This document shows, piece by piece, positions 1 to 64,000 of a stretch of 64,000 nt of DNA. Position numbers and translations under genes: made by a program. The stretch is from Acidobacteriota bacterium (GTDB taxonomy: Bacteria; Acidobacteriota; Blastocatellia; Pyrinomonadales; Pyrinomonadaceae). Under the pieces are notes generated by a model. It was not told the origin of the DNA and did not search any database. It saw only the letters and a program-made list of their open reading frames with translations. Location of the stretch: positions 62,001 through 126,000 of the forward strand of contig QHXN01000017.1 of the NCBI GenBank assembly GCA_003222975.1, written 5' to 3'. Each line of letters starts with the position of its first letter. Positions within the stretch are counted from its first letter, which is position 1.

Positions 1-479
1 CGCCACGTCTGCCCGCCGTCGGTTGACTTATAGACGCCGTCGCCGAAACTTACCGAGTTGCGCACCGCCGACTCGCCCGCGCCGAGCCAGATGACCTCAG
101 GGTTTCCGGGTTCGAGCGCGATGTCGCCGATGGAGATCGAGCCTTGGCGCTCGAACAGGGGCGTCCACTTCACGCCGCCGTTCGTCGTCTTGAACAGCCC
201 GCCCGAAGCGGTCGCGACGTAAACGATGTTCGCGTTGCCGGCCACGCCCTCGATGTCGGCGATGCGACCGCCCATGTTGGCCGGGCCGATGCTGCGCCAC
301 TCCAGACGCTCGAAGGATTTTGTCTCCGTCGTCTCGTCTCCGGGGTTCGCGGGCGTGGGCGTGGGCGTCGTTGTTTGGGGCGTCGCCTGCTCCTGCTGCG
401 CCGCCGCGGCGAACGAAAGGCACGACAGCAAGACGCACGCGAGCGCTGCGCGCGAGGAAAGGCTTCTCTTCTCCGGCAT
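1..479 (-). CDS. Secreted BNR/sortilin-type beta-propeller protein (3' part outside window)
   Basis: The gene starts at an ATG at 479 and runs off the left edge, so only about 159 N-terminal residues are visible. They begin with a signal peptide (MPEKRSLSSRAALACVLLSC then a small-residue AAAAQ cleavage region) and a Thr/Pro-rich linker. The mature part begins with RSIGPANMGGRIADI and contains two Asp-box-like strands (SGGLFKTTNGGVKWTPL; YKSTDGGQTW). This is the usual opening of the secreted sortilin/VPS10-like multi-BNR proteins common in Acidobacteria and Bacteroidetes. Such proteins form large beta-propellers outside the cytoplasm; substrate and role are unknown. Divergent from the lipoprotein gene that starts at 661. 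Confidence 0.8.
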   Translation of the reverse strand, partial: MPEKRSLSSRAALACVLLSCLSFAAAAQQEQATPQTTTPTPTPANPGDETTETKSFERLEWRSIGPANMGGRIADIEGVAGNANIVYVATASGGLFKTTNGGVKWTPLFERQGSISIGDIALEPGNPEVIWLGAGESAVRNSVSFGDGVYKSTDGGQTW

Positions 480-660
480 GAGTTCCGACTCCCTTTGAAG
501 GCTTGTTTCGGGTAAGACGTGGAGTGAGAGGATAAACCACGCCGCCGCCGGTCGTCCATAACCATTTGAGGTGACGGTTGACAGGAGACGTGCGGAGCGG
601 AAAAACTCCTACCCGACCGAAGCAGCCGCAACCCGTGTCACGGAGTCGTAACAACCAACC

Positions 661-2976
661 TTGCTAACTATCATCAAGCGACTGCGCCGCCGCGCACCTT
701 TCCGCAAGCCGACGAGTCATCCGTTGCTCGTCCTCGCCGCGTGCGGGCTGGCCCTGCTGCTCGGCGCGTGTGTGAAGGAGGCGGGGCCGCGCAGGACGAG
801 CGCCGGCTGGCGTGCGAGCGTCGCGGCGCTGGCGGGCGACGGCTCGCCGGGTTTTCAGGACGGCGCGGCGCGCGAGTCGCGCTTCGATGATCCGTTCGGC
901 TTGACGGTCGCGCGCGACGGAAGCATCTACGTCGCAGACGCGGGCGAGAGCAACCGCATTCGCAAGGTGTCTCCGAGTGGCGAGGTCTCGACGCTCGCGG
1001 GCGGGCGCGAGGGCTTCGCCGACGGCGCGGGCGCAGGCGCATCTTTCAACACGCCCTCGGCACTGGCGACGGACGGCGAGGGCAACATCTACGTCGCGGA
1101 CACGGGCAACAACCGCGTCCGCAAGATTTCGCCGGACGGCAACGTGACGACGCTCGCGGGCGACGGCACGGCTGGCTTCAGAGACGGCCCCGCATCGCAG
1201 GCCGAGTTCGACGCGCCCGTCGGCGTCGCTGTTGACAAGGACGGCAACGCCTACGTCGCCGACACCTACAACGACCGCGTCCGCGTCGTGACGAAAGACG
1301 GCGTGGTCAAAACAATCGCGGGCGTGGGGCGGCCCGGCTATGCAGACGGCGACGCCCTGACCGCCGCGCTCTTCGACACGCCCTGCGCCGTCGCCGCGGG
1401 CGACGCGGGCGAGGTTTACGTCGCCGACACGGGCAACAACCGCCTGCGGAAGATCACGAAGGACGGGCGGGTCACGACGCTTCCGGTCTTCACTCCGCCC
1501 GCCGCCTCGCCGCTCGCAAACGCACAATCTGACGGCGCACAGAAGGCCGACGCGCCGCCCGCCGACGCGCCCGCCGGCGACGCCGAACCCGGCGGCACGG
1601 GCGACAACAGGAACCCCGCCGCGACCACCGCGCCGGCTTTTGAACTCTCGAAGCCCGCGGGACTCGCCGTCACGCGCGACGGCTTTCTCTACGTCACCGA
1701 ACTCGACCGCGCGCGCGTCGTGCAGGTCGCGCCCGACGGGGCGGCGCGCCGCGTCGCCGGCCTCGGCCCAGGCTTCGCGGACGGCGACGGGGAAACGACG
1801 GCGCGCTTCAACCAGCCCGCAGGGATAGCAATCGCGCCCGACGGCTCGCTCCTCGTTGCCGACAGCGCCAACTACCTCGTCCGCCGCGTGAGTCCGACGG
1901 CGCAGCAGCCAGCAGGTCAGTCAGCGCAGACGGACGATGCGCGGTCGTCCGTCCGCGAAGTGCTCCCGCGCATCCCCGTCGAGAATTTCAACAACCCCTT
2001 CCCTTGGCCGCTCGACCCACAGTTGAAGCGGCACGAAGTCTCGGCCACGATGGGCGAGGTGCGCGGCGCTTACGACTCGGCGGACAGCCGCGACCATCTG
2101 CACGCGGGCCTCGACGTGTTCGGCGTTTACGGCCAGACGGTGCGCGCCGTACTCGCAGAGAAGGTCACAAGCCCGCTCGCCGACTGGGGCTTCGGCACGC
2201 TCAACGAGGGCCTGCGCGTCGGTCTCATCACCTACGTCCACCTGCGCGTCGGGCGCGACGAGCACGACGGGATGCTCGACGCCGCGCCCTTCATCGCCGT
2301 CCGCGACGCGGGCGGACGTGTCGCGCGCGTCCGCGTCCGCCGCGGTACGCGCGTGAGAGTCGGCGACGCGCTCGGCACGATCAACCGCATGTACCACGTC
2401 CACATGAACCTCGGCCCGCCCGGCGCGGAGATGAACCCGCTCGCGCTCCCGCTCGCCGGCTTCACGGACACGGTCGCGCCGCGGATTGAGCGCGACGGCG
2501 TGCAGTTGTTCAGTGAATCGGGCGGGCGTCTGACGGTGAAGCGTGGCGGGCGTCTCGTCGTGCGCGGCAAGGTGCGCATCGTCTTGGACGCATACGACCG
2601 GACGGATGGCAACCAGTCGCGCCGCCGCCTCGGCCTCTATCGTGTAGGCTATCAACTACTGCTGCCTTCGGGCGAACCCGCGCCCGGCTTCGAGCAACCG
2701 CGAATCAATGTCGAGTTCAACCGCCTCCCGCCCGGAAATGAAGCGCCGAAGATCGCCTACGCCGACTCAAGCGGCATCACGGTTTACGGGAGCAAGGAGA
2801 CGCGCTTCCTCTACGAGGTGACGAACACCGTGCGCGACGGTCGCGCCGAGCGCGGCCTCTGGGACACGTCCGAGCTTCCGCCCGGCGACTACACGCTGCG
2901 CCTCGTCGCCGCCGACTTCAACGGCAACGAGGCCGACGAGGGCCGCGATGTGCCCGTCACCATCGAGCGTAATTGA
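661..2976 (+). CDS. Lipoprotein with NHL propeller fused to an M23-like peptidase domain
   Basis: The protein has 771 residues. The start is a TTG without a clear ribosome site and is therefore uncertain. An N-terminal hydrophobic stretch ends in lipobox LLGAC, so Cys37 is the probable lipidated residue. Residues about 50-250 and 320-410 carry five to six NHL repeats of the form YVADTGNNRVRKI, split by an Ala/Asp/Pro-rich linker. From about 450 the protein changes into a LytM/M23 fold. HLHAGLDVFGVYG gives H481 and D485, and YHVHMNLG gives H579 and H581, matching the HxxxD and HxH zinc ligands of M23 peptidases. A C-terminal beta-sandwich-like region follows. It probably acts at the periplasmic face of an outer membrane; cleavage of peptidoglycan is inferred from the motifs only. 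Confidence 0.75.
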   Translation: MLTIIKRLRRRAPFRKPTSHPLLVLAACGLALLLGACVKEAGPRRTSAGWRASVAALAGDGSPGFQDGAARESRFDDPFGLTVARDGSIYVADAGESNRIRKVSPSGEVSTLAGGREGFADGAGAGASFNTPSALATDGEGNIYVADTGNNRVRKISPDGNVTTLAGDGTAGFRDGPASQAEFDAPVGVAVDKDGNAYVADTYNDRVRVVTKDGVVKTIAGVGRPGYADGDALTAALFDTPCAVAAGDAGEVYVADTGNNRLRKITKDGRVTTLPVFTPPAASPLANAQSDGAQKADAPPADAPAGDAEPGGTGDNRNPAATTAPAFELSKPAGLAVTRDGFLYVTELDRARVVQVAPDGAARRVAGLGPGFADGDGETTARFNQPAGIAIAPDGSLLVADSANYLVRRVSPTAQQPAGQSAQTDDARSSVREVLPRIPVENFNNPFPWPLDPQLKRHEVSATMGEVRGAYDSADSRDHLHAGLDVFGVYGQTVRAVLAEKVTSPLADWGFGTLNEGLRVGLITYVHLRVGRDEHDGMLDAAPFIAVRDAGGRVARVRVRRGTRVRVGDALGTINRMYHVHMNLGPPGAEMNPLALPLAGFTDTVAPRIERDGVQLFSESGGRLTVKRGGRLVVRGKVRIVLDAYDRTDGNQSRRRLGLYRVGYQLLLPSGEPAPGFEQPRINVEFNRLPPGNEAPKIAYADSSGITVYGSKETRFLYEVTNTVRDGRAERGLWDTSELPPGDYTLRLVAADFNGNEADEGRDVPVTIERN

Positions 2977-3024
2977 CGCCCCGGCCCGCAGTCATCTCAC
3001 TTGAACGTCGGGCAGGCAAAGATT

Positions 3025-3118
3025 ACCACCGCAGGCACAGAGGACACGGAGACGGCACAGAGGAGTTTACATTCTTAAATCTCTGTGCTCCCTCCGTGTC
3101 CTCTGTGCCTGCGGTGGT
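3025..3118. repeat. Intergenic inverted repeat (CACAGAGGACACGGAG type)
   Basis: Arms 3025-3051 and 3092-3118 are perfect 27-nt inverse complements. An inner pair (GCACAGAG at 3055-3062, CTCTGTGC at 3081-3088) extends the hairpin. It sits between the convergent lipoprotein gene and dut. There is no U-run beyond the stem, so it is not a classical terminator. It resembles the other intergenic palindromes of this window. Confidence 0.85.
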
Positions 3119-3164
3119 TAACTTCCCTTAACGCTCAATACTACTGCTGACCTGAGCGGATTTC

Positions 3165-3596
3165 TCACGCGCCGCCCGTGCTCCCGAAGCCGCCCGCGCC
3201 GCGCTCGGTCTCGTCGAGGTCGTCGGCCCAGACGGGTTCGGGCAGGGCTATCGCCTCGACGATGAGCTGCGCGACGCGCGTGCCCACCTCGATCTCGACG
3301 GGCGCGTCGCCGTGGTTGACGAGCGCGCACAGAATCTCGCCGCGGTAGTCCGCGTCAACGACGCCCGCCAGCGTGTCGAGTCCCATCCTGACCGCCAGCC
3401 CCGAACGCGGCGCGACTCTCCCGTAGAAGCCGGAGGGTATTGCGACCGACAGCCCCGTCCTCACAGCCGCGCGCGCGCCGGGCCGCAATGTCGCGCGCTC
3501 GACCGAGTAGAGATCAAGCCCCGCGGCCAGAGGGCTGCCGCGCGTCGGCAGCCTCGCCTCCGCGTGAAGCCTCTTGAATCGAAGTCGCTCGAACAT
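3165..3596 (-). CDS. dut: dUTP diphosphatase (dUTPase)
   Basis: This 143-residue trimeric dUTPase hydrolyses dUTP to dUMP and pyrophosphate, keeping uracil out of DNA and supplying dUMP for thymidylate synthesis. The conserved motifs are in order: AAGLDLYS (motif 1), GRVAPRSGLAV (motif 2, with the catalytic-site Ser), GVVDADYRGE (motif 3), RVAQLIVE (motif 4) and the Gly-rich RGAGGFGSTG tail (motif 5) that closes over the substrate. Length is normal for the family. An AGGGG ribosome site precedes the ATG. It is the last gene of a leftward operon, 6 nt after the moaDE stop. Confidence 0.95.
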   Translation of the reverse strand: MFERLRFKRLHAEARLPTRGSPLAAGLDLYSVERATLRPGARAAVRTGLSVAIPSGFYGRVAPRSGLAVRMGLDTLAGVVDADYRGEILCALVNHGDAPVEIEVGTRVAQLIVEAIALPEPVWADDLDETERGAGGFGSTGGA

Positions 3597-3602
3597 CCAC
3601 CC

Positions 3603-4502
3603 CTAATCTTTTCTCGCGTTGTTCAGCCAATCCCCTTCCACAGTCGCGCCGCTTCGCAGGTGCTCCGACGCGGCGTCGCCCTCGACCCAGACGGAGCCGT
3701 CCTCGTAGAACTCTTTCTTCCAGATGGGAACGGTGCGCTTGAGTTCGCGGATGGCCCACTCGCAGGCTTCAAAGGCGGCGCGGCGGTGCGGGGCGCTGAC
3801 CGCGATGACGACCGAGGTCTCGCCGATGTCGGTGCGGCCCGTGCGGTGGACGATGCCGATGTGCTCGATGTCGAAACGTCGGCGGGCTTCTTCCCCGAGG
3901 CGGCGCATCTCGGCCAGCGCCATCGGGTCGTAGGCTTCGTAAACGAGGTGGAGCGTGCGCCGCCCGTTAGTCCATTCGCGGGCGTAGCCGTCGAGCGTGA
4001 CGGTCGCGCCGCAGCGGCGGGGGACGACGCGGCGGGCGACCTCGCCCACGTCAATCGGCTCGGTGGTGAGTTCAAAAAAATCCTGCGCGTCGTCTCCCGC
4101 GTGTGCTGCGCTCCCGGCGTCTTCGGCGGGCGCGTCGCGCTCGCCCGAGCCGCCGCTGACGGGCGGGAAGAGGGCGATCTCGTCGCCGTCCTTGAGTTCG
4201 ACTTCGAGGTCGCGCGCGTACTCCTGATTGACGGCGACGAGGAGCGAGGAGCGGAAGCGCCGCAGGTCTGGGTACGCGTCGAGCACGCGCTCGAAGGCTT
4301 CGCGCGCCGTCGCGCGCTCGCCCAAGTCGAGCACGGCCTCGTCGGTCGCCGCCGCCTCGCGCGCCGCGCCGAAGAGGAGGAGGCGCACGCGGATCGTCGC
4401 CTCGCCCGCCTGAGAGTCCGCGTCGTCGGGCCGCCCGCCGCCCGCGCTACGGGGCCGCCCTCCGACTGCGCCCGCCTGTCCGTCGTCCGTTTTGAAGCTC
4501 AT
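3603..4502 (-). CDS. moaDE: Molybdopterin synthase MoaD-MoaE fusion
   Basis: This 299-residue fusion carries both subunits of molybdopterin synthase, which converts cyclic pyranopterin monophosphate to molybdopterin. Residues about 36-118 are a ubiquitin-like MoaD domain ending in ALFPPVSGG. After a 25-residue acidic linker, residues about 145-290 are MoaE, with the family landmarks GATVTLDGYAREW, HRTGRTDIGETSV, APHRRAAFEACEW and the catalytic-loop PIWKKEFYEDG. The Gly-Gly that must carry the thiocarboxylate is internal, so processing after GG would be needed for canonical chemistry. The first 35 residues are low complexity. The ATG overlaps the stop of the Lon-N gene (ATGA), indicating translational coupling. 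No other molybdenum-cofactor gene is in view. Confidence 0.92.
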   Translation of the reverse strand: MSFKTDDGQAGAVGGRPRSAGGGRPDDADSQAGEATIRVRLLLFGAAREAAATDEAVLDLGERATAREAFERVLDAYPDLRRFRSSLLVAVNQEYARDLEVELKDGDEIALFPPVSGGSGERDAPAEDAGSAAHAGDDAQDFFELTTEPIDVGEVARRVVPRRCGATVTLDGYAREWTNGRRTLHLVYEAYDPMALAEMRRLGEEARRRFDIEHIGIVHRTGRTDIGETSVVIAVSAPHRRAAFEACEWAIRELKRTVPIWKKEFYEDGSVWVEGDAASEHLRSGATVEGDWLNNARKD

Positions 4503-5206
4503 TCTTCTTCGAGGTCTATTTTCTTCCCGGCGTGGCCGTTGCCGCGCGCGAGGTCATGCGTGTGCGCGCGCGTCTCGTAAGCTTCGACGGCCTGCGAGAG
4601 CAGCGCGTAGAGGCGGCGCAGGCGCTCCGTGGTCGAGCGCAGTTCAAGGAGTTGCTGCTTCGCGTCGGCGTCCATCTCCACCACCGCGGCGATGAGGAAG
4701 GAGAGTCGTTCCGGGTCGTCCTGCGGCAGTTCGGGAAGCCCCCCGCGCTCGTCGTTGATCGTCCGCATCGCGCGCGCGATGCGCATGAACATCTCCGTCA
4801 CCTCTTCGGCGCGCTTAGCCAGGAGCTGCGCGTCCGCCCCCTCGTCCGCGAAGAACTCGACGCGCGCGACCAAGTACGGGTCGCCGCGCTCGACGTACTC
4901 GGCGACGCGGTAGCGCACGAGGCCGACCGTGAGGATGTTCGAGCGACCGTCCGGCAGCGCCTGCGCCTCGACCACCTCGGTCGCGCAGCCGACGTGGCCG
5001 GCGGGCGGGCGCTCGCCCGCAGCCGCATTCGGGTCGAGGTAGGAGAGGCCGAAGAGGTTGTTCGAGACGCGCACGTCGGCCAGCATGCGCCGGTAGCGCT
5101 CCTCGAAGATGTGGAGCGGCAGGGGCACGCCCGGAAAGAGCACGAGCGGCAGAGGGAAGACGGGCAGCTCCCGCACGCCGCGTACTTTGTCGAGGGCTTC
5201 GGACAT
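4499..5206 (-). CDS. Lon N-terminal (LAN) domain protein
   Basis: Proteins of this kind (LON substrate-binding domain alone, COG2802) have no ATPase or protease domain. The N-terminus shows the family signature LPVFPLPLVLFPGVPLPLHI followed by FEERYRRML. The second half is alpha-helical, with RAEEVTEMFMRIARA and a helix ending in RRLYALLSQAVEAYETRA. The reading frame is open further upstream, but that part lies inside an inverted repeat. ATG 5206 (MSEALDKV) is chosen because the conserved domain starts directly after it. It overlaps moaDE by 4 nt and follows the SbcD-like gene, from which it is separated by the repeat at 5217-5298. Function is unknown; a role in substrate recognition is inferred from homology to Lon. 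Confidence 0.85.
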   Translation of the reverse strand: MSEALDKVRGVRELPVFPLPLVLFPGVPLPLHIFEERYRRMLADVRVSNNLFGLSYLDPNAAAGERPPAGHVGCATEVVEAQALPDGRSNILTVGLVRYRVAEYVERGDPYLVARVEFFADEGADAQLLAKRAEEVTEMFMRIARAMRTINDERGGLPELPQDDPERLSFLIAAVVEMDADAKQQLLELRSTTERLRRLYALLSQAVEAYETRAHTHDLARGNGHAGKKIDLEEE

Positions 5207-5216
5207 AAAGGCCGTG

Positions 5217-5298
5217 AGCCGTAAACCGTGAACCGTAAACCGTGACAAGACGAAACCGCTTTTCTCTTGTCACGGTTTACGGTTCACGGTTTACGGCT
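5217..5298. repeat. Heptamer inverted repeat, CGTAAAC/CGTGAAC family
   Basis: Arms 5217-5239 and 5266-5298 are built from the 7-nt words CGTAAAC and CGTGAAC in tandem, ending in CGTGACAAG, and are inverse complements of each other. It lies between the SbcD-like gene and the Lon-N gene in one operon. Two more copies of the same word set lie at 28806-28929 and 46935-47050. Confidence 0.9.
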
Positions 5299-5299
5299 G

Positions 5300-6682
5300 T
5301 TACTTGTCACTCGTCACTGCTGTTGTGGCGCTGCGTTCGAGCGCCTGGAGAGCGCCGGGCGAGGGCGCGGCCTCGGCGGCGGCGTCCGCCTGCGCGTCGC
5401 CGTGGCGCGGCGCGAGCTTCTGCTCGATGAGTTCGAGAATTTCAGCCGGGTCTTTGTCGCCGAGGGCGTAAGCTTTCGCGTCGAGGACGAGTTCGGCCAT
5501 CTCCTCGGCGCGGTCGCGGTAGCGCGCGTCGCGCGCGATGAGGTCGGCGATGATGCGGCGCTCGCGGTGCGCGCGAGACGTGTCGGCGTCGAGGCCCGCG
5601 GCCACAGCGTACTCGACCGGCACGCTCTGGTTCTTCAGCATGACGTGGAGCGCGCCCGTCTCGGCGAGCGCCTCCTCGCGCATGCGCCGCAGGTTGAGGA
5701 GCGAGTTCTTGAAGCCGAGGTGGCCGCGCAAGGAAATCTCGATGATGGGCGCGGGGTCGTCCGACTCCGGGTCGTGCGCGCGGGCCTCGCGCCTGACCGT
5801 TTCGATGACTCTGGCGTGGACGGCCTCCGGGTCTTCCGCGCCGGACACGTCGAAGGTCAGGCGTTGGAAGGGGCGCTGCACGTAGTCGTTGACGAAGGTC
5901 GCCTTGATTTGTCTGTCGTCGCCGACTTCGACGAGGTAGAGGCCGCGCTCCTCTCTGTACTCGTCAATCGAGCAGGCTTCGAGCGAGCCGGGGTTGAAGG
6001 CCCAGCCGTCAAGCTCGAAGCGCTTGTGCGTGTGGCCGAGCGCGACGTAGTCAACGAGCGGGCGCAGCTCCTTCAGTTTCTCGACCGAGAGCGCGGGGAT
6101 GGGCCGGTTGAGCTGGCCCTCAACGTCCGTGTGGAGCAAAAGGATTTGGAAGAGTCCACGCCCGCGCGCGCGGCGCAGGGCTTCGGAGAGGATGCCCATC
6201 GCGGCGTTGGCGGAGGTTCCGTACCAGTGCGAGCCGAAGACGCGCGCACCCTTGATGTCTATGTAGGAGCCGGCGCGCGACTCCTCATCCCACGGCACCA
6301 TCTCCCACGGCAGCGCCGAGGCGTCGCCTTCCTCAAGCCGGGCCGGTTCGAGCAGGACGAGGAAGCCGGCCTGCGAGAAGGAGCGCATCCAACTGTAGTC
6401 CGTGACGGCCTCGTGGCGGTCGTGATTGCCCTCGATGGCGACGACGGGGATTCGCGCGTCCTTCAAAAGCTGGAGGCCCGCGAGCGCGTGGTTCATCGTC
6501 TGCGGGTCTATGTTGCGCCGGTCGAAGAAGTCGCCCGCGATGAGCACGAAGTCAACCCCATTGGGCAGCGCGTGTTTGACGATCACGTCGTGCCAGCTTC
6601 GGAAGAAGTCTTTCGTGCGCTCCTCAAGGTTGTAGCGGCGGCAGCCGAGGTGAACGTCCGAGAGGTGTAAAAATTTAATCAT
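5300..6682 (-). CDS. SbcD/Mre11/YhaO-type DNA repair metallophosphoesterase
   Basis: This 460-residue protein opens with the calcineurin-like phosphoesterase motifs of SbcD/Mre11 nucleases: FLHLSDVHLGCRR (metal site 1), FVLIAGDFFDRRN (site 2), VVAIEGNHDRHE (catalytic GNHD) and later LLLHTDVEG and VALGHTHKRF. These bind two Mn ions that catalyse phosphodiester hydrolysis. Residues 280-440 are a capping and helical region. SbcD normally works with the SbcC/Rad50 ATPase, which is not adjacent here, so this may be the YhaO-like variant. First gene of the leftward sbcD/Lon-N/moaDE/dut group. The stop lies 2 nt beyond the inverted repeat at 5217-5298. Confidence 0.87.
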   Translation of the reverse strand: MIKFLHLSDVHLGCRRYNLEERTKDFFRSWHDVIVKHALPNGVDFVLIAGDFFDRRNIDPQTMNHALAGLQLLKDARIPVVAIEGNHDRHEAVTDYSWMRSFSQAGFLVLLEPARLEEGDASALPWEMVPWDEESRAGSYIDIKGARVFGSHWYGTSANAAMGILSEALRRARGRGLFQILLLHTDVEGQLNRPIPALSVEKLKELRPLVDYVALGHTHKRFELDGWAFNPGSLEACSIDEYREERGLYLVEVGDDRQIKATFVNDYVQRPFQRLTFDVSGAEDPEAVHARVIETVRREARAHDPESDDPAPIIEISLRGHLGFKNSLLNLRRMREEALAETGALHVMLKNQSVPVEYAVAAGLDADTSRAHRERRIIADLIARDARYRDRAEEMAELVLDAKAYALGDKDPAEILELIEQKLAPRHGDAQADAAAEAAPSPGALQALERSATTAVTSDK

Positions 6683-6778
6683 CTGATCCCGTCTGAACTC
6701 GTTGCGCCGCCAGGCGGCGGATTCGTGCGCGCCTCATTTAATTCACATCAACGGAGCTTCTTAAAAGTCGCACTTTGT

Positions 6779-6815
6779 ACGAGACATTATACGTCATCAC
6801 GGCGGGAAGAAGAAC
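6779..6815 (-). promoter_or_regulatory. Probable sigma70-type promoter of the SbcD-like operon
   Basis: On the minus strand a perfect TATAAT -10 box occupies 6791-6786, about 100 nt upstream of the ATG at 6682. The -35 region 17 nt upstream reads TTCTTC, a weak match. Direction and distance fit the leftward operon. Confidence 0.45.
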
Positions 6816-6823
6816 CACTTGAA

Positions 6824-6902
6824 ACGACGAAGTCGGAGCGCTGAAAGATGAACTGAAAGCAAGATGCCTTCAGTTCATCTTTCAGCGCTCCGACTTCGTC
6901 GT
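6824..6902. repeat. Perfect 34-nt intergenic palindrome
   Basis: Arms 6824-6857 and 6869-6902 are exact inverse complements with an 11-nt spacer. They contain the repeated words CTGAAAGATGAACTGAA and AGTCGGAGCG. An A8 run follows on the plus strand, so it is not a terminator in the rightward sense. The rest of the 6683-7171 gap holds the promoter at 6779, the terminator at 6903-6960 and nothing else recognisable. Confidence 0.88.
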
Positions 6903-6960
6903 AAAAAAAATAAAGCCCCCGCGACTCTGGGCAGGAGTCTGGTTTGGAGACGGGGGCTTT
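6903..6960 (-). terminator. Rho-independent terminator for leftward transcription
   Basis: Read leftward, the stem AAAGCCCCCG/CGGGGGCTTT (6951-6960 with 6912-6921) is followed at once by a TATTTTTTTT tract (6911-6903). It lies about 210 nt after the receiver-only gene that ends at 7172. A small inner hairpin (GACTC/GAGTC) is present in the loop. Confidence 0.75.
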
Positions 6961-7171
6961 GACGACCGCGCCGGGCAGAAGGGTTGCCGTAACGCGCGGG
7001 CGCAGTACGGCCACTCGTTTTTGGGGTAGGCGAGGGCCGAATCCGAAAGGGTCAAAGAGCATTAAGGCGCGCGCGGCGGGGCGTACACAGATGAGACCGC
7101 GCGTTCGGCCTGACTCCGGCGACCTCGCGGGCCGCTCGCTGGGGTGGAATCCTTGTCCGTGGCCGCGCGGC

Positions 7172-7561
7172 TCAGGCCGCGAGGCGGCCCGCGACCGCCG
7201 TGCGCCGGACGGTCGAGAGCAGGCGCTCCACGTCGAGCGGCTTGTCGAAGAAGCCGTCCGCGCCGCGGCGGATGCAGTCCCTGCGCATCTCGACCGAGGG
7301 GTCGGAGCTGGCGACGAAGACCTTCGACGCGGGCAGGTGGCTCTTGACGTAGTCGAGTATGCGCAATCCCGTGTCGGGGGCGTCGAGCGTCGGCGGCAGG
7401 TGAAGGTCGAGGATGGCGATGTCCGGCTCGTAGATGGTCGCGCGGCGGATGGCCGAGGCGAGGCTGTTGGCCGTCATCACCTCGAACTCGTCGCACAGCG
7501 TCCAGAAGAGCTGCTGCGTGATCGCCACGTCGTCGTCAACTATCAGAACTTTCGGCTTCAT
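7172..7561 (-). CDS. Receiver-only response regulator, PrsR-like REC domain
   Basis: A single CheY-like receiver domain of 129 residues with no output domain. VLIVDDD near the N-terminus forms the acidic pocket, the phospho-acceptor Asp lies in IAILDLHLPP, a Ser-Ser replaces the usual Thr/Ser (FVASSD), and the conserved Lys is in FFDKPLD. ATG 7561 (MKPKVLIVDDD) is chosen over an ATG 21 nt upstream because it sits directly before the domain and after a GAAGAAG stretch. The sequence DLHLPP...GL resembles the receiver of the sigma54 activator at 7911-9308, suggesting duplication and input from the same kinase. A consensus sigma54 promoter lies 105 nt upstream, so its expression is likely activator-dependent. 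Confidence 0.88.
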   Translation of the reverse strand: MKPKVLIVDDDVAITQQLFWTLCDEFEVMTANSLASAIRRATIYEPDIAILDLHLPPTLDAPDTGLRILDYVKSHLPASKVFVASSDPSVEMRRDCIRRGADGFFDKPLDVERLLSTVRRTAVAGRLAA

Positions 7562-7677
7562 CTTCTTCGTCCCCGTCATCAACCAAGAGTGAACCGGCGA
7601 TGTATTCGATCTTCATTTACGTCCATCACCCTTCCCGCGGATGTCAGGAACCTAAGACCTTCACGCGCATCCTTATC

Positions 7678-7692
7678 GCAACGCACGTGCCA
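7678..7692 (-). promoter_or_regulatory. Sigma54 (RpoN) promoter of the receiver-only gene
   Basis: On the minus strand the sequence is TGGCAC-GTGCG-TTGC: a full match to the -24/-12 consensus TGGCAC-N5-TTGC with the invariant GG and GC separated by 10 nt. The predicted start site is near 7666, about 105 nt before the ATG at 7561. Two dyads at 7763-7816 lie where enhancer-binding proteins act. Confidence 0.78.
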
Positions 7693-7762
7693 GCGACGGC
7701 GCGCGGCGGAAGGCGCGATTTATCCGCGAAAAATGAGTCGGGGACTCTTACTTCGGGCGCGA

Positions 7763-7816
7763 GTGTTAACAGCAGTGGACACACCGGGCGGCCCACGTGT
7801 TCACAACAGTGAACAG
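7763..7816. promoter_or_regulatory. Two tandem 20-bp dyads, candidate enhancer (UAS) for the sigma54 promoter
   Basis: GTGTTAACAGCAGTGGACAC (7763-7782) and GTGTTCACAACAGTGAACAG (7797-7816) are related near-palindromes with centres 34 bp apart, about three helical turns. They sit roughly 105-150 nt upstream of the predicted start at 7666, the typical position of bacterial enhancer-binding protein sites. The obvious candidate binder is the Fis-type HTH of the activator encoded at 7911-9308; this is inference. Confidence 0.5.
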
Positions 7817-7828
7817 GCCGCCTTCCGG

Positions 7829-7909
7829 GAAGGCGAAAGTAAAAAGGCAAAAGAAGGAAGGCGAGCGTGCCCTGCTCCTTTTGCCTTTTGCCTTTTTACT
7901 TTCGCCTTC
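7829..7909. repeat. Heptamer inverted repeat, GGCAAAA/GTAAAAA family
   Basis: Arms starting GAAGGCGAAAGTAAAAAGGC and its inverse complement flank a short GC-rich loop. The right arm ends 1 nt before the stop codon of the sigma54 activator gene. The same word set recurs at 19707-19836, 42727-42857 and 46219-46330. The remainder of the 7562-7910 gap holds the sigma54 promoter and its dyads. Confidence 0.88.
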
Positions 7910-7910
7910 T

Positions 7911-9308
7911 TCAGTTGATGCCAAGTTCGTTGATGAGGCGGTGGAGGTAGGAGCGGCTGATGCCGAGGCGTCGGGCGGCGGCGACGCGGTTGCCGCCCTC
8001 GGCCTGCAAAGCGCCGGTGACCATGCGTCGGCGCATGGCGATGGTCGCGCCTTCGAGCGTCGTCTCGTCCGCGCCTTCGCTTGCGGGGGCCGCTGACGCG
8101 TGCGGCGCGCGCAGCATCTTGTCGGGCAGGAACTCGACGCCGAGCCGCGCGCCCTTCGTCAGCACGACCAGGCGCTCGACGAGGTTCTCAAGCTCGCGGA
8201 CGTTGCCGGGCCAGTCGTACTCCTGGAGGGCTTCGAGGAGCGCGGGGTCGAGTTCGGGCGTGGGCCGCGCGTGCTTCTCGGCGGCCTTCGCGGCGAAGTG
8301 AACGGCGAGGACGGGGATGTCCTCGCGTCGCTCGCGAAGGGGCGGCAGGTGGAGCGGCACGACGTTGAGGCGGTAGAAGAGGTCTTCGCGGAACTGACCT
8401 TCGCTCACCGCCCGTTCGAGGTCGCGGTTGGTGGCCGCGACGAGGCGGATGTCAACTTCGACGAGGCGGTTGCTGCCGACGCGCTCGAACTCGCGCCGCT
8501 CGATGACGCGCAGGAGCTTCACCTGCACCGCCGGCGTGAGTTCCCCGACCTCGTCGAGGAAGAGCGTGCCGCCGTCGGCCAGCTCGAAGCGCCCGACGCG
8601 GTCGGCCTTGGCGTCGGTGAACGCGCCGCGGACGTGGCCGAACAGCTCCGACTCGATGAGCTGTTCGGGGAGCGCCGCGCAACTGACGGCGACGAACGCT
8701 CGGTCGTGCCGCGCGCTCTCCTCGTGGATGGCGCGGGCGAGCACCTCCTTGCCCGTGCCGTTCTCGCCCGTGATGAGCACCGTCGCGTTCGTGTCGGCGA
8801 CGGCGCGCGCCTGCTTGAGCATGCGTTCGAGTGCCGCGCTCGCGCCGACGAAGCGACCGAAGCCGCGGAACATCTTCAGCTCCGAGCGAAGCCTCAGCAC
8901 CTCGCCTTCGAGACAGCGCACGCGCGCCGCCTGCGCGACGATGTGCGAGACCTCCTCCTCGTCGAAAGGCTTCTCGAAGAAGCCGTAAGCGCCGCGGCGT
9001 ATGGCTTCGAGCGCGGCCTGCTTGCTGCCGCTGCCCGTGACGACGACGACGGGCACGGCGGGGCGCTCGTTGCGCGCGGCGTCAACGACGGCCAGGCCCT
9101 CCTCGATGCCTTCGAGGTCGGGCGGCAGGTGGAGGTCGCAGATCACCACGTCAACGCGCTCGCGTCGCAGCAGCTCGATTGCGCTGTCGCGCGTCTCGGC
9201 TTCGAGGACGCGGTGGCGCTCGACGAGCGCCCAGTGGAGCTGCCGCCGCAGCAGGCGGTCGTCGTCAACCACCAGCACCGTCGTCTTCTGTTCCGCCTGT
9301 TCGGTCAT
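7911..9308 (-). CDS. Sigma54-dependent response regulator, PrsR-like (REC-AAA+-Fis)
   Basis: This 465-residue NtrC-family activator has three domains. A receiver (residues 10-130) carries VLVVDDD and phospho-acceptor D58 in VVICDLHLPP. An AAA+ domain (about 145-385) has Walker A GENGTGKE, Walker B GGTLFLDEVGEL and the arginine-finger region. A Fis-type HTH lies at the end (RVAAARRLGISRSYLHRL). The sigma54-contacting loop reads GAFTDA rather than the usual GAFTGA. The DLHLPPDLEG...EGL pattern in the receiver is characteristic of PrsR, the activator of PEP-CTERM/exosortase systems. No exosortase or PEP-CTERM gene is in this window. The partner kinase gene is directly upstream on the same strand. 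Confidence 0.9.
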   Translation of the reverse strand: MTEQAEQKTTVLVVDDDRLLRRQLHWALVERHRVLEAETRDSAIELLRRERVDVVICDLHLPPDLEGIEEGLAVVDAARNERPAVPVVVVTGSGSKQAALEAIRRGAYGFFEKPFDEEEVSHIVAQAARVRCLEGEVLRLRSELKMFRGFGRFVGASAALERMLKQARAVADTNATVLITGENGTGKEVLARAIHEESARHDRAFVAVSCAALPEQLIESELFGHVRGAFTDAKADRVGRFELADGGTLFLDEVGELTPAVQVKLLRVIERREFERVGSNRLVEVDIRLVAATNRDLERAVSEGQFREDLFYRLNVVPLHLPPLRERREDIPVLAVHFAAKAAEKHARPTPELDPALLEALQEYDWPGNVRELENLVERLVVLTKGARLGVEFLPDKMLRAPHASAAPASEGADETTLEGATIAMRRRMVTGALQAEGGNRVAAARRLGISRSYLHRLINELGIN

Positions 9309-9325
9309 TCGGGTTGGGTGGCAAA

Positions 9326-9406
9326 GGACAGTAGTGCGGGCGGAAACCTCGCGGGTGTTCTACCGTAGCGAGCAGACCCGCGAGGCTTCCGCCCGCGGGA
9401 CTGTCC
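9326..9406. repeat. Intergenic inverted repeat between kinase and activator genes
   Basis: Stem segments GGACAGT, GCGGGCGGAA and CCTCGCGGGT on the left are matched by their complements on the right (9379-9406), with a 19-nt loop. In the leftward transcript this hairpin would form just before the activator ATG at 9308. There is no U-run. Possible roles are attenuation, mRNA stability or simply an element of the repeat class. Confidence 0.8.
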
Positions 9407-9456
9407 CCGCAGTCCTCAAATGCGCAAACTTTTCTGTCTGGAAAAACTGAAAGGAA

Positions 9457-11475
9457 TCAGGCGGACGCGCGCGGCTCGCTCGCCTCGACCGTGGCAGCCG
9501 CCTTCTCCGGCTGCGCGCGCCGTTCGCCCGACTTGAACAGGCGGGATGGTAGCACGACGCGGAAGCGCGTGCCAACGCCCGTGCGCGACTCGACTTCGAG
9601 CCGCCCGCCGTGCGCCTCGACGACCTCGCGGCAGGTGAAGAGTCCGAGGCCGATGCCCTTCGTCTTCGTCGTCGAGAAGGGGCGGTACAGGCGCTCACGG
9701 ACGAACTCCTCGCTCATGCCTATTCCTGTGTCGGCGACGCTGAAGAAGACGAGGCCGCCTTCGAGTGCGCCGGCCTCGACCGTCAGTCGCCCGCCGACCG
9801 CGCCCATCGCTTCGAGCGCGTTGATGACCAGGTTCTCGAAGACGTTCTCGATGCGGCCCGGCTCGAACGTGGCGACCAGCGAGTCGGGCAGGCGCGCCTC
9901 GATCTCGTAGAGCGGGCGCGAAGGCTCGGCGACGGTTGAGAGCACGCGGCGCATCACAGGCACGAGGTCGGTCTCGCGCGCGGCCATGCGGTACTCGCCG
10001 CTCAGAGACTTCGCCGGCTCGCTGAGGCGCGCGACCGTGCGCTTCAACTTCTCGGTCGCCTCGCGCAAAGACTCGATGGCGTCGGCGCGGAACTCCTCGC
10101 GGTGGAACTGCCGCTCCATGTTGGCGACGAGCATCGAGAGTCCGGCGATGGCGTTCTTCAGGTCGTGCGAGATCATGGCCGAGATGCGGAGGAACGACTG
10201 GAACTGGCGCGACTCGGCCTCCTTCGCGATCAGCCCGCGCAGGCGTTCGGTCATCAGGTTTAAGCTCTCGGCGAGGTCTTGCGTCTCGCTGCTGGCGCTG
10301 ACCTCGATGCGATGGTCGAAGTCGCCCGCGGCGATGGCCGCCGCGCCGCGCGCGACGCGCTCGATGTCGTGCGTCGCGCGGCGCGCGACGGCGAGCAGCA
10401 GCGCGAGGGCCGCCAGCCCGGCGGCGAGCGCGAGCAGGCCGCCAAAGAGGCCGGAGCGGCGCACGGGGCCGGACGCCGACGTGTAGTCCTCGGCGACGGC
10501 GAGCGAGAGGTTCAAAGCGTCCACCTGCCGGAAGGCCGCGAGACGCCGGTCGCCGCCCGGCTCGTCGTAGAAGTCCGCGCCCGAAGCGCTCGACTTCATG
10601 CGCGCGGCCACGCCCGCGAAGTAGGGAAGCGCCGCCGCGACCGACTGGTGCGTGAACGCGCCGTTCGTGTGATAGACGACCGTGCCGGTCGCGTTGTCGA
10701 GCGCGACGACGACGGGCCGCGCGTTCGTCTGCGCGGACGCAGCCGCGGCGTCCCCCGGAGACGACGCGCCGACGCGCGCCGCGTCCGCCGACGCGGGCGC
10801 TTCCGTCTCGGCGGCGTCCTCGATGACGCCCTTCAGCCTGAACACGGCGACCACCGCGCCGACCGCGGGGCCTTCGGTCGGCGCGAAGACGGGGACGGTC
10901 ACGCGCCGCGCCGCACCGTATGACTCCTCGGTGACGGGCGAGCGCAGCGCCTCGGCCCGCGTGAGACTCCACACGCGGCTGTCGTAGCGCGCGTCGCTCG
11001 ACACGAAGTCCGAGGTTTGGAAGCTCGCCTCGTCGCCGGACGCCGCGCGCGCGTCCGGCACGCGGAACAGCGGGCCGCCCGAAGAGTCGAGGCAGGTGAC
11101 GGACTCAAGATACTCTCGGTTGTTTCTGAAGTAAGTGCCGAAGTGCGCCTGCACCTCGTCGGGAATCCCCCGCGCCGCGCCGCCCGCTGCTTGAGGGCCG
11201 CCCGCCTGCCGCGCGCCGCCCGTTTGCGCCGGCTGCGAGTCGCGCACGTACTCGCGCAACGAGTCGGCGCGCGCGAGTTCGAGCAGGCGGGCTTCGCGCG
11301 TCTCCAGCGTGCGCTCGATGCGGCGCGTGATGCGCGCCGCGCTCTCGTCGGCGCGCGCGCGCAGCAGCCCCTCGACGGCGCTCAAGCCGCTCCGGTAGTT
11401 GATGACGCTCACGAGGGCGAGCGGCGCGAAGGCGAGGGCGACGAAGACGAGCAGCAGCTTGTTTCTGAGGTTCAT
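9457..11475 (-). CDS. Membrane sensor histidine kinase, PrsK-like
   Basis: This 672-residue kinase starts at ATG 11475 (MNLRNKLLLVFVALAFAPLA), where the first membrane helix begins. A large extracytoplasmic sensor of about 290 residues is followed by a second helix (GLLALAAGLAALALLLAVA) and a HAMP domain. The dimerisation/phospho-acceptor helix contains AMISHDLKNAIAGLSML (His near residue 436). The ATPase domain has ENLVINALEAMG (N box), VADTGIGM (G1) and KGIGLGLFTCREVVEAHGG (G2). The HDLKN box and the spacing after it resemble PrsK of exosortase systems. The downstream activator at 7911-9308 is its likely partner. Confidence 0.9.
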   Translation of the reverse strand: MNLRNKLLLVFVALAFAPLALVSVINYRSGLSAVEGLLRARADESAARITRRIERTLETREARLLELARADSLREYVRDSQPAQTGGARQAGGPQAAGGAARGIPDEVQAHFGTYFRNNREYLESVTCLDSSGGPLFRVPDARAASGDEASFQTSDFVSSDARYDSRVWSLTRAEALRSPVTEESYGAARRVTVPVFAPTEGPAVGAVVAVFRLKGVIEDAAETEAPASADAARVGASSPGDAAAASAQTNARPVVVALDNATGTVVYHTNGAFTHQSVAAALPYFAGVAARMKSSASGADFYDEPGGDRRLAAFRQVDALNLSLAVAEDYTSASGPVRRSGLFGGLLALAAGLAALALLLAVARRATHDIERVARGAAAIAAGDFDHRIEVSASSETQDLAESLNLMTERLRGLIAKEAESRQFQSFLRISAMISHDLKNAIAGLSMLVANMERQFHREEFRADAIESLREATEKLKRTVARLSEPAKSLSGEYRMAARETDLVPVMRRVLSTVAEPSRPLYEIEARLPDSLVATFEPGRIENVFENLVINALEAMGAVGGRLTVEAGALEGGLVFFSVADTGIGMSEEFVRERLYRPFSTTKTKGIGLGLFTCREVVEAHGGRLEVESRTGVGTRFRVVLPSRLFKSGERRAQPEKAAATVEASEPRASA

Positions 11476-11495
11476 GACTGTCAACACCTGAGCGA

Positions 11496-11894
11496 TCAGT
11501 CTTCGACGACCGCGTCGGCCTCGACCTCGACGAGCCAGTCGGGTTCGATGAAGCGGACGACCTGCACGACCGTGCACGCGGGCCGCACGCCTGAGAAGAA
11601 CTCCCCGTGGACGCGCGCCACCGCCTCCCAGTCTTCGATGCGCGTGAGCAGGACGCGCGTGCGGACAACGTCCGTCAGCCCCGCGCCCAAACTTTCGAGT
11701 GCGCGCGCGACGATCTCGAAGCAGCGCCGCGCCTGCGCCGCGGCGTCGCCCGGCGCGAACGTGCGCCCTTCCCCGTCGAGCGGCGCTGTGCCCGCGACCG
11801 CGACGAAGTTGCCCGCGCGCAACGCGCGCGAGATGCCGATGACCGGCTCGTAGGGCGAGCCGCTAGAGACTCTTTGCCGCGTACCGTCCGGCAC
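11496..11894 (-). CDS. RidA/YjgF family protein
   Basis: A 132-residue member of the trimeric RidA superfamily, whose archetype hydrolyses reactive enamine/imine intermediates from PLP enzymes. The family patterns VAVAGTAPLD, ARCFEIVARALESLGAGL, VVRTRVLLT and a C-terminal RPACTVVQVVRF are visible; the Arg of RPACTVV is the substrate carboxylate-binding position. The start is GTG 11894, preceded by AGAGGA at good spacing. It ends 20 nt before the kinase start and could be co-transcribed with it. Which RidA subgroup it belongs to cannot be decided by eye. Confidence 0.9.
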   Translation of the reverse strand: MPDGTRQRVSSGSPYEPVIGISRALRAGNFVAVAGTAPLDGEGRTFAPGDAAAQARRCFEIVARALESLGAGLTDVVRTRVLLTRIEDWEAVARVHGEFFSGVRPACTVVQVVRFIEPDWLVEVEADAVVED

Positions 11895-11938
11895 GGTCTT
11901 CCTCTTATCTCGTCAGTCGAGCGTCATGGCGATGGGCC

Positions 11939-12004
11939 GTTAACTACAGAGGCACAGCTAAGAACAATTGATGAAAGCTGTGTCTCTTTGCCTCTGTAGT
12001 TAAC
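11939..12004. repeat. Intergenic inverted repeat (ACAGAGGC type)
   Basis: GTTAACTACAGAGGC at the left end is matched by GCCTCTGTAGTTAAC at the right. An inner ACAGCT/AGCTGT pair is displaced by an 8-nt insertion in the right arm. Wording is related to the repeat at 3025-3118. Lies between ridA and the OsmC gene. Confidence 0.8.
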
Positions 12005-12011
12005 ATCTGTA

Positions 12012-12437
12012 TCAACCTTCGAGCCGCGCCTCCATCGTGATGTCCGCCTTGAGCAGGCGCGAGACGGGGCAGCCGGCCTTGGCGTTGTTCGCGGCGGTCT
12101 CGAAGGCCGCGCGGTCGCCGCCTGCGACGCGGGCCGTCACGTCGAGGTGGACTTTAGTGATGGTGAAACCGGCGTCGGTCTTCTCCAGAGTCACCTCGGC
12201 GGTCGTGTTGATGCCCTCGGCACGCATGCCGGCGTCTTCGAGCTGCTTCGACAGCGCCATCGTGAAGCAGCCGGCGTGCGCGGCGGCGATGAGTTCTTCG
12301 GGGTTCGTGCCCGCGCCCGACTCGAAGCGCGTGCCGAAAGAATACTGCGCGCCATTGAGCACGCCGCTCTCGGTCGAGACCGTGCCCTTGCCGTCCCTCA
12401 GACCGCCCTGCCAGATCGCCGAACCTTTTCTCTTCAT
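12012..12437 (-). CDS. OsmC/Ohr-family peroxiredoxin
   Basis: A 141-residue OsmC-like protein. OsmC enzymes reduce organic hydroperoxides with two cysteines that sit on facing helices. Both are present here: [11 protein letters not shown] and [12 protein letters not shown]. The N-terminal [14 protein letters not shown] helix and SGAGTNPEE are typical of the OsmC branch. A strong AGGAG ribosome site precedes the ATG. It fits a small oxidative-stress gene set in the window that also includes PrxQ and a YggX-like protein. Confidence 0.92.
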
Positions 12438-12533
12438 GTCTCTCTTCTCCTTTTTATTCCAGATTGATTTTATCTCGAACTGAATGTGACGTAACTCGCG
12501 GGGCCGAATTTTATACGCCGCGGCGACGCCGGG

Positions 12534-13415
12534 CTAGACGCGCTCGCGCCCGAACTCCGCGAGGAGCGGGCCGATGCGCTCGATGACGGCGTCGTGCGCC
12601 GCGCCGTTCGAGGCGACGAGGCCGTTGCGGTTCAGAACGTCGGGCGAGTTGTACGCCATCGGCTCGCCCCAGAGGTCTGTCATGCGCCCGCCCGCTTCCG
12701 CCAAGACCGCTTCGGGCGCGCACGTGTCCCACTGCTTCGTCTTCGGCGAGAGGTGTATGTAGAGGTCTGCCTGCCGCTCGACCAGCAGGCCCACCTTGAT
12801 GCCGACCGAGTGGCTTTTGACCTCCGCGCGGACGCCGAGCGCGCGCACCAGGGCGTCCATGCGCGGGCCGCGGTGCGAGCGGCTCTCGGCCAGGCGCATG
12901 CGAGAAAGCTCTCGCTCGCCTGTGACGCGCAGGCGCTCGGCCCGCGCCTGCTTCCCCGCCTCCGAGGTGGGCCGAAGGACCCACGCGCCGTGGCCGCGTG
13001 CGGCCCAGTAGAGCACGTCGGTCGCGGGCGCGTAGAGGACGCCGAGGGCGCTGCGGCCCGCGACCGAGAGGCCGATCTGCACGGCGAAGTCGCCCGTGCC
13101 CGCGATGAAGCCCTTCGTGCCGTCGAGCGGGTCAACCATCCACACGCGCTCGCGGCTCAGACGCCGCTCCGTGTCAACCGACTCCTCCGCCAGCACGCCG
13201 TCTTCGGGGAATGCCTTGCACAAATGCCGCACGATCATCTCGTTGAGCGCGCGGTCGGCCTGCGTCACAGGCTCGTCGAACTCCTCCTTGTGCTCGACGC
13301 GCAGGGGCTTCCCGTAAAACTGGAGCGCCGCCTCGCCCGCGCGCCGCGCCAACTCCACGGCCACGCGCAGCTCCCGCTCGTACACACCACTTGTCACTTC
13401 TATTAACGCCGCCAT
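12534..13415 (-). CDS. Inositol monophosphatase-family phosphatase, CysQ-like
   Basis: A 293-residue Mg-dependent phosphatase of the IMPase/FBPase superfamily. Visible metal-site motifs are LAEESVD (Glu), WMVDPLDGTKGFIAGTGDF (the DPLDGT signature) and KTKQWDTCAPEAVLAEAGG (the second signature, WDxxAxxxxxxxxGG). DPLDGTKGF with a following Lys-Gly-Phe is the form seen in CysQ, the 3'(2'),5'-bisphosphate nucleotidase that removes PAP during sulfate assimilation. Inositol monophosphatase activity remains possible. An inverted repeat lies directly upstream of the ATG. Confidence 0.87.
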   Translation of the reverse strand: MAALIEVTSGVYERELRVAVELARRAGEAALQFYGKPLRVEHKEEFDEPVTQADRALNEMIVRHLCKAFPEDGVLAEESVDTERRLSRERVWMVDPLDGTKGFIAGTGDFAVQIGLSVAGRSALGVLYAPATDVLYWAARGHGAWVLRPTSEAGKQARAERLRVTGERELSRMRLAESRSHRGPRMDALVRALGVRAEVKSHSVGIKVGLLVERQADLYIHLSPKTKQWDTCAPEAVLAEAGGRMTDLWGEPMAYNSPDVLNRNGLVASNGAAHDAVIERIGPLLAEFGRERV

Positions 13416-13425
13416 GAGCTTTATG

Positions 13426-13511
13426 AAATGATGAATGCTGAATGATGAATGCGGAATGAAGAAGGGCCTGCCGCTTTCAATTCATCATTCCGCATTCCGC
13501 ATTCATCATTT
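13426..13511. repeat. Heptamer inverted repeat, GATGAAT/GCGGAAT family
   Basis: Left arm of GATGAAT, GCTGAAT and GCGGAAT words, right arm its inverse complement, ending ATTCATCATTT. It lies between the decarboxylase and CysQ-like genes. The same words recur at 16430-16520 and 55342-55427. Confidence 0.9.
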
Positions 13512-13534
13512 TTCGTCCTGTCCATCCATGTTAA

Positions 13535-15202
13535 TTATTCCTTCTCTACTTCTCGCGCCGCCCGGCGCACCTCGTCGAGCGTGACGCGCAGGTCGCGGCG
13601 CGTCGTGCGGAAGTTCGTGATTGAGGCGCGCAGGGCGAAGCGACCGCGCAGGGTCGCGTTCGACACGTAAGCCACGCCGCCGCGCTGCACGCGCTGCATG
13701 ACGCGCGCGTTCAGTTCGTCGAGCCGCTCGCCCGCGCGCTCGCGCTCCTCTTCGTCCCTCGCTTCCTCAAGTTCGCGGCGCGCGCGCGCCGTGACGTAGC
13801 GGAAACAGCAGATGCCGAGCGCGACGGGCGCGAGCAGCTCGAAGTCTTCCGCGGCGCTGACGAGTCCGGCCAGGTAGTCGGCGAGCGCGCAGTCCTCGGC
13901 GATTGACGCCGCGATGCGCCGCGCGCCGTAGTAGCGCAACATCGCCCAAACTTTCAGGGCGCGGAACGGGCGCGAAAGCTCGACGCCGTAGTCCCAGAAG
14001 GCGAACGCCTCGTCCTCCTGCCGCTCGAAGACCTTGATGTAGCCCTCCTCCGTTTCGGCGAAGGCCGCGCGTGCACTCTCAGGCTCGCGGAAAAGGAGGC
14101 AGCCGCAGTCGAGCGGCGCGTAGAGCCACTTGTGCGGGTCGAGCGAGACCGAGTCGGCCTCCGTCAGACCGTCGAAGAGGGCGCGTTTGCCTTCGACCGA
14201 CGCGGCGAGCGCGCCGTAGGCCCCATCAACGTGGAACCAGAGATTGCGCTCGCGCGCGACGCGTGCGACTTCGCGGAGCGGGTCAACCGCGCCCGTCGAG
14301 ACTGTGCCCGCGCTCGCCGCGACGCAGAAGGGGCGCAGCCCCGCTGCCTTGTCCGCCTCGATTCGCTCGCGGAGCGCGCGCATGTCCATGCGAAACCGCT
14401 CGTCGGAAGGGACGACGCGCACGTGCTCGCGCCCGATGCCGAGTATGTCGGCTGCCTTCGGTATCGAGAGGTGAATCTGGTCGGAGGCATAGACGGTCGC
14501 CGGCGCGCCCGCGTTCCACAGCCCTTCGCGCGAAGGATCATGCGCGACGCCGCGTGAAGTGTCTCGCGTGCCGCCGCGCGAAGCGTCTTGCGCGACGCCG
14601 TGCGTGGCCTCGCGCGAGTGCGCGCGGTGCGCGACGAACAGCGCGTCGAGGTTCGCCATCGAGCCGCCGCTCGTCAGGAGTCCTCCGCAAGTTTCGTTAA
14701 CGCCCGCGCCCGCAAACCCGATCAACTCGGCGAGCCAGCGCACCGTCGTGCGCTCGACCGCGGTCGCCGCGGGCGCGGAGCGCCACGAGGTGACGTTCAC
14801 GTTGAGCGCGGCGGCGAGCAGAGAGGCCAGCGCGCCCGCGGGCGCTGAAGGCGAGGCGATGTAGCCGAACATGCGCGGGTGTCCGTTCTGCCGGCTGTGC
14901 CGGATGACCTCGCGACAGTCTCGCTCTAAGCTTTCGAGTTCGCACCCTTCGGCGGGCAGGGGCAGGTTGAAGATTTCGGCGAGCCGTGCGGCAGAGGTGT
15001 CGGGGAAGACCGGGAGCGCGGAGGGCGAGCTGATGTAGTCCAACGTCAGGTCGTAGAAGGCGCGCGCCAGACTGTGCAGCTCTTCCGGCGGCAGGTCGAG
15101 CGATGCGGCGCGCATCTCGTCTGACGATTCGACGGCTCCGGTCGTCGCCCCGTCGCGCCCGCCGCCGAGCATATCTTCGCCGCCCTGTTCGTGCGTGCTC
15201 AT
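13535..15202 (-). CDS. PLP-dependent amino acid decarboxylase (group II)
   Basis: A 555-residue enzyme of the aromatic-L-amino-acid/glutamate decarboxylase family. The PLP-binding lysine is in SVSLDPHKWLYAPLDCGC near residue 357. CVAASAGTVSTGAVDPL and WFHVDGAYGA (the Asp that contacts the pyridine nitrogen) are also present. The N-terminal half shows the family's HPRMFGYIASPSAPAGALAS substrate-entry region. The substrate cannot be fixed by eye. An Arg/Asp/Ser-rich segment near residue 205-230 (repeats of DASRG/DTSRG/DPSRE) interrupts the conserved region and looks like a slippage-generated insertion. The start ATG 15202 has a weak ribosome site. Confidence 0.88.
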   Translation of the reverse strand: MSTHEQGGEDMLGGGRDGATTGAVESSDEMRAASLDLPPEELHSLARAFYDLTLDYISSPSALPVFPDTSAARLAEIFNLPLPAEGCELESLERDCREVIRHSRQNGHPRMFGYIASPSAPAGALASLLAAALNVNVTSWRSAPAATAVERTTVRWLAELIGFAGAGVNETCGGLLTSGGSMANLDALFVAHRAHSREATHGVAQDASRGGTRDTSRGVAHDPSREGLWNAGAPATVYASDQIHLSIPKAADILGIGREHVRVVPSDERFRMDMRALRERIEADKAAGLRPFCVAASAGTVSTGAVDPLREVARVARERNLWFHVDGAYGALAASVEGKRALFDGLTEADSVSLDPHKWLYAPLDCGCLLFREPESARAAFAETEEGYIKVFERQEDEAFAFWDYGVELSRPFRALKVWAMLRYYGARRIAASIAEDCALADYLAGLVSAAEDFELLAPVALGICCFRYVTARARRELEEARDEEERERAGERLDELNARVMQRVQRGGVAYVSNATLRGRFALRASITNFRTTRRDLRVTLDEVRRAAREVEKE

Positions 15203-15268
15203 TTTTCTTCAACCCTATCACAACGCCTCCGCTCAGTTGAAGTGATGACGGATGAAAGGTGCGCGCTG

Positions 15269-15277
15269 TGCTAAACT
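15269..15277 (+). promoter_or_regulatory. Possible extended -10 promoter for the aldo/keto reductase gene
   Basis: TGCTAAACT provides a TG-extended -10 box (TAAACT at 15272-15277) 40 nt before the chosen start at 15318. GCGCG half-sites flank it on both sides. No convincing -35 box. Confidence 0.3.
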
Positions 15278-15317
15278 GCGCGCGAATTTCAGCCGACAAA
15301 ACGGGAGGTGCGAGGGG

Positions 15318-16442
15318 ATGACTTTGCAGGGCCACGCCACGACCGAAGGCACGCGACGCTTCAGCGAGCGCTTCCGCGGCGTCGCCGCCGAGGGGCACTT
15401 CCGCTTCGAGCAGAACCTCTGGCTCTCTTCAATCGGCGGCGGCACATATCTCGGCCACTGGGACGAGGAGACCGACCGCGCCTACGCGGACGCGATCAAT
15501 CGCGCCGTCGAGCTGGGCGCGAACGTCATAGACACCGCGGTCAACTACCGCTTCCAGCGCAGCGAGCGCTCGATTGCGGAGGCGCTCAGCCGCCTCGACG
15601 CCGAAGGCTTCGCGCGCGAAGAGCTGGTCGTCTGCACGAAGGGCGGCTACCTCCCCTTCGACTCCCGACCGCCCGCGGGCCAGGAGGGCGTGCGCGCTTA
15701 CGTCGAGGAGACGTTCGTGCGCCCCGGCGTCATCCGTTTGGAGGACATCGTCGCCGGGAGCCACTGCATGACCCCGCGTTACCTCTCGCACCAGGTCGCG
15801 CAGTCTCTCGGCAACCTCGGCCTTGAGACGGTTGACGTGTACTACGTCCACAACCCGGAGGCGCAGCTCCAGGCCGTCCCGCGCGAGGAGTTCGAGCGAC
15901 GCCTGCGCGCGGCCTTCGAGCAGTTGGAGCGCGAGCGCGCGCAGGGGCGCATCAGGTTCTACGGCGTGGCGACGTGGAATGGCTTCCGCGTCGCCGCAGG
16001 CGCGCGCGGGCATCACAAGCTCGAACGCATGTTCGAGCTTGCGCGCGAGGCGGGCGGCGACTCGCACGGCTTCCGCTTCGTGCAGCTACCCTTCAACCTC
16101 GCGATGCCCGAAGCGCTCACCGCGGACAATCAATCCTATGAGGGCGCTCACGTCTCGCTGCTCGAAGCGGCGAAGGCGCTCGGCGTCACCGTGGTCGCCA
16201 GTGCCTCGATACTTCAGGGCAAGATCGCCTCAGACCTGCCGGAACACATACGCGAGCCGCTCGGCTCGCTCTCGACCGACGCGCAGACCGCCATCCAGTT
16301 CGTGCGCTCCACGCCCGGCGTCACCACGGCGCTCGTCGGCATGAGCCACCGCGCGCACGTCGAAGAGAACCTCCGGCTCGCGCGCGTCTCGCCCGCCTCG
16401 GCGGAAGACTACAGTCGTCTGTTCACAGGAAATGATGAATGA
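15318..16442 (+). CDS. Aldo/keto reductase family protein
   Basis: A 374-residue NAD(P)H-dependent oxidoreductase with a TIM-barrel fold. The catalytic set is visible: Asp and Tyr in VIDTAVNYR, Lys in VVCTKGGY and His in DVYYVHNPE. Cofactor-binding patterns occur near the end (GVTTALVGMSHRAHVEENL). The start at ATG 15318 is supported by GGGAGG nine bases upstream; the frame is open further upstream but without a ribosome site. The stop codon and the last codons (Asn-Asp-Glu-stop) come from the left end of the repeat at 16430. The substrate is unknown. Confidence 0.88.
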   Translation: MTLQGHATTEGTRRFSERFRGVAAEGHFRFEQNLWLSSIGGGTYLGHWDEETDRAYADAINRAVELGANVIDTAVNYRFQRSERSIAEALSRLDAEGFAREELVVCTKGGYLPFDSRPPAGQEGVRAYVEETFVRPGVIRLEDIVAGSHCMTPRYLSHQVAQSLGNLGLETVDVYYVHNPEAQLQAVPREEFERRLRAAFEQLERERAQGRIRFYGVATWNGFRVAAGARGHHKLERMFELAREAGGDSHGFRFVQLPFNLAMPEALTADNQSYEGAHVSLLEAAKALGVTVVASASILQGKIASDLPEHIREPLGSLSTDAQTAIQFVRSTPGVTTALVGMSHRAHVEENLRLARVSPASAEDYSRLFTGNDE

Positions 16443-16520
16443 TGAATGCGGAATGATGAATGCGATGAGGCTTGCCGCCCTGCTTTTCATTCATCATTCA
16501 TCACTCCGCATTCATCATTT
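16430..16520. repeat. Heptamer inverted repeat, GATGAAT/GCGGAAT family
   Basis: Arms AAATGATGAATGATGAATGC... and its inverse complement ending GCATTCATCATTT flank a 25-nt loop. The left end forms the last codons and stop of the aldo/keto reductase gene. The right end stops 2 nt before the ribosome site of the DUF962 gene. Confidence 0.92.
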
Positions 16521-16531
16521 CGGAGGAGCAC

Positions 16532-16867
16532 ATGGCCGAAAGTGAGATGAAGACCTTCGAGGAGTTCTGGCCTTTCTACGTGCGCGAGCACAGCCGGCCC
16601 GCGACGCGCGCCCTGCACGCGGCGGGGACGATCACGAGCACGGCGTTGCTCGCCGCGCTCGTCGCAAAGCGTCGCTGGCGCTGGCTGCCCCTCGCACTCG
16701 TCCCCGGCTACGCCGCCGCCTGGGCCGGCCACTTCCTCGTCGAGCACAACCGGCCCGCCACCTTCGAGCACCCGCTCTGGTCTTTCGTCGGCGACTACAA
16801 GATGGTCGCGCTCATGCTCGCGGGCCGGATGGACGAAGAGGTCGCGCGCGCCCAACTGCCGGATTAA
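16532..16867 (+). CDS. DUF962 / Mpo1-like membrane protein
   Basis: A 111-residue protein of the DUF962 family (Mpo1-like, 2-hydroxy fatty acid dioxygenase homologues). It shows the typical opening MKTFEEFWPFYVREHSRPATR, a first hydrophobic segment, GHFLVEHNRPATFEHPLWS with the conserved histidines, and a C-terminal amphipathic region. The ATG is preceded by GGAGGAG. The family's yeast member oxidises long-chain fatty acids with Fe(II); the bacterial role is not established. A 21-bp tandem array begins 36 nt after the stop, in the same reading frame. Confidence 0.85.
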   Translation: MAESEMKTFEEFWPFYVREHSRPATRALHAAGTITSTALLAALVAKRRWRWLPLALVPGYAAAWAGHFLVEHNRPATFEHPLWSFVGDYKMVALMLAGRMDEEVARAQLPD

Positions 16868-16903
16868 AGCTGCTTGTTGTCCTGGAAAGATATAGAAAAT
16901 CGG

Positions 16904-17155
16904 TCTCTAAGGCGTGAAAGTTCCTCTCTAAAGTCGAAAAGTTGGCTTCTCAAAGGTGAAAGTTCACTTCTCAAGCCTGAGAATTATTCTCTAAAGCCTG
17001 AAAATTGTTCTCTAAAAGGTTAAAACTATTCCCTAAAGGGTGAAAGTTGTCCTCTCAAACGTGAAAGTCACTTTCTCAAGTGTGAAAATTGACTTCTCAA
17101 GACCGAAAGCTTCTCTCTCAGGCGTGAACGTCGGCTTCTCAAATGTAAAACCGGC
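16904..17155 (+). repeat. 12-unit, 21-bp tandem array
   Basis: Twelve units of exactly 21 nt follow one another without a single insertion or deletion, although single-base divergence is high. Consensus YTCTCAAAGGTGAAAGTTGN. A degenerate unit precedes it. Read in the frame of the upstream gene, each unit gives a heptapeptide Ser/Leu-Leu-Lys-x-Glu-Ser/Asn-x; Leu followed by Lys or Arg is kept in 12 of 12 units, but units 6 and 9 contain stops. The array is much richer in A+T than its surroundings. It fills most of the gap 16868-17167 between DUF962 and the convergent DUF2339 gene. Confidence 0.93.
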
Positions 17156-17167
17156 CCGTATAAAGTT

Positions 17168-19621
17168 TTAAGGCTCACTCGCGCCCGCGCCGTGAGCTTC
17201 AAACTCCTCCGCGGCAGCGCGTTGCTGGCTGCGCTGGTAGAGGTAGGAGACGGCGAGCAGGATCGCGCCCAGGACGATGAAGGAGATGATGCGATAGACG
17301 CGGTCGAGCGAGGACAAGTCCCAGAAGAAGACCTTGAGCGTCGTCAAGCTGAGCAGCGCGAGCGACATCAATCGCAGCAGGCGCAGCCGCCGCGCGCGCC
17401 CCGCCACCAGTAGCCCCGCGCCGTACAAGGCCCAGACGACCGAGAGCGAGAGCTGCTTCGCCAGCTCAAGGTCGCGCAGCCGCACGGCGTCGGCGAGCGC
17501 GACCCTCCCCGCGTCGAAGTATCCGGCGGCCTCCGCGCTCAGCGCGACGACGGCGAGCACGTTGGCGACGACGACTAAGGCGGGCACGACTGCGCGCTCC
17601 TCTTCGCCGGCCCCCACGCCGCGCGCGTAGAGTCGCGCGGCCAGCGCGTAAGCCGCGACGAGCAGCGCAAACGCCATGAATGTCTGGTTGAGGATGGGCA
17701 CGTGCCACGGCGCGGCGTAGAACGTGAGGTCGAGGGTGAGCACCTTGACCGTCGCCGCGACGAGCAGCACAAGCCCCGCGTAGCGCAGCGCCGCGAAGCC
17801 GCGTCGGACGCCGTAGGCCAGGAGCGTCACGCCGTAGATCGTCCAGAGCGCCGACAGAGAAAACTGCCGCGCGTTCCTGATTCTGCCCAGTGTGAAGTCC
17901 GATGCCTGATTGCCCGCGAGTGTCCTCTGCCGCTCGAAGTAGTCGCTCAGGTCGAGCGTCAGCAGCACGAGCGCGAGGCCGTTGGCCGCGAGCGCGAAGA
18001 GCGTCGAGGCCGCCGAGCGCTCCCGCTCGCCCAGCCCCGCGCCGCCGCGCCTGTAGAAGCCCGCGCCCCCGGCGAGCGCGCCGACGAGCACGGCACACGA
18101 CAACGCGCGCGGGTTCAGAAGCGGCACGAAAGAGCCGCCCGCGAAGGCGAACTCCGGCGCGTCCCACAAGAGCCAGTGCAGCACGGCCACCGCATAGACG
18201 GCGAGCGCGGCGTGGCGCGGCGCGCTCTCGCCCGAACTGAGGCCCACCCACGTCAGCATCAGGCCCTCGACCGCCCACGCGACCGTCACCCACTGCAAGT
18301 CGAGTTGAATCGCCAACGCGACGGTGAAGAAGGTTACGCCCAGGCCGACGTAGCCGTAGGCGAGCAGGCGGTCTTCGCGGCTCCAGCGCCAGGCCGTGTA
18401 GAACAGACCCGCGAAGAAGGCCGAGACGAGGAGCGACACGGATGCGGGCGTCGCGCGTTCGTAGCCGGCGTCGGCGAGCAGGAGGTAGCTGAGCGAGAAG
18501 TAGAAGGCCGCGTTCGCGGAGGCGAGCGCCACGTCGAACCAGCGCGAGCGCCGCCGCGGCAGGACGTTGTGGAAGACGGCGAGCAGCGAGTAGAGCACGA
18601 AGAAGACTGTGAGGAAGGCGAGCGTCGTCCAGAGCTTCTGTGGTCTGTAGAAGCTGACGGCCCAACCGAGCGCCGTCAGCAGTGTGCCGGCGAAGGAGAG
18701 GAAGTCGAGGCTGCGCCAGCGCTTGAAGTAGGCGACGGCGAGCACGCCCGCGTCGAGCAGCGAGACGTATGTGAAGAGCGCGACCTCGTTGTCCACGCCC
18801 GTCGAGAGCAGCACGGGCGTCAGGAACCCGCCCGTCAGTCCGAGGACGGCGACGGCCAGAGCGTTCAGGCGGACGGACAACAGCACCGCCGTCGCCGTCA
18901 CCAGAGCCATCAGGAGGAAGGCGATGGGCTGCGCGACGAGCTGGTAGAAGTTGTACGCGGCGTAGATCGAGAGGTAGAGGATGAGTATGCCGCCGCCGGA
19001 AAGGACGTAGGCGTATTGCCTCAAGCCTCGACGGCGCAGGCGCTCGGCGACGAAGAGCAGCGCGAGTCCCGCCGCCGCGCCGAGGAGGACGCGCGCGCCT
19101 GGGCCGACCCACTGGTTGTCGAAGGCGAGCTTGAGGAAGAAGGCGACGCCGAACGTGACCGCGATGATGCCGATCCAGTTGAACCAGCTCCCGCCGATGA
19201 GAGATTCGAGGTCGCGCCGCTTCACTTCACGCGCGACGCCCGCCCTCGCCTTGTCGCCCTTCCGCGCGGCCTCGCCTTCGACGGACGCGCCCGGCGCTGG
19301 CCCGGCCTCGGACTGAGATGCCGCGCCCGCGTAAGTCGCCGCCGGCGCGGCGCGGCGCGAGGCGTCCTGCTGCGCTCGTTCCTCCTCAGCCGCGGCGCTG
19401 CCCGTCTCGGTTGTGTGCAGAGCCGAGACCGCCTCTTTTATCTCGTCCGGGTAACGCTCGCGGATTGCCGGGCGCAGGCGGGCGGGCGGCGGCGGCTCGA
19501 CGCCGAGCCGCCGCTCGACGGCATGCAGCCGCGCCGTGTTCGCTTGCAGCACGCGCTCAAGGTGGTCGAGCCGCTCGACGAGCTGTTCGAGGATTTCCCG
19601 CGAAGGTAGGTCTTCGGCCAT
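17168..19621 (-). CDS. DUF2339 polytopic membrane protein
   Basis: An 817-residue integral membrane protein. An N-terminal coiled coil (residues 1-45, EILEQLVERLDHLERVLQAN) is followed by a low-complexity linker to about residue 130 and the hallmark SLIGGSWFNWIGIIAVTFGV. Then come more than twenty membrane-spanning segments with few loops. This order matches the DUF2339 family, whose function is unknown. ATG 19621 has GGAG at good spacing. The gene stands alone. Its 3' end faces the DUF962 gene across the 21-bp array. Substrate transport or envelope roles would be guesses. Confidence 0.88.
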   Translation of the reverse strand: MAEDLPSREILEQLVERLDHLERVLQANTARLHAVERRLGVEPPPPARLRPAIRERYPDEIKEAVSALHTTETGSAAAEEERAQQDASRRAAPAATYAGAASQSEAGPAPGASVEGEAARKGDKARAGVAREVKRRDLESLIGGSWFNWIGIIAVTFGVAFFLKLAFDNQWVGPGARVLLGAAAGLALLFVAERLRRRGLRQYAYVLSGGGILILYLSIYAAYNFYQLVAQPIAFLLMALVTATAVLLSVRLNALAVAVLGLTGGFLTPVLLSTGVDNEVALFTYVSLLDAGVLAVAYFKRWRSLDFLSFAGTLLTALGWAVSFYRPQKLWTTLAFLTVFFVLYSLLAVFHNVLPRRRSRWFDVALASANAAFYFSLSYLLLADAGYERATPASVSLLVSAFFAGLFYTAWRWSREDRLLAYGYVGLGVTFFTVALAIQLDLQWVTVAWAVEGLMLTWVGLSSGESAPRHAALAVYAVAVLHWLLWDAPEFAFAGGSFVPLLNPRALSCAVLVGALAGGAGFYRRGGAGLGERERSAASTLFALAANGLALVLLTLDLSDYFERQRTLAGNQASDFTLGRIRNARQFSLSALWTIYGVTLLAYGVRRGFAALRYAGLVLLVAATVKVLTLDLTFYAAPWHVPILNQTFMAFALLVAAYALAARLYARGVGAGEEERAVVPALVVVANVLAVVALSAEAAGYFDAGRVALADAVRLRDLELAKQLSLSVVWALYGAGLLVAGRARRLRLLRLMSLALLSLTTLKVFFWDLSSLDRVYRIISFIVLGAILLAVSYLYQRSQQRAAAEEFEAHGAGASEP

Positions 19622-19706
19622 GAGCTTCTCCCCGCGCCGGCCCGGCGTAACGGGCGCATGCGTCTCGCGCCCCGGCGTCGCCTCACATCATAGAGCAGGA
19701 CAGATT

Positions 19707-19836
19707 AAGGCAAAAGTAAAAAGGCAAAAGGCAAAAGTGAAGACGGCGGACAGCGACCCCTCATCAACCGCCGGTGATGAGAGACGCCGTGCCTGCCGCC
19801 TCTTTCTTTTGCCTTTTGCCTTTTTACTTTTACCTT
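19707..19836. repeat. Heptamer inverted repeat, GGCAAAA/GTAAAAA family
   Basis: Left arm AAGGCAAAAGTAAAAAGGC... and right arm its inverse complement, each 31 nt, flank a 68-nt GC-rich loop that itself can pair (GGCGG/CCGCC). It is the upstream neighbour of the DUF2339 gene. The gap 19622-20076 contains this repeat, the hairpin at 19891-19934 and an in-frame tail described separately. Confidence 0.9.
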
Positions 19837-19890
19837 ACCTCGGCCCGCCCGGAATTTGCTCGCGGACGCGTGGACTTACTGTAATGAAGC

Positions 19891-19934
19891 GGGGCCGGCT
19901 CTCGTCGCATGCAGATGCGACGAGAGCCGGCCCC
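19891..19934 (-). terminator. Strong 20-bp hairpin, probable terminator of the Gly/Ala/Lys-rich gene
   Basis: Perfect 20-bp stem (GGGGCCGGCTCTCGTCGCAT with its complement) and a 4-nt loop. It lies downstream of the leftward gene ending at 20077. Neither side has a long U-run (GCTTCATT leftward, TTTGCTT rightward), so strength is uncertain. Confidence 0.55.
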
Positions 19935-19960
19935 TTTGCTTGAGTGCTGCGGCCTTGCGT

Positions 19961-20083
19961 TCAGCGCGAGCGCCTGCGCCCCGCGCCGGTCAGCTTCTCG
20001 ATGGCTGTGACTACTTTCGCGGCGGCGCGCCCGGCGGTCGCAGCGACCGACGTAAGTATGTCGCCTTGCTCAGCGCCTAGCCA
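19961..20083 (-). other. Coding-like tail in the -1 frame after the Gly/Ala/Lys-rich gene
   Basis: In the -1 frame relative to the gene at 20077-21057, 40 further codons are open past its stop and end at TGA 19961-19963. Composition is unlike the repeat region: it includes GDILTSVAATAGRAAAKVV and AIEKLTGAGRRRSR, and third positions are mostly G/C. No start codon precedes it in this frame, so it could only be reached by frameshift or by an error in the assembled sequence. The exact ribosome-site sequence AAAGGAGGT lies just before the stop of the main frame. Confidence 0.3.
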
Positions 20084-21057
20084 CCTCCTTTGCGCCCGCC
20101 GGCTTTGGAACCGCCTCGCGCGGTCGAGCCGCCCGCGGTCGAGCCGCGGCCTCCGCCCTTGCCGGCTCCACCCTTCGCGCCGCCTTTGGAACCACCCTTC
20201 GCGCCGCTTCTAGCGCCTGCCTTGCCCGCGCCCCTTGCGCCGCCCTTGCTGCCACCCTTAGCAGCACCGCCTTTCTTAGCTCCGCCCTTGTTGGCCGCGC
20301 CGCCGCGCGAGGCAGCGCCTCCCGCGCCGCCGCCTTTCCTGGCCGCGCCTTTGGCTCCGCCCTTACCGGCAGCGCCCTTGCCGCCGCCCTTCGCGGCAGA
20401 ACCCTTCGCGCCGCCCTTAGAACCGCTCTTGGCACCACCCTTCGCGCCGCCTTTAGCTCCGGCCTTCGCGCCGCCTGTGGAACCACCTTTGGCTCCGCCC
20501 TTCGTCGCGGCAGAACCCTTCGCAGCGCCGCCCTTCCCGGCCCCGCCTTTGGCTGCGCCTCCCGCGGCCCCGCTTTCCGCCCCGGCCTGAGCGCCGCCTT
20601 TGGCGGCAGCGCCGCCCTTAGCCGCACCTCCTCCGGTCGCGCCGCCTCCCGACGCGCCGCCTTTCGCACTTCCCCCTGACGCGCCGCCTCCGGCTTGAGC
20701 GCCGGACTTCGACGTGCCGCCCGCGCCCGCGCGCGAAGAGCCACCGCCCGACGCGCCGCCCCCGGCACCGGCTGTGCCGCCTCCGGTCGAACCGCCTCCG
20801 GCAGCACCGCCGCCACTCGCGCCGCCGGTCGCACTGCCTCCGGTCGTGCTGCCCCCGGCGGCACTGCCCCCGCCCGCGCCTTCGCCCGCGCCCGGCGTGC
20901 CGCCTCCTGTCACCCCCGCGCCCATGCCCGTGGTGCGACCGATGGCCGCGCCGCCGCGCGTGCCGGCCCCGCCGGACACGCTCGTGTCACCGCCGGGGTC
21001 GGTGGTCTCCACGCCGCTGCCCGTTACGTCGTCTCTGTCGTCTCTGTCCCTAGACAT
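20077..21057 (-). CDS. Gly/Ala/Lys-rich low-complexity protein
   Basis: A 326-residue protein with a short acidic N-terminus (MSRDRDDRDD). The remainder is almost entirely Gly, Ala, Ser, Thr and, in the C-terminal half, Lys and Arg, in repeats such as KGGAKGG and AKGGAAKGG. ATG 21057 is preceded by AAAGGAG at good spacing, which supports real translation. The basic, disordered C-terminal half recalls histone H1-like or nucleoid-associated tails, but no recognised domain exists, so no function is assigned. Codon runs of GGC/GCC/AAG make the locus prone to slippage. See the -1 frame tail at 19961-20083. Confidence 0.65.
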   Translation of the reverse strand: MSRDRDDRDDVTGSGVETTDPGGDTSVSGGAGTRGGAAIGRTTGMGAGVTGGGTPGAGEGAGGGSAAGGSTTGGSATGGASGGGAAGGGSTGGGTAGAGGGASGGGSSRAGAGGTSKSGAQAGGGASGGSAKGGASGGGATGGGAAKGGAAAKGGAQAGAESGAAGGAAKGGAGKGGAAKGSAATKGGAKGGSTGGAKAGAKGGAKGGAKSGSKGGAKGSAAKGGGKGAAGKGGAKGAARKGGGAGGAASRGGAANKGGAKKGGAAKGGSKGGARGAGKAGARSGAKGGSKGGAKGGAGKGGGRGSTAGGSTARGGSKAGGRKGGG

Positions 21058-21157
21058 CTGAATCTGCTCCTTTGTGAGAAGTATGACCTCACACTCAGGC
21101 GAGGTCGTCCCTAGCGTTCTACGTGCTGCAAAAAAATCCTTGTCGCGTTTGGGGCGG

Positions 21158-21224
21158 AGCATAGCACAACTTTCACCCGCGCGAACCACTACTTTCACGC
21201 GCGAAGAAAAAAAATCTTCGCGCG
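21158..21224 (-). promoter_or_regulatory. Promoter/operator region of the Gly/Ala/Lys-rich gene
   Basis: Leftward, TGCTATGCT is a TG-extended -10 box (TATGCT at 21163-21158), about 95 nt before the ATG. Just upstream are two copies of ACTTTCAC followed by GCGCGAA, and a perfect hairpin with 10-bp arms CGCGCGAAGA/TCTTCGCGCG (21198-21207, 21215-21224) around an A7 loop. The gap 21058-21361 holds nothing else recognisable. Confidence 0.4.
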
Positions 21225-21361
21225 ACAAAATTCTCTCCCGCGCGGCACTCGACCGCGCCTCGGCGACCCCTCTCCGCGCGCCGCCCAAGTTGCCCGACCG
21301 CGCTCGTGAAGCCATAATGAGCGCGCACGGACGTGCAAGCAGGGCACGAGCCGAAGGCCCT

Positions 21362-21916
21362 ATGGAACCACTCAACTCAGCCCTGGCCGTCCTGACGGCG
21401 ATGATTACGCCCGCCGTGCTCATCTCCGCCTGTGGCGCGCTCATTCTCTCGACCTCGACCCGCCTGGGCCGCGTCACCGACCGCGTCCGCCTGCTCATAG
21501 ACCGCTTCGAGGAGATGTCGAAGGGCGGCGGCGACGTTGAGCTTTACGAGGAACGCCGCGCGGCCACCTTCGACCAGCTCGACCGTCTGACGACGCGCTC
21601 GCGCCTGCTGCAAAGGAGCATGACGGTCTTCTACCTCGCGCTCGGCGTCTTCGTCGCCACCAGCGTCGCCATCGGTCTGGTCGCGGCGGTCGGGCAGACC
21701 GGCTACAGTTGGGTGCCCGTAGTGCTCGGCCTCGTCGGCTCGTGCGGCCTCTTCTACGGAAGCCTCCTGCTCGTCTTCGAGGCGCGGCTGGCGCAGGCGG
21801 CCCTGAACGCCGAGATGGACTTCATCTGGAAACTGGGCCGTGCGCTCGCCCCGCCCGACCTCAGGCAAACGCGCAGCCCGCACTTCAACCCGCTGACGCT
21901 CAGGAGAAAGCCTTGA
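21362..21916 (+). CDS. DUF2721 family membrane protein
   Basis: A 184-residue protein matching the DUF2721 pattern. A first membrane helix (LAVLTAMITPAVLISACGALILS) is followed by STSTRLGRVTDRVRLLIDRF, a cytoplasmic helix ending in RSRLLQRSM, two more helices (FYLALGVFVATSVAIGLVAAV and VVLGLVGSCGLFYGSLLLV) and FEARLAQAALNAEMDFI. The start at ATG 21362 is preferred because the domain begins there; an upstream ATG at 21317 is possible. Function unknown. Its stop overlaps (TTGA) the start of a truncated PflX-like gene, indicating an ancestral operon of the two. Confidence 0.83.
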   Translation: MEPLNSALAVLTAMITPAVLISACGALILSTSTRLGRVTDRVRLLIDRFEEMSKGGGDVELYEERRAATFDQLDRLTTRSRLLQRSMTVFYLALGVFVATSVAIGLVAAVGQTGYSWVPVVLGLVGSCGLFYGSLLLVFEARLAQAALNAEMDFIWKLGRALAPPDLRQTRSPHFNPLTLRRKP

Positions 21917-22053
21917 ACGCACGCGCCTCATACCTCGGACTCTACGAGACGGGCGAACTCGCGCGCCGCGTCGCCGCGCTCGAACGCCTGCTCGAAGCCT
22001 GCCGCGTCTGCCCGCTCGTTGGTGCCGCAATGAAATATTGTTCCACGAAATAG
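21913..22053 (+). pseudogene. 5' fragment of a PflX-type radical SAM gene
   Basis: Starting at a TTG coupled to the DUF2721 stop, the frame encodes YLGLYETGELARRVAALERL, closely matching the N-terminus of the intact gene at 23689 (YLALYESGELEERVQALEKM). Identity ends after the shared 10-mer TGCCCGCTCG at 22009-22018 (also 23791-23800). Beyond it, the frame runs into unrelated sequence and stops at 22053. Codon use is typical of the window. This is the remnant of the resident gene after a rearrangement. Confidence 0.75.
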
Positions 22054-22101
22054 CGGCTCTTCTGCGGTTTTTTCAAGCCGCAGGGGTTGAGACCCTCGTG
22101 C

Positions 22102-22338
22102 TTAAAGGGGCCGCATTAGCACTATACTTTTATAGACGCGCACGGAGCCGGTGAAGTTGTCGGCCGGCCCCTGCCGTGAGGGTTGCGCGCCTCTCCGAGT
22201 GATTTTGATCATCTGTGAATTCTGGGCCGGTGCCGACGGGGCGGCACCGGGACCCGAGGCGGCCCCCACCTGATTGGACTGGGCGAACGCCGAGGCGAGC
22301 AAAGAAAGCGACAATGCGGTCGCGGCGAGCAGTTTCAT
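22102..22338 (-). pseudogene. 5' part of a secreted cupin-domain gene, truncated
   Basis: An intact-looking start (AAAGGACGGAA before the ATG) and signal peptide (KLLAATALSLSLLASAFAQ) lead to QMIKITRRGAQPSRQGPADN and FTGSVR. This is the characteristic opening of small cupin proteins of the carboxymuconolactone/mandelonitrile-lyase-like group. The cupin barrel is missing: after FTGSVR the sequence becomes unrelated (YKSIVLMRPL) and stops. The break is near 22135, about 115 nt from the break in the radical SAM fragment. It is the downstream neighbour of an SDR gene, an association often seen for such cupins. Confidence 0.6.
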
Positions 22339-22396
22339 TTCCGTCCTTTCGATTCGGCGAATAAAGGTGTAACCCTCCTACGACAAACAGGGGTGC

Positions 22397-23143
22397 TTAC
22401 AGCTCCTGGCGCGTGGGGCGGAACAGTATCTCGTTAACGTCCACCTCCTCCAGCTGGCTCATGGCGAAGGCGACCATGCGCGCGAACGTCTCGGCCGGGA
22501 GCGCCATCTCGTTGGTTATCTTGCGGACGCCCTCCCGGATGTCGGGCTCGGTGATCCTGTCAACGAGTTCCGTGTCGAGCGCCCCGGGCGAGATCACCGT
22601 CGTGCGGATGTTGTAGGGCTTCACTTCCATCCGCAGTCCCTCCGAGATGACGCGCACGGCGTGTTTGGTCGCCGCGTACACGACGCCGCCGGCGCGCACC
22701 TTGTGGCCGGCGACGGAGGAGACGTTAATGATGTGCCCGGACTTCTGCTCCTTCATGTACGGGAGCGCCGTAGCGATGCCGTAGAGCACGCCCTTGATGT
22801 TCACGTCGATCATCTGCTCCCAGTCTTCGACCTTGAGGCGTTCGAGCGGCGAGTGCGGCATCAGCCCGGCGTTGTTAAGCATGACGTCAATATGCCCGTA
22901 GGTCTCGACAGCAGCGTCAACCAATCTCTTCACCTGGTCGAACTGGGTAACGTCTGTCGTAACAGCGAGCGCCTTGCCGCCGCTGCCGGTCAGCTCGTCG
23001 GCCAGTGACTGGATACGCTCGACGCGCCTTGCGCCCAGCACGACGGTCGCGCCCTCTGCGGATAGCAATCGGGCCGTCGCCTCGCCCAGCCCGCTGCTCG
23101 CGCCCGTGATGACGACCACTTTCCCTTCGATGTTATCGCTCAT
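22397..23143 (-). CDS. Short-chain dehydrogenase/reductase (SDR)
   Basis: A 248-residue classical SDR. The Rossmann dinucleotide site is [19 protein letters not shown], followed by the acidic TTDVTQ, NNAGLM, the catalytic Ser in INVSSVAGH and YAATK (Tyr and Lys). The ARR after the second strand suggests NADP preference. Length and C-terminus ([12 protein letters not shown]) match the YdfG/DUF1616-like SDRs annotated as SDR family oxidoreductase; the substrate is unknown. It lies within a segment (22019 to about 23950) that interrupts the ancestral DUF2721-pflX pair and was probably acquired together with the truncated cupin gene. Confidence 0.88.
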
Positions 23144-23161
23144 AACCTTGGCCCCTGTTTG

Positions 23162-23420
23162 TCATGACGGCCGCTCAGCGGCCGACCCTTCGCTCCAGGT
23201 GTTCGGGATACCGGGCTCCCTGCACCGTGATCTTCGAGGCGCTACTCGTGCCGCCGCCTCGGTCCAAGAGTTGGACGCTGAGGAGACGGAGCTAGCGGCC
23301 GCGCGCCTCGTTAGGCTATCTACAGAGAGCCTGCCGGATTCATTCTGGCAGATGCCCGCGCCGCAGGTCTCTTTCGAGGACGCCGTCTCGGCCGTCACCT
23401 CGGAGCGGGAGGAAGACTGA
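23162..23420 (+). other. Possible 3' remnant of an unrecognised gene
   Basis: An open frame without a plausible start encodes a C-terminal stretch with natural composition (ELAAARLVRLSTESLPDSFW then QMPAPQVSFEDAVSAVTSER and Glu-Glu-Asp-stop). It has no recognised family. It lies divergent from the SDR gene inside the rearranged segment, and could be the 3' end of a truncated gene. The remainder of the gap, 23421-23688, has an imperfect GTCAAAA/TTTTTGAC dyad near 23550-23576 and nothing else identifiable. Confidence 0.25.
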
Positions 23421-23688
23421 CCCACACGCGGCTTATGGTAAGACTGTACAAGACAGCTCCATGACCCGGCTAACCGTCGGCTCTTTAACTATGAGCGCTT
23501 CAGGTTATACTTACACGCGAGTGAGGCGCTGATGAGGCCCGCGACTTGGTCAAAAGTCTTGACGGCTTTTTGACGGGTTTAGGGGAAATGAGGGGTTCTG
23601 GGTAACAGGGGGAGCACACTCCGCGCCCCTCTCGAAGGAGAGAAGCGCCCGTTAGTAAGGTCAGACAAAACGGGCACAGAGGTTGATT

Positions 23689-24708
23689 ATGGCAGCAGAG
23701 TACCGACCGCATTACTTAGCCCTGTACGAATCGGGGGAGCTAGAGGAGAGGGTGCAGGCCCTCGAAAAGATGCTGCTTAGCTGCAACATCTGCCCGCTCG
23801 ACTGCGGTAATAATCGGATTGAGAACCAGATCGCCAGGTGCTTCTCAGGCAGGCTGCCGATAGTCAGTTCCTACACTAAGCACTTCGGGGAAGAGCCGGC
23901 AATAGTCGGTACAAGGGGAGCGGGGTTAATCTTCTTTGGCAACTGCAACCTGCGCTGCGTCTATTGCCAGAACTACCAGATTTCGCAGGCGCACAAGGGG
24001 CAGATCAAAAATGAGGTCACGCACGAGCGCCTGGCCGACATGATGCTTGAGCTTCAGACGCGCGGCTGCCATAACATCAACTTCGTCTCGCCCACACACT
24101 TCGCGCCGCAGATGGCCCGCGCCGTCCTCGTCGCCGCCGGGCGCGGCCTTCATCTGCCAATCGTCTATAACACCAACGCCTACGACTCGGTCGAAGTCCT
24201 GCGGCGGCTGGACGGCGTCGTTGACATCTACCTGCCCGATTTGAAATACGCCGACTCCACGGAAGGCTACGCCTACTCGAAAGTTCCGAACTACACGGAG
24301 CACGCGCGCGCCGCCCTGAAGGAGATGTACCGGCAGACGGGCGACGAGTTGGTCTTCGGCGACGACGGCCTCTTGCGCCGCGGCCTCGTCGTGCGCCTGC
24401 TCGTGCTCCCGAACGACATCGCGGGGATTCGTGAATCGCTCGAATGGATACGCGACTGCTTGAGCCCGCGCGTCGCCGTCTCGCTCATGGCGCAATACTA
24501 CGCGACGAACAAGGCCGCCAGCGAAGAGCGCTACACGCTGCTCTCGCGCCGCATCTCGGAGTCCGAGTGGCTGCGCGCCGTCTCGCTCCTCGACGAACTC
24601 GGCATGGAGGAGGGTTGGATGCAGGAGTACGACGGCGCTTCGCACTACTACCGCCCCGACTTCGACGACCGCGAGACGCCGTTCAAGGATGTTCGAGACT
24701 TTCAATAA
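23689..24708 (+). CDS. PflX-type radical SAM protein
   Basis: A 339-residue protein of COG1313 (PflX), radical SAM enzymes homologous to pyruvate formate-lyase activating enzyme but of unknown substrate. The N-terminal CNICPLDCGNNR cysteine cluster, FGEEPAIVGTRGAGLIFFGN and the [4Fe-4S] motif CNLRCVYC (C86, C90, C93) are present. The start at ATG 23689 has AGAGG six bases upstream. The first 250-300 nt use codons rare in this window (TTA, CTA, AGG, GGG, ATA), while the rest has normal codon use, so the gene is a mosaic. A 5' fragment of the resident copy remains at 21913. Confidence 0.88.
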   Translation: MAAEYRPHYLALYESGELEERVQALEKMLLSCNICPLDCGNNRIENQIARCFSGRLPIVSSYTKHFGEEPAIVGTRGAGLIFFGNCNLRCVYCQNYQISQAHKGQIKNEVTHERLADMMLELQTRGCHNINFVSPTHFAPQMARAVLVAAGRGLHLPIVYNTNAYDSVEVLRRLDGVVDIYLPDLKYADSTEGYAYSKVPNYTEHARAALKEMYRQTGDELVFGDDGLLRRGLVVRLLVLPNDIAGIRESLEWIRDCLSPRVAVSLMAQYYATNKAASEERYTLLSRRISESEWLRAVSLLDELGMEEGWMQEYDGASHYYRPDFDDRETPFKDVRDFQ

Positions 24709-24729
24709 ACCTCAGGAGGAGCGGCAAAG

Positions 24730-25200
24730 GTGAGCACATACGTCGGCGCGAACGCGCCTGACTTCACACTCAAGGACGGCGAAGGGCGCGACTGGCGGCT
24801 CTCCGACCAGAGAGGCAAGGTCGTCGTGCTTCTGTTCTACCCCGGCGACGAGACGCCCGTGTGCACGCGGCAGATGTGCTCGGTGCGCGACCGCTGGGAG
24901 GACTACGCGGCGACGGGCGCGGAGGTGGTCGGCGTCTCGAAAGACTCGCCGGAGTCGCACCGGGCGTTTGCCGAGCACCACTCGCTCCCCCTGCGCCTGC
25001 TCTCCGACCCCGACGGCCAAGTCGCGGCGATGTACGGCGCGAAGTCGTGGCTGCCCGGTCGCACGGCGCGCGCCGTCGTCGTCATTGACGCAGAGGGCCG
25101 CGTCCGACACAACAAGGCGCAGCCGCTCTCGCTCTTCCGACCGAAGGACGACGAAGTGCTCGCCGCCATCCGCGCCGCGCGAGGGGCAGAGGGCGCGTGA
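24730..25200 (+). CDS. Peroxiredoxin, PrxQ/BCP type
   Basis: A 156-residue thioredoxin-fold peroxidase that reduces hydroperoxides. FYPGDETPVCTRQMC gives the peroxidatic C45 and a resolving C50, the C-x4-C arrangement of PrxQ enzymes. The active-site Thr-Pro is present, and Arg occurs further along (TARAVVVIDAEGRV). GGAGGAG precedes the GTG start at 24730. It follows the radical SAM gene by 21 nt and is probably co-transcribed with it. Confidence 0.92.
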   Translation: MSTYVGANAPDFTLKDGEGRDWRLSDQRGKVVVLLFYPGDETPVCTRQMCSVRDRWEDYAATGAEVVGVSKDSPESHRAFAEHHSLPLRLLSDPDGQVAAMYGAKSWLPGRTARAVVVIDAEGRVRHNKAQPLSLFRPKDDEVLAAIRAARGAEGA

Positions 25201-25290
25201 GTCGGTGAACGCGGGCGCGGGCAGCAGCGTTGTGCTATCCTTCGCCACAGGGAAAAATTATCTGACCGGATTTCGTAAGGAGAACCCTTC

Positions 25291-25572
25291 ATGGCCGAAG
25301 AGATTAAGTGTGCGCGCTGCGGGCAGAAGCGTGCCGCGCTCGGCTACGCGCCCTTCCCGAACGAGATCGGGCGGCGTGTCGGCTCGGAAATCTGCCAGCA
25401 GTGCTGGGGCGAGTGGCTGCAACACCAGAAGATGATTATCAACCACTACGGCCTCGACCTGACGAACGAGGATGCGCAAACCTTCCTCTTCGACAACATG
25501 AAAGCCTTCTTCTTCGGCGGCCCGCCCGCGGCCCAGATAGACACGTCGAAGGAAGGCACGGTCAAGTGGTAA
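25291..25572 (+). CDS. YggX-like Fe(II)-trafficking/oxidative protection protein with zinc-ribbon cysteines
   Basis: A 93-residue protein. PFPNEIGRRVGSEICQQCWG and EWLQHQKMIINHYGLDL correspond to the YggX core (proteins that protect Fe-S enzymes against superoxide). NEDAQTFLFDNMKAFFFG matches its C-terminal helix. Unlike classical YggX it has two CxxC pairs, C7/C10 (KCARC) and C35/C38 (CQQC), that could bind zinc or iron. TAAGGAG lies upstream of the ATG. Follows PrxQ by 90 nt. Confidence 0.85.
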   Translation: MAEEIKCARCGQKRAALGYAPFPNEIGRRVGSEICQQCWGEWLQHQKMIINHYGLDLTNEDAQTFLFDNMKAFFFGGPPAAQIDTSKEGTVKW

Positions 25573-25677
25573 AGAGGTCAGAGGTCGGAGGTCGGAGGTC
25601 AGTTGTCGCGCCCGCCGCGTCGCATGCTTTCAATTGGAGACGTATGCTCGGCTAGTTTTACTGACCTCTGACCTCTT
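25572..25677. repeat. Heptamer inverted repeat, GAGGTCA/GAGGTCG family
   Basis: Left arm repeats the 7-nt words GAGGTCA, GAGGTCG, GAGGTCG, GAGGTCA; right arm is CTGACCTCTGACCTCTT. The arms flank a 55-nt loop. It starts at the stop codon of the YggX-like gene. The rest of the gap to 25845 shows nothing recognisable. Confidence 0.87.
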
Positions 25678-25845
25678 CTTTCCCCTTGTCCCGCCTGCGC
25701 CTCCGGCGTTAAGATTGCCCCAGTTAAAGCCCAACACAGCGACCGGGGATTTTATGGGGCCTTCGTCCGCCGAGGCGAGGCCGACAGTCCGGGCGCGCGT
25801 TGCGGGCCTGCGGTCAGGACAGACAACAGAGGCACAGGAGAGGCT

Positions 25846-26388
25846 ATGAACAGGATGAGACTTCTTGCGATTCTCGCGGGCGCGGCGCTCGCCCTGGCAA
25901 CCGCCGCGTGCGGCGGCGGCGATAACGCGAACGCCAACGCCAACGCGAACCGCGCCGCCAACGTGAACGCCAACGCGAATGCGAACGTGAATGCTAACGC
26001 GAACGCCAACGCCAACGCGCGCAACTGGAACATGTCGCGCGAAGAGTACAACAAGAACGAGAGCAGCTACCGCGCCGAGGCGAAGGGCAAGGGTGAGACC
26101 ATCGGCCAGGACTTGGAGGACGGCTGGATTCACTTCAAGGTGCGCGGCGCGCTCGCCGCGGCCAGCGACGTGCCCTCGACGGGCATCAGCGTGGACGTGG
26201 AGAAGAAGGTCGTGACGCTGCGCGGCACGGTCGTCACCAAGGAGCAGAAGGCTAAGGCCGAGAAGGCGGCGCACGTGGACGGCGTCGCGAAGGTCGTTGA
26301 CAAGCTCGAAGTCAAGCCCACAGGCCCGAACACGAACGCCGGCAACGCCAACGCGAACGCGCACGGCGCGGCCAACAAGAAGGGCTGA
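25846..26388 (+). CDS. BON-domain lipoprotein with Asn-Ala repeats
   Basis: A 180-residue lipoprotein: signal peptide with lipobox ATAAC (Cys22), then a Gly-Gly-Gly-Asp stretch and about 35 residues of alternating Asn-Ala and Asn-Val. A conserved region follows (WNMSREEYNKNESSYRAEAK). A BON domain at about 95-155 includes IHFKVRGALAA, GISVDVEKKVVTLRGTV and ADGVAKVVDKLEV-like strands. BON domains occur in OsmY and bind membranes or lipids. A second short Asn-Ala run ends the protein. It probably lies in the periplasm. The Asn-Ala tracts look like flexible spacers created by codon-repeat slippage. Confidence 0.85.
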   Translation: MNRMRLLAILAGAALALATAACGGGDNANANANANRAANVNANANANVNANANANANARNWNMSREEYNKNESSYRAEAKGKGETIGQDLEDGWIHFKVRGALAAASDVPSTGISVDVEKKVVTLRGTVVTKEQKAKAEKAAHVDGVAKVVDKLEVKPTGPNTNAGNANANAHGAANKKG

Positions 26389-26403
26389 GGCCTTTGATTT
26401 TTT

Positions 26404-26441
26404 CTCCGGTAGCGCGGGCATACTAGCCCGCGCTACCGGAG
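26404..26441. repeat. Perfect 16-bp hairpin
   Basis: CTCCGGTAGCGCGGGC (26404-26419) and its exact complement (26426-26441) with a 6-nt loop. It begins 16 nt after the stop of the BON lipoprotein. No U-run follows in either direction. Could still act as terminator or 3' stabiliser. Confidence 0.7.
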
Positions 26442-26677
26442 CTGAAACTTTTCCCCGCGGCTCGCGTAAGCAGCAGGCGCGCCCGGCCACAGGCAACTCC
26501 TCCGCCCGATATTTTTAACTTTTCCTCGTGCGGGGCTTGAGTCCTGTTCGCGGCGGCGCACCCTTCAAGTTTTACCGTCTCAAAATTCGGCGCGTGCTCT
26601 TCTTCCGTCCCCGGCGCGGCGCAGGACTGTGGGGCACGCCGGTTTCTACGTCTCCTTCTCAGGAAGCCAGAACTCCT

Positions 26678-28807
26678 ATGCGACACCTTCGGAAAAAACT
26701 TCTCCCCGCCCTCCTCGTCGCACTCGCCCTCTCTGCCCTGGGCTTCGCCGCGACCGCGGGCGCGCAGCGAAGGCGAGGCGGCGGCGCGGACGTGGCGACG
26801 ACGGACGCCAACGCGGGCGTCAACGTCTATGCCATCACCAACGCGCGCATCGTCACCGTCTCCGGCGCGACCATCGAGCGCGGGACGGTCGTCATCCGCG
26901 ACGGGCTGATCGCGGCGGTCGGCGCGAACGTCGCGGCCCCGCCCGACGCGCGCCCCATTGACGGCACGGGGCTGACGGTCTATCCCGGACTCATTGACGC
27001 AAGCTCCACGCTCGGCATCCCGCGCCCGACGCCTTCGCCCGGCGCGGCTGGCGCAGCGGGCGGCTTCGCCGGACTCTTCGGCCAGAGCGCGCCCTCGGCC
27101 ACCTCGCCGAATTCGACGCAGTTGCCCGGCCTCCAGCCCGAAATCCTCGCCTCCGACATCCTCCGACCGGGCGGCCCCGAAATCGAGGCGGCGCGCAACG
27201 CCGGCATCACGTCGGCGCAGACCGTCCCGCGCGGCAACGTCTTCCTCGGCCAGTCGGCGGTCATCAACCTCGCGGGCGACTCGCCGCAGGCTATGATCGT
27301 GCGCTCGCCCGTCGCGCTCTACATCGGCCTGAACCCCATCGGCGGCGGGCAGTATCCGGGGTCGCTGATGGGCGTCTTCTCTTCGGTGCGGCAGATGCTC
27401 CTCGACGCGCGGCGCTACCGCGAGGCCAACGAAATCTACGAGCACAACCCGCGCGGCCTCCGAAGGCCGGAGCAGGACAAGTCGCTCGCTGCGTTGCTGC
27501 CCGTCTTAGACCGGCGCATGCCCGTCGTGATGCAGGCCGACCGCGAGCGTGAGATCGAACGCGCCCTCGACCTCGCTCAGGAATTTAACCTCCAGATGAT
27601 CATCAACGGCGGACAGGAGTCCGACCGCGTGGCTGCGCGCCTGAAGGCTTTGAACGTGCCCGTCCTACTCTCTTTGAACTTCCCGCGGCGCACCGCCGCC
27701 GCCTCTTCGGAAGCCGACCCAGAACCCTTGCGCGTTCTGCGCGAGCGCGTCGAGGCGCAGAAGACCGCGGGCCGCCTCGCCGCTGCGGGCGTGCGCTTCG
27801 CCTTCCAGTCGGGCGGCATGACCACGATGTCGGACTTCCTCGCCAACGCCGCGCGCGCCGTTGAAGGCGGCCTCGCGCGCGACGAGGCCGTGCGCGCTCT
27901 GACTCTTCGCCCGGCGGAAATCCTCGGCGTCTCGAACCAGCTCGGCTCAATCGAGGTCGGCAAGATCGCTAACCTCACAGTCACGCGCGGCGACCTGCTC
28001 GCGCGCGACCGCCGCATCACGCAGGTCTTCATTGACGGTCGCCAGATCGAGCTGCGGCCCGCGGCGACCTCGACGGGCGGCGCGAACGCCTCCGGCACGT
28101 GGTCGCTGACGATCAATCTCGCCGGCTCTGGAAACGAGAAGCAGGAGTTCGGCGTCACGCTCACACTGCAACAGCAGGGCGAGCGACTTTCGGGGTCGCT
28201 GCAAGGTCAGCTCGGCTCCGGCACAATCGCCAACGGCACGATCAGCGGGGGCGACGTTAACTTCACCGTCCCCATCACGCTGACCGCGCCTGCGAGCCAG
28301 ACCACCGACGCCATCTTCAGCGGCACGGTCGCGGGCGGCGAGATGCGCGGCACGGTTCAGATCGTCGGTCGCGGCTCCGGCTCTTTCGTCGGCACGCGCG
28401 CGGGCGCTCAGCCGCCGCCGACGGGCACGACCCCGCAGGGCGGCACGACGACGCCCGCGGGCGGTCAGCCGCCAGCCGGGACTCGCCCGCAGCCAGCGGG
28501 CGCGGCGACAAGCTTGTCAGGCACTTGGGCGCTCACGTCTTCCTTCGGCGGACAGCAGATCACCTCGACGCTCACGCTCGAACAGCAGGGCGACCGGCTG
28601 TCTGGCCGCGTCGAGAGCCGCTTCGGCACCGGCGAGATCACGGACGGCTCCGTCACGGGCAACACCTTCCGCTTCTCGACGAACGCGACCTTCGGCGGCC
28701 AGACGATCAGCCTGACCTACGAGGGCACGGTCAGCGGCAACCAGATGAGCGGCAACGTCACGACGCCGCGCGGCTCGATCCCGTTCAGCGGTACGCGCAA
28801 CCCTTAA
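26678..28807 (+). CDS. Secreted amidohydrolase-fold protein lacking the HxH metal motif
   Basis: A 709-residue secreted protein. ATG 26678 is chosen because a signal peptide (LLPALLVALALSALGFAATA, cleavage near AGAQ) follows and AGGAAG precedes it. Residues about 35-440 show the imidazolonepropionase-like amidohydrolase layout: [35 protein letters not shown] and EILGVSNQLGSIEVGKIANL. The HxH after PGLID is replaced by ASS, and the terminal Asp by Ser-Gly (FQSGG), so the metal site is probably lost. Two C-terminal repeats of about 110 residues (LTLQQQGERLSG; LTLEQQGDRLSG) form all-beta domains. First of three adjacent amidohydrolase genes. Confidence 0.83.
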   Translation: MRHLRKKLLPALLVALALSALGFAATAGAQRRRGGGADVATTDANAGVNVYAITNARIVTVSGATIERGTVVIRDGLIAAVGANVAAPPDARPIDGTGLTVYPGLIDASSTLGIPRPTPSPGAAGAAGGFAGLFGQSAPSATSPNSTQLPGLQPEILASDILRPGGPEIEAARNAGITSAQTVPRGNVFLGQSAVINLAGDSPQAMIVRSPVALYIGLNPIGGGQYPGSLMGVFSSVRQMLLDARRYREANEIYEHNPRGLRRPEQDKSLAALLPVLDRRMPVVMQADREREIERALDLAQEFNLQMIINGGQESDRVAARLKALNVPVLLSLNFPRRTAAASSEADPEPLRVLRERVEAQKTAGRLAAAGVRFAFQSGGMTTMSDFLANAARAVEGGLARDEAVRALTLRPAEILGVSNQLGSIEVGKIANLTVTRGDLLARDRRITQVFIDGRQIELRPAATSTGGANASGTWSLTINLAGSGNEKQEFGVTLTLQQQGERLSGSLQGQLGSGTIANGTISGGDVNFTVPITLTAPASQTTDAIFSGTVAGGEMRGTVQIVGRGSGSFVGTRAGAQPPPTGTTPQGGTTTPAGGQPPAGTRPQPAGAATSLSGTWALTSSFGGQQITSTLTLEQQGDRLSGRVESRFGTGEITDGSVTGNTFRFSTNATFGGQTISLTYEGTVSGNQMSGNVTTPRGSIPFSGTRNP

Positions 28808-28929
28808 AGGCCGTAAACCGTGAACCGTAAACCGTGACAAGACAAAACCGGCTCTCACTTGTCACGGCTCGCGGCTCACGATTCACGGCTCTTTCTTGTC
28901 ACGGTTTACGGTTCACGGTTTACGCCTTT
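28806..28929. repeat. Heptamer inverted repeat, CGTAAAC/CGTGAAC family, with an extra arm
   Basis: Outer arms carry CGTAAAC and CGTGAAC words ending CGTGACAAG, and their inverse complement. Between them is an additional decayed copy of the right arm (TTGTCACGGCTCGCGGCTCA). Lies between the first and second amidohydrolase genes. Confidence 0.9.
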
Positions 28930-28940
28930 CGGAGAATGCG

Positions 28941-30379
<1,439 letters not shown>

Positions 30380-30383
<4 letters not shown>

Positions 30384-31795
30384 AGTCAACTCAACTCTTC
30401 GCCGCGCCCGAGGCCGCGCGTCGCGACGATGCGAAGCGGGCGGCGCGGCGCGCCCCCGTACTCATCGCCTTCGCAGTCCTCTTCGCGCTCCCGCTCTCGC
30501 GCGACGCGCGCGCGCAGGACACTGACCGCCCCGACCCGCAGTTCTCGAACACGCCCGCGCCCACCTACGTCATCAGGGGCGCGCGCATCGTCACCGTCAG
30601 CGGCGCGGACATCGAGAACGGCTCGATAGTCGTAAGTGGTGGGCGCATCAGTGCCGTCGGCGCGAGCGTCTCGGCCCCCGCGGGCGCGCAGGAGATTGAC
30701 GCGCGCGGCCTCACGGTCTTCCCCGGCATGATTGACCTGGGGACGAACATGGGACTCGTCGAAGTGTCCGGCGGCGCGCCCGGCTCGGTGGACTCTCAGG
30801 AGTTGGGCGAGATCAACCCGAACATCTCGGCCATCTGGTCTATCAACCCCGGCAGCTCGCACATCGACGTGACGCGCGTTGCCGGCGTCACGAGCGTGCT
30901 CTCGATGCCTTCGGGCGGGACGATTTCGGGCCAAGCCGCCTTCATCAACCTCGCCGGCAGCAGCCCGCGCGAGATGGCCGTCGTCCCGCAGGCCGCGCTC
31001 GTCGTCGAGTTCCCGCGCATCGGCGGCGGCGGCGGCTTCGCGGCCTTCCTCGCCGCGCAGCAGGGCATCACGCAGGACGCACTCGCGCAGCGCGACCGCC
31101 GCGTCGAGGAGTTGCGCCGCCTCCTGCGCGACGCCGAAGCCTACGGGCGCGCCGAGGACGCCTACGCCAAAGACCCGAAGGCGGTGCCGCGACCTGAGAC
31201 CGACCTCAAGCTCGCCGCTCTCGTGCCTTACGTGCGCGGCGAGCGGCCCGTCATCTTCCGCGCCGAGCGCGAGCGCGAAATCCGCGCCGTCGTCCGCTTC
31301 GCCGAGGAGACCCGCCTCAAGCCCGTCATCATCGGCGGCAGCGACGCCTGGAAGGTCGCCCCGTTCCTCAAGGATCACAACGTCCCCGTCATCCTCGACA
31401 GCGTCCTGAACCTGCCGCTCCGGGAGGACGACGCCTACGATGCGCTCTACGAGAACGCGGCGAAGCTTCAAGCGGCGGGAGTCCGCTTCTGCATCTCGAC
31501 GGGCGACTCTGGCGCGCACGTCCGCGACCTCCCCTTCCAGGCCGGCATGGCCGCCGCCTACGGGCTGCCGAAGGCCGAGGCCCTCAAAGCCGTCACGCTC
31601 TACCCGGCGCAAGTCCTGGGCGTGGCCGACCGCGTGGGTTCAATCGAGCAGGGCAAACTCGCCAACCTCGTCATCGCCGACGGCGACATGCTCGAGCCGC
31701 GCACGAATATCCGTTACCTCTTCATCAACGGGCGGCAGATACCGCTCGTCAGCCGCCACACGATCTTGAACGACCAGTTCAAGGACAGGAAGTAG
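30380..31795 (+). CDS. Secreted amidohydrolase-fold protein, degenerate metal site
   Basis: A 471-residue protein with a long N-terminal region before a signal-like segment ([19 protein letters not shown]). It matches the first gene of the trio: [36 protein letters not shown], then [20 protein letters not shown] and [20 protein letters not shown]. The HxH following PGMID is absent, though the late Asp is kept (STGDSGAH). It probably acts as a non-catalytic or altered partner of the preceding amidohydrolase, whose stop overlaps its start by 4 nt. Confidence 0.83.
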
Positions 31796-31812
31796 TGGAA
31801 GGCAGTCGGTAA

Positions 31813-31865
31813 AAAGCGGGGGCTAGTCGAAGACGATTTCGTGTCTCCGACCAGCCTCCTGCTTT
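31813..31865 (+). terminator. Imperfect hairpin after the amidohydrolase genes
   Basis: AAAGCGGGGGCT-GTCG at left pairs with CGAC-AGCCTCCTGCTTT at right, with a few mismatches and a small loop. It lies 18 nt after the stop and is followed by CGCGTCTTTCT. It may terminate the three-gene transcript or the convergent hepT. Confidence 0.45.
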
Positions 31866-31882
31866 CGCGTCTTTCTCCGGTT

Positions 31883-32122
31883 TCAACTCTGACCGAACTC
31901 ACTCGTGAGAATCTTTGACACTTGTCGCCGGAGCTGCGGCGCGTCCTGCGTCGCCGCCACCCAGACTATTGACCAGTCAACGGCGAAGTAGGCGTGCACC
32001 GCAATGTTGCGGAACCCCACAATGTCCGGCCACTCGATTTCGGCGTGGCGTTCGCGGAAGTCCGCGGACAGGCGGGCTGCCGCCTCGCCGATGTCCGAGA
32101 GGTAAAGTTCGTCACGCCGCAT
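31883..32122 (-). CDS. HepT-like (DUF86) toxin, internally shortened
   Basis: A 79-residue HepT-family protein, toxin partner of MntA-type nucleotidyltransferases. The catalytic-region motif is kept in PDIVGFRNIAVHAYFAVDW, with Arg-Asn and His-x-Tyr. Full-length relatives are about 110-120 residues. Here MRRDELYLSDI, which normally opens the protein, runs straight into IGEAAARLSADF, which normally lies about 40 residues later. An in-frame deletion of the first helices is therefore likely, and the protein may be inactive. Its ATG overlaps the antitoxin stop. Confidence 0.8.
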   Translation of the reverse strand: MRRDELYLSDIGEAAARLSADFRERHAEIEWPDIVGFRNIAVHAYFAVDWSIVWVAATQDAPQLRRQVSKILTSEFGQS

Positions 32123-32414
32123 AGATGACCTCCGCGCTGTCGAGCACGGCCTGTCGAATCTTCTCCTTCAGCCCTCGTTTCGGCACGAGGTCAACGCGGC
32201 GTCGGATCAGCGCCGAGAGTTCGCGCTGCATCTTCGTGAGGGTCAGGAAGCCGACCTGCGCCGAGGGGTCGAACTCGACCAGCAAATCCACGTCGCTGTC
32301 CGGCCCGAAGTCGCCGCGCAACGCCGAGCCGAAGAGCGACAGCTCCCGCACCTGATAGCGCCGACAGAATTCCGCCAGGCGGTCAAAGGGGATTTCGATT
32401 GCGGCAGTCGGCAT
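32112..32414 (-). CDS. MntA-like minimal nucleotidyltransferase antitoxin
   Basis: A 100-residue minimal nucleotidyltransferase. SLFGSALRGDFGPDSDVDLL contains the GS-x10-DxD motif that binds metal and nucleotide. MntA-type antitoxins modify HepT (AMPylation of a conserved Tyr) and so block its toxicity. It is the promoter-proximal gene and overlaps hepT by 11 nt, the normal order for this toxin-antitoxin pair. Confidence 0.9.
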   Translation of the reverse strand: MPTAAIEIPFDRLAEFCRRYQVRELSLFGSALRGDFGPDSDVDLLVEFDPSAQVGFLTLTKMQRELSALIRRRVDLVPKRGLKEKIRQAVLDSAEVIYAA

Positions 32415-32558
32415 ACGAGCTTCCTCCCGACCCGGAAGTATAGCTCAGATTCCCGCATGCTCACTGCTTTTGCAATCGGCTCGCAAAGTAATTGCAACCA
32501 TCAGCCCCGGCGTTTCAGCTTATCTTCCCACGAACGAAAAATCACTGCCCCGACAATC

Positions 32559-32584
32559 GTCTTAAAAAGCGCCTCGCTTAAGAC
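32559..32584. promoter_or_regulatory. Dyad GTCTTAA-N12-TTAAGAC upstream of the OmpA gene
   Basis: Perfect 7-nt arms 32559-32565 and 32578-32584, about 70 nt before the OmpA ATG and upstream also of the divergent mntA. It could be an operator. No clear -35/-10 pair was recognised. Confidence 0.35.
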
Positions 32585-32651
32585 ACCGCTCAATTGTCCG
32601 AAAGGTCGCAGTGAAACCGAAATCCGACCGAGGTAAGAAGGGGAGACGATT

Positions 32652-33686
32652 ATGAAATCTTCAGTGATACTACGAACCTTCGTGGCAACTTTCGCGCTGG
32701 CGCTCGCACTCGCGCCGTCGGCGCTGGCGCAGGACACCTCTGCAAACACTCCGACCGCCGGCGCGCACGCCGCCGTCGCCGCCGGCCAGAAGACGAAGCT
32801 CAAGGGCGTCGTCGTCAGCCGCGCCGCCGACTCGTTCGTCGTGCAGGACGCCAGCGGCGCGCAGACGACCGTCGTCTTAAACGACCGCACCAGCGTCAAG
32901 GCGAAGGGCGGCTTCCTCTCCGGCGGCAAATCTTACGCGCTGGCGGCGATCACGCGCGGCCTGACTCTCGAAGTCGAGGGTACGGGAGACTCTTCGGGGA
33001 GCCTCGTCGCCGACAAGGTTCGCTTCAACGACAGCGACCTGCGCACCGCGCGCACGCTTGAGGCCAACATCGTCCCTGTGGAGAATCGCGTCGGCACCGC
33101 CGAGAACCGCATCGGCGAGGCCGAGCAGAACGCGCAGCGCATGTCGGGCCAGGTGGACGAACTGGCGGCGGTCGCCAACGCGGCCCAGGGCGGCGCAGCG
33201 GCGGCGCAGGATACCGCCGACCGCGCAGTCCAGGGTGTGCAGGTCGCCAACGACCGCATCAACACGCTCGACGACTACACGCCGGAGAAGAGCATCCAGA
33301 TTAACTTCCGCCCCCGTAGTTCCGTTCTGACGACCGACGCGAAGGCTTCGCTCGACCAGGTGGCCGACTACGCCAAGAGCGCCAAAGGCTTCCTCATCGA
33401 AGTCACGGGCTATGCCTACGAGTCGCGCGATAAGAACGTCAACCGCCAGCTCAGCCAGCAGCGTGCCGAGTCGGTCGTGCGCTACCTGGTCGAGAACCAT
33501 AACATCCCGCTCCGTCGCATCCTGACGCCGTTCGGCTACGGCGCGATGAACCCGATTGCCGACAACGCGACGCGCGAGGGCCGGACGGAGAACCGCCGCG
33601 CGGAGGTGAGAGTGCTCGTCAACCGCGGCATCACGGGGACGCCCGGCGACGGCACGAAGATTTCCGCGGCGACGAACCCGCAATAG
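32652..33686 (+). CDS. OmpA-family protein with N-terminal DUF5666-like domain
   Basis: A 344-residue exported protein. After a signal peptide (TFALALALAPSALAQ), residues 45-130 form a small beta domain (LKGVVVSRAADSFVVQDASG, DUF5666/OB-like). An Ala/Asn/Gln-rich coiled-coil region follows (about 135-210, ENRVGTAENRIGEAEQN). The OmpA peptidoglycan-binding domain comes last (about 215-320, with INFRPRSSVLTTDAKASLDQ, VTGYAYESRD, QRAESVVRYLVE and TENRRAEVRVLV). It probably anchors the outer membrane to peptidoglycan. AGAAGGGGAG precedes the ATG. A strong terminator follows. Confidence 0.88.
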   Translation: MKSSVILRTFVATFALALALAPSALAQDTSANTPTAGAHAAVAAGQKTKLKGVVVSRAADSFVVQDASGAQTTVVLNDRTSVKAKGGFLSGGKSYALAAITRGLTLEVEGTGDSSGSLVADKVRFNDSDLRTARTLEANIVPVENRVGTAENRIGEAEQNAQRMSGQVDELAAVANAAQGGAAAAQDTADRAVQGVQVANDRINTLDDYTPEKSIQINFRPRSSVLTTDAKASLDQVADYAKSAKGFLIEVTGYAYESRDKNVNRQLSQQRAESVVRYLVENHNIPLRRILTPFGYGAMNPIADNATREGRTENRRAEVRVLVNRGITGTPGDGTKISAATNPQ

Positions 33687-33740
33687 CTAGAGACCGCGGC
33701 GCGGCGAGTCTCCGAGCGTCACAACAAATCAACTCTCGAA

Positions 33741-33782
33741 GAAAGCGGAGACCGTCCGCGGACGGTCTCCGCTTTCTTCTTA
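33741..33782 (+). terminator. Rho-independent terminator of the OmpA gene
   Basis: Near-perfect hairpin GAAAGCGGAGACCGTCC with its complement, followed by CTTTCTTCTT. It lies 55 nt after the stop. Confidence 0.8.
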
Positions 33783-33856
33783 GCGCCCGCCGCGCCTGTT
33801 AGCGTCCGGCACGCCTGACGGCTGACCGCGCGCGCCTTCGAGTATGGCCGCGCGTG

Positions 33857-33886
33857 TTGTCGTGTCTGCCCATCTTCCTTTATGCT
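33857..33886 (+). promoter_or_regulatory. Sigma70-type promoter for the GNAT-like protein gene
   Basis: TTGTCG (33857-33862), an 18-nt spacer and TATGCT (33881-33886). The predicted start is near 33893, just before GTG 33920. This favours the shorter protein start over GTG 33854, which would lie inside the promoter. Confidence 0.45.
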
Positions 33887-33919
33887 GCCGCTCCGAAGTC
33901 AGACCGCGAGTGCAACAGC

Positions 33920-35692
33920 GTGCCGCACACGTCGCCCGAACAACTGCTCGACCGACTCGACGAACTCAAACGCCCCGGCGGCGCGCGCGCCCGTGCGCGC
34001 TTGCAGCGCGCGCTGGCCGAGGCCGCGCGCCGCGACTTCGACGACGCGGCCTCCCTGATTCGCTTCCACGAAATCCTCCTCTTCCTGCGCGCCTACCCGC
34101 AGCAGCCCGACCTCCTGCGCCGGGCCGAGACGATTCTCTCCTCCTTCAAACGCCGCGTGGACAGGCTCCGCGACGCCGCGGACTTTTTCGAGTTCGCCGA
34201 GCCGGAAGTCTCCGGCATCGCGGGCACGTCCTTCTCCGCGGTCTTCGGTTACGACATCGCGCGCTGGCTCGCCGCGCGTTTCCCGTCGCGCGTCCGGATA
34301 GAGTGGGAAGGCTACGAAGACAAGGGGCAGCTCGCCGCCGTGCTGCCCCGCTTCATTCCACTCCTCGAAGAGGAGGCTTACGTCGAGAACTTCTTCGCCC
34401 ACCGCGACGAGTTGCTGCGCGCGGCGAAGGGCGACGAGCGGAGCGAACTCGCGTGGCTGCTCCGCCGCTTCGAGCGCCTGAGACTGCCCCGAGCGGACGT
34501 GGCCGCGCTCTACGACTCTCTGCGGCTGGCAGTCCTCTGGAAGCTAGGCAACTCCGCGGCGACGCGCACGCGCATGCGCCACCGCGTGCGGCGGATTTTC
34601 TACCACGACGCTCCCCTGCTCGCGCGCCGCGACGTTTCGCTCGCGCGCGAGTTGGCCGACTCGCCGCCGCTCCCGGTCGAAAAGCTCTCGCGCGCCGAAG
34701 GGCAGAAACTCTTAGACATGGGGCGCGAGACGATGGCCGTGCGCTACCGAGAGCTGCACGGCTTCACCTACGGCGACCCGCGCACCGTCCGACGCGCCGA
34801 CGCCGGGCGCGGCGTCGAGATTTTTTTGTGGGGCGTGCCGATGCGCCGACGCCTGCCGACGCTCGCCTACCACGCCGTCCTCATCTTCAAGAACGGCGTG
34901 CCCTGCGGCTACGCCGAGGCGTTGACGCTCTTCGAGCGCGTCGAGGCCGGACTCAACCTCTTCTACACCTTCCGCGAGGGCGAGTCGGCCTGGGTTTACG
35001 CGCGCGTCCTGCGCCTCTTCAAACAGATGCTCGGCGCGCGCGTCTTCTCGATTGACCCCTACCAGCTAGGCTCTCTCAACGAGGAGGGCATCGCCTCGGG
35101 CGCGTTCTGGTTCTACCGCAAGCTCGGCTTCCGCCCCGTCGTGCCGCGCCTCGCGCGCCTCACCGCGCGCGAAGAACACAAGGTAGCGACGCGCACGGGC
35201 TATCGCACCACAGCGCGCACGCTCCGAGAGCTTGCCTCCGGCCACGTGCTCTACGAAGCGCCGGACTCGCAGCCTGGCGCGTGGGACGCTTTCCACATAC
35301 GCAACCTCGTCGCGGCGGTCGCGCGCCGCACGGCGAGACTCTACGGCGGAGACCCGGAACGTGCGCGCCGCGCCTGCGTCGAGAAAGTCTCGGACGCGCT
35401 CGGCATCAGCGCCGCGCGTTGGAACGACGACGAGCGTCGCGCGCTCGAAAACTTCTCGCTGCTGCTCGCACTCGTCCCAAACCTTTCGCGCTGGACTGAA
35501 GAGGAGAAGAGCGCTGTCGTCCGAATCATCCGCGCGAAGGCGGGCGCGGACGAGCTTGCGTACCTGCGCCTGCTACAGAAGCATCAACGCCTGCGCCGCG
35601 AGATCATCAGGATAGGGGCAGCAGGAAGCAGGAGCAGGAGGCGGGGCAGACGGCAGGGGCAGGAAGCAGAAGCAGGAAGCAGTAGCTCATAG
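33920..35692 (+). CDS. Unrecognised large protein with GNAT-like core
   Basis: About 590 residues with no family recognised with confidence. The N-terminal 240 residues are mostly helical and Arg-rich. Between about residues 310 and 420 a mixed alpha/beta segment (YHAVLIFKNGVPCGYAEALT, LFYTFREGESAWVYARVLRL, DPYQLGSLNEEGIASGAFWF then YRKLGFRP) looks like a GNAT acetyltransferase fold; the closing YRKLGFRP resembles the GNAT motif B end. A helical C-terminal region follows. The last 25 residues (Gly/Arg/Gln/Ser-rich) are encoded by the left arm of an inverted repeat, so the original C-terminus was probably altered. Start chosen at GTG 33920 because a promoter overlaps the upstream option. Confidence 0.6.
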   Translation: MPHTSPEQLLDRLDELKRPGGARARARLQRALAEAARRDFDDAASLIRFHEILLFLRAYPQQPDLLRRAETILSSFKRRVDRLRDAADFFEFAEPEVSGIAGTSFSAVFGYDIARWLAARFPSRVRIEWEGYEDKGQLAAVLPRFIPLLEEEAYVENFFAHRDELLRAAKGDERSELAWLLRRFERLRLPRADVAALYDSLRLAVLWKLGNSAATRTRMRHRVRRIFYHDAPLLARRDVSLARELADSPPLPVEKLSRAEGQKLLDMGRETMAVRYRELHGFTYGDPRTVRRADAGRGVEIFLWGVPMRRRLPTLAYHAVLIFKNGVPCGYAEALTLFERVEAGLNLFYTFREGESAWVYARVLRLFKQMLGARVFSIDPYQLGSLNEEGIASGAFWFYRKLGFRPVVPRLARLTAREEHKVATRTGYRTTARTLRELASGHVLYEAPDSQPGAWDAFHIRNLVAAVARRTARLYGGDPERARRACVEKVSDALGISAARWNDDERRALENFSLLLALVPNLSRWTEEEKSAVVRIIRAKAGADELAYLRLLQKHQRLRREIIRIGAAGSRSRRRGRRQGQEAEAGSSSS

Positions 35693-35800
35693 GCTTCGCG
35701 TTGCTGGCGCTGATGCTTCTGTTCAGTCGCTCAGCTCAGAAGTTTTTTTCACTGCCTCCTGCCCTTGTCGTCTGCCTCCTGCCCCTGCCGTCTGCCTTAC
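35615..35800. repeat. Heptamer inverted repeat, GCAGGAG/GGCAGAC family
   Basis: Left arm 35615-35681 (GCAGGAA, GCAGGAG, GGCAGAC, GGCAGGG words) and right arm 35751-35800 (inverse complement, degenerate) flank 70 nt. The left arm is translated as the C-terminus of the upstream gene. The right arm ends at the stop codon region of the convergent gene. A shorter, perfect copy is at 63366-63439. Confidence 0.85.
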
Positions 35801-36294
35801 CCCGGCACGACCAGCTTCGACGGCGGGAGCATCGCGGGCATGCCGCGGTGCTGCCAGCAGCGGAAGGGGCCGCGCACGCGCCTCTGGCAGGGCGTCCCCT
35901 TCTTCGTGCGCGCGCCACAGATATAGACGACCTCGGCGGGGTCTGTCGGTCGCTCGTTCGCCGTCCCGTCGGGGCCGTAGGCGGGTTCTGGTTTCGGCGA
36001 CGTGCCCTCGCGTCTCCCTCTATCGTCTGCACGCTGTTGCACGCCGCCCGCGGGCGGCGGCACTGTGTTCAGCGTCCCGCGCTCGACGGAGAGCGGCGGC
36101 GCACTCGGCCTTCCCGCACGTCCGAGCAGGAAGCCCGTGCCGGAGAGTGCGGCGGCGAGCGCAAGCGGGGTTAGAACTCGCTTGCGTCGGAAGCGGCGGT
36201 CGCACGAAGGGCAGAAGCGGCGGCTCGTCCACGCACGCCAGCGCGCTCGCGCGACGCGCTCGCCGCACTCGCAGCAGAAACTCGGCCTGTACAT
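35797..36294 (-). CDS. Membrane protein with N-terminal zinc ribbon and C-terminal Cys/His motif
   Basis: A 165-residue protein. N-terminal FCCECGE and FCPSCDRRF form a four-cysteine zinc ribbon. One membrane helix (TPLALAAALSGTGFLLGRAG) follows, then a Pro/Gly-rich linker, and a C-terminal CGARTKKGTPCQRRV...CWQH motif. CGA-TKKGTPC-R...CWQH is a short zinc-binding signature found in many uncharacterised bacterial proteins. Function unknown. A promoter with TATAAT lies about 125 nt upstream of the ATG. Confidence 0.75.
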   Translation of the reverse strand: MYRPSFCCECGERVARARWRAWTSRRFCPSCDRRFRRKRVLTPLALAAALSGTGFLLGRAGRPSAPPLSVERGTLNTVPPPAGGVQQRADDRGRREGTSPKPEPAYGPDGTANERPTDPAEVVYICGARTKKGTPCQRRVRGPFRCWQHRGMPAMLPPSKLVVPG

Positions 36295-36375
36295 CGAGGC
36301 AGCCCCTTCCCGGTGAGGACGCGCGCGGGTAGTGCGTCGTTCCGGAGATAAAAAAGGAAAGCGAGTCAGCGAACT

Positions 36376-36442
36376 GTGTGAGCCGGGTGGGGGTTCACAC
36401 CTTTAAAGAGACGGCAGGCATTATACGCCCGCCCGCCTGCGT
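36376..36442 (-). promoter_or_regulatory. Promoter and leader hairpin of the zinc-ribbon membrane protein gene
   Basis: Leftward TATAAT at 36425-36420 with a weak TTCTTA -35 17 nt upstream. The leader contains a GTGTGA/TCACAC hairpin (36376-36381, 36395-36400). The start site would be near 36413. The gap 36295-36684 holds this, the opposite promoter at 36515-36543 and nothing else identified. Confidence 0.45.
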
Positions 36443-36514
36443 TAAGAAAGACTCCGGTCGCCGCTTGAGCCTACGGCGGCTGACAATCCGTTGTGTTTCA
36501 CGCGCAAACGCCCG

Positions 36515-36543
36515 TTGCACGCGTGGCACGGGCGTGCTATAGT
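36515..36543 (+). promoter_or_regulatory. Sigma70-type promoter
   Basis: TTGCAC (36515-36520), 17-nt spacer, TATAGT (36538-36543). Start near 36550, leaving a 135-nt leader before the gene at 36685. Confidence 0.65.
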
Positions 36544-36684
36544 GCTTGCCGCCCTCGAAGGTTCGGAGTCGTCGTCCCGGCTCACTTGGCCGGGGGCGTT
36601 GTGCCGTTGCGGCTCAGGTCTTATTCTCAGGCCGCGCCGCATGCGTGCGAGACCTTCGGCGCGAAGGGCGTCCGGTGGCGAGTG

Positions 36685-37305
36685 ATGCGCCTGAAACTTT
36701 ACTGCAACCGCTACGGGCACTTTAAGGACGCGCTCGTCTGCTCGGTGAGCTGCGCCTACCGGACGCGCTGCGACGACTTCGCGCTCTTCTACGACGAGCA
36801 CCGCGAGGGCGTGGACGCGCTCGTCGCGGACTACTACGCCGCGCGCCGCGAGCAGGAGGGACGACGGAAGTCCGTCGCGGCTTCGCCCGCGGGCACGGCG
36901 CATGTCGCGCCGGTCGCGCGGCCCGAAGAGTTGCGCAAACTGATTCGTCTGGAGGTTCTAAGAGAGATGGCCGAGGCCCTTTACATCTGGGTTGACAAGG
37001 AAGACCGCGCCGAGCTTTTGGAGACCGGCGAGGTGCTGCGCCGCGCCGAGCGCGGGCAGAAGGCGAAACACATCTACCGCGTCTCGCAGGAGATGGAGCT
37101 GCGCTACCAACTCGTGCCGCGCAAGCGCATCGAGAAGGCCAAGCGCACGGCGGCGGTCGAGGCCGAGCGCGCCGACGCCCGCCGCACGCGCCGCACGAAT
37201 GCGCGCCCGCCCGCGCCCGTGCCGTTCCCCACGCCCGTCGCCTCGGCGGAAGCGGCGTCGGAAGCGCCCGCCCCTCGCCGCGCGCGCGCACGCGCCGGCA
37301 GGTAG
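36685..37305 (+). CDS. Unrecognised protein with N-terminal cysteine cluster
   Basis: 206 residues. The N-terminus MRLKLYCNRYGHFKDALVCS continues into VSCAYRTRCDDFALFYDEHR. Four cysteines (CNRYGHF, CSVSCAYRTRC) could bind a metal. Residues 75-140 are helical and charged (PEELRKLIRLEVLREMAEAL, YIWVDKEDRAELLETGEVLR). The C-terminal 65 residues are Arg/Ala/Pro-rich and probably disordered. ATG 36685 is chosen over longer upstream frames because of the promoter at 36515 and the conserved-looking Cys segment. No family is recognised. Confidence 0.6.
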   Translation: MRLKLYCNRYGHFKDALVCSVSCAYRTRCDDFALFYDEHREGVDALVADYYAARREQEGRRKSVAASPAGTAHVAPVARPEELRKLIRLEVLREMAEALYIWVDKEDRAELLETGEVLRRAERGQKAKHIYRVSQEMELRYQLVPRKRIEKAKRTAAVEAERADARRTRRTNARPPAPVPFPTPVASAEAASEAPAPRRARARAGR

Positions 37306-37503
37306 TGGCAACTCGCGGCGCGCCGAACGCACCCAAACAGTCCGACTAAGTAAGCGGGGCCGGCGAGGCGCGGCTTGAAGGTCGCGCCTTCTCTTTTCCG
37401 CCACGCGCGCGGCGATTCTGAAGGGGCTTGCCGGCTCTCCGCGGCGGCGCTTGCGCAAACGCGGAGCGCCCCGGCATACTACCGCACGGTGTGTTTTCGA
37501 GCG

Positions 37504-38541
37504 ATGATCCTTTCGAGCAATTTCCCGGACAACTTACGAAAAATCGTCTGCGCGGTCGCCGCGTCCCTCTGCCTCTTCTCGGCGTCGGCGGCGCGCGCAC
37601 AGCAGGGGCAGGAAGAGCCGGTCGAGACGGTTAACACGAACCTCGTCATCCTCAACGTCGGCGTCGCCGACCGCAAGGGCGGGGCCGTCACAGACCTTTC
37701 GCGCGGCGACTTCAACGTCTATGAGGACGGCGTCAAGCAATCAATCCTCAACTTCGAGCCGGCGGCGTCGCCCTTCAGCCTCGTGCTGCTCCTCGACATG
37801 TCCGGCTCGACGCTCAACTTCCGAAACTCGCTCCAGTTGTCAGCCCTCCGCTTCATAGACGCGCTCGGCCCCGAAGACCGCGTCGAGGTCGTCTCCTTCA
37901 ACGACCGCGTGCAGACGCTCCAGCGCTTCACCACAGACCGCAAGAAGATCGCCTTCGCCATCACCGACCTCGCGAAGGGCAAGGGCCAAACCTACCTCTA
38001 CAAGGCGCTCGACTACTCGCTCCAGCAACTCGCCAAAGAGGGCAAGCGGCGCAAGGCCATCGTCGTCCTGACCGACGGCCTCGACACGGAGATGAGCAAC
38101 CTCGACCGCGGGTCGGCCTCGCAGGCCGCGACCAACGAAGAGGCCGTCGCCGCGGTCAAGCCCGAAGGGGCCGCGGCCCTGCGCTCCGTGCTCGACGCGG
38201 CAGACCGCCAGGGCGTGACCATCTACCCGCTCGCGCTCCCCTCAGCAGACCCTAAAAATTTGCTCCCGCTCACGCCGCAGCAGGCGGCCATCTACACCGC
38301 CGCGCGCGCGCGCATGCAGACGCTCGCCGACCGCACCGGCGGGCGACTCCACGAAATCCGCCGCCTCGAAGACATGGGCCGACTTTACGCCGAGGTGGCC
38401 GCCGACATGCGCACGCTCTACAGCATCGCCTATCAGTCCTCGAACGCCCGCGCGCACGACGGCAAGTGGCGCGCGATCAACATCGAGGTCACGCGCGCCG
38501 ACACCATCGCGCGCTCGCGCCCCGGCTACTATGCGCGCTGA
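37504..38541 (+). CDS. Secreted VWA-domain protein of the acidobacterial type
   Basis: A 345-residue exported protein with signal peptide (IVCAVAASLCLFSASAARAQ). A beta segment follows (VNTNLVILNVGVADRKGGAV then TDLSRGDFNVYEDGVKQSI), the N-terminal signature of TIGR03436 'VWFA-related acidobacterial domain' proteins. The VWA domain has the MIDAS motif DMSGST (D98), a Thr and a later Asp (VLTDGLDTE), so metal binding is expected. The C-terminus (YSIAYQSSNARAHDGKWRAI) is typical. The frame is open upstream; ATG 37504 is chosen because the signal peptide begins there. Ligand unknown. Confidence 0.88.
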   Translation: MILSSNFPDNLRKIVCAVAASLCLFSASAARAQQGQEEPVETVNTNLVILNVGVADRKGGAVTDLSRGDFNVYEDGVKQSILNFEPAASPFSLVLLLDMSGSTLNFRNSLQLSALRFIDALGPEDRVEVVSFNDRVQTLQRFTTDRKKIAFAITDLAKGKGQTYLYKALDYSLQQLAKEGKRRKAIVVLTDGLDTEMSNLDRGSASQAATNEEAVAAVKPEGAAALRSVLDAADRQGVTIYPLALPSADPKNLLPLTPQQAAIYTAARARMQTLADRTGGRLHEIRRLEDMGRLYAEVAADMRTLYSIAYQSSNARAHDGKWRAINIEVTRADTIARSRPGYYAR

Positions 38542-38617
38542 TCCGGCGAGAACAGAAGCGTCTGACTGTGAATCAAATGCCGTGTGACGTGAGCACCCTC
38601 CGAGTCTGTGCGCCCGC

Positions 38618-38646
38618 TTGACACTACCGGCAGCCGCCCGTATATT
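38618..38646 (+). promoter_or_regulatory. Consensus sigma70 promoter of the tRNA-Arg gene
   Basis: TTGACA (38618-38623), 17-nt spacer, TATATT (38641-38646). Start near 38653, 19 nt before the mature tRNA. Confidence 0.85.
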
Positions 38647-38671
38647 TTTTGCATACTTCACCAACAGCTTC

Positions 38672-38745
38672 GCACCCGTAGCTCAGTTGGATAGAGCGTC
38701 TGACTACGAATCAGAAGGTCGCAAGTTCGAGTCTTGCCGGGTGCA
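38672..38745 (+). tRNA. tRNA-Arg (anticodon ACG)
   Basis: Acceptor stem GCACCCG/CGGGTGC, D arm GCTC/GAGC around AGTTGGATA, anticodon arm TCTGA-CTACGAA-TCAGA with anticodon ACG, and a T arm GCAAG-TTCGAGT-CTTGC. The discriminator base is A and CCA is not encoded. It reads CGU (and, after A-to-I editing by TadA, CGC/CGA) codons. Has its own promoter and terminator. Confidence 0.97.
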
Positions 38746-38760
38746 TCAGTTAGTAAAAGA

Positions 38761-38788
38761 GTGGCCGTCGTCGAGCGCGGCCATTTTT
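38761..38788 (+). terminator. Rho-independent terminator of tRNA-Arg
   Basis: TGGCCG/CGGCCA stem (38762-38767, 38778-38783) followed by TTTTT. Confidence 0.8.
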
Positions 38789-38845
38789 CATTTCATCCTG
38801 CCTACCCTGTCCGTCCATGCTTGAATTCGATTGGGGTGAAAGACC

Positions 38846-41527
<2,682 letters not shown>

Positions 41528-41548
41528 AAAGCGGGTTTTAGGCGTTGC

Positions 41549-41594
41549 GTTCCGGGTGCTGGTAAAATCGGCGCGTCTAACCAACACCCGGAAC
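41549..41594. repeat. Inverted repeat in the leader of the glucose dehydrogenase gene
   Basis: GTTCCGGGTGCTGGT (41549-41563) and ACCAACACCCGGAAC (41580-41594) pair with one mismatch around a 16-nt loop containing TAAAAT. It lies 15 nt before the GGAGG ribosome site. It could be an operator or leader hairpin. Confidence 0.7.
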
Positions 41595-41618
41595 CACCTA
41601 ATATCTTTTGGAGGATTT

Positions 41619-42722
41619 ATGAAAGCAATCGCAGTCACACCGGGGAAGCCGGACAGCGCGCACCTCGTCGAGATGCGAACGCCTGAAGTCTCCGACGTGC
41701 CGAACGGGCGCGGCGTGCTCGTGAGAGTCCTGAGAGTCGGCGTTGACGGGACAGACAAGGAGATCAACGCCGCCGAGTACGGCCAGGCCCCGCCGGGCTT
41801 CGACTTCCTCGTCACCGGGCACGAGAGCTTCGGCCAAGTCGAAGCGGTCGGCTCGGAAGTCACGCACGTAAAGCCGGGCGACTACGTCGTCGCCACCGTC
41901 CGACGCCCCGGCCACAGCATCTACGACCTGATCGGCACGAGCGACATGACGACCGACTCGACCTACTACGAGCGCGGCATCAACCTGCTCCACGGCTACC
42001 TCGCCGAATATTACGTGGACGACGCCGAGTTCATCGTCAAAATCCCGCAGGGCTTGAAGGAGGTCGGCGTCCTGCTCGAACCGATGACGGTGGTGCAGAA
42101 AGGCATCACGCAGGCTTACGAGATTCAGCGGCGGCTCCGCGTGTGGAAGCCGAAGCGCGCGGCGGTGATGGGCGCGGGCACTATCGGGCTGCTCGCCACG
42201 CTCGTCCTTACCTTGCGCGGACTCGAAGTTATAACCTTCGGGAAGACGCCGAAGCCCTACCTCAACTCAGATTTGATCGAGGCGCTCGGCGCGACCTACG
42301 TGACGAGCGACGAGCTGCCCGTGGCCGAGTCGCCGAAACGTTACGAGGGCGGCTTCGACCTCATCTTCGAGGCGACGGGCTACTCGCCCATCGTCTTCGA
42401 CTCGATGCAGGCGCTCGCCAAGAACGGCGTCCTCGTCCTTTCGAGCGTGACGGGCGGCGACCGACGCGTGGAAGTGCCCGCCGACAAGATCAACCTCGGA
42501 TTCGTCCTCGGCAACAAAGTCATGGTCGGGACTGTGAACGCCAACCGCGAATACTTCGAGGCGGGCGTGCGGGACATGTCGCAGGCCGAGCTGGAATACC
42601 CCGGCTGGCTCTCCCGCCTGTTGACTCACCCGGTCAGAGGACTTGAGAACTACCGGGAGCTGCTCGACAAGCTCACGAACGCGAAAGACGCGATCAAGGT
42701 CTATTGCCAGGTGGCGGAGTGA
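41619..42722 (+). CDS. Zinc-dependent glucose 1-dehydrogenase-type alcohol dehydrogenase
   Basis: A 367-residue medium-chain dehydrogenase. [19 protein letters not shown] gives the catalytic GHE region, [20 protein letters not shown] replaces the usual structural zinc loop as in archaeal-type glucose dehydrogenases, and [13 protein letters not shown] matches their substrate/cofactor region. NAD(P) binding is at [20 protein letters not shown]. It probably oxidises glucose to gluconolactone. GGAGG precedes ATG 41619. Directly downstream of the GH63 gene. Confidence 0.87.
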
Positions 42723-42726
42723 AATT

Positions 42727-42857
42727 AAGGCAAAAGGCAAAAGTAAAAAGGCTAAAAGAGGGGAAGGCAGTCATCACGTCTCTCGACATCGGCGGTTGGT
42801 GAGAGCAGCACCGCTCTGCGTCTTCTCTTTTGCCTTTTGCCTTTTTACTTTTGCCTT
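42727..42857. repeat. Heptamer inverted repeat, GGCAAAA/GTAAAAA family
   Basis: AAGGCAAAAGGCAAAAGTAA... at left and its inverse complement at right, about 65 nt apart, with a loop that can pair with itself (GGTTGGTGAGAGC region). It starts 5 nt after the dehydrogenase stop. Confidence 0.9.
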
Positions 42858-42927
42858 CCCTGCGGGCTTGCAGATTCGGGCGGGAAGCGGTAGAAATTTA
42901 GTAAACCGACGAGCAGGGACAACAGCC

Positions 42928-43179
42928 GTGGAGTTTTACGCAGCCCTCGTACTCGCCTTGACGCTGGCCGCCGCCGCGGGCGTGCTCTACTTCTACTCGA
43001 TGTTCCTCGAAGCCCGCGGGCGGCAGATGAAAAAACACATCACGGAGCTTGAGCGCGCCAACGCCGAGACGCTCGAAGAGCTGCGGCAGACGAAGGCGCT
43101 TCTTGAGCGCGAGCTTGAGCGCAGCCGCGAACTCTGGCCCGACGTGCTCGACGAGACCGGCGACCTCTCGCGCAACTGA
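42928..43179 (+). CDS. Small membrane protein with coiled coil
   Basis: An 83-residue protein with GTG start at 42928 (CAGGGA upstream). One membrane helix (YAALVLALTLAAAAGVLYFY) is followed by a charged coiled coil (KKHITELERANAETLEELRQ, TKALLERELERSRELW). No family recognised. The helix plus coiled-coil layout recalls small septal or envelope proteins, but function is not assignable. A longer frame upstream is produced by the inverted repeat. Confidence 0.6.
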   Translation: MEFYAALVLALTLAAAAGVLYFYSMFLEARGRQMKKHITELERANAETLEELRQTKALLERELERSRELWPDVLDETGDLSRN

Positions 43180-43242
43180 CGCCCGGACGCCGTCAGCGCC
43201 GCTCGCCACCGACGCGTGTGGCCTGCTCGGCGTACCTCTCGC

Positions 43243-45375
43243 CTATTCGACTTTCCCCTCCAACTTAATCTCGCGCGGCGCGCCCGCCTCGCCCGTGATC
43301 TCGACGGGCGCGCGGAAGACGAGCGTCTTGATGCGGCACGTGCCGGTGTTGTCCTCGCGGCAGTAGTAGAGCGTGAGCTGCACGCGCAGGGCCGCCGCGC
43401 CCGGCGCGAGCGCGCGCAGGGGCAGGCTGAGCGGCAGGTGCAAATCCTTCGCCGTCTTGACGAGTGCCCGCGCGTCGGCAGCAACGCCGCCGAGCACAAG
43501 GTGTTCAGCGCCGCCCTCGACGGAGACTTTGTAGCGCTGCGGCGCAGACGGGTTGAGGTGATAACCGGCGGGCAGCGCGACGGCGATGACGAGCGTCGCG
43601 TCGCTGGCGGCGGCGACGCGTTGCGGCGCGGCCTTGAACTCTTCGGCGTTCGGCCCTGCGGATTCCGACTCGCCCGACGCGTCGGCGCTCGCGGTCGCGG
43701 GCGTTGCGGGCGGTTGGAGGCCGTGGATGACGAGCGTCGCGGTCTGCTTCGTCGCGAGGTCAACGACGCGGACGGCGTGGTTGTTCGTGTCGGCGACGTA
43801 GAGACGCCCGCGCGCGACCGAGAGGCCGCCCGGCTCGTAAAAGGAGGCTCCTGCGCCGTCCGCCTGGCCGGGCTTGCCCGTCCCGGCGAACGTCTTGACG
43901 GTGCGCGAGCGCGGGTCGAGCACTTTGATCTTGTGGTTGTAGGTGTCGGCGATGAAGAGGCGTCCGTCGCGGAGCGCGAGGCCGAGCGGGTGCTGGAGGC
44001 GCACGTCGTCGCCCTCTCCGTCGCGGTCGCCGAAGTCGAAGAGGTCGCCGCCCGCGAGCGTCCGAACCTCGTCGGCGGGTGACGAGAGCGACGCCGTTTT
44101 CATCTCGACCTCATTCGACTTCAACTCGCCGCGCTCCGCGCCGCCGAGCGAGACGGCGCGCACCGTGTTCGACTCAGCGTCGGCGACGTAGAGCGTCTTG
44201 CCGTCGGTCGCCAGGCCCGAAGGCTGCGCGAACCCGGCCTCGTCGCGCGCTCCGTCGGCGCGCGCCTCGCGCCCCGTGCCCGCGAAGACGGAGAGCTGCC
44301 GCGTGTCGAGGTCGAGCCTCCAAATCTGATGCGGCCCGGCCATCGCGATGTAGAGCGCGCGCCCGGCGCAAGCCAAGTCCCACGGCGAGTTGATGGGCGT
44401 CGTGCGTGCGGGGCCGCCGTTGACCGAGAGGTCGCGCAACTGCTCGCCCGTGCCCGCGATTGTCTGCACGGCGCGCGCCTTCAGGTCAACGCGTCGGACG
44501 AGGTGGTTCTCGGTGTCGGCGACGTAGAGCGTGTCGCCGTCGAGCGCCATGCCCTGCGGTCGGTAGAAGCTCGCCTGCTCGAACGCGCCGTCCTTCGTGC
44601 CGCGCTCGCCGGAGCCGATTGTCTCGACGAGTGTGCCGTCGAGCCGCGTGACGACGACGCGGTTGTGATTCGAGTCGGCGACGAAGAGGCGGTCGCTCTT
44701 TTCGTCCGCCAGAATTTTTCCGGGGAACGCGAGCGGCAGGTCGCCGACCTTCGCGCGCTCCAACGCGAGCTTCAAAGGCTGCTCGTCGAGCGTGCCGCGC
44801 TTGCGCGCGTCCTCGACCAGCTCGCCGATAGCCTTGTCGAGCACTTCGTAATGGCCTTCGCCCGCGGCCTCCCCGACGACGTAGCCGTCCGTGTCAATCA
44901 GCGCGAGCGTCGGCCACGCGCTGACGGCGTAGGCGTGCCAGATGCGGAAGTCGGCGTCGTTGACGACGGGGTGCTCGATCCCGTAGCGGAGGACGATGCG
45001 GCGTATGTTCTCCGTCTCCTTCTCGTTCTCGAACTTGGCGGAGTGGACGCCGATGACGACGAGTTGCTTCAAGTATTTCTCTTCGAGCCGCTTGAGGTCC
45101 GGGATGACGTGCATGCAGTTGACGCAGCCGTAAGTCCAGAAGTCGAGGAGCACGACCTTGCCGCGCAAGCCCGCAATCGAGAGCGGCCTGTCCGTGTTCA
45201 GCCAGCCGCGCCCGCCCTCCAGCTCCGGCGCGCGCACGCGCCCCCGCAGCCGCGCCTGAGACACGTCGTCACCGCCTTTCCCTTGATCGTCCTGCGCACG
45301 AGCGCCTGAAGCCGACAGCAGCAAACAACCCGACAGGGCGACGAACCGCAATGCGTAAAGCGTCTTTCTCAACAT
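43243..45375 (-). CDS. NHLRC2-like thioredoxin/NHL-repeat protein with DsbD-N-like C-terminus
   Basis: A 710-residue exported protein. Signal peptide (LYALRFVALSGCLLLSASGA), then a thioredoxin domain with VVLLDFWTYGCVNCMHVIPD (active-site CVNC) and AWPTLALIDTDGYVVGEAAG. A six-bladed NHL propeller follows at about 215-540 (LFVADSNHNRVV, LYVADTENHLVRRV, LFIADTYNHKIKV, LYVADTNNHAVRV). This domain order is that of NHLRC2. The last 120 residues resemble the N-terminal domain of DsbD (GYHLNPSAPQRYKV; LTLYYCREDNTGTCRIKTLV with a Cys pair). It probably participates in envelope thiol-redox reactions. Its ATG lies at the stop of the upstream lipoprotein gene. Confidence 0.88.
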   Translation of the reverse strand: MLRKTLYALRFVALSGCLLLSASGARAQDDQGKGGDDVSQARLRGRVRAPELEGGRGWLNTDRPLSIAGLRGKVVLLDFWTYGCVNCMHVIPDLKRLEEKYLKQLVVIGVHSAKFENEKETENIRRIVLRYGIEHPVVNDADFRIWHAYAVSAWPTLALIDTDGYVVGEAAGEGHYEVLDKAIGELVEDARKRGTLDEQPLKLALERAKVGDLPLAFPGKILADEKSDRLFVADSNHNRVVVTRLDGTLVETIGSGERGTKDGAFEQASFYRPQGMALDGDTLYVADTENHLVRRVDLKARAVQTIAGTGEQLRDLSVNGGPARTTPINSPWDLACAGRALYIAMAGPHQIWRLDLDTRQLSVFAGTGREARADGARDEAGFAQPSGLATDGKTLYVADAESNTVRAVSLGGAERGELKSNEVEMKTASLSSPADEVRTLAGGDLFDFGDRDGEGDDVRLQHPLGLALRDGRLFIADTYNHKIKVLDPRSRTVKTFAGTGKPGQADGAGASFYEPGGLSVARGRLYVADTNNHAVRVVDLATKQTATLVIHGLQPPATPATASADASGESESAGPNAEEFKAAPQRVAAASDATLVIAVALPAGYHLNPSAPQRYKVSVEGGAEHLVLGGVAADARALVKTAKDLHLPLSLPLRALAPGAAALRVQLTLYYCREDNTGTCRIKTLVFRAPVEITGEAGAPREIKLEGKVE

Positions 45376-45705
45376 TCACTCAAAATCCTTTTCGCTCAAA
45401 CCGATTGGCAACTGAAGCTCTTCGATCTTGTGGATGATGCGCAGCGCGTTCGGGTGCGGCTGGTGCTGCGCGGACTCCTCGCGGTAGTACAGCACTGCGC
45501 CGCGCTCCTTCTTCAGTCGCTCAAGCTCCGCGTCCGCCTCTTCCAACGTCTTCAACCGCCCGTCCAGATAGACATCGCCGCCCTGCGTCACCTTCACCTT
45601 CAAGACCCTCGTGTTCGCGTCCACGAGCGCTGGCCGCCGCGCGGCGCACGCGCCGCAGAGCGGGAGCACGACGGCGAGTGCCATGATAAGGCTCGCACGC
45701 TTCAT
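45376..45705 (-). CDS. Small lipoprotein with ExbD-like periplasmic fold
   Basis: A 109-residue lipoprotein: signal peptide and lipobox PLCGAC (Cys20). The mature part has LKVKVTQGGDVYLDGRLKTL then EEADAELERLKKERGAVLYY, resembling the periplasmic domain of ExbD/TolR proteins without their membrane anchor. Its stop is immediately adjacent to the ATG of the NHLRC2-like gene, so the two are probably translated together. Function unknown. Confidence 0.7.
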   Translation of the reverse strand: MKRASLIMALAVVLPLCGACAARRPALVDANTRVLKVKVTQGGDVYLDGRLKTLEEADAELERLKKERGAVLYYREESAQHQPHPNALRIIHKIEELQLPIGLSEKDFE

Positions 45706-45746
45706 AGACTATCCGCCACTAACCCTTATGCCCGGCGGACGCTTTT

Positions 45747-46106
45747 TTATTCCGCGCCCGCGACCTCCTTCTCGCCCGCGCCGAGGAGCTGGTCTAATCT
45801 TTCGACCGCCCGGCGCAGGTGCGGGATGGTGATCGAGCCGCCGACCACGAGCGCCACGTTGAAGGCGTCCAGGAACTCCTCGCGCGTCACCCCGACCGAG
45901 ACGCACTGCTTGACGTGGTACGTGATGCAGTCGTCGCAGCGCAGCACGGTCGAGGCGGCGAGGCCCATCAACTCCTTCGTCTTCTTGTCGAGCGCGCCAT
46001 CTTCGTATGCCTGCGTGTCGAGCGCGAAGAAGCGCTTGATGCCGAGGTGGCCCGTCCCCAGCAGGCGCTCGTTCATCTCCGCGCGGTAGCGGTCGAATTC
46101 GTCCAT
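45747..46106 (-). CDS. Carboxymuconolactone decarboxylase/AhpD-like protein
   Basis: A 119-residue all-helical protein. STVLRCDDCITYHVKQCVSV has the AhpD-type CxxC...H redox signature; the family includes alkylhydroperoxidases and the decarboxylases. GVTREEFLDAFNVALVVGGS is the second conserved helix. Start at ATG 46106 with AAGGAG seven bases upstream; an in-frame TTG two codons earlier is less likely. Likely oxidative-stress role. Confidence 0.88.
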   Translation of the reverse strand: MDEFDRYRAEMNERLLGTGHLGIKRFFALDTQAYEDGALDKKTKELMGLAASTVLRCDDCITYHVKQCVSVGVTREEFLDAFNVALVVGGSITIPHLRRAVERLDQLLGAGEKEVAGAE

Positions 46107-46218
46107 CGCCAATCTCCTTCACTTTTGAGAGATGCTCCGCGCTGTGACGACGCCCGCGCGGAATTTACGTGCCGCACGCCCTTCCGGTTTGCCGACAGTT
46201 TAGCAGAGCCGCCGGAGC

Positions 46219-46330
46219 GGAAGGCAAAAGGCAAGAGGCAAACGGCAAAAATCAAAAGTAAAAGACGATTCGCGCGCGGCTCATCCTCAACTTTGCCTTT
46301 CGCCTTTTGCAGTTTGCCTTGTGCCTTTCC
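46219..46330. repeat. Heptamer inverted repeat, GGCAAAA family (diverged)
   Basis: Left arm GGAAGGCAAAAGGCAAGAGG... and right arm ending GCCTTGTGCCTTTCC are degenerate inverse complements. The gap 46107-46403 contains this element and nothing else recognised. Confidence 0.8.
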
Positions 46331-46403
46331 CGAAGGGGCTTGCCTTCCACTTCCGCGCGTGCTAGAAACCAGACGCCCCTCACGCGGACTCCCCCGTCAG
46401 AAG

Positions 46404-46958
46404 ATGAGCGAGCACGAAGACACAGAGGCGGGCGCGCCGCCGTCGCAAGCTTCGCCGCACACGCCGGACGAGACGCGCGAGCTTTTGCTGATGCGCGCGG
46501 GCGCGCACGCCTTCGCCGTCTGCGCCGACGAGACGGACGGCGAGGCGCAGCAGTGCTCAAAGCCCACGCCGCTGCCGCACGCCCCGCGCGCCGTCCTGGG
46601 CGTCGTCTGCGTGCGCGGGCGCATGCGCACCGTTCTCGACCCGCTCGCGCTCGTCAACGCCCAGGTCGAACCAGACGCCCCGCGCGACGAAGAGACGCGG
46701 CGCGGCGAAGAGACGCAGCGCCTGTTCGTCACGCTGCGCGGCGACGAACAGCTCGCGCTCGCCGTCGAGCGCGTCGAGGGAATCGTCCGAGTCCCCGCCG
46801 AGGCACTCGCGCCGCCCCTTCAGCCCGCGCGCCCCCTGCGCGCCACGCTCGAACACGAAGGCACGCGCGTCCACGTCCTCGACCCCTCCCAACTCTTCGA
46901 CGCCGCCATGCAGGGCACGGAGCGGAGAAGGCCGAGAACCGTAAACCGTGAACCGTAA
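46404..46958 (+). CDS. CheW-like protein
   Basis: A 184-residue protein with a CheW-type fold: LLLMRAGAHAFAVCADET, PLPHAPRAVLGVVCVRGRMR (the characteristic P-x-x-x-G-V-x-x-x-RG), TVLDPLAL, FVTLRGDEQLALAVERVEGI and GTRVHVLDPSQLFDA. CheW couples chemoreceptors to CheA; no other chemotaxis gene is visible. The first 28 residues are disordered. ATG 46404 is the first start with the domain intact. The last residues (RTVNREP) and the TAA are encoded by the left arm of the following inverted repeat. Confidence 0.75.
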   Translation: MSEHEDTEAGAPPSQASPHTPDETRELLLMRAGAHAFAVCADETDGEAQQCSKPTPLPHAPRAVLGVVCVRGRMRTVLDPLALVNAQVEPDAPRDEETRRGEETQRLFVTLRGDEQLALAVERVEGIVRVPAEALAPPLQPARPLRATLEHEGTRVHVLDPSQLFDAAMQGTERRRPRTVNREP

Positions 46959-47050
46959 ACCGTGACAAGTAGTTTACGCCTTCTCGCATGCCGCCTTTCA
47001 CTTGTCGCCGCTTTTTCTCGTCACGGTTTACGGTTCACGGTTTACGGTTT
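46935..47050. repeat. Heptamer inverted repeat, CGTAAAC/CGTGAAC family
   Basis: Left arm AACCGTAAACCGTGAACCGT... and right arm its inverse complement; a loop of about 48 nt carries a partial extra arm. It overlaps the 3' end of the CheW-like gene and ends 12 nt before the mutS2 ATG. Confidence 0.9.
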
Positions 47051-47061
47051 ACCATTCACCC

Positions 47062-49548
47062 ATGAACGACCAGTCTTTCGCCACGCTGGAGTACGAGGGC
47101 CTGCGCGCGCTCGTGCGCCGCTACGCGCAGACGCCGATGGGGCGCGGGCGCGCGGACGCGCTCGCGCCGCTCGACTCCGTCGCCGTGGTGCGGCGCGCGC
47201 TCCGCGCCGTCTCGGAGTGCGCGGAGCTGCGCGCGCGCGGCGTCCGCTGGTCGTTTAGTGAGTTGGCCGACCCCGCAGAAGCGCTCGCGCGTCTGGCGAT
47301 AGAGGGCACGATCCTTGAGCCGCTGGTGCTGCTCGAACTGGCGCGTCTGTGCGAGCAGGCGGCGGACGCGCGCGCGGCTGTTACCGCCGAGCGCGAACTC
47401 GCGCCCGTGTTGTGGGAGACGGTCGCGGAGTTGCCGCGCACGCTGCCCGGCCTCGCCGCCCGCGTCTTCTCGAAGATACTTCCGTCGGGCGAACTGGACG
47501 ACCGCGCCAGCCCGGAGCTTGCCCGCATACGCGCCGACATCGTGCGCCTTCGCTCGACCATCACGCGCTCGCTCGAAACCTTGATGCGCCGCTCCGAGGA
47601 GGCGATTCAGGACAGTCTGGTCACGCTGCGCAACGAGCGCTTCGTCATCCCCGTCAGGAGCGACCACCGCGGGCGCGTCGCCGGAGTCGCGCACGGCTTC
47701 TCGTCTTCGGGCGCGACCGTCTTCGTCGAGCCTTTGGAGACCATCGAGTCGAACAACGAGCTACAGGCGCTCAGAGAGACGGAGGAGCGCGAGATCACGC
47801 GCATCCTCTTCACGCTGACGGAAGAACTGCGCGCGGAGTTGCCTTCAATCGGGCTGGCGGCGCGCGCCGTCGCCGAACTCGACTTCGTGAGCGCGAAGGC
47901 CGCGCTCGCCGCGCACCTCCGATGTGTTGAGCCGACGATTGACGAAGAGAACACGCTCGAACTCAGCGAGGCGCGACACCCTCTGCTCGAAGAGAATTTG
48001 CGCGAGCAAGGGTTGGAGGTCGTGCCCGTCAGTTTGCGCCTCGACTCCGGGCAGCCCGTGATGGTCATCTCCGGCGCGAACGCGGGCGGCAAGACCGTCG
48101 TGCTCAAAACCGCCGGGCTGCTCTCGCTCATGGCGCTCTCAGGTCTTCACGTCCCGGCGCGCGAGGCACGCGTTCCGCCCTACGCCTCCGTGCTCGCCGA
48201 CATCGGCGACCGCCAGTCGCTCGCCGCGAACCTCTCGACCTTCACCTCGCACGTCGCCAACATCCGCCGCATGGTCGAGCTGTGCCGAAGCCCCGCGCTC
48301 GTCCTCTTGGATGAGGTCGGCACGGGCACAGACCCCGAAGAGGGATCGGCGCTCGGCGTCGCCGTCGTTGACCACTTCCGGCGAGCCTGCGGCGCACACG
48401 TCATCGCGACGACGCACTACAGCGGCCTGAAGATGTACGCGGCGAACGAGGAGGGCGTCCAGAACGCGAGCGTCGAGTTCGACGAGCGGACTTTAGAGCC
48501 GACCTACCGCCTGCTCGTCGGCGTCGCCGGCTCGTCCGCGGGCCTGGAGATCGCGCGCCGCTTCCGTCTGCCCGAAGAGATCATCACGTCTGCGCGCTCG
48601 CGCGTTGACGACCGGTCGCTCGCCGCCGCAGAGTACCTGCGCCGCATCCAGCGCGAGTCGGGGCAGGCCGAATCTTTGCGCCGCGCGCTCGAAGAGGAGC
48701 GCCGCGCCGTCGCCGACAAGTACGCCTCGCTCGAAACGGAAGCCGAGCGCCGCGAGCGCGAGCGCCAGACGGAGTTCGCGCGCCAGCTCGAACGCTCCGT
48801 CGCCGACTTCGAGAGGTCTGCGCGCGAACTCTACTCGAAGATCGAAGACCGCGCGCAGCGCGTTCGCGTCGAGCGCGAGGCCGAGCGCCGCGCCGCAGAA
48901 CTCCGCCGCGAGGCGCAGAAAGTGCGCGCCGAGGCGCGCGCCTCTTCAGCACGCGGCGCGGGCGGCCAGACGGGCGGCGTCCGTGTCGTCCGCCACGCGC
49001 GCGAAGATGAGAGGGCGCAGACAGCGCCGCCCTCTTCAAACGCCGACACGGCAGCGCCGCGCGAGATCGCCGCCGGCGACGAGGTGCGACTCCGCACGCT
49101 CGGCATGACCGGCACGGTCGAGCGCATAAACCACGGCGAGGCCGAAGTGCGCGTCAAGAATTTACGCTTCCGCGAGAAGCTCTCGAACCTCGAACTCGTC
49201 ACCCCCGCGCCGAAACAGAAAGGCGACGACACGCTCGCCGGTCGCCTGCGGCGCATGCAGCAGACGGGCACGGAGGTTAGACTCAAACAGTCGCGCGATG
49301 CGCCCGACGCCGAACTAAAACTCATCGGCAAGACCACGGACGAGGCGCGCGAAGAGTTGGACAAGTTTCTGGACGAGGCATACCTGCACGGCTACGCGCA
49401 CGTCCGCATCATCCACGGCCACGGCACGGGCGCGCTGCGCCGCGCAGTCGCCGAGTTGTTGCAGCACCACCCGCACGTCGCCGGCTTCGACCTCGCCCCC
49501 GAAAACCAGGGCGGCGCGGGTGCGACCGTCGTCGAGTTGAAGCAATAA
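47062..49548 (+). CDS. mutS2: MutS2 endonuclease
   Basis: An 828-residue MutS2. ATPase motifs: VMVISGANAGGKTVVLKTAG (Walker A), LVLLDEVGTGTDPEEGSALG (Walker B) and VIATTHYSGLKMYA. An N-terminal lever/core region is followed after the ATPase by a long coiled coil (about 560-670) and a C-terminal Smr nuclease domain with IIHGHGTGALRRAVAELLQ. MutS2 suppresses homologous recombination and in other bacteria acts on collided ribosomes. Start at ATG 47062 (MNDQSFATLEYEGL) because the longer frame upstream belongs to the inverted repeat. Confidence 0.95.
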   Translation: MNDQSFATLEYEGLRALVRRYAQTPMGRGRADALAPLDSVAVVRRALRAVSECAELRARGVRWSFSELADPAEALARLAIEGTILEPLVLLELARLCEQAADARAAVTAERELAPVLWETVAELPRTLPGLAARVFSKILPSGELDDRASPELARIRADIVRLRSTITRSLETLMRRSEEAIQDSLVTLRNERFVIPVRSDHRGRVAGVAHGFSSSGATVFVEPLETIESNNELQALRETEEREITRILFTLTEELRAELPSIGLAARAVAELDFVSAKAALAAHLRCVEPTIDEENTLELSEARHPLLEENLREQGLEVVPVSLRLDSGQPVMVISGANAGGKTVVLKTAGLLSLMALSGLHVPAREARVPPYASVLADIGDRQSLAANLSTFTSHVANIRRMVELCRSPALVLLDEVGTGTDPEEGSALGVAVVDHFRRACGAHVIATTHYSGLKMYAANEEGVQNASVEFDERTLEPTYRLLVGVAGSSAGLEIARRFRLPEEIITSARSRVDDRSLAAAEYLRRIQRESGQAESLRRALEEERRAVADKYASLETEAERRERERQTEFARQLERSVADFERSARELYSKIEDRAQRVRVEREAERRAAELRREAQKVRAEARASSARGAGGQTGGVRVVRHAREDERAQTAPPSSNADTAAPREIAAGDEVRLRTLGMTGTVERINHGEAEVRVKNLRFREKLSNLELVTPAPKQKGDDTLAGRLRRMQQTGTEVRLKQSRDAPDAELKLIGKTTDEAREELDKFLDEAYLHGYAHVRIIHGHGTGALRRAVAELLQHHPHVAGFDLAPENQGGAGATVVELKQ

Positions 49549-49700
49549 GCCGACCCTTCGGCCTCGACGCGCACGGCGGCGCTCGGACTGACGGGCGGCT
49601 CGACGCAGAGAAATTAAAACGCTTCTTCGCGCATATCATTTAGAGGTGTGCCGCGCGACTCTTTTAAGAACTGACAATCTGAGAGTGAAATTATAGAGCG

Positions 49701-51563
49701 ATGCGCTACCCGCAAGTATTCATTGACGACCTGCGCCGACAGGCGGACATCGTCCGCGTCGTGTCGGACTACGTGACCCTGAAGAAGAAGGGCGCGAACT
49801 GGATGGCGTGCTGCCCTTTTCACCAGGAGAAGACGCCTTCGTTCTCGGTCAACCCGTCGAAGAATATTTTCTACTGCTTCGGCTGTTCTAGGGGCGGCTC
49901 AGTCTTTAACTTCGTGATGGAGATGGAGAGCGTGTCGTTCCCCGAAGCGGTGCGGATCGTGGCGGAGAAGGCGGGCGTGCCCCTGCCCGCTCTGGTTGAC
50001 GACAAGCGCTTCGAGGCGCGGCGCAAGGAATCGGACGAGGTCGTACAGCTCAACGCCTGGGCGCTCGAATTCTGGGAGCGGCAGCTCGCCGAAGAGAACG
50101 CCGAAGCGCGCGCGGCGCGCGAGTACGCCGAGGGGCGAGGCATCCGCGAAGAAACGCGGCATGTCTTTCGTTTGGGCTACGCGCCGAACAGTTGGGACGC
50201 GCTTGGGCCGTACCTCAAAACTAAAGGAGCGAACACGGGGCAGATCGAGCGGAGCGGGCTAGTGGTGAAGAAGGAGGCGGGCGGCTACTACGACCGCTTT
50301 CGCGGGCGCTTGATCTTCCCTGTGATGGACGCGCAAGGAAGGCCCGTCGCCTTCGGCGCGCGGGCGATGCGTGCGGGCGACGAGCCGAAGTACCTGAACT
50401 CGCCGGAGACCGCCGCGTACACGAAGGGCCGACATCTGTTCGGACTCAGCGCCTCGCGCGACGAGATAAGGAAAAAGAAGTTCGCGATTCTTGTCGAGGG
50501 CTATCTCGATTTAATCATCCCTTTTCAGGCGGGCGTGCGTAACGTCGTGGCGAGTTTGGGGACGGCGCTGACGCAGGAGCAGGCGAGACTCCTGGGCAGG
50601 TTTGCGCGCAAAGTGGTCGTCAATTATGATGGTGACCGCGCCGGAATCAACGCGGCGAAGCGCGCCATAGAGGTTCTTCTGCCCGAAGACTTTGAAGTCA
50701 AAGTCCTCGTCCTGCCCGACGGCTCAGACCCCGACGAGTTCGTGCGCGCGCGCGGCGTCGAGGAGTACAACGAGAGGCGCGGGCGGGCCGTCCCGCACAT
50801 GCAGTTCGTGTTGGAGCAGGCCGCCGTCGGTCGTTCTTTGCGCAACCCCGCGCAGAAGGCCGAGGCGGTCGAGGAGGTCTTGCCCTTCGTCCGGGCGGTG
50901 CGCAACCTCGTTCAGAGACGCGAGTATTTCGACATGGCGATGGACGCGCTGCGCGTCGAAGAGTCTGGACTCAGGCAGGAACTCTGGAAGACCGTGACCG
51001 CGCGCGCGAACGCTTCGGCGGCGACTGCCGACGACGTGAAGAAGAAGGTCGTGCGCGCTGAGACGGAAGCGCCGACCGTCGCCGAGCGGAGGCTCCTGGA
51101 ACTCCTCGTGCACGACGCGGAGTTGCGCGAGGCTTTGCTTCCGCACTTGGAAGAGGGCGACTACGAAGAGCTGCCGACCGCCGCGGTCTTCCGCGCCTTG
51201 AAGGAGCTGCACGCGCGCGGATCGTCCGTTGATTTTTCGACGCTCGGCGAGATGACCGCCGACGACGCGGTGGCCGCCGACTTCGTGCCGCTCGTCCTGA
51301 TGCACGAGCCGGAGCGCGCCGAGGGCGAGGCGACCGACCAATTCTTGGCCGAGGCAGAAAGCTGCCTGTTGACTCTGCGCCTGATGAGTTACGACAGGCG
51401 CATCAAGGAACTCGCCGCCGAGATCGCGGAGGCCGACCGCGCGGGCGACGAGGCCCGGCGCGACCGACTCGTCATGGAAGACTTCGATCTGAAACGTCGC
51501 CGCACGTCGCTCATGCCACGCACGGGCGGGGTGACGGTGGGCGGCCAGTCCTCATTCTCCTGA
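49701..51563 (+). CDS. dnaG: DNA primase
   Basis: A 620-residue DnaG that synthesises RNA primers at the replication fork. The CHC2 zinc finger is C38, H41, C59, C62 (CCPFHQEKTP; YCFGC). The catalytic core shows GRLIFPVMDAQGRPVAFGAR, then the TOPRIM Glu in AILVEGYLDLIIPFQAGVRN and YDGDRAGINAAKRA (DxD). The C-terminal region (from 460) is the DnaB-helicase-binding domain. The start at ATG 49701 fits the family N-terminus. It lies 68 nt before rpoD, the classical macromolecular-synthesis order. Confidence 0.97.
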   Translation: MRYPQVFIDDLRRQADIVRVVSDYVTLKKKGANWMACCPFHQEKTPSFSVNPSKNIFYCFGCSRGGSVFNFVMEMESVSFPEAVRIVAEKAGVPLPALVDDKRFEARRKESDEVVQLNAWALEFWERQLAEENAEARAAREYAEGRGIREETRHVFRLGYAPNSWDALGPYLKTKGANTGQIERSGLVVKKEAGGYYDRFRGRLIFPVMDAQGRPVAFGARAMRAGDEPKYLNSPETAAYTKGRHLFGLSASRDEIRKKKFAILVEGYLDLIIPFQAGVRNVVASLGTALTQEQARLLGRFARKVVVNYDGDRAGINAAKRAIEVLLPEDFEVKVLVLPDGSDPDEFVRARGVEEYNERRGRAVPHMQFVLEQAAVGRSLRNPAQKAEAVEEVLPFVRAVRNLVQRREYFDMAMDALRVEESGLRQELWKTVTARANASAATADDVKKKVVRAETEAPTVAERRLLELLVHDAELREALLPHLEEGDYEELPTAAVFRALKELHARGSSVDFSTLGEMTADDAVAADFVPLVLMHEPERAEGEATDQFLAEAESCLLTLRLMSYDRRIKELAAEIAEADRAGDEARRDRLVMEDFDLKRRRTSLMPRTGGVTVGGQSSFS

Positions 51564-51631
51564 AGTGCCGAACGGCAGGACTCAAACGCGCGGCGCATTC
51601 TCTTATAAACGTTCCGAGGTAGAATTAAGAG

Positions 51632-53365
<1,734 letters not shown>

Positions 53366-53394
53366 CTAAGCCCGCGTAAACTGCGGTACACTGT

Positions 53395-53440
53395 CGGCAA
53401 GTCTGAATCATCAAATTCAAGACTTGCCGCCTCGTTTTTT
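53395..53440 (+). terminator. Rho-independent terminator of dnaG-rpoD
   Basis: CGGCAAGTCT (53395-53404) pairs with AGACTTGCCG (53420-53429), with an inner AAT/ATT pair, followed by CCTCGTTTTTT. Confidence 0.85.
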
Positions 53441-53449
53441 AGCTGAAGA

Positions 53450-55336
53450 ATGTCTAAGAGAGTTATAGAAAGTTACCGGCGCAGGCTTGCGACCGAAGAG
53501 GGCTGGATATGGAAGCGCGGCGCGCGTCTGCGCGTGGCCCTGTGCTACCCGAACGTGTACGGCGTCGGGATGGCGAACCTCGGCTTCCAGTCGGTGTACG
53601 AGCTTTTCAACCGCATCCCCGACGTGTCGTGCGAGCGCGTCTTTTTGCCGGACGACGCCGAGGTGCGCGAGTACGAACGAGCGGGCACGCCTCTGCTGTC
53701 GCTCGAATCGCAGACGCCCGTGCGCGACTTCGACCTCGTCGCCTTCTCGATCTCCTTCGAGACGGACTTCCTCAACATGGCGCGCATGCTCCGGCTCGCG
53801 CGCGTGCCCGTCTGGGCGACAGACCGGACGCACCACGACCCACTCGTCTTGATGGGCGGCGCGGCCTCGTTCCTCAACCCCGAACCCATCGCGGAGTTCA
53901 CGGATGTCGTTGCCGTCGGCGAAGGCGAGATTCTCGTTCCCCGACTCGTTGACCTCCTGTTCGAGAACTCGGACGAGGGTGGGACGAAGGAAGACTTACT
54001 CTTAAAGCTCGCGCGGACGGGACGCGGTTTCTACGTGCCGTCGCTCTACGATGTGACGTACAACGAGGACGGCACGATCAAAGCTTACACGCCGAAGGCC
54101 GAGGGCGTGCCAGCGAGCGTCGGCAGGATAGTCGCGGCGGAGAACCCGAAGGAAGGGAGTCTCAGGCGCGCGATGCGTCGCGGCGACCGCGAAATCGTGG
54201 AGAAGTTGAAGGAGCCTGAAGTCTTCGCGCCGTCGTCAATCATCTGGGCACCCGAAGCCGAGATGGGCGAGCGCTTCCTCGTGGAGATTTCGCGCGGGTG
54301 CTCGCAGGGGTGTCGCTTCTGCTGGGCGGGCTTCAACTACTGGCCGCCGCGCGTCGTCCCCGCGCGCGACATACTCGCCAAAGCAGCCGAGTGGCGCGCG
54401 CGCACCGACAAGATCGGCCTCGTCTCCACAGCCGTCTGCGACCACCCTGAAATCAGCGAAATCCTCGGCGGCCTGCGAGAGATGGGCTATCGTATTTCCG
54501 TCTCGTCGCTCAGGCTCGACCAGATTGAGGATGAGCTTTTGGACGCGCTCGTCGAGTCGGGCGACCAGCAGATCGCGGTCGCGCCGGAGACCGGAAGCGA
54601 CCGCCTGCGCCGCGTCATCAACAAGAACCTGACGAACGACGAGATCGTCGGTATCTGCGGCGCGGTCTTCGACCGCGGCATGCTGACCGTCAAGCTCTAC
54701 ATGATGACAGGGCTGCCGACCGAGCGGGACGAAGACCTCGAAGCGATGGTCGAGCTGGTCACGCGCATCAAAGACCGCATGCTTGAAGCGGGGCGGAGGT
54801 TCGGGCGCGCGGGGAAGATCATCCCGGCCCTAAACGGCTTCGTGCCCAAGCCGAACACGCCGTTTCAGTGGGAGCCGATCTGCGAGGAGCGCGAGTTGAA
54901 GCGCCGCCTGAAGTGGCTCTCGAAGAACCTCTCGCGCATCCCGAACGTCGAGGTGAGAGTGATGTCGGCGCGTGTGGCGCACGAGCAGGCGCTCTTCTCT
55001 TCGGGCGACCGGAGAGTCGCGCGCGTCATCGAGGCGGCAACGCGACACCGCGGCGACCTCAACGCGGCGCTGCGCGAGACCGGCACCCGCCCAGAGTTCC
55101 ACACGAGCCGCGCCCGCCCTTACGAAGAAATTTTGCCGTGGGAGATCGTGGACTCAGGCATGGGGCGTGAGTTTTTAGAGAAGGAGCACGCGCGGGCGCA
55201 AGTCGCGCGCTCGACCGCACCCTGCCCGTCCGTTGACACCTGCACGCGCTGCGGCGTCTGCCCGACGACGTGGCTCGCCGCCGCGCCCGCAGGGCTGGTG
55301 CAGTTGCAGAGCAAAAGAGTGGCGGCGGCGGCCTGA
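53450..55336 (+). CDS. TIGR03960-family radical SAM protein
   Basis: A 628-residue radical SAM protein. The N-terminal 230 residues have a cobalamin-binding-type Rossmann region (LRVALCYPNVYGVGMANLGF). The [4Fe-4S] motif is ISRGCSQGCRFCWAGFNYWP (C284, C288, C291). PETGSDRLRRVINKNLT is the SAM-contacting region. The C-terminal PCPSVDTCTRCGVCPTTW could hold a further cluster. The family is uncharacterised. In other genomes it is often followed by a TIGR03936/DUF2344 gene for tRNA or ribosome modification; that partner is absent here. Confidence 0.9.
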   Translation: MSKRVIESYRRRLATEEGWIWKRGARLRVALCYPNVYGVGMANLGFQSVYELFNRIPDVSCERVFLPDDAEVREYERAGTPLLSLESQTPVRDFDLVAFSISFETDFLNMARMLRLARVPVWATDRTHHDPLVLMGGAASFLNPEPIAEFTDVVAVGEGEILVPRLVDLLFENSDEGGTKEDLLLKLARTGRGFYVPSLYDVTYNEDGTIKAYTPKAEGVPASVGRIVAAENPKEGSLRRAMRRGDREIVEKLKEPEVFAPSSIIWAPEAEMGERFLVEISRGCSQGCRFCWAGFNYWPPRVVPARDILAKAAEWRARTDKIGLVSTAVCDHPEISEILGGLREMGYRISVSSLRLDQIEDELLDALVESGDQQIAVAPETGSDRLRRVINKNLTNDEIVGICGAVFDRGMLTVKLYMMTGLPTERDEDLEAMVELVTRIKDRMLEAGRRFGRAGKIIPALNGFVPKPNTPFQWEPICEERELKRRLKWLSKNLSRIPNVEVRVMSARVAHEQALFSSGDRRVARVIEAATRHRGDLNAALRETGTRPEFHTSRARPYEEILPWEIVDSGMGREFLEKEHARAQVARSTAPCPSVDTCTRCGVCPTTWLAAAPAGLVQLQSKRVAAAA

Positions 55337-55341
55337 AGGCC

Positions 55342-55427
55342 AAATGATGAATGCGGAATGATGAGTGATGAATGAGAAGCAACTTCTGCCTTCTCATTCA
55401 TCACTCATCATTCCGCATTCATCATTT
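55342..55427. repeat. Heptamer inverted repeat, GATGAAT/GCGGAAT family, perfect arms
   Basis: Arms of 38 nt that begin AAATGATGAATGCGGAATGA and are exact inverse complements with a 10-nt loop. The right end supplies the stop codon (TGA) of the leftward gene at 55422. Confidence 0.93.
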
Positions 55428-55829
55428 CGGATTGATGAAGCCGCTGCTGCGGGCCGTGTGGTCGAACTTGTAGTCGTAGGCGAATCCGGGCAGTTGGACT
55501 TCTTGCGTCCATTGGACGTGTGCGGCGATGCGACCTTCCTCGTTCTGCACGTTGACCTGCATGTTCGCCGGGAGGTTGTAGTCTTTCGCCGCGGAACGCA
55601 ACTGCGACGCAACCCACTCGTTGGTCTGCCCCGGCGGGTAGGCGGCCTTGTTCACCGTCTCCTGCATGTAGTCTTTAAAGAGGTAGGCGTTGTAGGCGAT
55701 GGGCACGTAGTGGTAAGCGGAGTAGCCGCCGAGCACGATGACGAGGACGATGATGATGAAGTTGAGGCGCGAGCCGCCCCGCTCGCCGCGCTTGCTAGGC
55801 GCGCGATGCTCACGCTGTGCGACAGTCAT
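55422..55829 (-). CDS. Membrane-anchored protein of unknown function
   Basis: A 135-residue protein. ATG 55829 gives MTVAQREHRAPSKRGERGGS, then one membrane helix (LNFIIIVLVIVLGGYSAYHY), then an extracytoplasmic domain (KDYMQETVNKAAYPPGQTNE; YNLPANMQVNVQNEEGRIAA). It begins 35 nt after aroB on the same strand. The C-terminal residues FINPK are followed by a TGA contributed by the inverted repeat at 55342-55427. No family recognised; ribosome site weak. Confidence 0.65.
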   Translation of the reverse strand: MTVAQREHRAPSKRGERGGSRLNFIIIVLVIVLGGYSAYHYVPIAYNAYLFKDYMQETVNKAAYPPGQTNEWVASQLRSAAKDYNLPANMQVNVQNEEGRIAAHVQWTQEVQLPGFAYDYKFDHTARSSGFINPK

Positions 55830-55864
55830 GTCGGATTTCCCTTCGACCGGTAAAAGAGTGCGCT

Positions 55865-57094
55865 TCAACGAGCGCCCAGCGCCGCGCGGATTGACTCGCG
55901 GATGACGCGCGCCGGGACTTCCCTCCCGTCCACGACGCGCGCCCGACCGATGCGTTCCAAGAGAACCCAGCGGACGCTCCCGCCGACCGCCTTCTTGTCC
56001 GCGCGGAGCGCGCGGGCGACCATGCCGGCGTCGAGGTCGGAGGCCGCGGGCAAATGACCCGCGGCACGGACGGCCCCGCGCAAGGATTCTAGCTCCGAAC
56101 CGTCCAGCAGTCCTAGTCTTTTTGAAATCTCGGCGGCGGCAATCATCCCGTGGCCGACCGCCTCGCCGTGTCGGAAGCGGCGGTAGCCGGTCAGCGATTC
56201 GAGCGCGTGCCCGACCGTGTGGCCGAAGTTCAGCACACGGCGCGAGCGCGCGTCCGCGCGGGAGATGTCCTCGCGCTCGTCGCCCGCGACGATCTTCGCC
56301 TTGAACGCGCACTGCTCGGCGATGAGTTCCGCAAGCTCTTCATCACGGCCTTCGCCTCGGCCTTCGTCGCGCCCTCCGCCGCGAACGTCGGCGCGGCTTC
56401 CGTCGCGCCCCGTGCCGATTCTACACGCGACTTTCCGCCGCGACTCCTCTTCGAGAAATTTTCGTGTCCGCTCGAACAGCCTGCGGTCGCCGACCGCGCC
56501 CTGCTTGATCGCCTCGCACCAGCCGGCTGTCAGCTCGCGCGCGGGCAGAGTCCGCAGGGTCTCGGTGTCAACGACGACGGCGCGCGGCTGGTGGAACGCG
56601 CCGACGAGGTTCTTGCCCGCGCGCGTGTTGACCCCGGTCTTGCCGCCGACCGACGAATCAATCTGCGCGAGCAGCGTCGTCGGCACCTGCACGAACGCGA
56701 CGCCGCGCAGGTACAGCGCAGCCGCGAACCCCGCGAGGTCGCCCACCACCCCGCCGCCGAGCGCCGCGACGGCGTCCGCCCGCTCAAGCTCCGACTCGGA
56801 CAGGAATCGCAGACAACGCTCCGCCGTCCGCAGGGTCTTGAAGCGCTCGCCGTCGCTCATCAGCCAGTGCGAGACGCTGAAGCCCGCGCCGCGCAAAGAG
56901 GCGATTGCGCGCGCGCCGTAGAGGTCGAACACGCGCGGGTTCGAGACGAGCGCAACGCGGCGCGCTTCCGCCGGGAGGTTCGCGCGCGCGACTGCGCCGA
57001 GACCCGACAGCACGCCCGGCCCGACATCAATCGGGTAGCTCCTGCCCCCTTCGAGACGCACGGGGACGCGCCGCATTCGTCCGTCATCCGTCAT
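55865..57094 (-). CDS. aroB: 3-dehydroquinate synthase
   Basis: A 409-residue NAD- and zinc-dependent synthase of the shikimate pathway, converting DAHP to 3-dehydroquinate. ALGGGVVGDLAGFAAALYLR and VPTTLLAQIDSSVGGKTGVN carry the NAD- and substrate-binding residues. AGWCEAIKQGAV, LNFGHTVGHALE (zinc His) and RHGEAVGHGM (second zinc His) are intact. An Arg/Asp/Gly-rich insertion of about 30 residues near 225-255 (GRDGSRADVRGGGRDEGRG) is unusual. The start at ATG 57094 overlaps a small upstream frame (57084-57191). Confidence 0.93.
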   Translation of the reverse strand: MTDDGRMRRVPVRLEGGRSYPIDVGPGVLSGLGAVARANLPAEARRVALVSNPRVFDLYGARAIASLRGAGFSVSHWLMSDGERFKTLRTAERCLRFLSESELERADAVAALGGGVVGDLAGFAAALYLRGVAFVQVPTTLLAQIDSSVGGKTGVNTRAGKNLVGAFHQPRAVVVDTETLRTLPARELTAGWCEAIKQGAVGDRRLFERTRKFLEEESRRKVACRIGTGRDGSRADVRGGGRDEGRGEGRDEELAELIAEQCAFKAKIVAGDEREDISRADARSRRVLNFGHTVGHALESLTGYRRFRHGEAVGHGMIAAAEISKRLGLLDGSELESLRGAVRAAGHLPAASDLDAGMVARALRADKKAVGGSVRWVLLERIGRARVVDGREVPARVIRESIRAALGAR

Positions 57095-57191
57095 CACCGT
57101 CCTCAAACGCCGCCTTCAACACTTCGGTCAAGCGGCCTTCGGGAGACGCGCGCCGCGCAAGCCGCGCCAGTCCTCCGGCGGAGGGACGCAC
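57084..57191 (-). CDS. Possible 35-codon small gene overlapping the aroB start
   Basis: GTG 57191 to TGA 57084 encodes VRPSAGGLARLARRASPEGR followed by LTEVLKAAFEDGDDG. Its composition is coding-like and its stop overlaps the first codons of aroB, as in translational coupling. AAGGA lies only 2 nt before the GTG, which is too close, so initiation is uncertain. It could be a leader peptide, a remnant or chance. Confidence 0.3.
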   Translation of the reverse strand: MRPSAGGLARLARRASPEGRLTEVLKAAFEDGDDG

Positions 57192-57237
57192 GTCCTTCGA
57201 GCCTCACTCTTTCGAGAAGTGCGTTAACGTCCGTTTG

Positions 57238-57246
57238 ATTGTAGCA
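57238..57246 (-). promoter_or_regulatory. Extended -10 promoter of aroB
   Basis: Leftward TGCTACAAT is a TG-extended -10 (TACAAT at 57243-57238). Start near 57231, about 135 nt before aroB. No clear -35. Confidence 0.4.
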
Positions 57247-57300
57247 TGTGCTGAATGCAGGTCGCGGGCGGGTCGGTGTGCTTCGTAGACTTCGGGGACA

Positions 57301-57343
57301 AAATAAGCGCGGGCGCGGCAAACTTGGGGAATGCCGCGCCCGC
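57301..57343 (-). terminator. Rho-independent terminator, end of the putative sRNA / glmM transcript
   Basis: A perfect 11-bp stem (GCGGGCGCGGC with its complement, 57309-57319 and 57333-57343), 13-nt loop, followed leftward by GCTTATTTTG. It ends transcripts that come from glmM or from the sigma54 promoter at 57429-57443. Confidence 0.75.
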
Positions 57344-57417
57344 TCTAATGTGTGGTCACTGTCCTCACCCCAGCAACCACTGAGACGGAGGATTCACCAA
57401 CCGTCTCTCTTGCCCCA
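57301..57417 (-). ncRNA. Candidate sigma54-dependent small RNA
   Basis: From the start site predicted by the sigma54 promoter (near 57417) to the terminator at 57301 there are about 117 nt. They fold into three successive hairpins: GAGACGG/CCGTCTC (57407-57401, 57388-57382), GTGGT/ACCAC (57380-57376, 57356-57352) and the terminator stem. No open frame longer than 10 codons is present. It lies between glmM and aroB. GlmY/GlmZ of enterobacteria are also sigma54-driven and act on amino-sugar synthesis, but no sequence relation is claimed. Confidence 0.45.
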
Positions 57418-57428
57418 CAATTTATATC

Positions 57429-57443
57429 GCAACGTCTGTGCCA
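57429..57443 (-). promoter_or_regulatory. Sigma54 (RpoN) promoter upstream of the putative sRNA
   Basis: Leftward TGGCAC-AGACG-TTGC, a full match to TGGCAC-N5-TTGC with correct GG-N10-GC spacing; both this and the promoter at 7678 continue with GATA. No gene starts before the terminator at 57301. Confidence 0.75.
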
Positions 57444-57587
57444 TGCGAGTACAAACAAAACGGCATTAAAAACCTACGCCTTTACCGGCTTTTTCGCGGG
57501 CCGGTCGAAAAGCCTGTGAGTAAAATGTGGGGTGAAGTGTAAGTCTTACATCAGCCGCCGCGTAAAATTTTCTCGACGCGGCGCATC
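57444..57587 (-). other. Upstream region of the sigma54 promoter with dyads
   Basis: Contains a GGCTTTTTCG/CGAAAAGCC dyad (57487-57514), the overlapping ACCGGC/GCCGGT (57484-57505) and a 13-bp palindrome TGTAAGTCTTACA (57538-57550). These lie about 70-135 nt upstream of the predicted start, where enhancer sites are expected. They differ from the dyads at 7763-7816. No gene between 57192 and 57587. Confidence 0.35.
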
Positions 57588-58997
<1,410 letters not shown>

Positions 58998-59012
58998 CGG
59001 GGCAATCATAAG

Positions 59013-59099
59013 AGTTCAAAGTTCAAGGTTCAAAGTTAAAAGTTAAAAGTTAAGAACACGGCTTTCGACTTTTAACTTTAAACTTGGAACTTGGAACTG
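59013..59099. repeat. Heptamer inverted repeat, GTTCAAA/GTTAAAA family
   Basis: Left arm is a series of 7-nt words GTTCAAA, GTTCAAG, GTTCAAA, GTTAAAA, GTTAAAA; right arm is a diverged inverse complement (TTTTAACTTTAAACTTGGAA). Occupies the cdaR-glmM gap. Confidence 0.88.
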
Positions 59100-59103
59100 A
59101 CTT

Positions 59104-60069
59104 TTACTTATTGATGGTGAACTCGGACGGACTCGCGGAGACGAGTTCGACGCGGCCCGCGGCTGCGGGCGGGAGTGCGAGGCGCGGCGAGATGGAGCCG
59201 TCGCCCGCCATCTCGACGACGAGTCGCACGTCTTCGGGGCGCAAAGCTTCGACGATTGAGCGCGGGCCGCGGAGCGTGACCGAGGCGGCGGTCGCGGGGC
59301 TTACCGGCCCGCCAGCGGCGGAGCGCACGGGGACGTTTGTGAAGCGGCGCTGCGACTGCTCCTCGACGATCTCGACGCGCACCGAGACGGTCGGGTCGAG
59401 CGGCGTGACCTTGTGGTCGGGGATGTCTATGGCGGCCTGCGGCATCGTGAGGCTCTCGCGCTGGCCCGCGAGCGAGATGGTCTCGGTGTACGCCTTTTCA
59501 ATCGCCTCGACGTGGCTTTCGGGGCCGCGCAGGCGCACCTGCGGGGGCGTGACCTGGACGCCGAGCCGCTCGAAGCCTTCGGGCGGCTCGCCATCGAAGC
59601 GCGCCTCGGCGGGGACGGCGCGCACGACGACGGGTTCGAGGTGGAGCGTGACGCTGCGCGGCGTGACCTCGACGACGCGGACGCCTTCGGGCAAGTCCAT
59701 CTTGACGTTGTCGGAGAGTCGGGCCACGCGGTCGCCCGGCCTGAGGTTGGTCACGTCGGCGCGGGCGACGAGGCTGCGCGCGTTCAACTCGGCGAGCTTC
59801 CCCTGGCTGCCTTCGAGCGTCACGTCCACCTCCTCGACGGGGTCGTTGCCGATGTCCACGTTTTCGGGGAGGATGAACTCCAACTGCACCGCGCGCAGGC
59901 GCATCGTCGCCGGCGCGCGCTGCGTCGTCACCGCGTACCAGAGGCCGAGCGTGATGAGGAGCGCCATGATCTTCAGCGTCCAGTCCTCGAACAGCAGCGC
60001 GCGCACCCACCGCCCGCCCGCGCCCTGGGCGTCGCCGCCGCCTCTGGTTTTTGTGAACCGGAAAGCCAT
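59104..60069 (-). CDS. cdaR: YbbR-domain regulator of diadenylate cyclase
   Basis: A 321-residue membrane protein. A short cytoplasmic N-terminus and one membrane helix (LKIMALLITLGLWYAVTTQR) are followed by several YbbR repeats outside the membrane (each opening like VTLEGSQGKLAELNARSLVA or VRLRGPESHVEAIEKAYTET). CdaR proteins of this kind bind and regulate CdaA. It lies between cdaA and glmM in the same direction. Confidence 0.9.
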   Translation of the reverse strand: MAFRFTKTRGGGDAQGAGGRWVRALLFEDWTLKIMALLITLGLWYAVTTQRAPATMRLRAVQLEFILPENVDIGNDPVEEVDVTLEGSQGKLAELNARSLVARADVTNLRPGDRVARLSDNVKMDLPEGVRVVEVTPRSVTLHLEPVVVRAVPAEARFDGEPPEGFERLGVQVTPPQVRLRGPESHVEAIEKAYTETISLAGQRESLTMPQAAIDIPDHKVTPLDPTVSVRVEIVEEQSQRRFTNVPVRSAAGGPVSPATAASVTLRGPRSIVEALRPEDVRLVVEMAGDGSISPRLALPPAAAGRVELVSASPSEFTINK

Positions 60070-60070
60070 C

Positions 60071-60127
60071 AGTTAGAGATTAGAGGCTAGAGGTTAGTAG
60101 TCGTGTTTGAACTGACATCTAATCTCT
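60071..60127. repeat. Heptamer inverted repeat, AGAGATT/AGAGGCT family
   Basis: AGAGATT, AGAGGCT, AGAGGTT words at left; AGAGATTAGA (60075-60084) is repeated inversely as TCTAATCTCT at 60118-60127. It encodes the last 13 or so residues of CdaA in the leftward frame. Confidence 0.75.
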
Positions 60128-60980
60128 GGCCGCCGACATCCGCTTTCAAGGTCTCGGTTTCCGCTTCCGCTTTCTTCTCCCTTTCGTCGGACGCGCGCGC
60201 GCGCGGTTCGAGCGCGTCGAGGATGGCGGCGCGCAGGCGCGTGCCGTCGAGGCCGCGGCGTATCTGCCCGGCCTGCACGAAGGAGATGAGGCCGGTCTCC
60301 TCCGAGACGACGACGGCGACGGCGTCCGTGTCCTCGGTGATGCCGATGGCGGCGCGGTGGCGCGTGCCGAGGTCTTTCGAGAGCAGAGGGTTCAGGGTCA
60401 GGGGCAGGAAGCAGGCGGCGGCGGCGGCGCGGTGGCCGCGGATGACGACCGCGCCGTCGTGCAGGGGCGTCGCCGGGTTGAAGATCGTGACCAGCAGGTC
60501 GTAAGAAAGCTCGGCGTCCATCTTGACGCCGCCCTCGATGACGTTGCGGAGGTTGACGCCGCGCTCGACGACGATGAGCGCGCCGGTCTTCGTCGAGGCG
60601 AGCGTCGTCGCCGCCAGAACAATCTCGTCATAGACGCCCTCGCCGAACTGCCCGCGGTGGCGCAAGAGGAACGGCATGCGGAAGCGGTTGCCGAAGGAGA
60701 TGAGCGCCTGCCGGATTTCGTTCTGGAAGAGGACGATGATGGCGACGCCGACGTAGAGCGGCGCGGGCCGAAGGATGAATTCCAGGGTCGCCAGCTCGTA
60801 GCGCGCCGCCGTCCAGTAGAGCAGGGCGAGTCCGCCTATCCCGGCGGCCATCGGGGCGGCGCGCGTGCCGCGGATGAGCCTCAGCAGCGCGTAAACCAGC
60901 AGGAAGACCAGCGCGATGTCCACGAGGTTCCGCGGCTCGCGCAGGCTTTCGAGGTACTGGTTTGGCGACTGAAGCAACAC
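60087..60980 (-). CDS. cdaA: Diadenylate cyclase CdaA
   Basis: A 297-residue membrane enzyme that makes cyclic di-AMP from two ATP. Three N-terminal membrane helices (VDIALVFLLVYALLRLI and following) precede the DAC domain (from about 105) with the catalytic motifs LHDGAVVIRG (DGA) and LGTRHRAAIGITEDTDA (RHR). The organisation and the neighbours cdaR and glmM are those of CdaA. The last residues (LDVSSNTTTNL) lie in the repeat at 60071-60127 and are probably not conserved. Confidence 0.95.
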   Translation of the reverse strand: MLLQSPNQYLESLREPRNLVDIALVFLLVYALLRLIRGTRAAPMAAGIGGLALLYWTAARYELATLEFILRPAPLYVGVAIIVLFQNEIRQALISFGNRFRMPFLLRHRGQFGEGVYDEIVLAATTLASTKTGALIVVERGVNLRNVIEGGVKMDAELSYDLLVTIFNPATPLHDGAVVIRGHRAAAAACFLPLTLNPLLSKDLGTRHRAAIGITEDTDAVAVVVSEETGLISFVQAGQIRRGLDGTRLRAAILDALEPRARASDEREKKAEAETETLKADVGGQRLDVSSNTTTNL

Positions 60981-60983
60981 GAT

Positions 60984-61115
60984 AGATTTTTGATTTTAGA
61001 TTTTAGATTTTTGATTTGCGATTTGCGCGCGCGGGCGAAGGTCGGGTTGTGTCGCAACTTGGAACTCAAAGTCGAACTCCAAATCAAAAATCGCAAATCG
61101 GAAATCAAAAATTCT
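60984..61115. repeat. Heptamer inverted repeat, GATTTTT/GATTTTA/GATTTGC family
   Basis: Left arm (60984-61027) is a run of 7-nt words GATTTTT, GATTTTA, GATTTTA, GATTTTT, GATTTGC, GATTTGC. The right arm (61079-61115) is a diverged inverse complement. It fills the gap between the CDF transporter gene and cdaA. Confidence 0.9.
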
Positions 61116-61117
61116 GT

Positions 61118-62065
61118 CTAGCCGATGTGCTGGGGTATCGGCTCGTCCGGCCCCGGCTCGCTCTCGCGCGCCGTCTCCAGAAAAATCATGTCCACCATCG
61201 GCTCGGCGCGCTTGATGTCGCGCTCGATCTGGCGGACTGACTTCTCGATCTCGTCGGTCTCCAACTCGTCGCGGAAGTTGACGTGCGCGTTTATCAGAAT
61301 CTGCTTCGGCGCGAGGTGCATCGTCAGCAGCTCGACCACCTCGACGACGTTCGGGTGTTCGAGTATGGCGCGGCGTATGGCCTCGCGCACCTTCTCGGTC
61401 GCGGCCTCGCCGAGCAGAAGCCCGCGCGACGAGCGCGCGAGCGCGAACGCGACGACGGCGAGCACGCCGCCGATTGCGATGGACGCGAGGCCGTCCCAGT
61501 ACGCGCCCCCCTGCGGCCCAACCCCGTGCTCGGTCAGGTACAGCCCGGCGGCGGCGATCAGGATGCCGACCAGAGCCGCCGAGTCTTCAAAGAGCACGGT
61601 CTTCGCGGTCGGGTCTTTCGACTCGCGCAGGTACTCGCCGAACGTCATGCCATCGCGGCGCGCCTCCCTCAACTCCTGGTAGATCGCCACGGAGATCGAA
61701 GCGCTTTCGAGGAGGAACGAGGCGGCGAGTACGCCGTATGCCCAACCCAACCTCTCCGGCGTGTGCGGATGGTAGAGCTTGACGACGCCCTCGTAGACGG
61801 CGTAGGTCGCGCCGACGCCGAAGATGAAGATGGCCGCGATGAACGACCAGAAGAAGCGCTCCTTGCCGTAGCCGAAGGGGTGCTTCTCCGAAGCGGGGCG
61901 GCGGTAGAACCTCAAGCCCAGCAGGAGGAAAATCTGGTTCGTCGTGTCGGCCAGGGAGTGCAGCGCCTCGGCCATCATCCCTGAAGAGCCGGTGATGCCG
62001 GCGGCGACGAACTTGAGTACAGCTATCAGCGCGTTGCAGAACAGCGCGCCGACCACCGCCAGCAT
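61118..62065 (-). CDS. Cation diffusion facilitator (CDF), SLC30A9-like
   Basis: A 315-residue transporter with six predicted membrane helices. The metal site is AEALHSLADTTNQIFLLLG (HxxxD) and VLFEDSAALVGI (FEDSA), a combination found in the SLC30A9/ZnT9 branch rather than the HxxxD/HxxxD of ZitB-type exporters. A C-terminal cytoplasmic domain follows (VELLTMHLAPKQILINAHVN). Probably divalent-metal transport; the ion is not determined. GGAGG precedes the ATG. On the same strand as cdaA. The 164 nt before it, 62066-62229, show nothing recognisable. Confidence 0.87.
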   Translation of the reverse strand: MLAVVGALFCNALIAVLKFVAAGITGSSGMMAEALHSLADTTNQIFLLLGLRFYRRPASEKHPFGYGKERFFWSFIAAIFIFGVGATYAVYEGVVKLYHPHTPERLGWAYGVLAASFLLESASISVAIYQELREARRDGMTFGEYLRESKDPTAKTVLFEDSAALVGILIAAAGLYLTEHGVGPQGGAYWDGLASIAIGGVLAVVAFALARSSRGLLLGEAATEKVREAIRRAILEHPNVVEVVELLTMHLAPKQILINAHVNFRDELETDEIEKSVRQIERDIKRAEPMVDMIFLETARESEPGPDEPIPQHIG

Positions 62066-62229
62066 ACGCGACCTCCGCCCTTGTGTGCTTGCACGCCTCC
62101 GCGCCGATTATGCTGCAAAAACGGGCGCAAATCAACGCCGACACCTGAGACCTGGCGGGCGAGAGGCCGTGGCGCAGGAGTTTTCGAGCGTGCGAAGCGA
62201 AGTCTGCGGCGGCCCGTGGTGAACGAAGC

Positions 62230-63357
62230 TCAGGCTTTGACTTTGACGCGGGCACGGACGCGACCGCGGAGGAGGAGGCCGACGAGTTCGCCGGCTTGGT
62301 TGACGACGGCGAGTGCGCCCGCGCCGTTCTCATTCATCAGGCGTTCGGCGCGGGCGAGCGGCGTCTGCGGGGCGACGAAGAGGTCGGGCGAGACGGGGCG
62401 CATCACGTCGCGGACGTGTGTGGTGTGCCAAAGCTCGCGCGGTAGTTCTTTGAGGTCGCGGAGCGTGAGTATGCCGTGGAGGCGGCGCGCACGGGCGACG
62501 GCGACGGCCTCCTGTCGGTGGAGCGGGAGCACGTTATCTATGAAGTTGCCGACCGTCGTGTCCGGCTCGACCGAGACGGGCGCGGTCATCGCGTCGCCCG
62601 CGGTTCTCAAAGTCCTGCGGCGGCGGACGACCGAGCGCGCCGCGTCGAAGAGGAAGAAGCCGACGAGCGCGAGCCACAGTCCCATGAACGGGTCGCCCAC
62701 ACGGAGGTAAAAGTAGCCGCCGAAGACGACGAGCGCGCCGCCGATGAGTTGGCCGCCGAGGCTGGCGACGCGGGTGGCGTCTTCGAGGTGGCCGGTCTTC
62801 TTCCAGAGGAAGGCGCGCAGCACGCGCCCGCCGTCGAGCGGGTAGCCGGGCAGGAGGTTCGACGCGGCGATGGTGAAGTTCCAGAAGCCGACGATGGAGA
62901 GCGCGGCGGCCAGCGCGCGCAGGCCCGCGACCTTGGAGACGTAGAAGCCGGCGAGCGCGGCGACGCCGATCAAAAAACTCGCGCTCGGCCCCGCGATGGC
63001 GATGCGGAACTCGGCGCGCGGGCTGTCAGGCTCGCGGCGAAGGCGCGTGAGTCCGCCGAAAGGGTGGAGCACGATCTCGTCGCTCTCGATGCCTTCGGCC
63101 CGCGCGAGGAGCGCGTGCGAAAGCTCGTGGCCGAAGATGGAGAGGAAGAGGGCGAAGGTCGTCGCGATGCCGGCGACCCATGACGCCGCGTCGCCGAGGC
63201 GCACGAACTGCGTCATCGTCGTGCCCTCGCGGAAGCTGAAGGCGATGACCCACGCCGAGAGCGCGAAGACGACGAACCAGCGGTAGTCAATGCGCACCGG
63301 AATGCCGGAGACGCGCGCCACCTGAATCTGTCTGCGAAACAGCCCAAGAAAATTCAT
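62230..63357 (-). CDS. M50 site-2 protease with CBS domains
   Basis: A 375-residue intramembrane zinc protease of the M50/S2P family. FGHELSHALLARAEGI has the HExxH motif (H77, H81). NLLPGYPLDGGRVLRAFLW contains the third ligand Asp in the LDG motif. Membrane helices surround the motifs. Two CBS domains follow from about residue 245 (AMTAPVSVEPDTTVGNFIDN and VMRPVSPDLFVAPQTPLARA), which in related proteins bind adenine nucleotides and may regulate proteolysis. The substrate is unknown. Confidence 0.92.
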   Translation of the reverse strand: MNFLGLFRRQIQVARVSGIPVRIDYRWFVVFALSAWVIAFSFREGTTMTQFVRLGDAASWVAGIATTFALFLSIFGHELSHALLARAEGIESDEIVLHPFGGLTRLRREPDSPRAEFRIAIAGPSASFLIGVAALAGFYVSKVAGLRALAAALSIVGFWNFTIAASNLLPGYPLDGGRVLRAFLWKKTGHLEDATRVASLGGQLIGGALVVFGGYFYLRVGDPFMGLWLALVGFFLFDAARSVVRRRRTLRTAGDAMTAPVSVEPDTTVGNFIDNVLPLHRQEAVAVARARRLHGILTLRDLKELPRELWHTTHVRDVMRPVSPDLFVAPQTPLARAERLMNENGAGALAVVNQAGELVGLLLRGRVRARVKVKA

Positions 63358-63365
63358 AAGCAGTA

Positions 63366-63439
63366 GGCAGACGGCAGGAGCAGGAGGCAGGCAGAAAATG
63401 CTCTTGCCTTTTTGCTGCCTCCTGCTCCTGCCGTCTGCC
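63366..63439. repeat. Heptamer inverted repeat, GGCAGAC/GCAGGAG family, perfect arms
   Basis: GGCAGACGGCAGGAGCAGGA... (25 nt, 63366-63390) and its exact inverse complement (63415-63439) with a 24-nt loop. Lies between the M50 protease and mreB genes. A longer, diverged copy is at 35615-35800. Confidence 0.92.
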
Positions 63440-63451
63440 TCCCATCGTTTT

Positions 63452-64000
63452 TCATGCCTCGAACGCGCTCTCGTCGAGCAGGGGCGACCGTTCGTTGCGT
63501 GCGACGCGGCGCAGCAGCAGCGGCTCGTCGAAGAGTTGGGAGAGGCCGCGCACGATGGCGTAGCGCGGCTCGTCGGGCATCTGCGTGGGGAGCTTGGTCT
63601 CGCGCTGGAGGAACTCGGCCAGGCCGTCGAGGAGCGCGCCGCCGCCGGTCAGGATGAGGCCGCGGTCGTAGATGTCGGAGGCGACTTCGGGCTGAAGCTC
63701 GCCGAGCGCGCGGTTGACGACGCGCGAGAGGCGCTTGACCACCCCCTCGACGGCAATGCAGACCTCCTCGCTCGTCACCTCGACGGCGCGCGGCGTGCCC
63801 GTCTGCACGTCGCGCCCCTTGACGTTCATCGAGCGCGCGGGGTTCACAGGCTCGATTGCCGAGCCGAGTTCCTTCTTCAGAGCCTCGGCGGTCGGCGCGC
63901 CGATGATGAGGCCGTGGTGGCGTCGCAGTCGGTCAACGACGGCGTCGTCAATGTCGAGGCTGCCCACGCGCTCGGCCTGCGCGTAAACGATCATGCCGCG
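63452..64000 (-). CDS. mreB: Rod-shape-determining protein MreB (C-terminal part)
   Basis: The frame continues beyond the right edge; the visible part has about 182 residues of MreB, the actin homologue that positions cell-wall synthesis. DDAVVDRLRRHHGLIIGAPT, AEALKKELGSAIEP, GRDVQTGTPRAVEVTSEEV, then the nucleotide-binding GLILTGGGALLDGLAEFLQR and LPTQMPDEPRYAIVRGLSQL are characteristic. An internal ATG exists close to the edge but the true start lies outside. Suggests a rod-shaped cell. Confidence 0.93.
   Translation of the reverse strand, partial: RGMIVYAQAERVGSLDIDDAVVDRLRRHHGLIIGAPTAEALKKELGSAIEPVNPARSMNVKGRDVQTGTPRAVEVTSEEVCIAVEGVVKRLSRVVNRALGELQPEVASDIYDRGLILTGGGALLDGLAEFLQRETKLPTQMPDEPRYAIVRGLSQLFDEPLLLRRVARNERSPLLDESAFEA

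Follow-up and report, generated by a model that had tools for sequence, protein, structure and literature searches.

A multicopy structured RNA family in Acidobacteriota with a predicted sigma54 promoter beside glmM

Described sigma54-dependent RNAs and the glmM-aroB locus

CrcZ and CrcY of Pseudomonas are sigma54-dependent RNAs, present in several copies, under the NtrC-type activator CbrB. The CbrB regulon has been described (PMC6296734), and sigma54-controlled sibling RNAs are already known from Qrr (PMC10162802, PMC8043402) and GlmY (PMC6075780). GlmY and GlmZ act on glmS together with RapZ. Acidobacteria are common in soils, and a 2022 survey counted four distinct annotated small RNAs in them (PMC9029176); in literature text searches of incomplete coverage, we did not find an RNA of the kind analyzed here described. 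What we add is a well-supported RNA family with its siblings, its promoter type, and a candidate activator.

The window, the whole 64,000-nucleotide stretch of DNA that was analyzed, comes from a 4.93-Mb genome that is 92% complete; among named organisms, its nearest relatives belong to Pyrinomonadaceae (Acidobacteriota). The family and class assignments of relatives are based on those that hold the 19-nt core of the RNA, TTGCTGGGGTGAGGACAGT. An earlier note, made from the sequence of the window, had proposed a sigma54-driven small RNA next to glmM. We found the promoter TGGCAC-AGACG-TTGC on the minus strand, as the note had it, with the predicted RNA start following from its position, and both of the hairpins and the strong terminator that it described lie within 118 nt ending at a T-tract (Table 1). 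The RNA has a predicted folding energy of -61.1 kcal/mol, compared to -40.6 +/- 3.6 for shuffled sequences (z -5.7). A simple terminator scan did not detect the terminator stem because the loop, at about 11 nt, is longer than the 8 nt that the scan allows. The note's view that the stretch holds no protein gene was borne out, since a short in-frame GTG open reading frame is interrupted by an A insertion in relatives, and a peptide product was rejected on this ground. A plasmid comparison gave no match. Elsewhere in the window, we observed long intergenic inverted repeats at 55322-55447, 59013-59098, 60986-61112, and 63365-63440; three of the four consist of short degenerate units, and two have sub-threshold Rfam matches to plant microRNA.

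Table 1. Features of the RNA locus in the window, and the candidate activator gene elsewhere in the same genome
Feature	Position	Strand	Remarks
Small RNA gene	57300..57418	-	predicted 5' end ~57418-57416; 3' end at T-tract, ~57300
Sigma54 -24/-12 element, TGGCACAGACGTTGC	57429..57443	-	fixed register in 37 sigma54-type copies
Hairpin 1 (HP1), GAGACGG ... CCGTCTC, loop UUGGUGAAUCCU	57382..57407	-	compensatory changes
Hairpin 2 (HP2), near-invariant loop GCUGGGGUGAGGACAGU	57352..57380	-	highest conservation within the family
Terminator hairpin, C-rich loop UUCCCCAAGU	57309..57343	-	GC-rich stem, 11 of 12 pairs doubly changed; then TTATTTT, T-tract 57306-57300
Proximal palindrome ATGTAAGACTTACAC, candidate enhancer-binding site	57537..57551	-	GTGTAANNNTTACAC-like site in most copies
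Distal half-conserved site GAGAAAATTTTACGC	57560..57574	-	23 bp from proximal palindrome
glmM (phosphoglucosamine mutase), upstream neighbor	57588..59009	-	NCBIfam TIGR01455 over cut-off
aroB (3-dehydroquinate synthase), downstream neighbor	55865..57106	-	TIGR01357 over cut-off; ~194 nt from RNA terminator
Candidate activator gene	G000:C28:7100-8482 = L272:1066-2451		REC, sigma54 AAA, and Fis domains

Spread, fold, and neighbors of the RNA family

A 151-nt query gave matches (E <= 1) in 54 of 60 genomes, with strong matches in most genomes of the same family and frequently several per genome. A covariance model trained on 29 copies scored the glmM-side copy at 141.5 bits and returned 5 matches in the window's genome and as many as 10 in relatives. 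One of the 5 is weak and corresponds to the opposite strand of the same copy, and some weak matches in relatives are of that kind too or are due to chance. This search in Blastocatellia, which the earlier note had suggested, extended the family beyond Pyrinomonadaceae: most genera of Pyrinomonadaceae carry the glmM-adjacent copy, families elsewhere in the class have the RNA at other sites, and many genomes hold extra copies at unrelated loci. Matches at phylum level outside the class (L063, L064, L067, and L068) had motif scores of 10 to 11 out of 17 and were taken as chance.

Of the cells in alignment A1, 99.1% pair, and double changes occur in 16 of the 31 pairs, a level of covariation reached by none of 500 shuffles, and sliding the structure along the alignment lowered pairing to 39 to 57%. 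Aligned alone, the extra copies with sigma70-type promoters fold in the same way, and double changes affect 26 of their 32 pairs. The HP2 loop is nearly invariant across the window's family and keeps its core, UGAGGA, in other families; hairpin 2 is the best-conserved portion of the RNA in both sigma54-type and sigma70-type copies. An Rfam search with the RNA sequence, at E limits of 1 and 5, gave no family match, and identity with a known Rfam family was rejected. Judged by these sequence comparisons, the 118-nt stretch is a member of a conserved family of structured RNAs that is absent from Rfam and multicopy in soil Acidobacteriota. We also observed divergent RNAs that retain the GGGGUGAGGAC loop in another context (L060 in G006, L077 in G045, and L073 and L078 in G031), and these are possible further members.

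A gap of 481 nt separates glmM from aroB, and the RNA lies within it, on the strand of both genes and with the terminator at its end, as would be expected of a cis-acting element, whether a 3'-UTR or terminator module belonging to the glmM operon or a leader that controls aroB. Across the family, however, members occur at many unrelated loci and in either orientation relative to their neighbors, the RNA has promoter elements of its own, and sigma54-type copies elsewhere lack glmM upstream. These differing neighbors argue against a cis role, which we regard as very unlikely. In Pyrinomonadaceae, glmM is upstream at nearly all sigma54-type loci and aroB is downstream at several, which is mostly not the case in other families, where sigma54-type copies adjoin mutS, an XTP-diphosphatase-like, a peptidase-like, or an mtgA-like gene, or aroB (names other than aroB were assigned by eye from the sequences).

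The link to glmM and amino-sugar synthesis drawn in the earlier note found no support other than position. Placement beside glmM is limited to Pyrinomonadaceae, the paralogues are scattered, and, in the target prediction that the note had envisaged, complementarity between the RNA loops and 38 distinct glmM start regions was not above that of shuffles (mean z of +0.3 to +0.5). As a target of the RNA's leader, glmM ranked 3 of 41 in the window, yet the pairing is not conserved over relatives, and glmM was rejected as a target.

Promoter types, upstream palindromes, and a candidate activator

The 4.9-Mb genome has 13 instances of the exact promoter pattern, compared to 5 of a reversed control, so the match alone is unremarkable and its significance derives from conservation. 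GGC at -24 to -22 and TGC at -13 to -11 are present in 37 of 37 sigma54-type copies, and the register of the element relative to an invariant GGGGCA leader is the same in all of them. Because these copies were found via GG-N10-GC, the invariance of GG and GC is partly by construction; the C at -22, the T at -13, the near-invariance of A at -21 and of T at -14, and the spacing to the leader are not built in by this selection. Sigma54-type copies were found on the glmM side in 24 Pyrinomonadaceae genomes, and also in ten genomes of other families (L054-L059, L062, L071, L221, L224, L225, L338, and L339), with slight departures from the consensus promoter in L054, L224, and L062. One cultured host, Pyrinomonas methylaliphatogenes K22 (L006/L173), has a copy of the RNA, close to position 416,500 of NZ_CBXV010000002.1.

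Many glmM-side copies also retain a sigma70-like promoter, TTGCAT-N18-TATATT, that overlaps the sigma54 element and from which basal transcription could proceed. Alternatively, the RNA could owe most of its transcription to a housekeeping promoter of the usual sigma70 kind, in which case the -24/-12 element would be a relic or a coincidence, and the siblings and one group of Pyrinomonadaceae do have TTGCNN-N17/18-TATAnT at an equal distance from hairpin 1. We consider this improbable given the invariant GGC and TGC of the sigma54-type copies, the palindromes upstream of them, and the loss of TATATT, which has decayed in the same-genus copies L003, L004, and L008 and has no TATA-like counterpart in copies from other families. 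Both the promoter and the stems are conserved in relatives, a check that the note had set for itself, and together with the conserved upstream site this gives good support to the note's sigma54-driven small RNA, whose transcription we infer.

In sigma54-type genomes, the extra copies that we read have TTGCNN-N17/18-TATAnT-like promoters and no -24/-12 element. The sibling copies that we noted, among them three paralogues read in the window's own genome (L069, L075, and L079; the others are L070, L076, and L080-L098), show this promoter form and adjoin unrelated genes, for example, an RluA-like pseudouridine synthase or a glycosyltransferase-like gene. Their HP2 loop is nearly identical to that of sigma54-type copies, and the terminator loop is C-rich in both. 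Ten Pyrinomonadaceae genomes (G008, G015, G018, G019, G021, G023, G025, G026, G029, and G034) have sigma70-like copies that mostly adjoin glmM and/or aroB and lack the -24/-12 element. Since the sigma54 form is present in other families, the sigma70 form at the glmM-aroB locus would best be read as its replacement. This would be a natural case in which an orthologous RNA gene exchanged a sigma54 promoter for a sigma70 one, in genomes from which the matching activator is absent.

The upstream dyads that the earlier note placed at enhancer distance were also found (Table 1). A GTGTAAGnCTTACAC-type proximal palindrome lies 97 to 134 bp before the -24 GG in most sigma54-type copies and is weak or degenerate in L022, L023, and L055; the tandem arrangement is GTGaAAnnTTTACgC, 8 nt, and GTGTAAGnCTTACAC. 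The 23-bp palindrome spacing is preserved in most Pyrinomonadaceae copies and the distance to the promoter is variable. Helical phasing of the site was rejected, as the distances group near 108-110 and 121-126 without a sharp period. Across the 60 genomes, the palindrome at 84 to 114 nt before TGGCN7TTGC gave 22 matches, compared to 6 for the reversed pattern; these are mostly at this RNA, so the upstream site seems near-dedicated to it. In G048, a palindrome and -24/-12 element stand before a small secreted-looking open reading frame instead of the RNA (L223, G048:C130:44457-44576), a possible second regulon member in a genome with no activator match.

We found rpoN in 58 of 60 genomes, and its near-universal presence makes it uninformative on promoter type. 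The window's genome encodes 27 EBPs, two of which had a distribution matching the sigma54-type RNA in a screen of seven genomes (two loci without a protein and a few listed places were left out). The second candidate, L269, was rejected when its distribution failed over 60 genomes. The first, a REC-AAA-Fis protein, has an orthologue in 32 of the 34 genomes with sigma54-type RNA and in none of the 22 in which the copy is of the sigma70 type or the RNA is absent. This profile covers the 56 genomes with settled promoter type or RNA absence (G006, G053, G055, and G059 were left out), and the orthologues, one of which is at G024:C1:271428-272798, have 63 to 88% identity, two of them being truncated. 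The co-distribution has a Fisher p of 1e-13, which ignores shared ancestry, and wide profiling was limited to two activators; because the match is a correlation on the phylogeny, few independent events stand behind this value. G048 has the RNA and promoter with no activator match, and G022 has neither the activator nor rpoN. In about ten genomes the activator gene is 10 to 25 kb from rpoN, so the missing rpoN makes an assembly gap likely in G022. From this co-distribution, the REC-AAA-Fis protein is probably the activator of the sigma54-type RNA. In the window's own genome, its gene is directly downstream of a uroporphyrinogen-III-synthase-like gene.

Mode of action and comparison with known systems

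Hfq is encoded in 39 of 40 genomes and CsrA in 3 of 40, the window's genome having none. With Hfq near universal and CsrA nearly absent, a trans-acting RNA of the Hfq type is a likelier reading than a sponge for CsrA, and a sponge of the CsrB/RsmZ type was rejected. This distribution, together with the copies between unrelated genes, makes a trans-acting, probably Hfq-assisted RNA the best reading. The Hfq proteins of sigma70-type genomes are shorter (77 to 88 amino acids) and lower scoring than those of most sigma54-type genomes, a difference that may reflect phylogeny only. A decoy that titrates an RNA-binding protein, of the CsrA/Rsm type or, as for GlmY, the RapZ type, would fit the GGA in the exposed HP2 loop, the conserved loops and variable stems typical of decoys, and the multiple copies. 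However, CsrA is absent from 37 of the 40 genomes, including the window's, and each RNA usually has just one or two GGA motifs, so we think a decoy unlikely; in a variant of this explanation, the RNA may titrate some protein other than CsrA.

We therefore favor with some confidence a free-standing, trans-acting RNA of about 118 nt that would depend on sigma54 and an NtrC-type activator, end at its own terminator, and act, probably with Hfq, on mRNA targets elsewhere. The two palindromes, some 110 and 133 bp upstream, would be bound by a response regulator of the NtrC type, which is probably the REC-AAA-Fis protein; sigma54-RNA polymerase would then transcribe the RNA as far as its terminator; and the RNA, probably with Hfq, would contact distant mRNAs via its exposed conserved segments, namely HP2 GGGGUGAGGA, the C-rich terminator loop, and the GGGGCAA leader. 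Because the sibling copies have the same loops under sigma70-like promoters, one signal would add to an RNA pool whose other members are constitutive or under different control, an arrangement formally akin to the multicopy Qrr RNAs of vibrios. A kissing interaction of the C-rich terminator loop with either the HP2 loop or the leader was rejected because inspection of the alignments by eye showed it to be inconsistent across families. On a wider scale, we lean slightly toward a Blastocatellia-wide regulon of up to about ten siblings per genome with shared near-invariant loops, whose founder would be controlled by sigma54 and a near-dedicated activator of the NtrC type; one lineage would have lost the activator and swapped in a sigma70 promoter at the same locus. 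The cultured host P. methylaliphatogenes K22 makes each step testable.

Like CrcZ and CrcY, the RNA is of the sigma54 type, has an NtrC-type activator (here a candidate), and occurs in several copies; unlike them, it is shorter, is unrelated in sequence, and shows no CA-rich Hfq-titration repeats. The analogy with GlmY and GlmZ (sigma54, QseF/GlrR) drawn in the earlier note holds for the promoter class, with candidate NtrC-type activator sites upstream and an amino-sugar gene nearby (PMC6075780, PMC7073468), and fails for the RNA itself, which has no covariance or Rfam match to them and no complementarity to glmM starts above that of shuffles, its glmM adjacency being confined to one family. 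The RNA differs from Qrr1-5 of Vibrio (sigma54 with LuxO/SypG) in phylum, loops, and upstream site, has no covariance match to Qrr, and has siblings under sigma70-like promoters, but it shares with Qrr1-5 conserved hairpins followed by a terminator, a promoter of the sigma54 type, an activator of the NtrC type (here a candidate), occurrence as several siblings, and the presence of Hfq (PMC10162802, PMC8043402).
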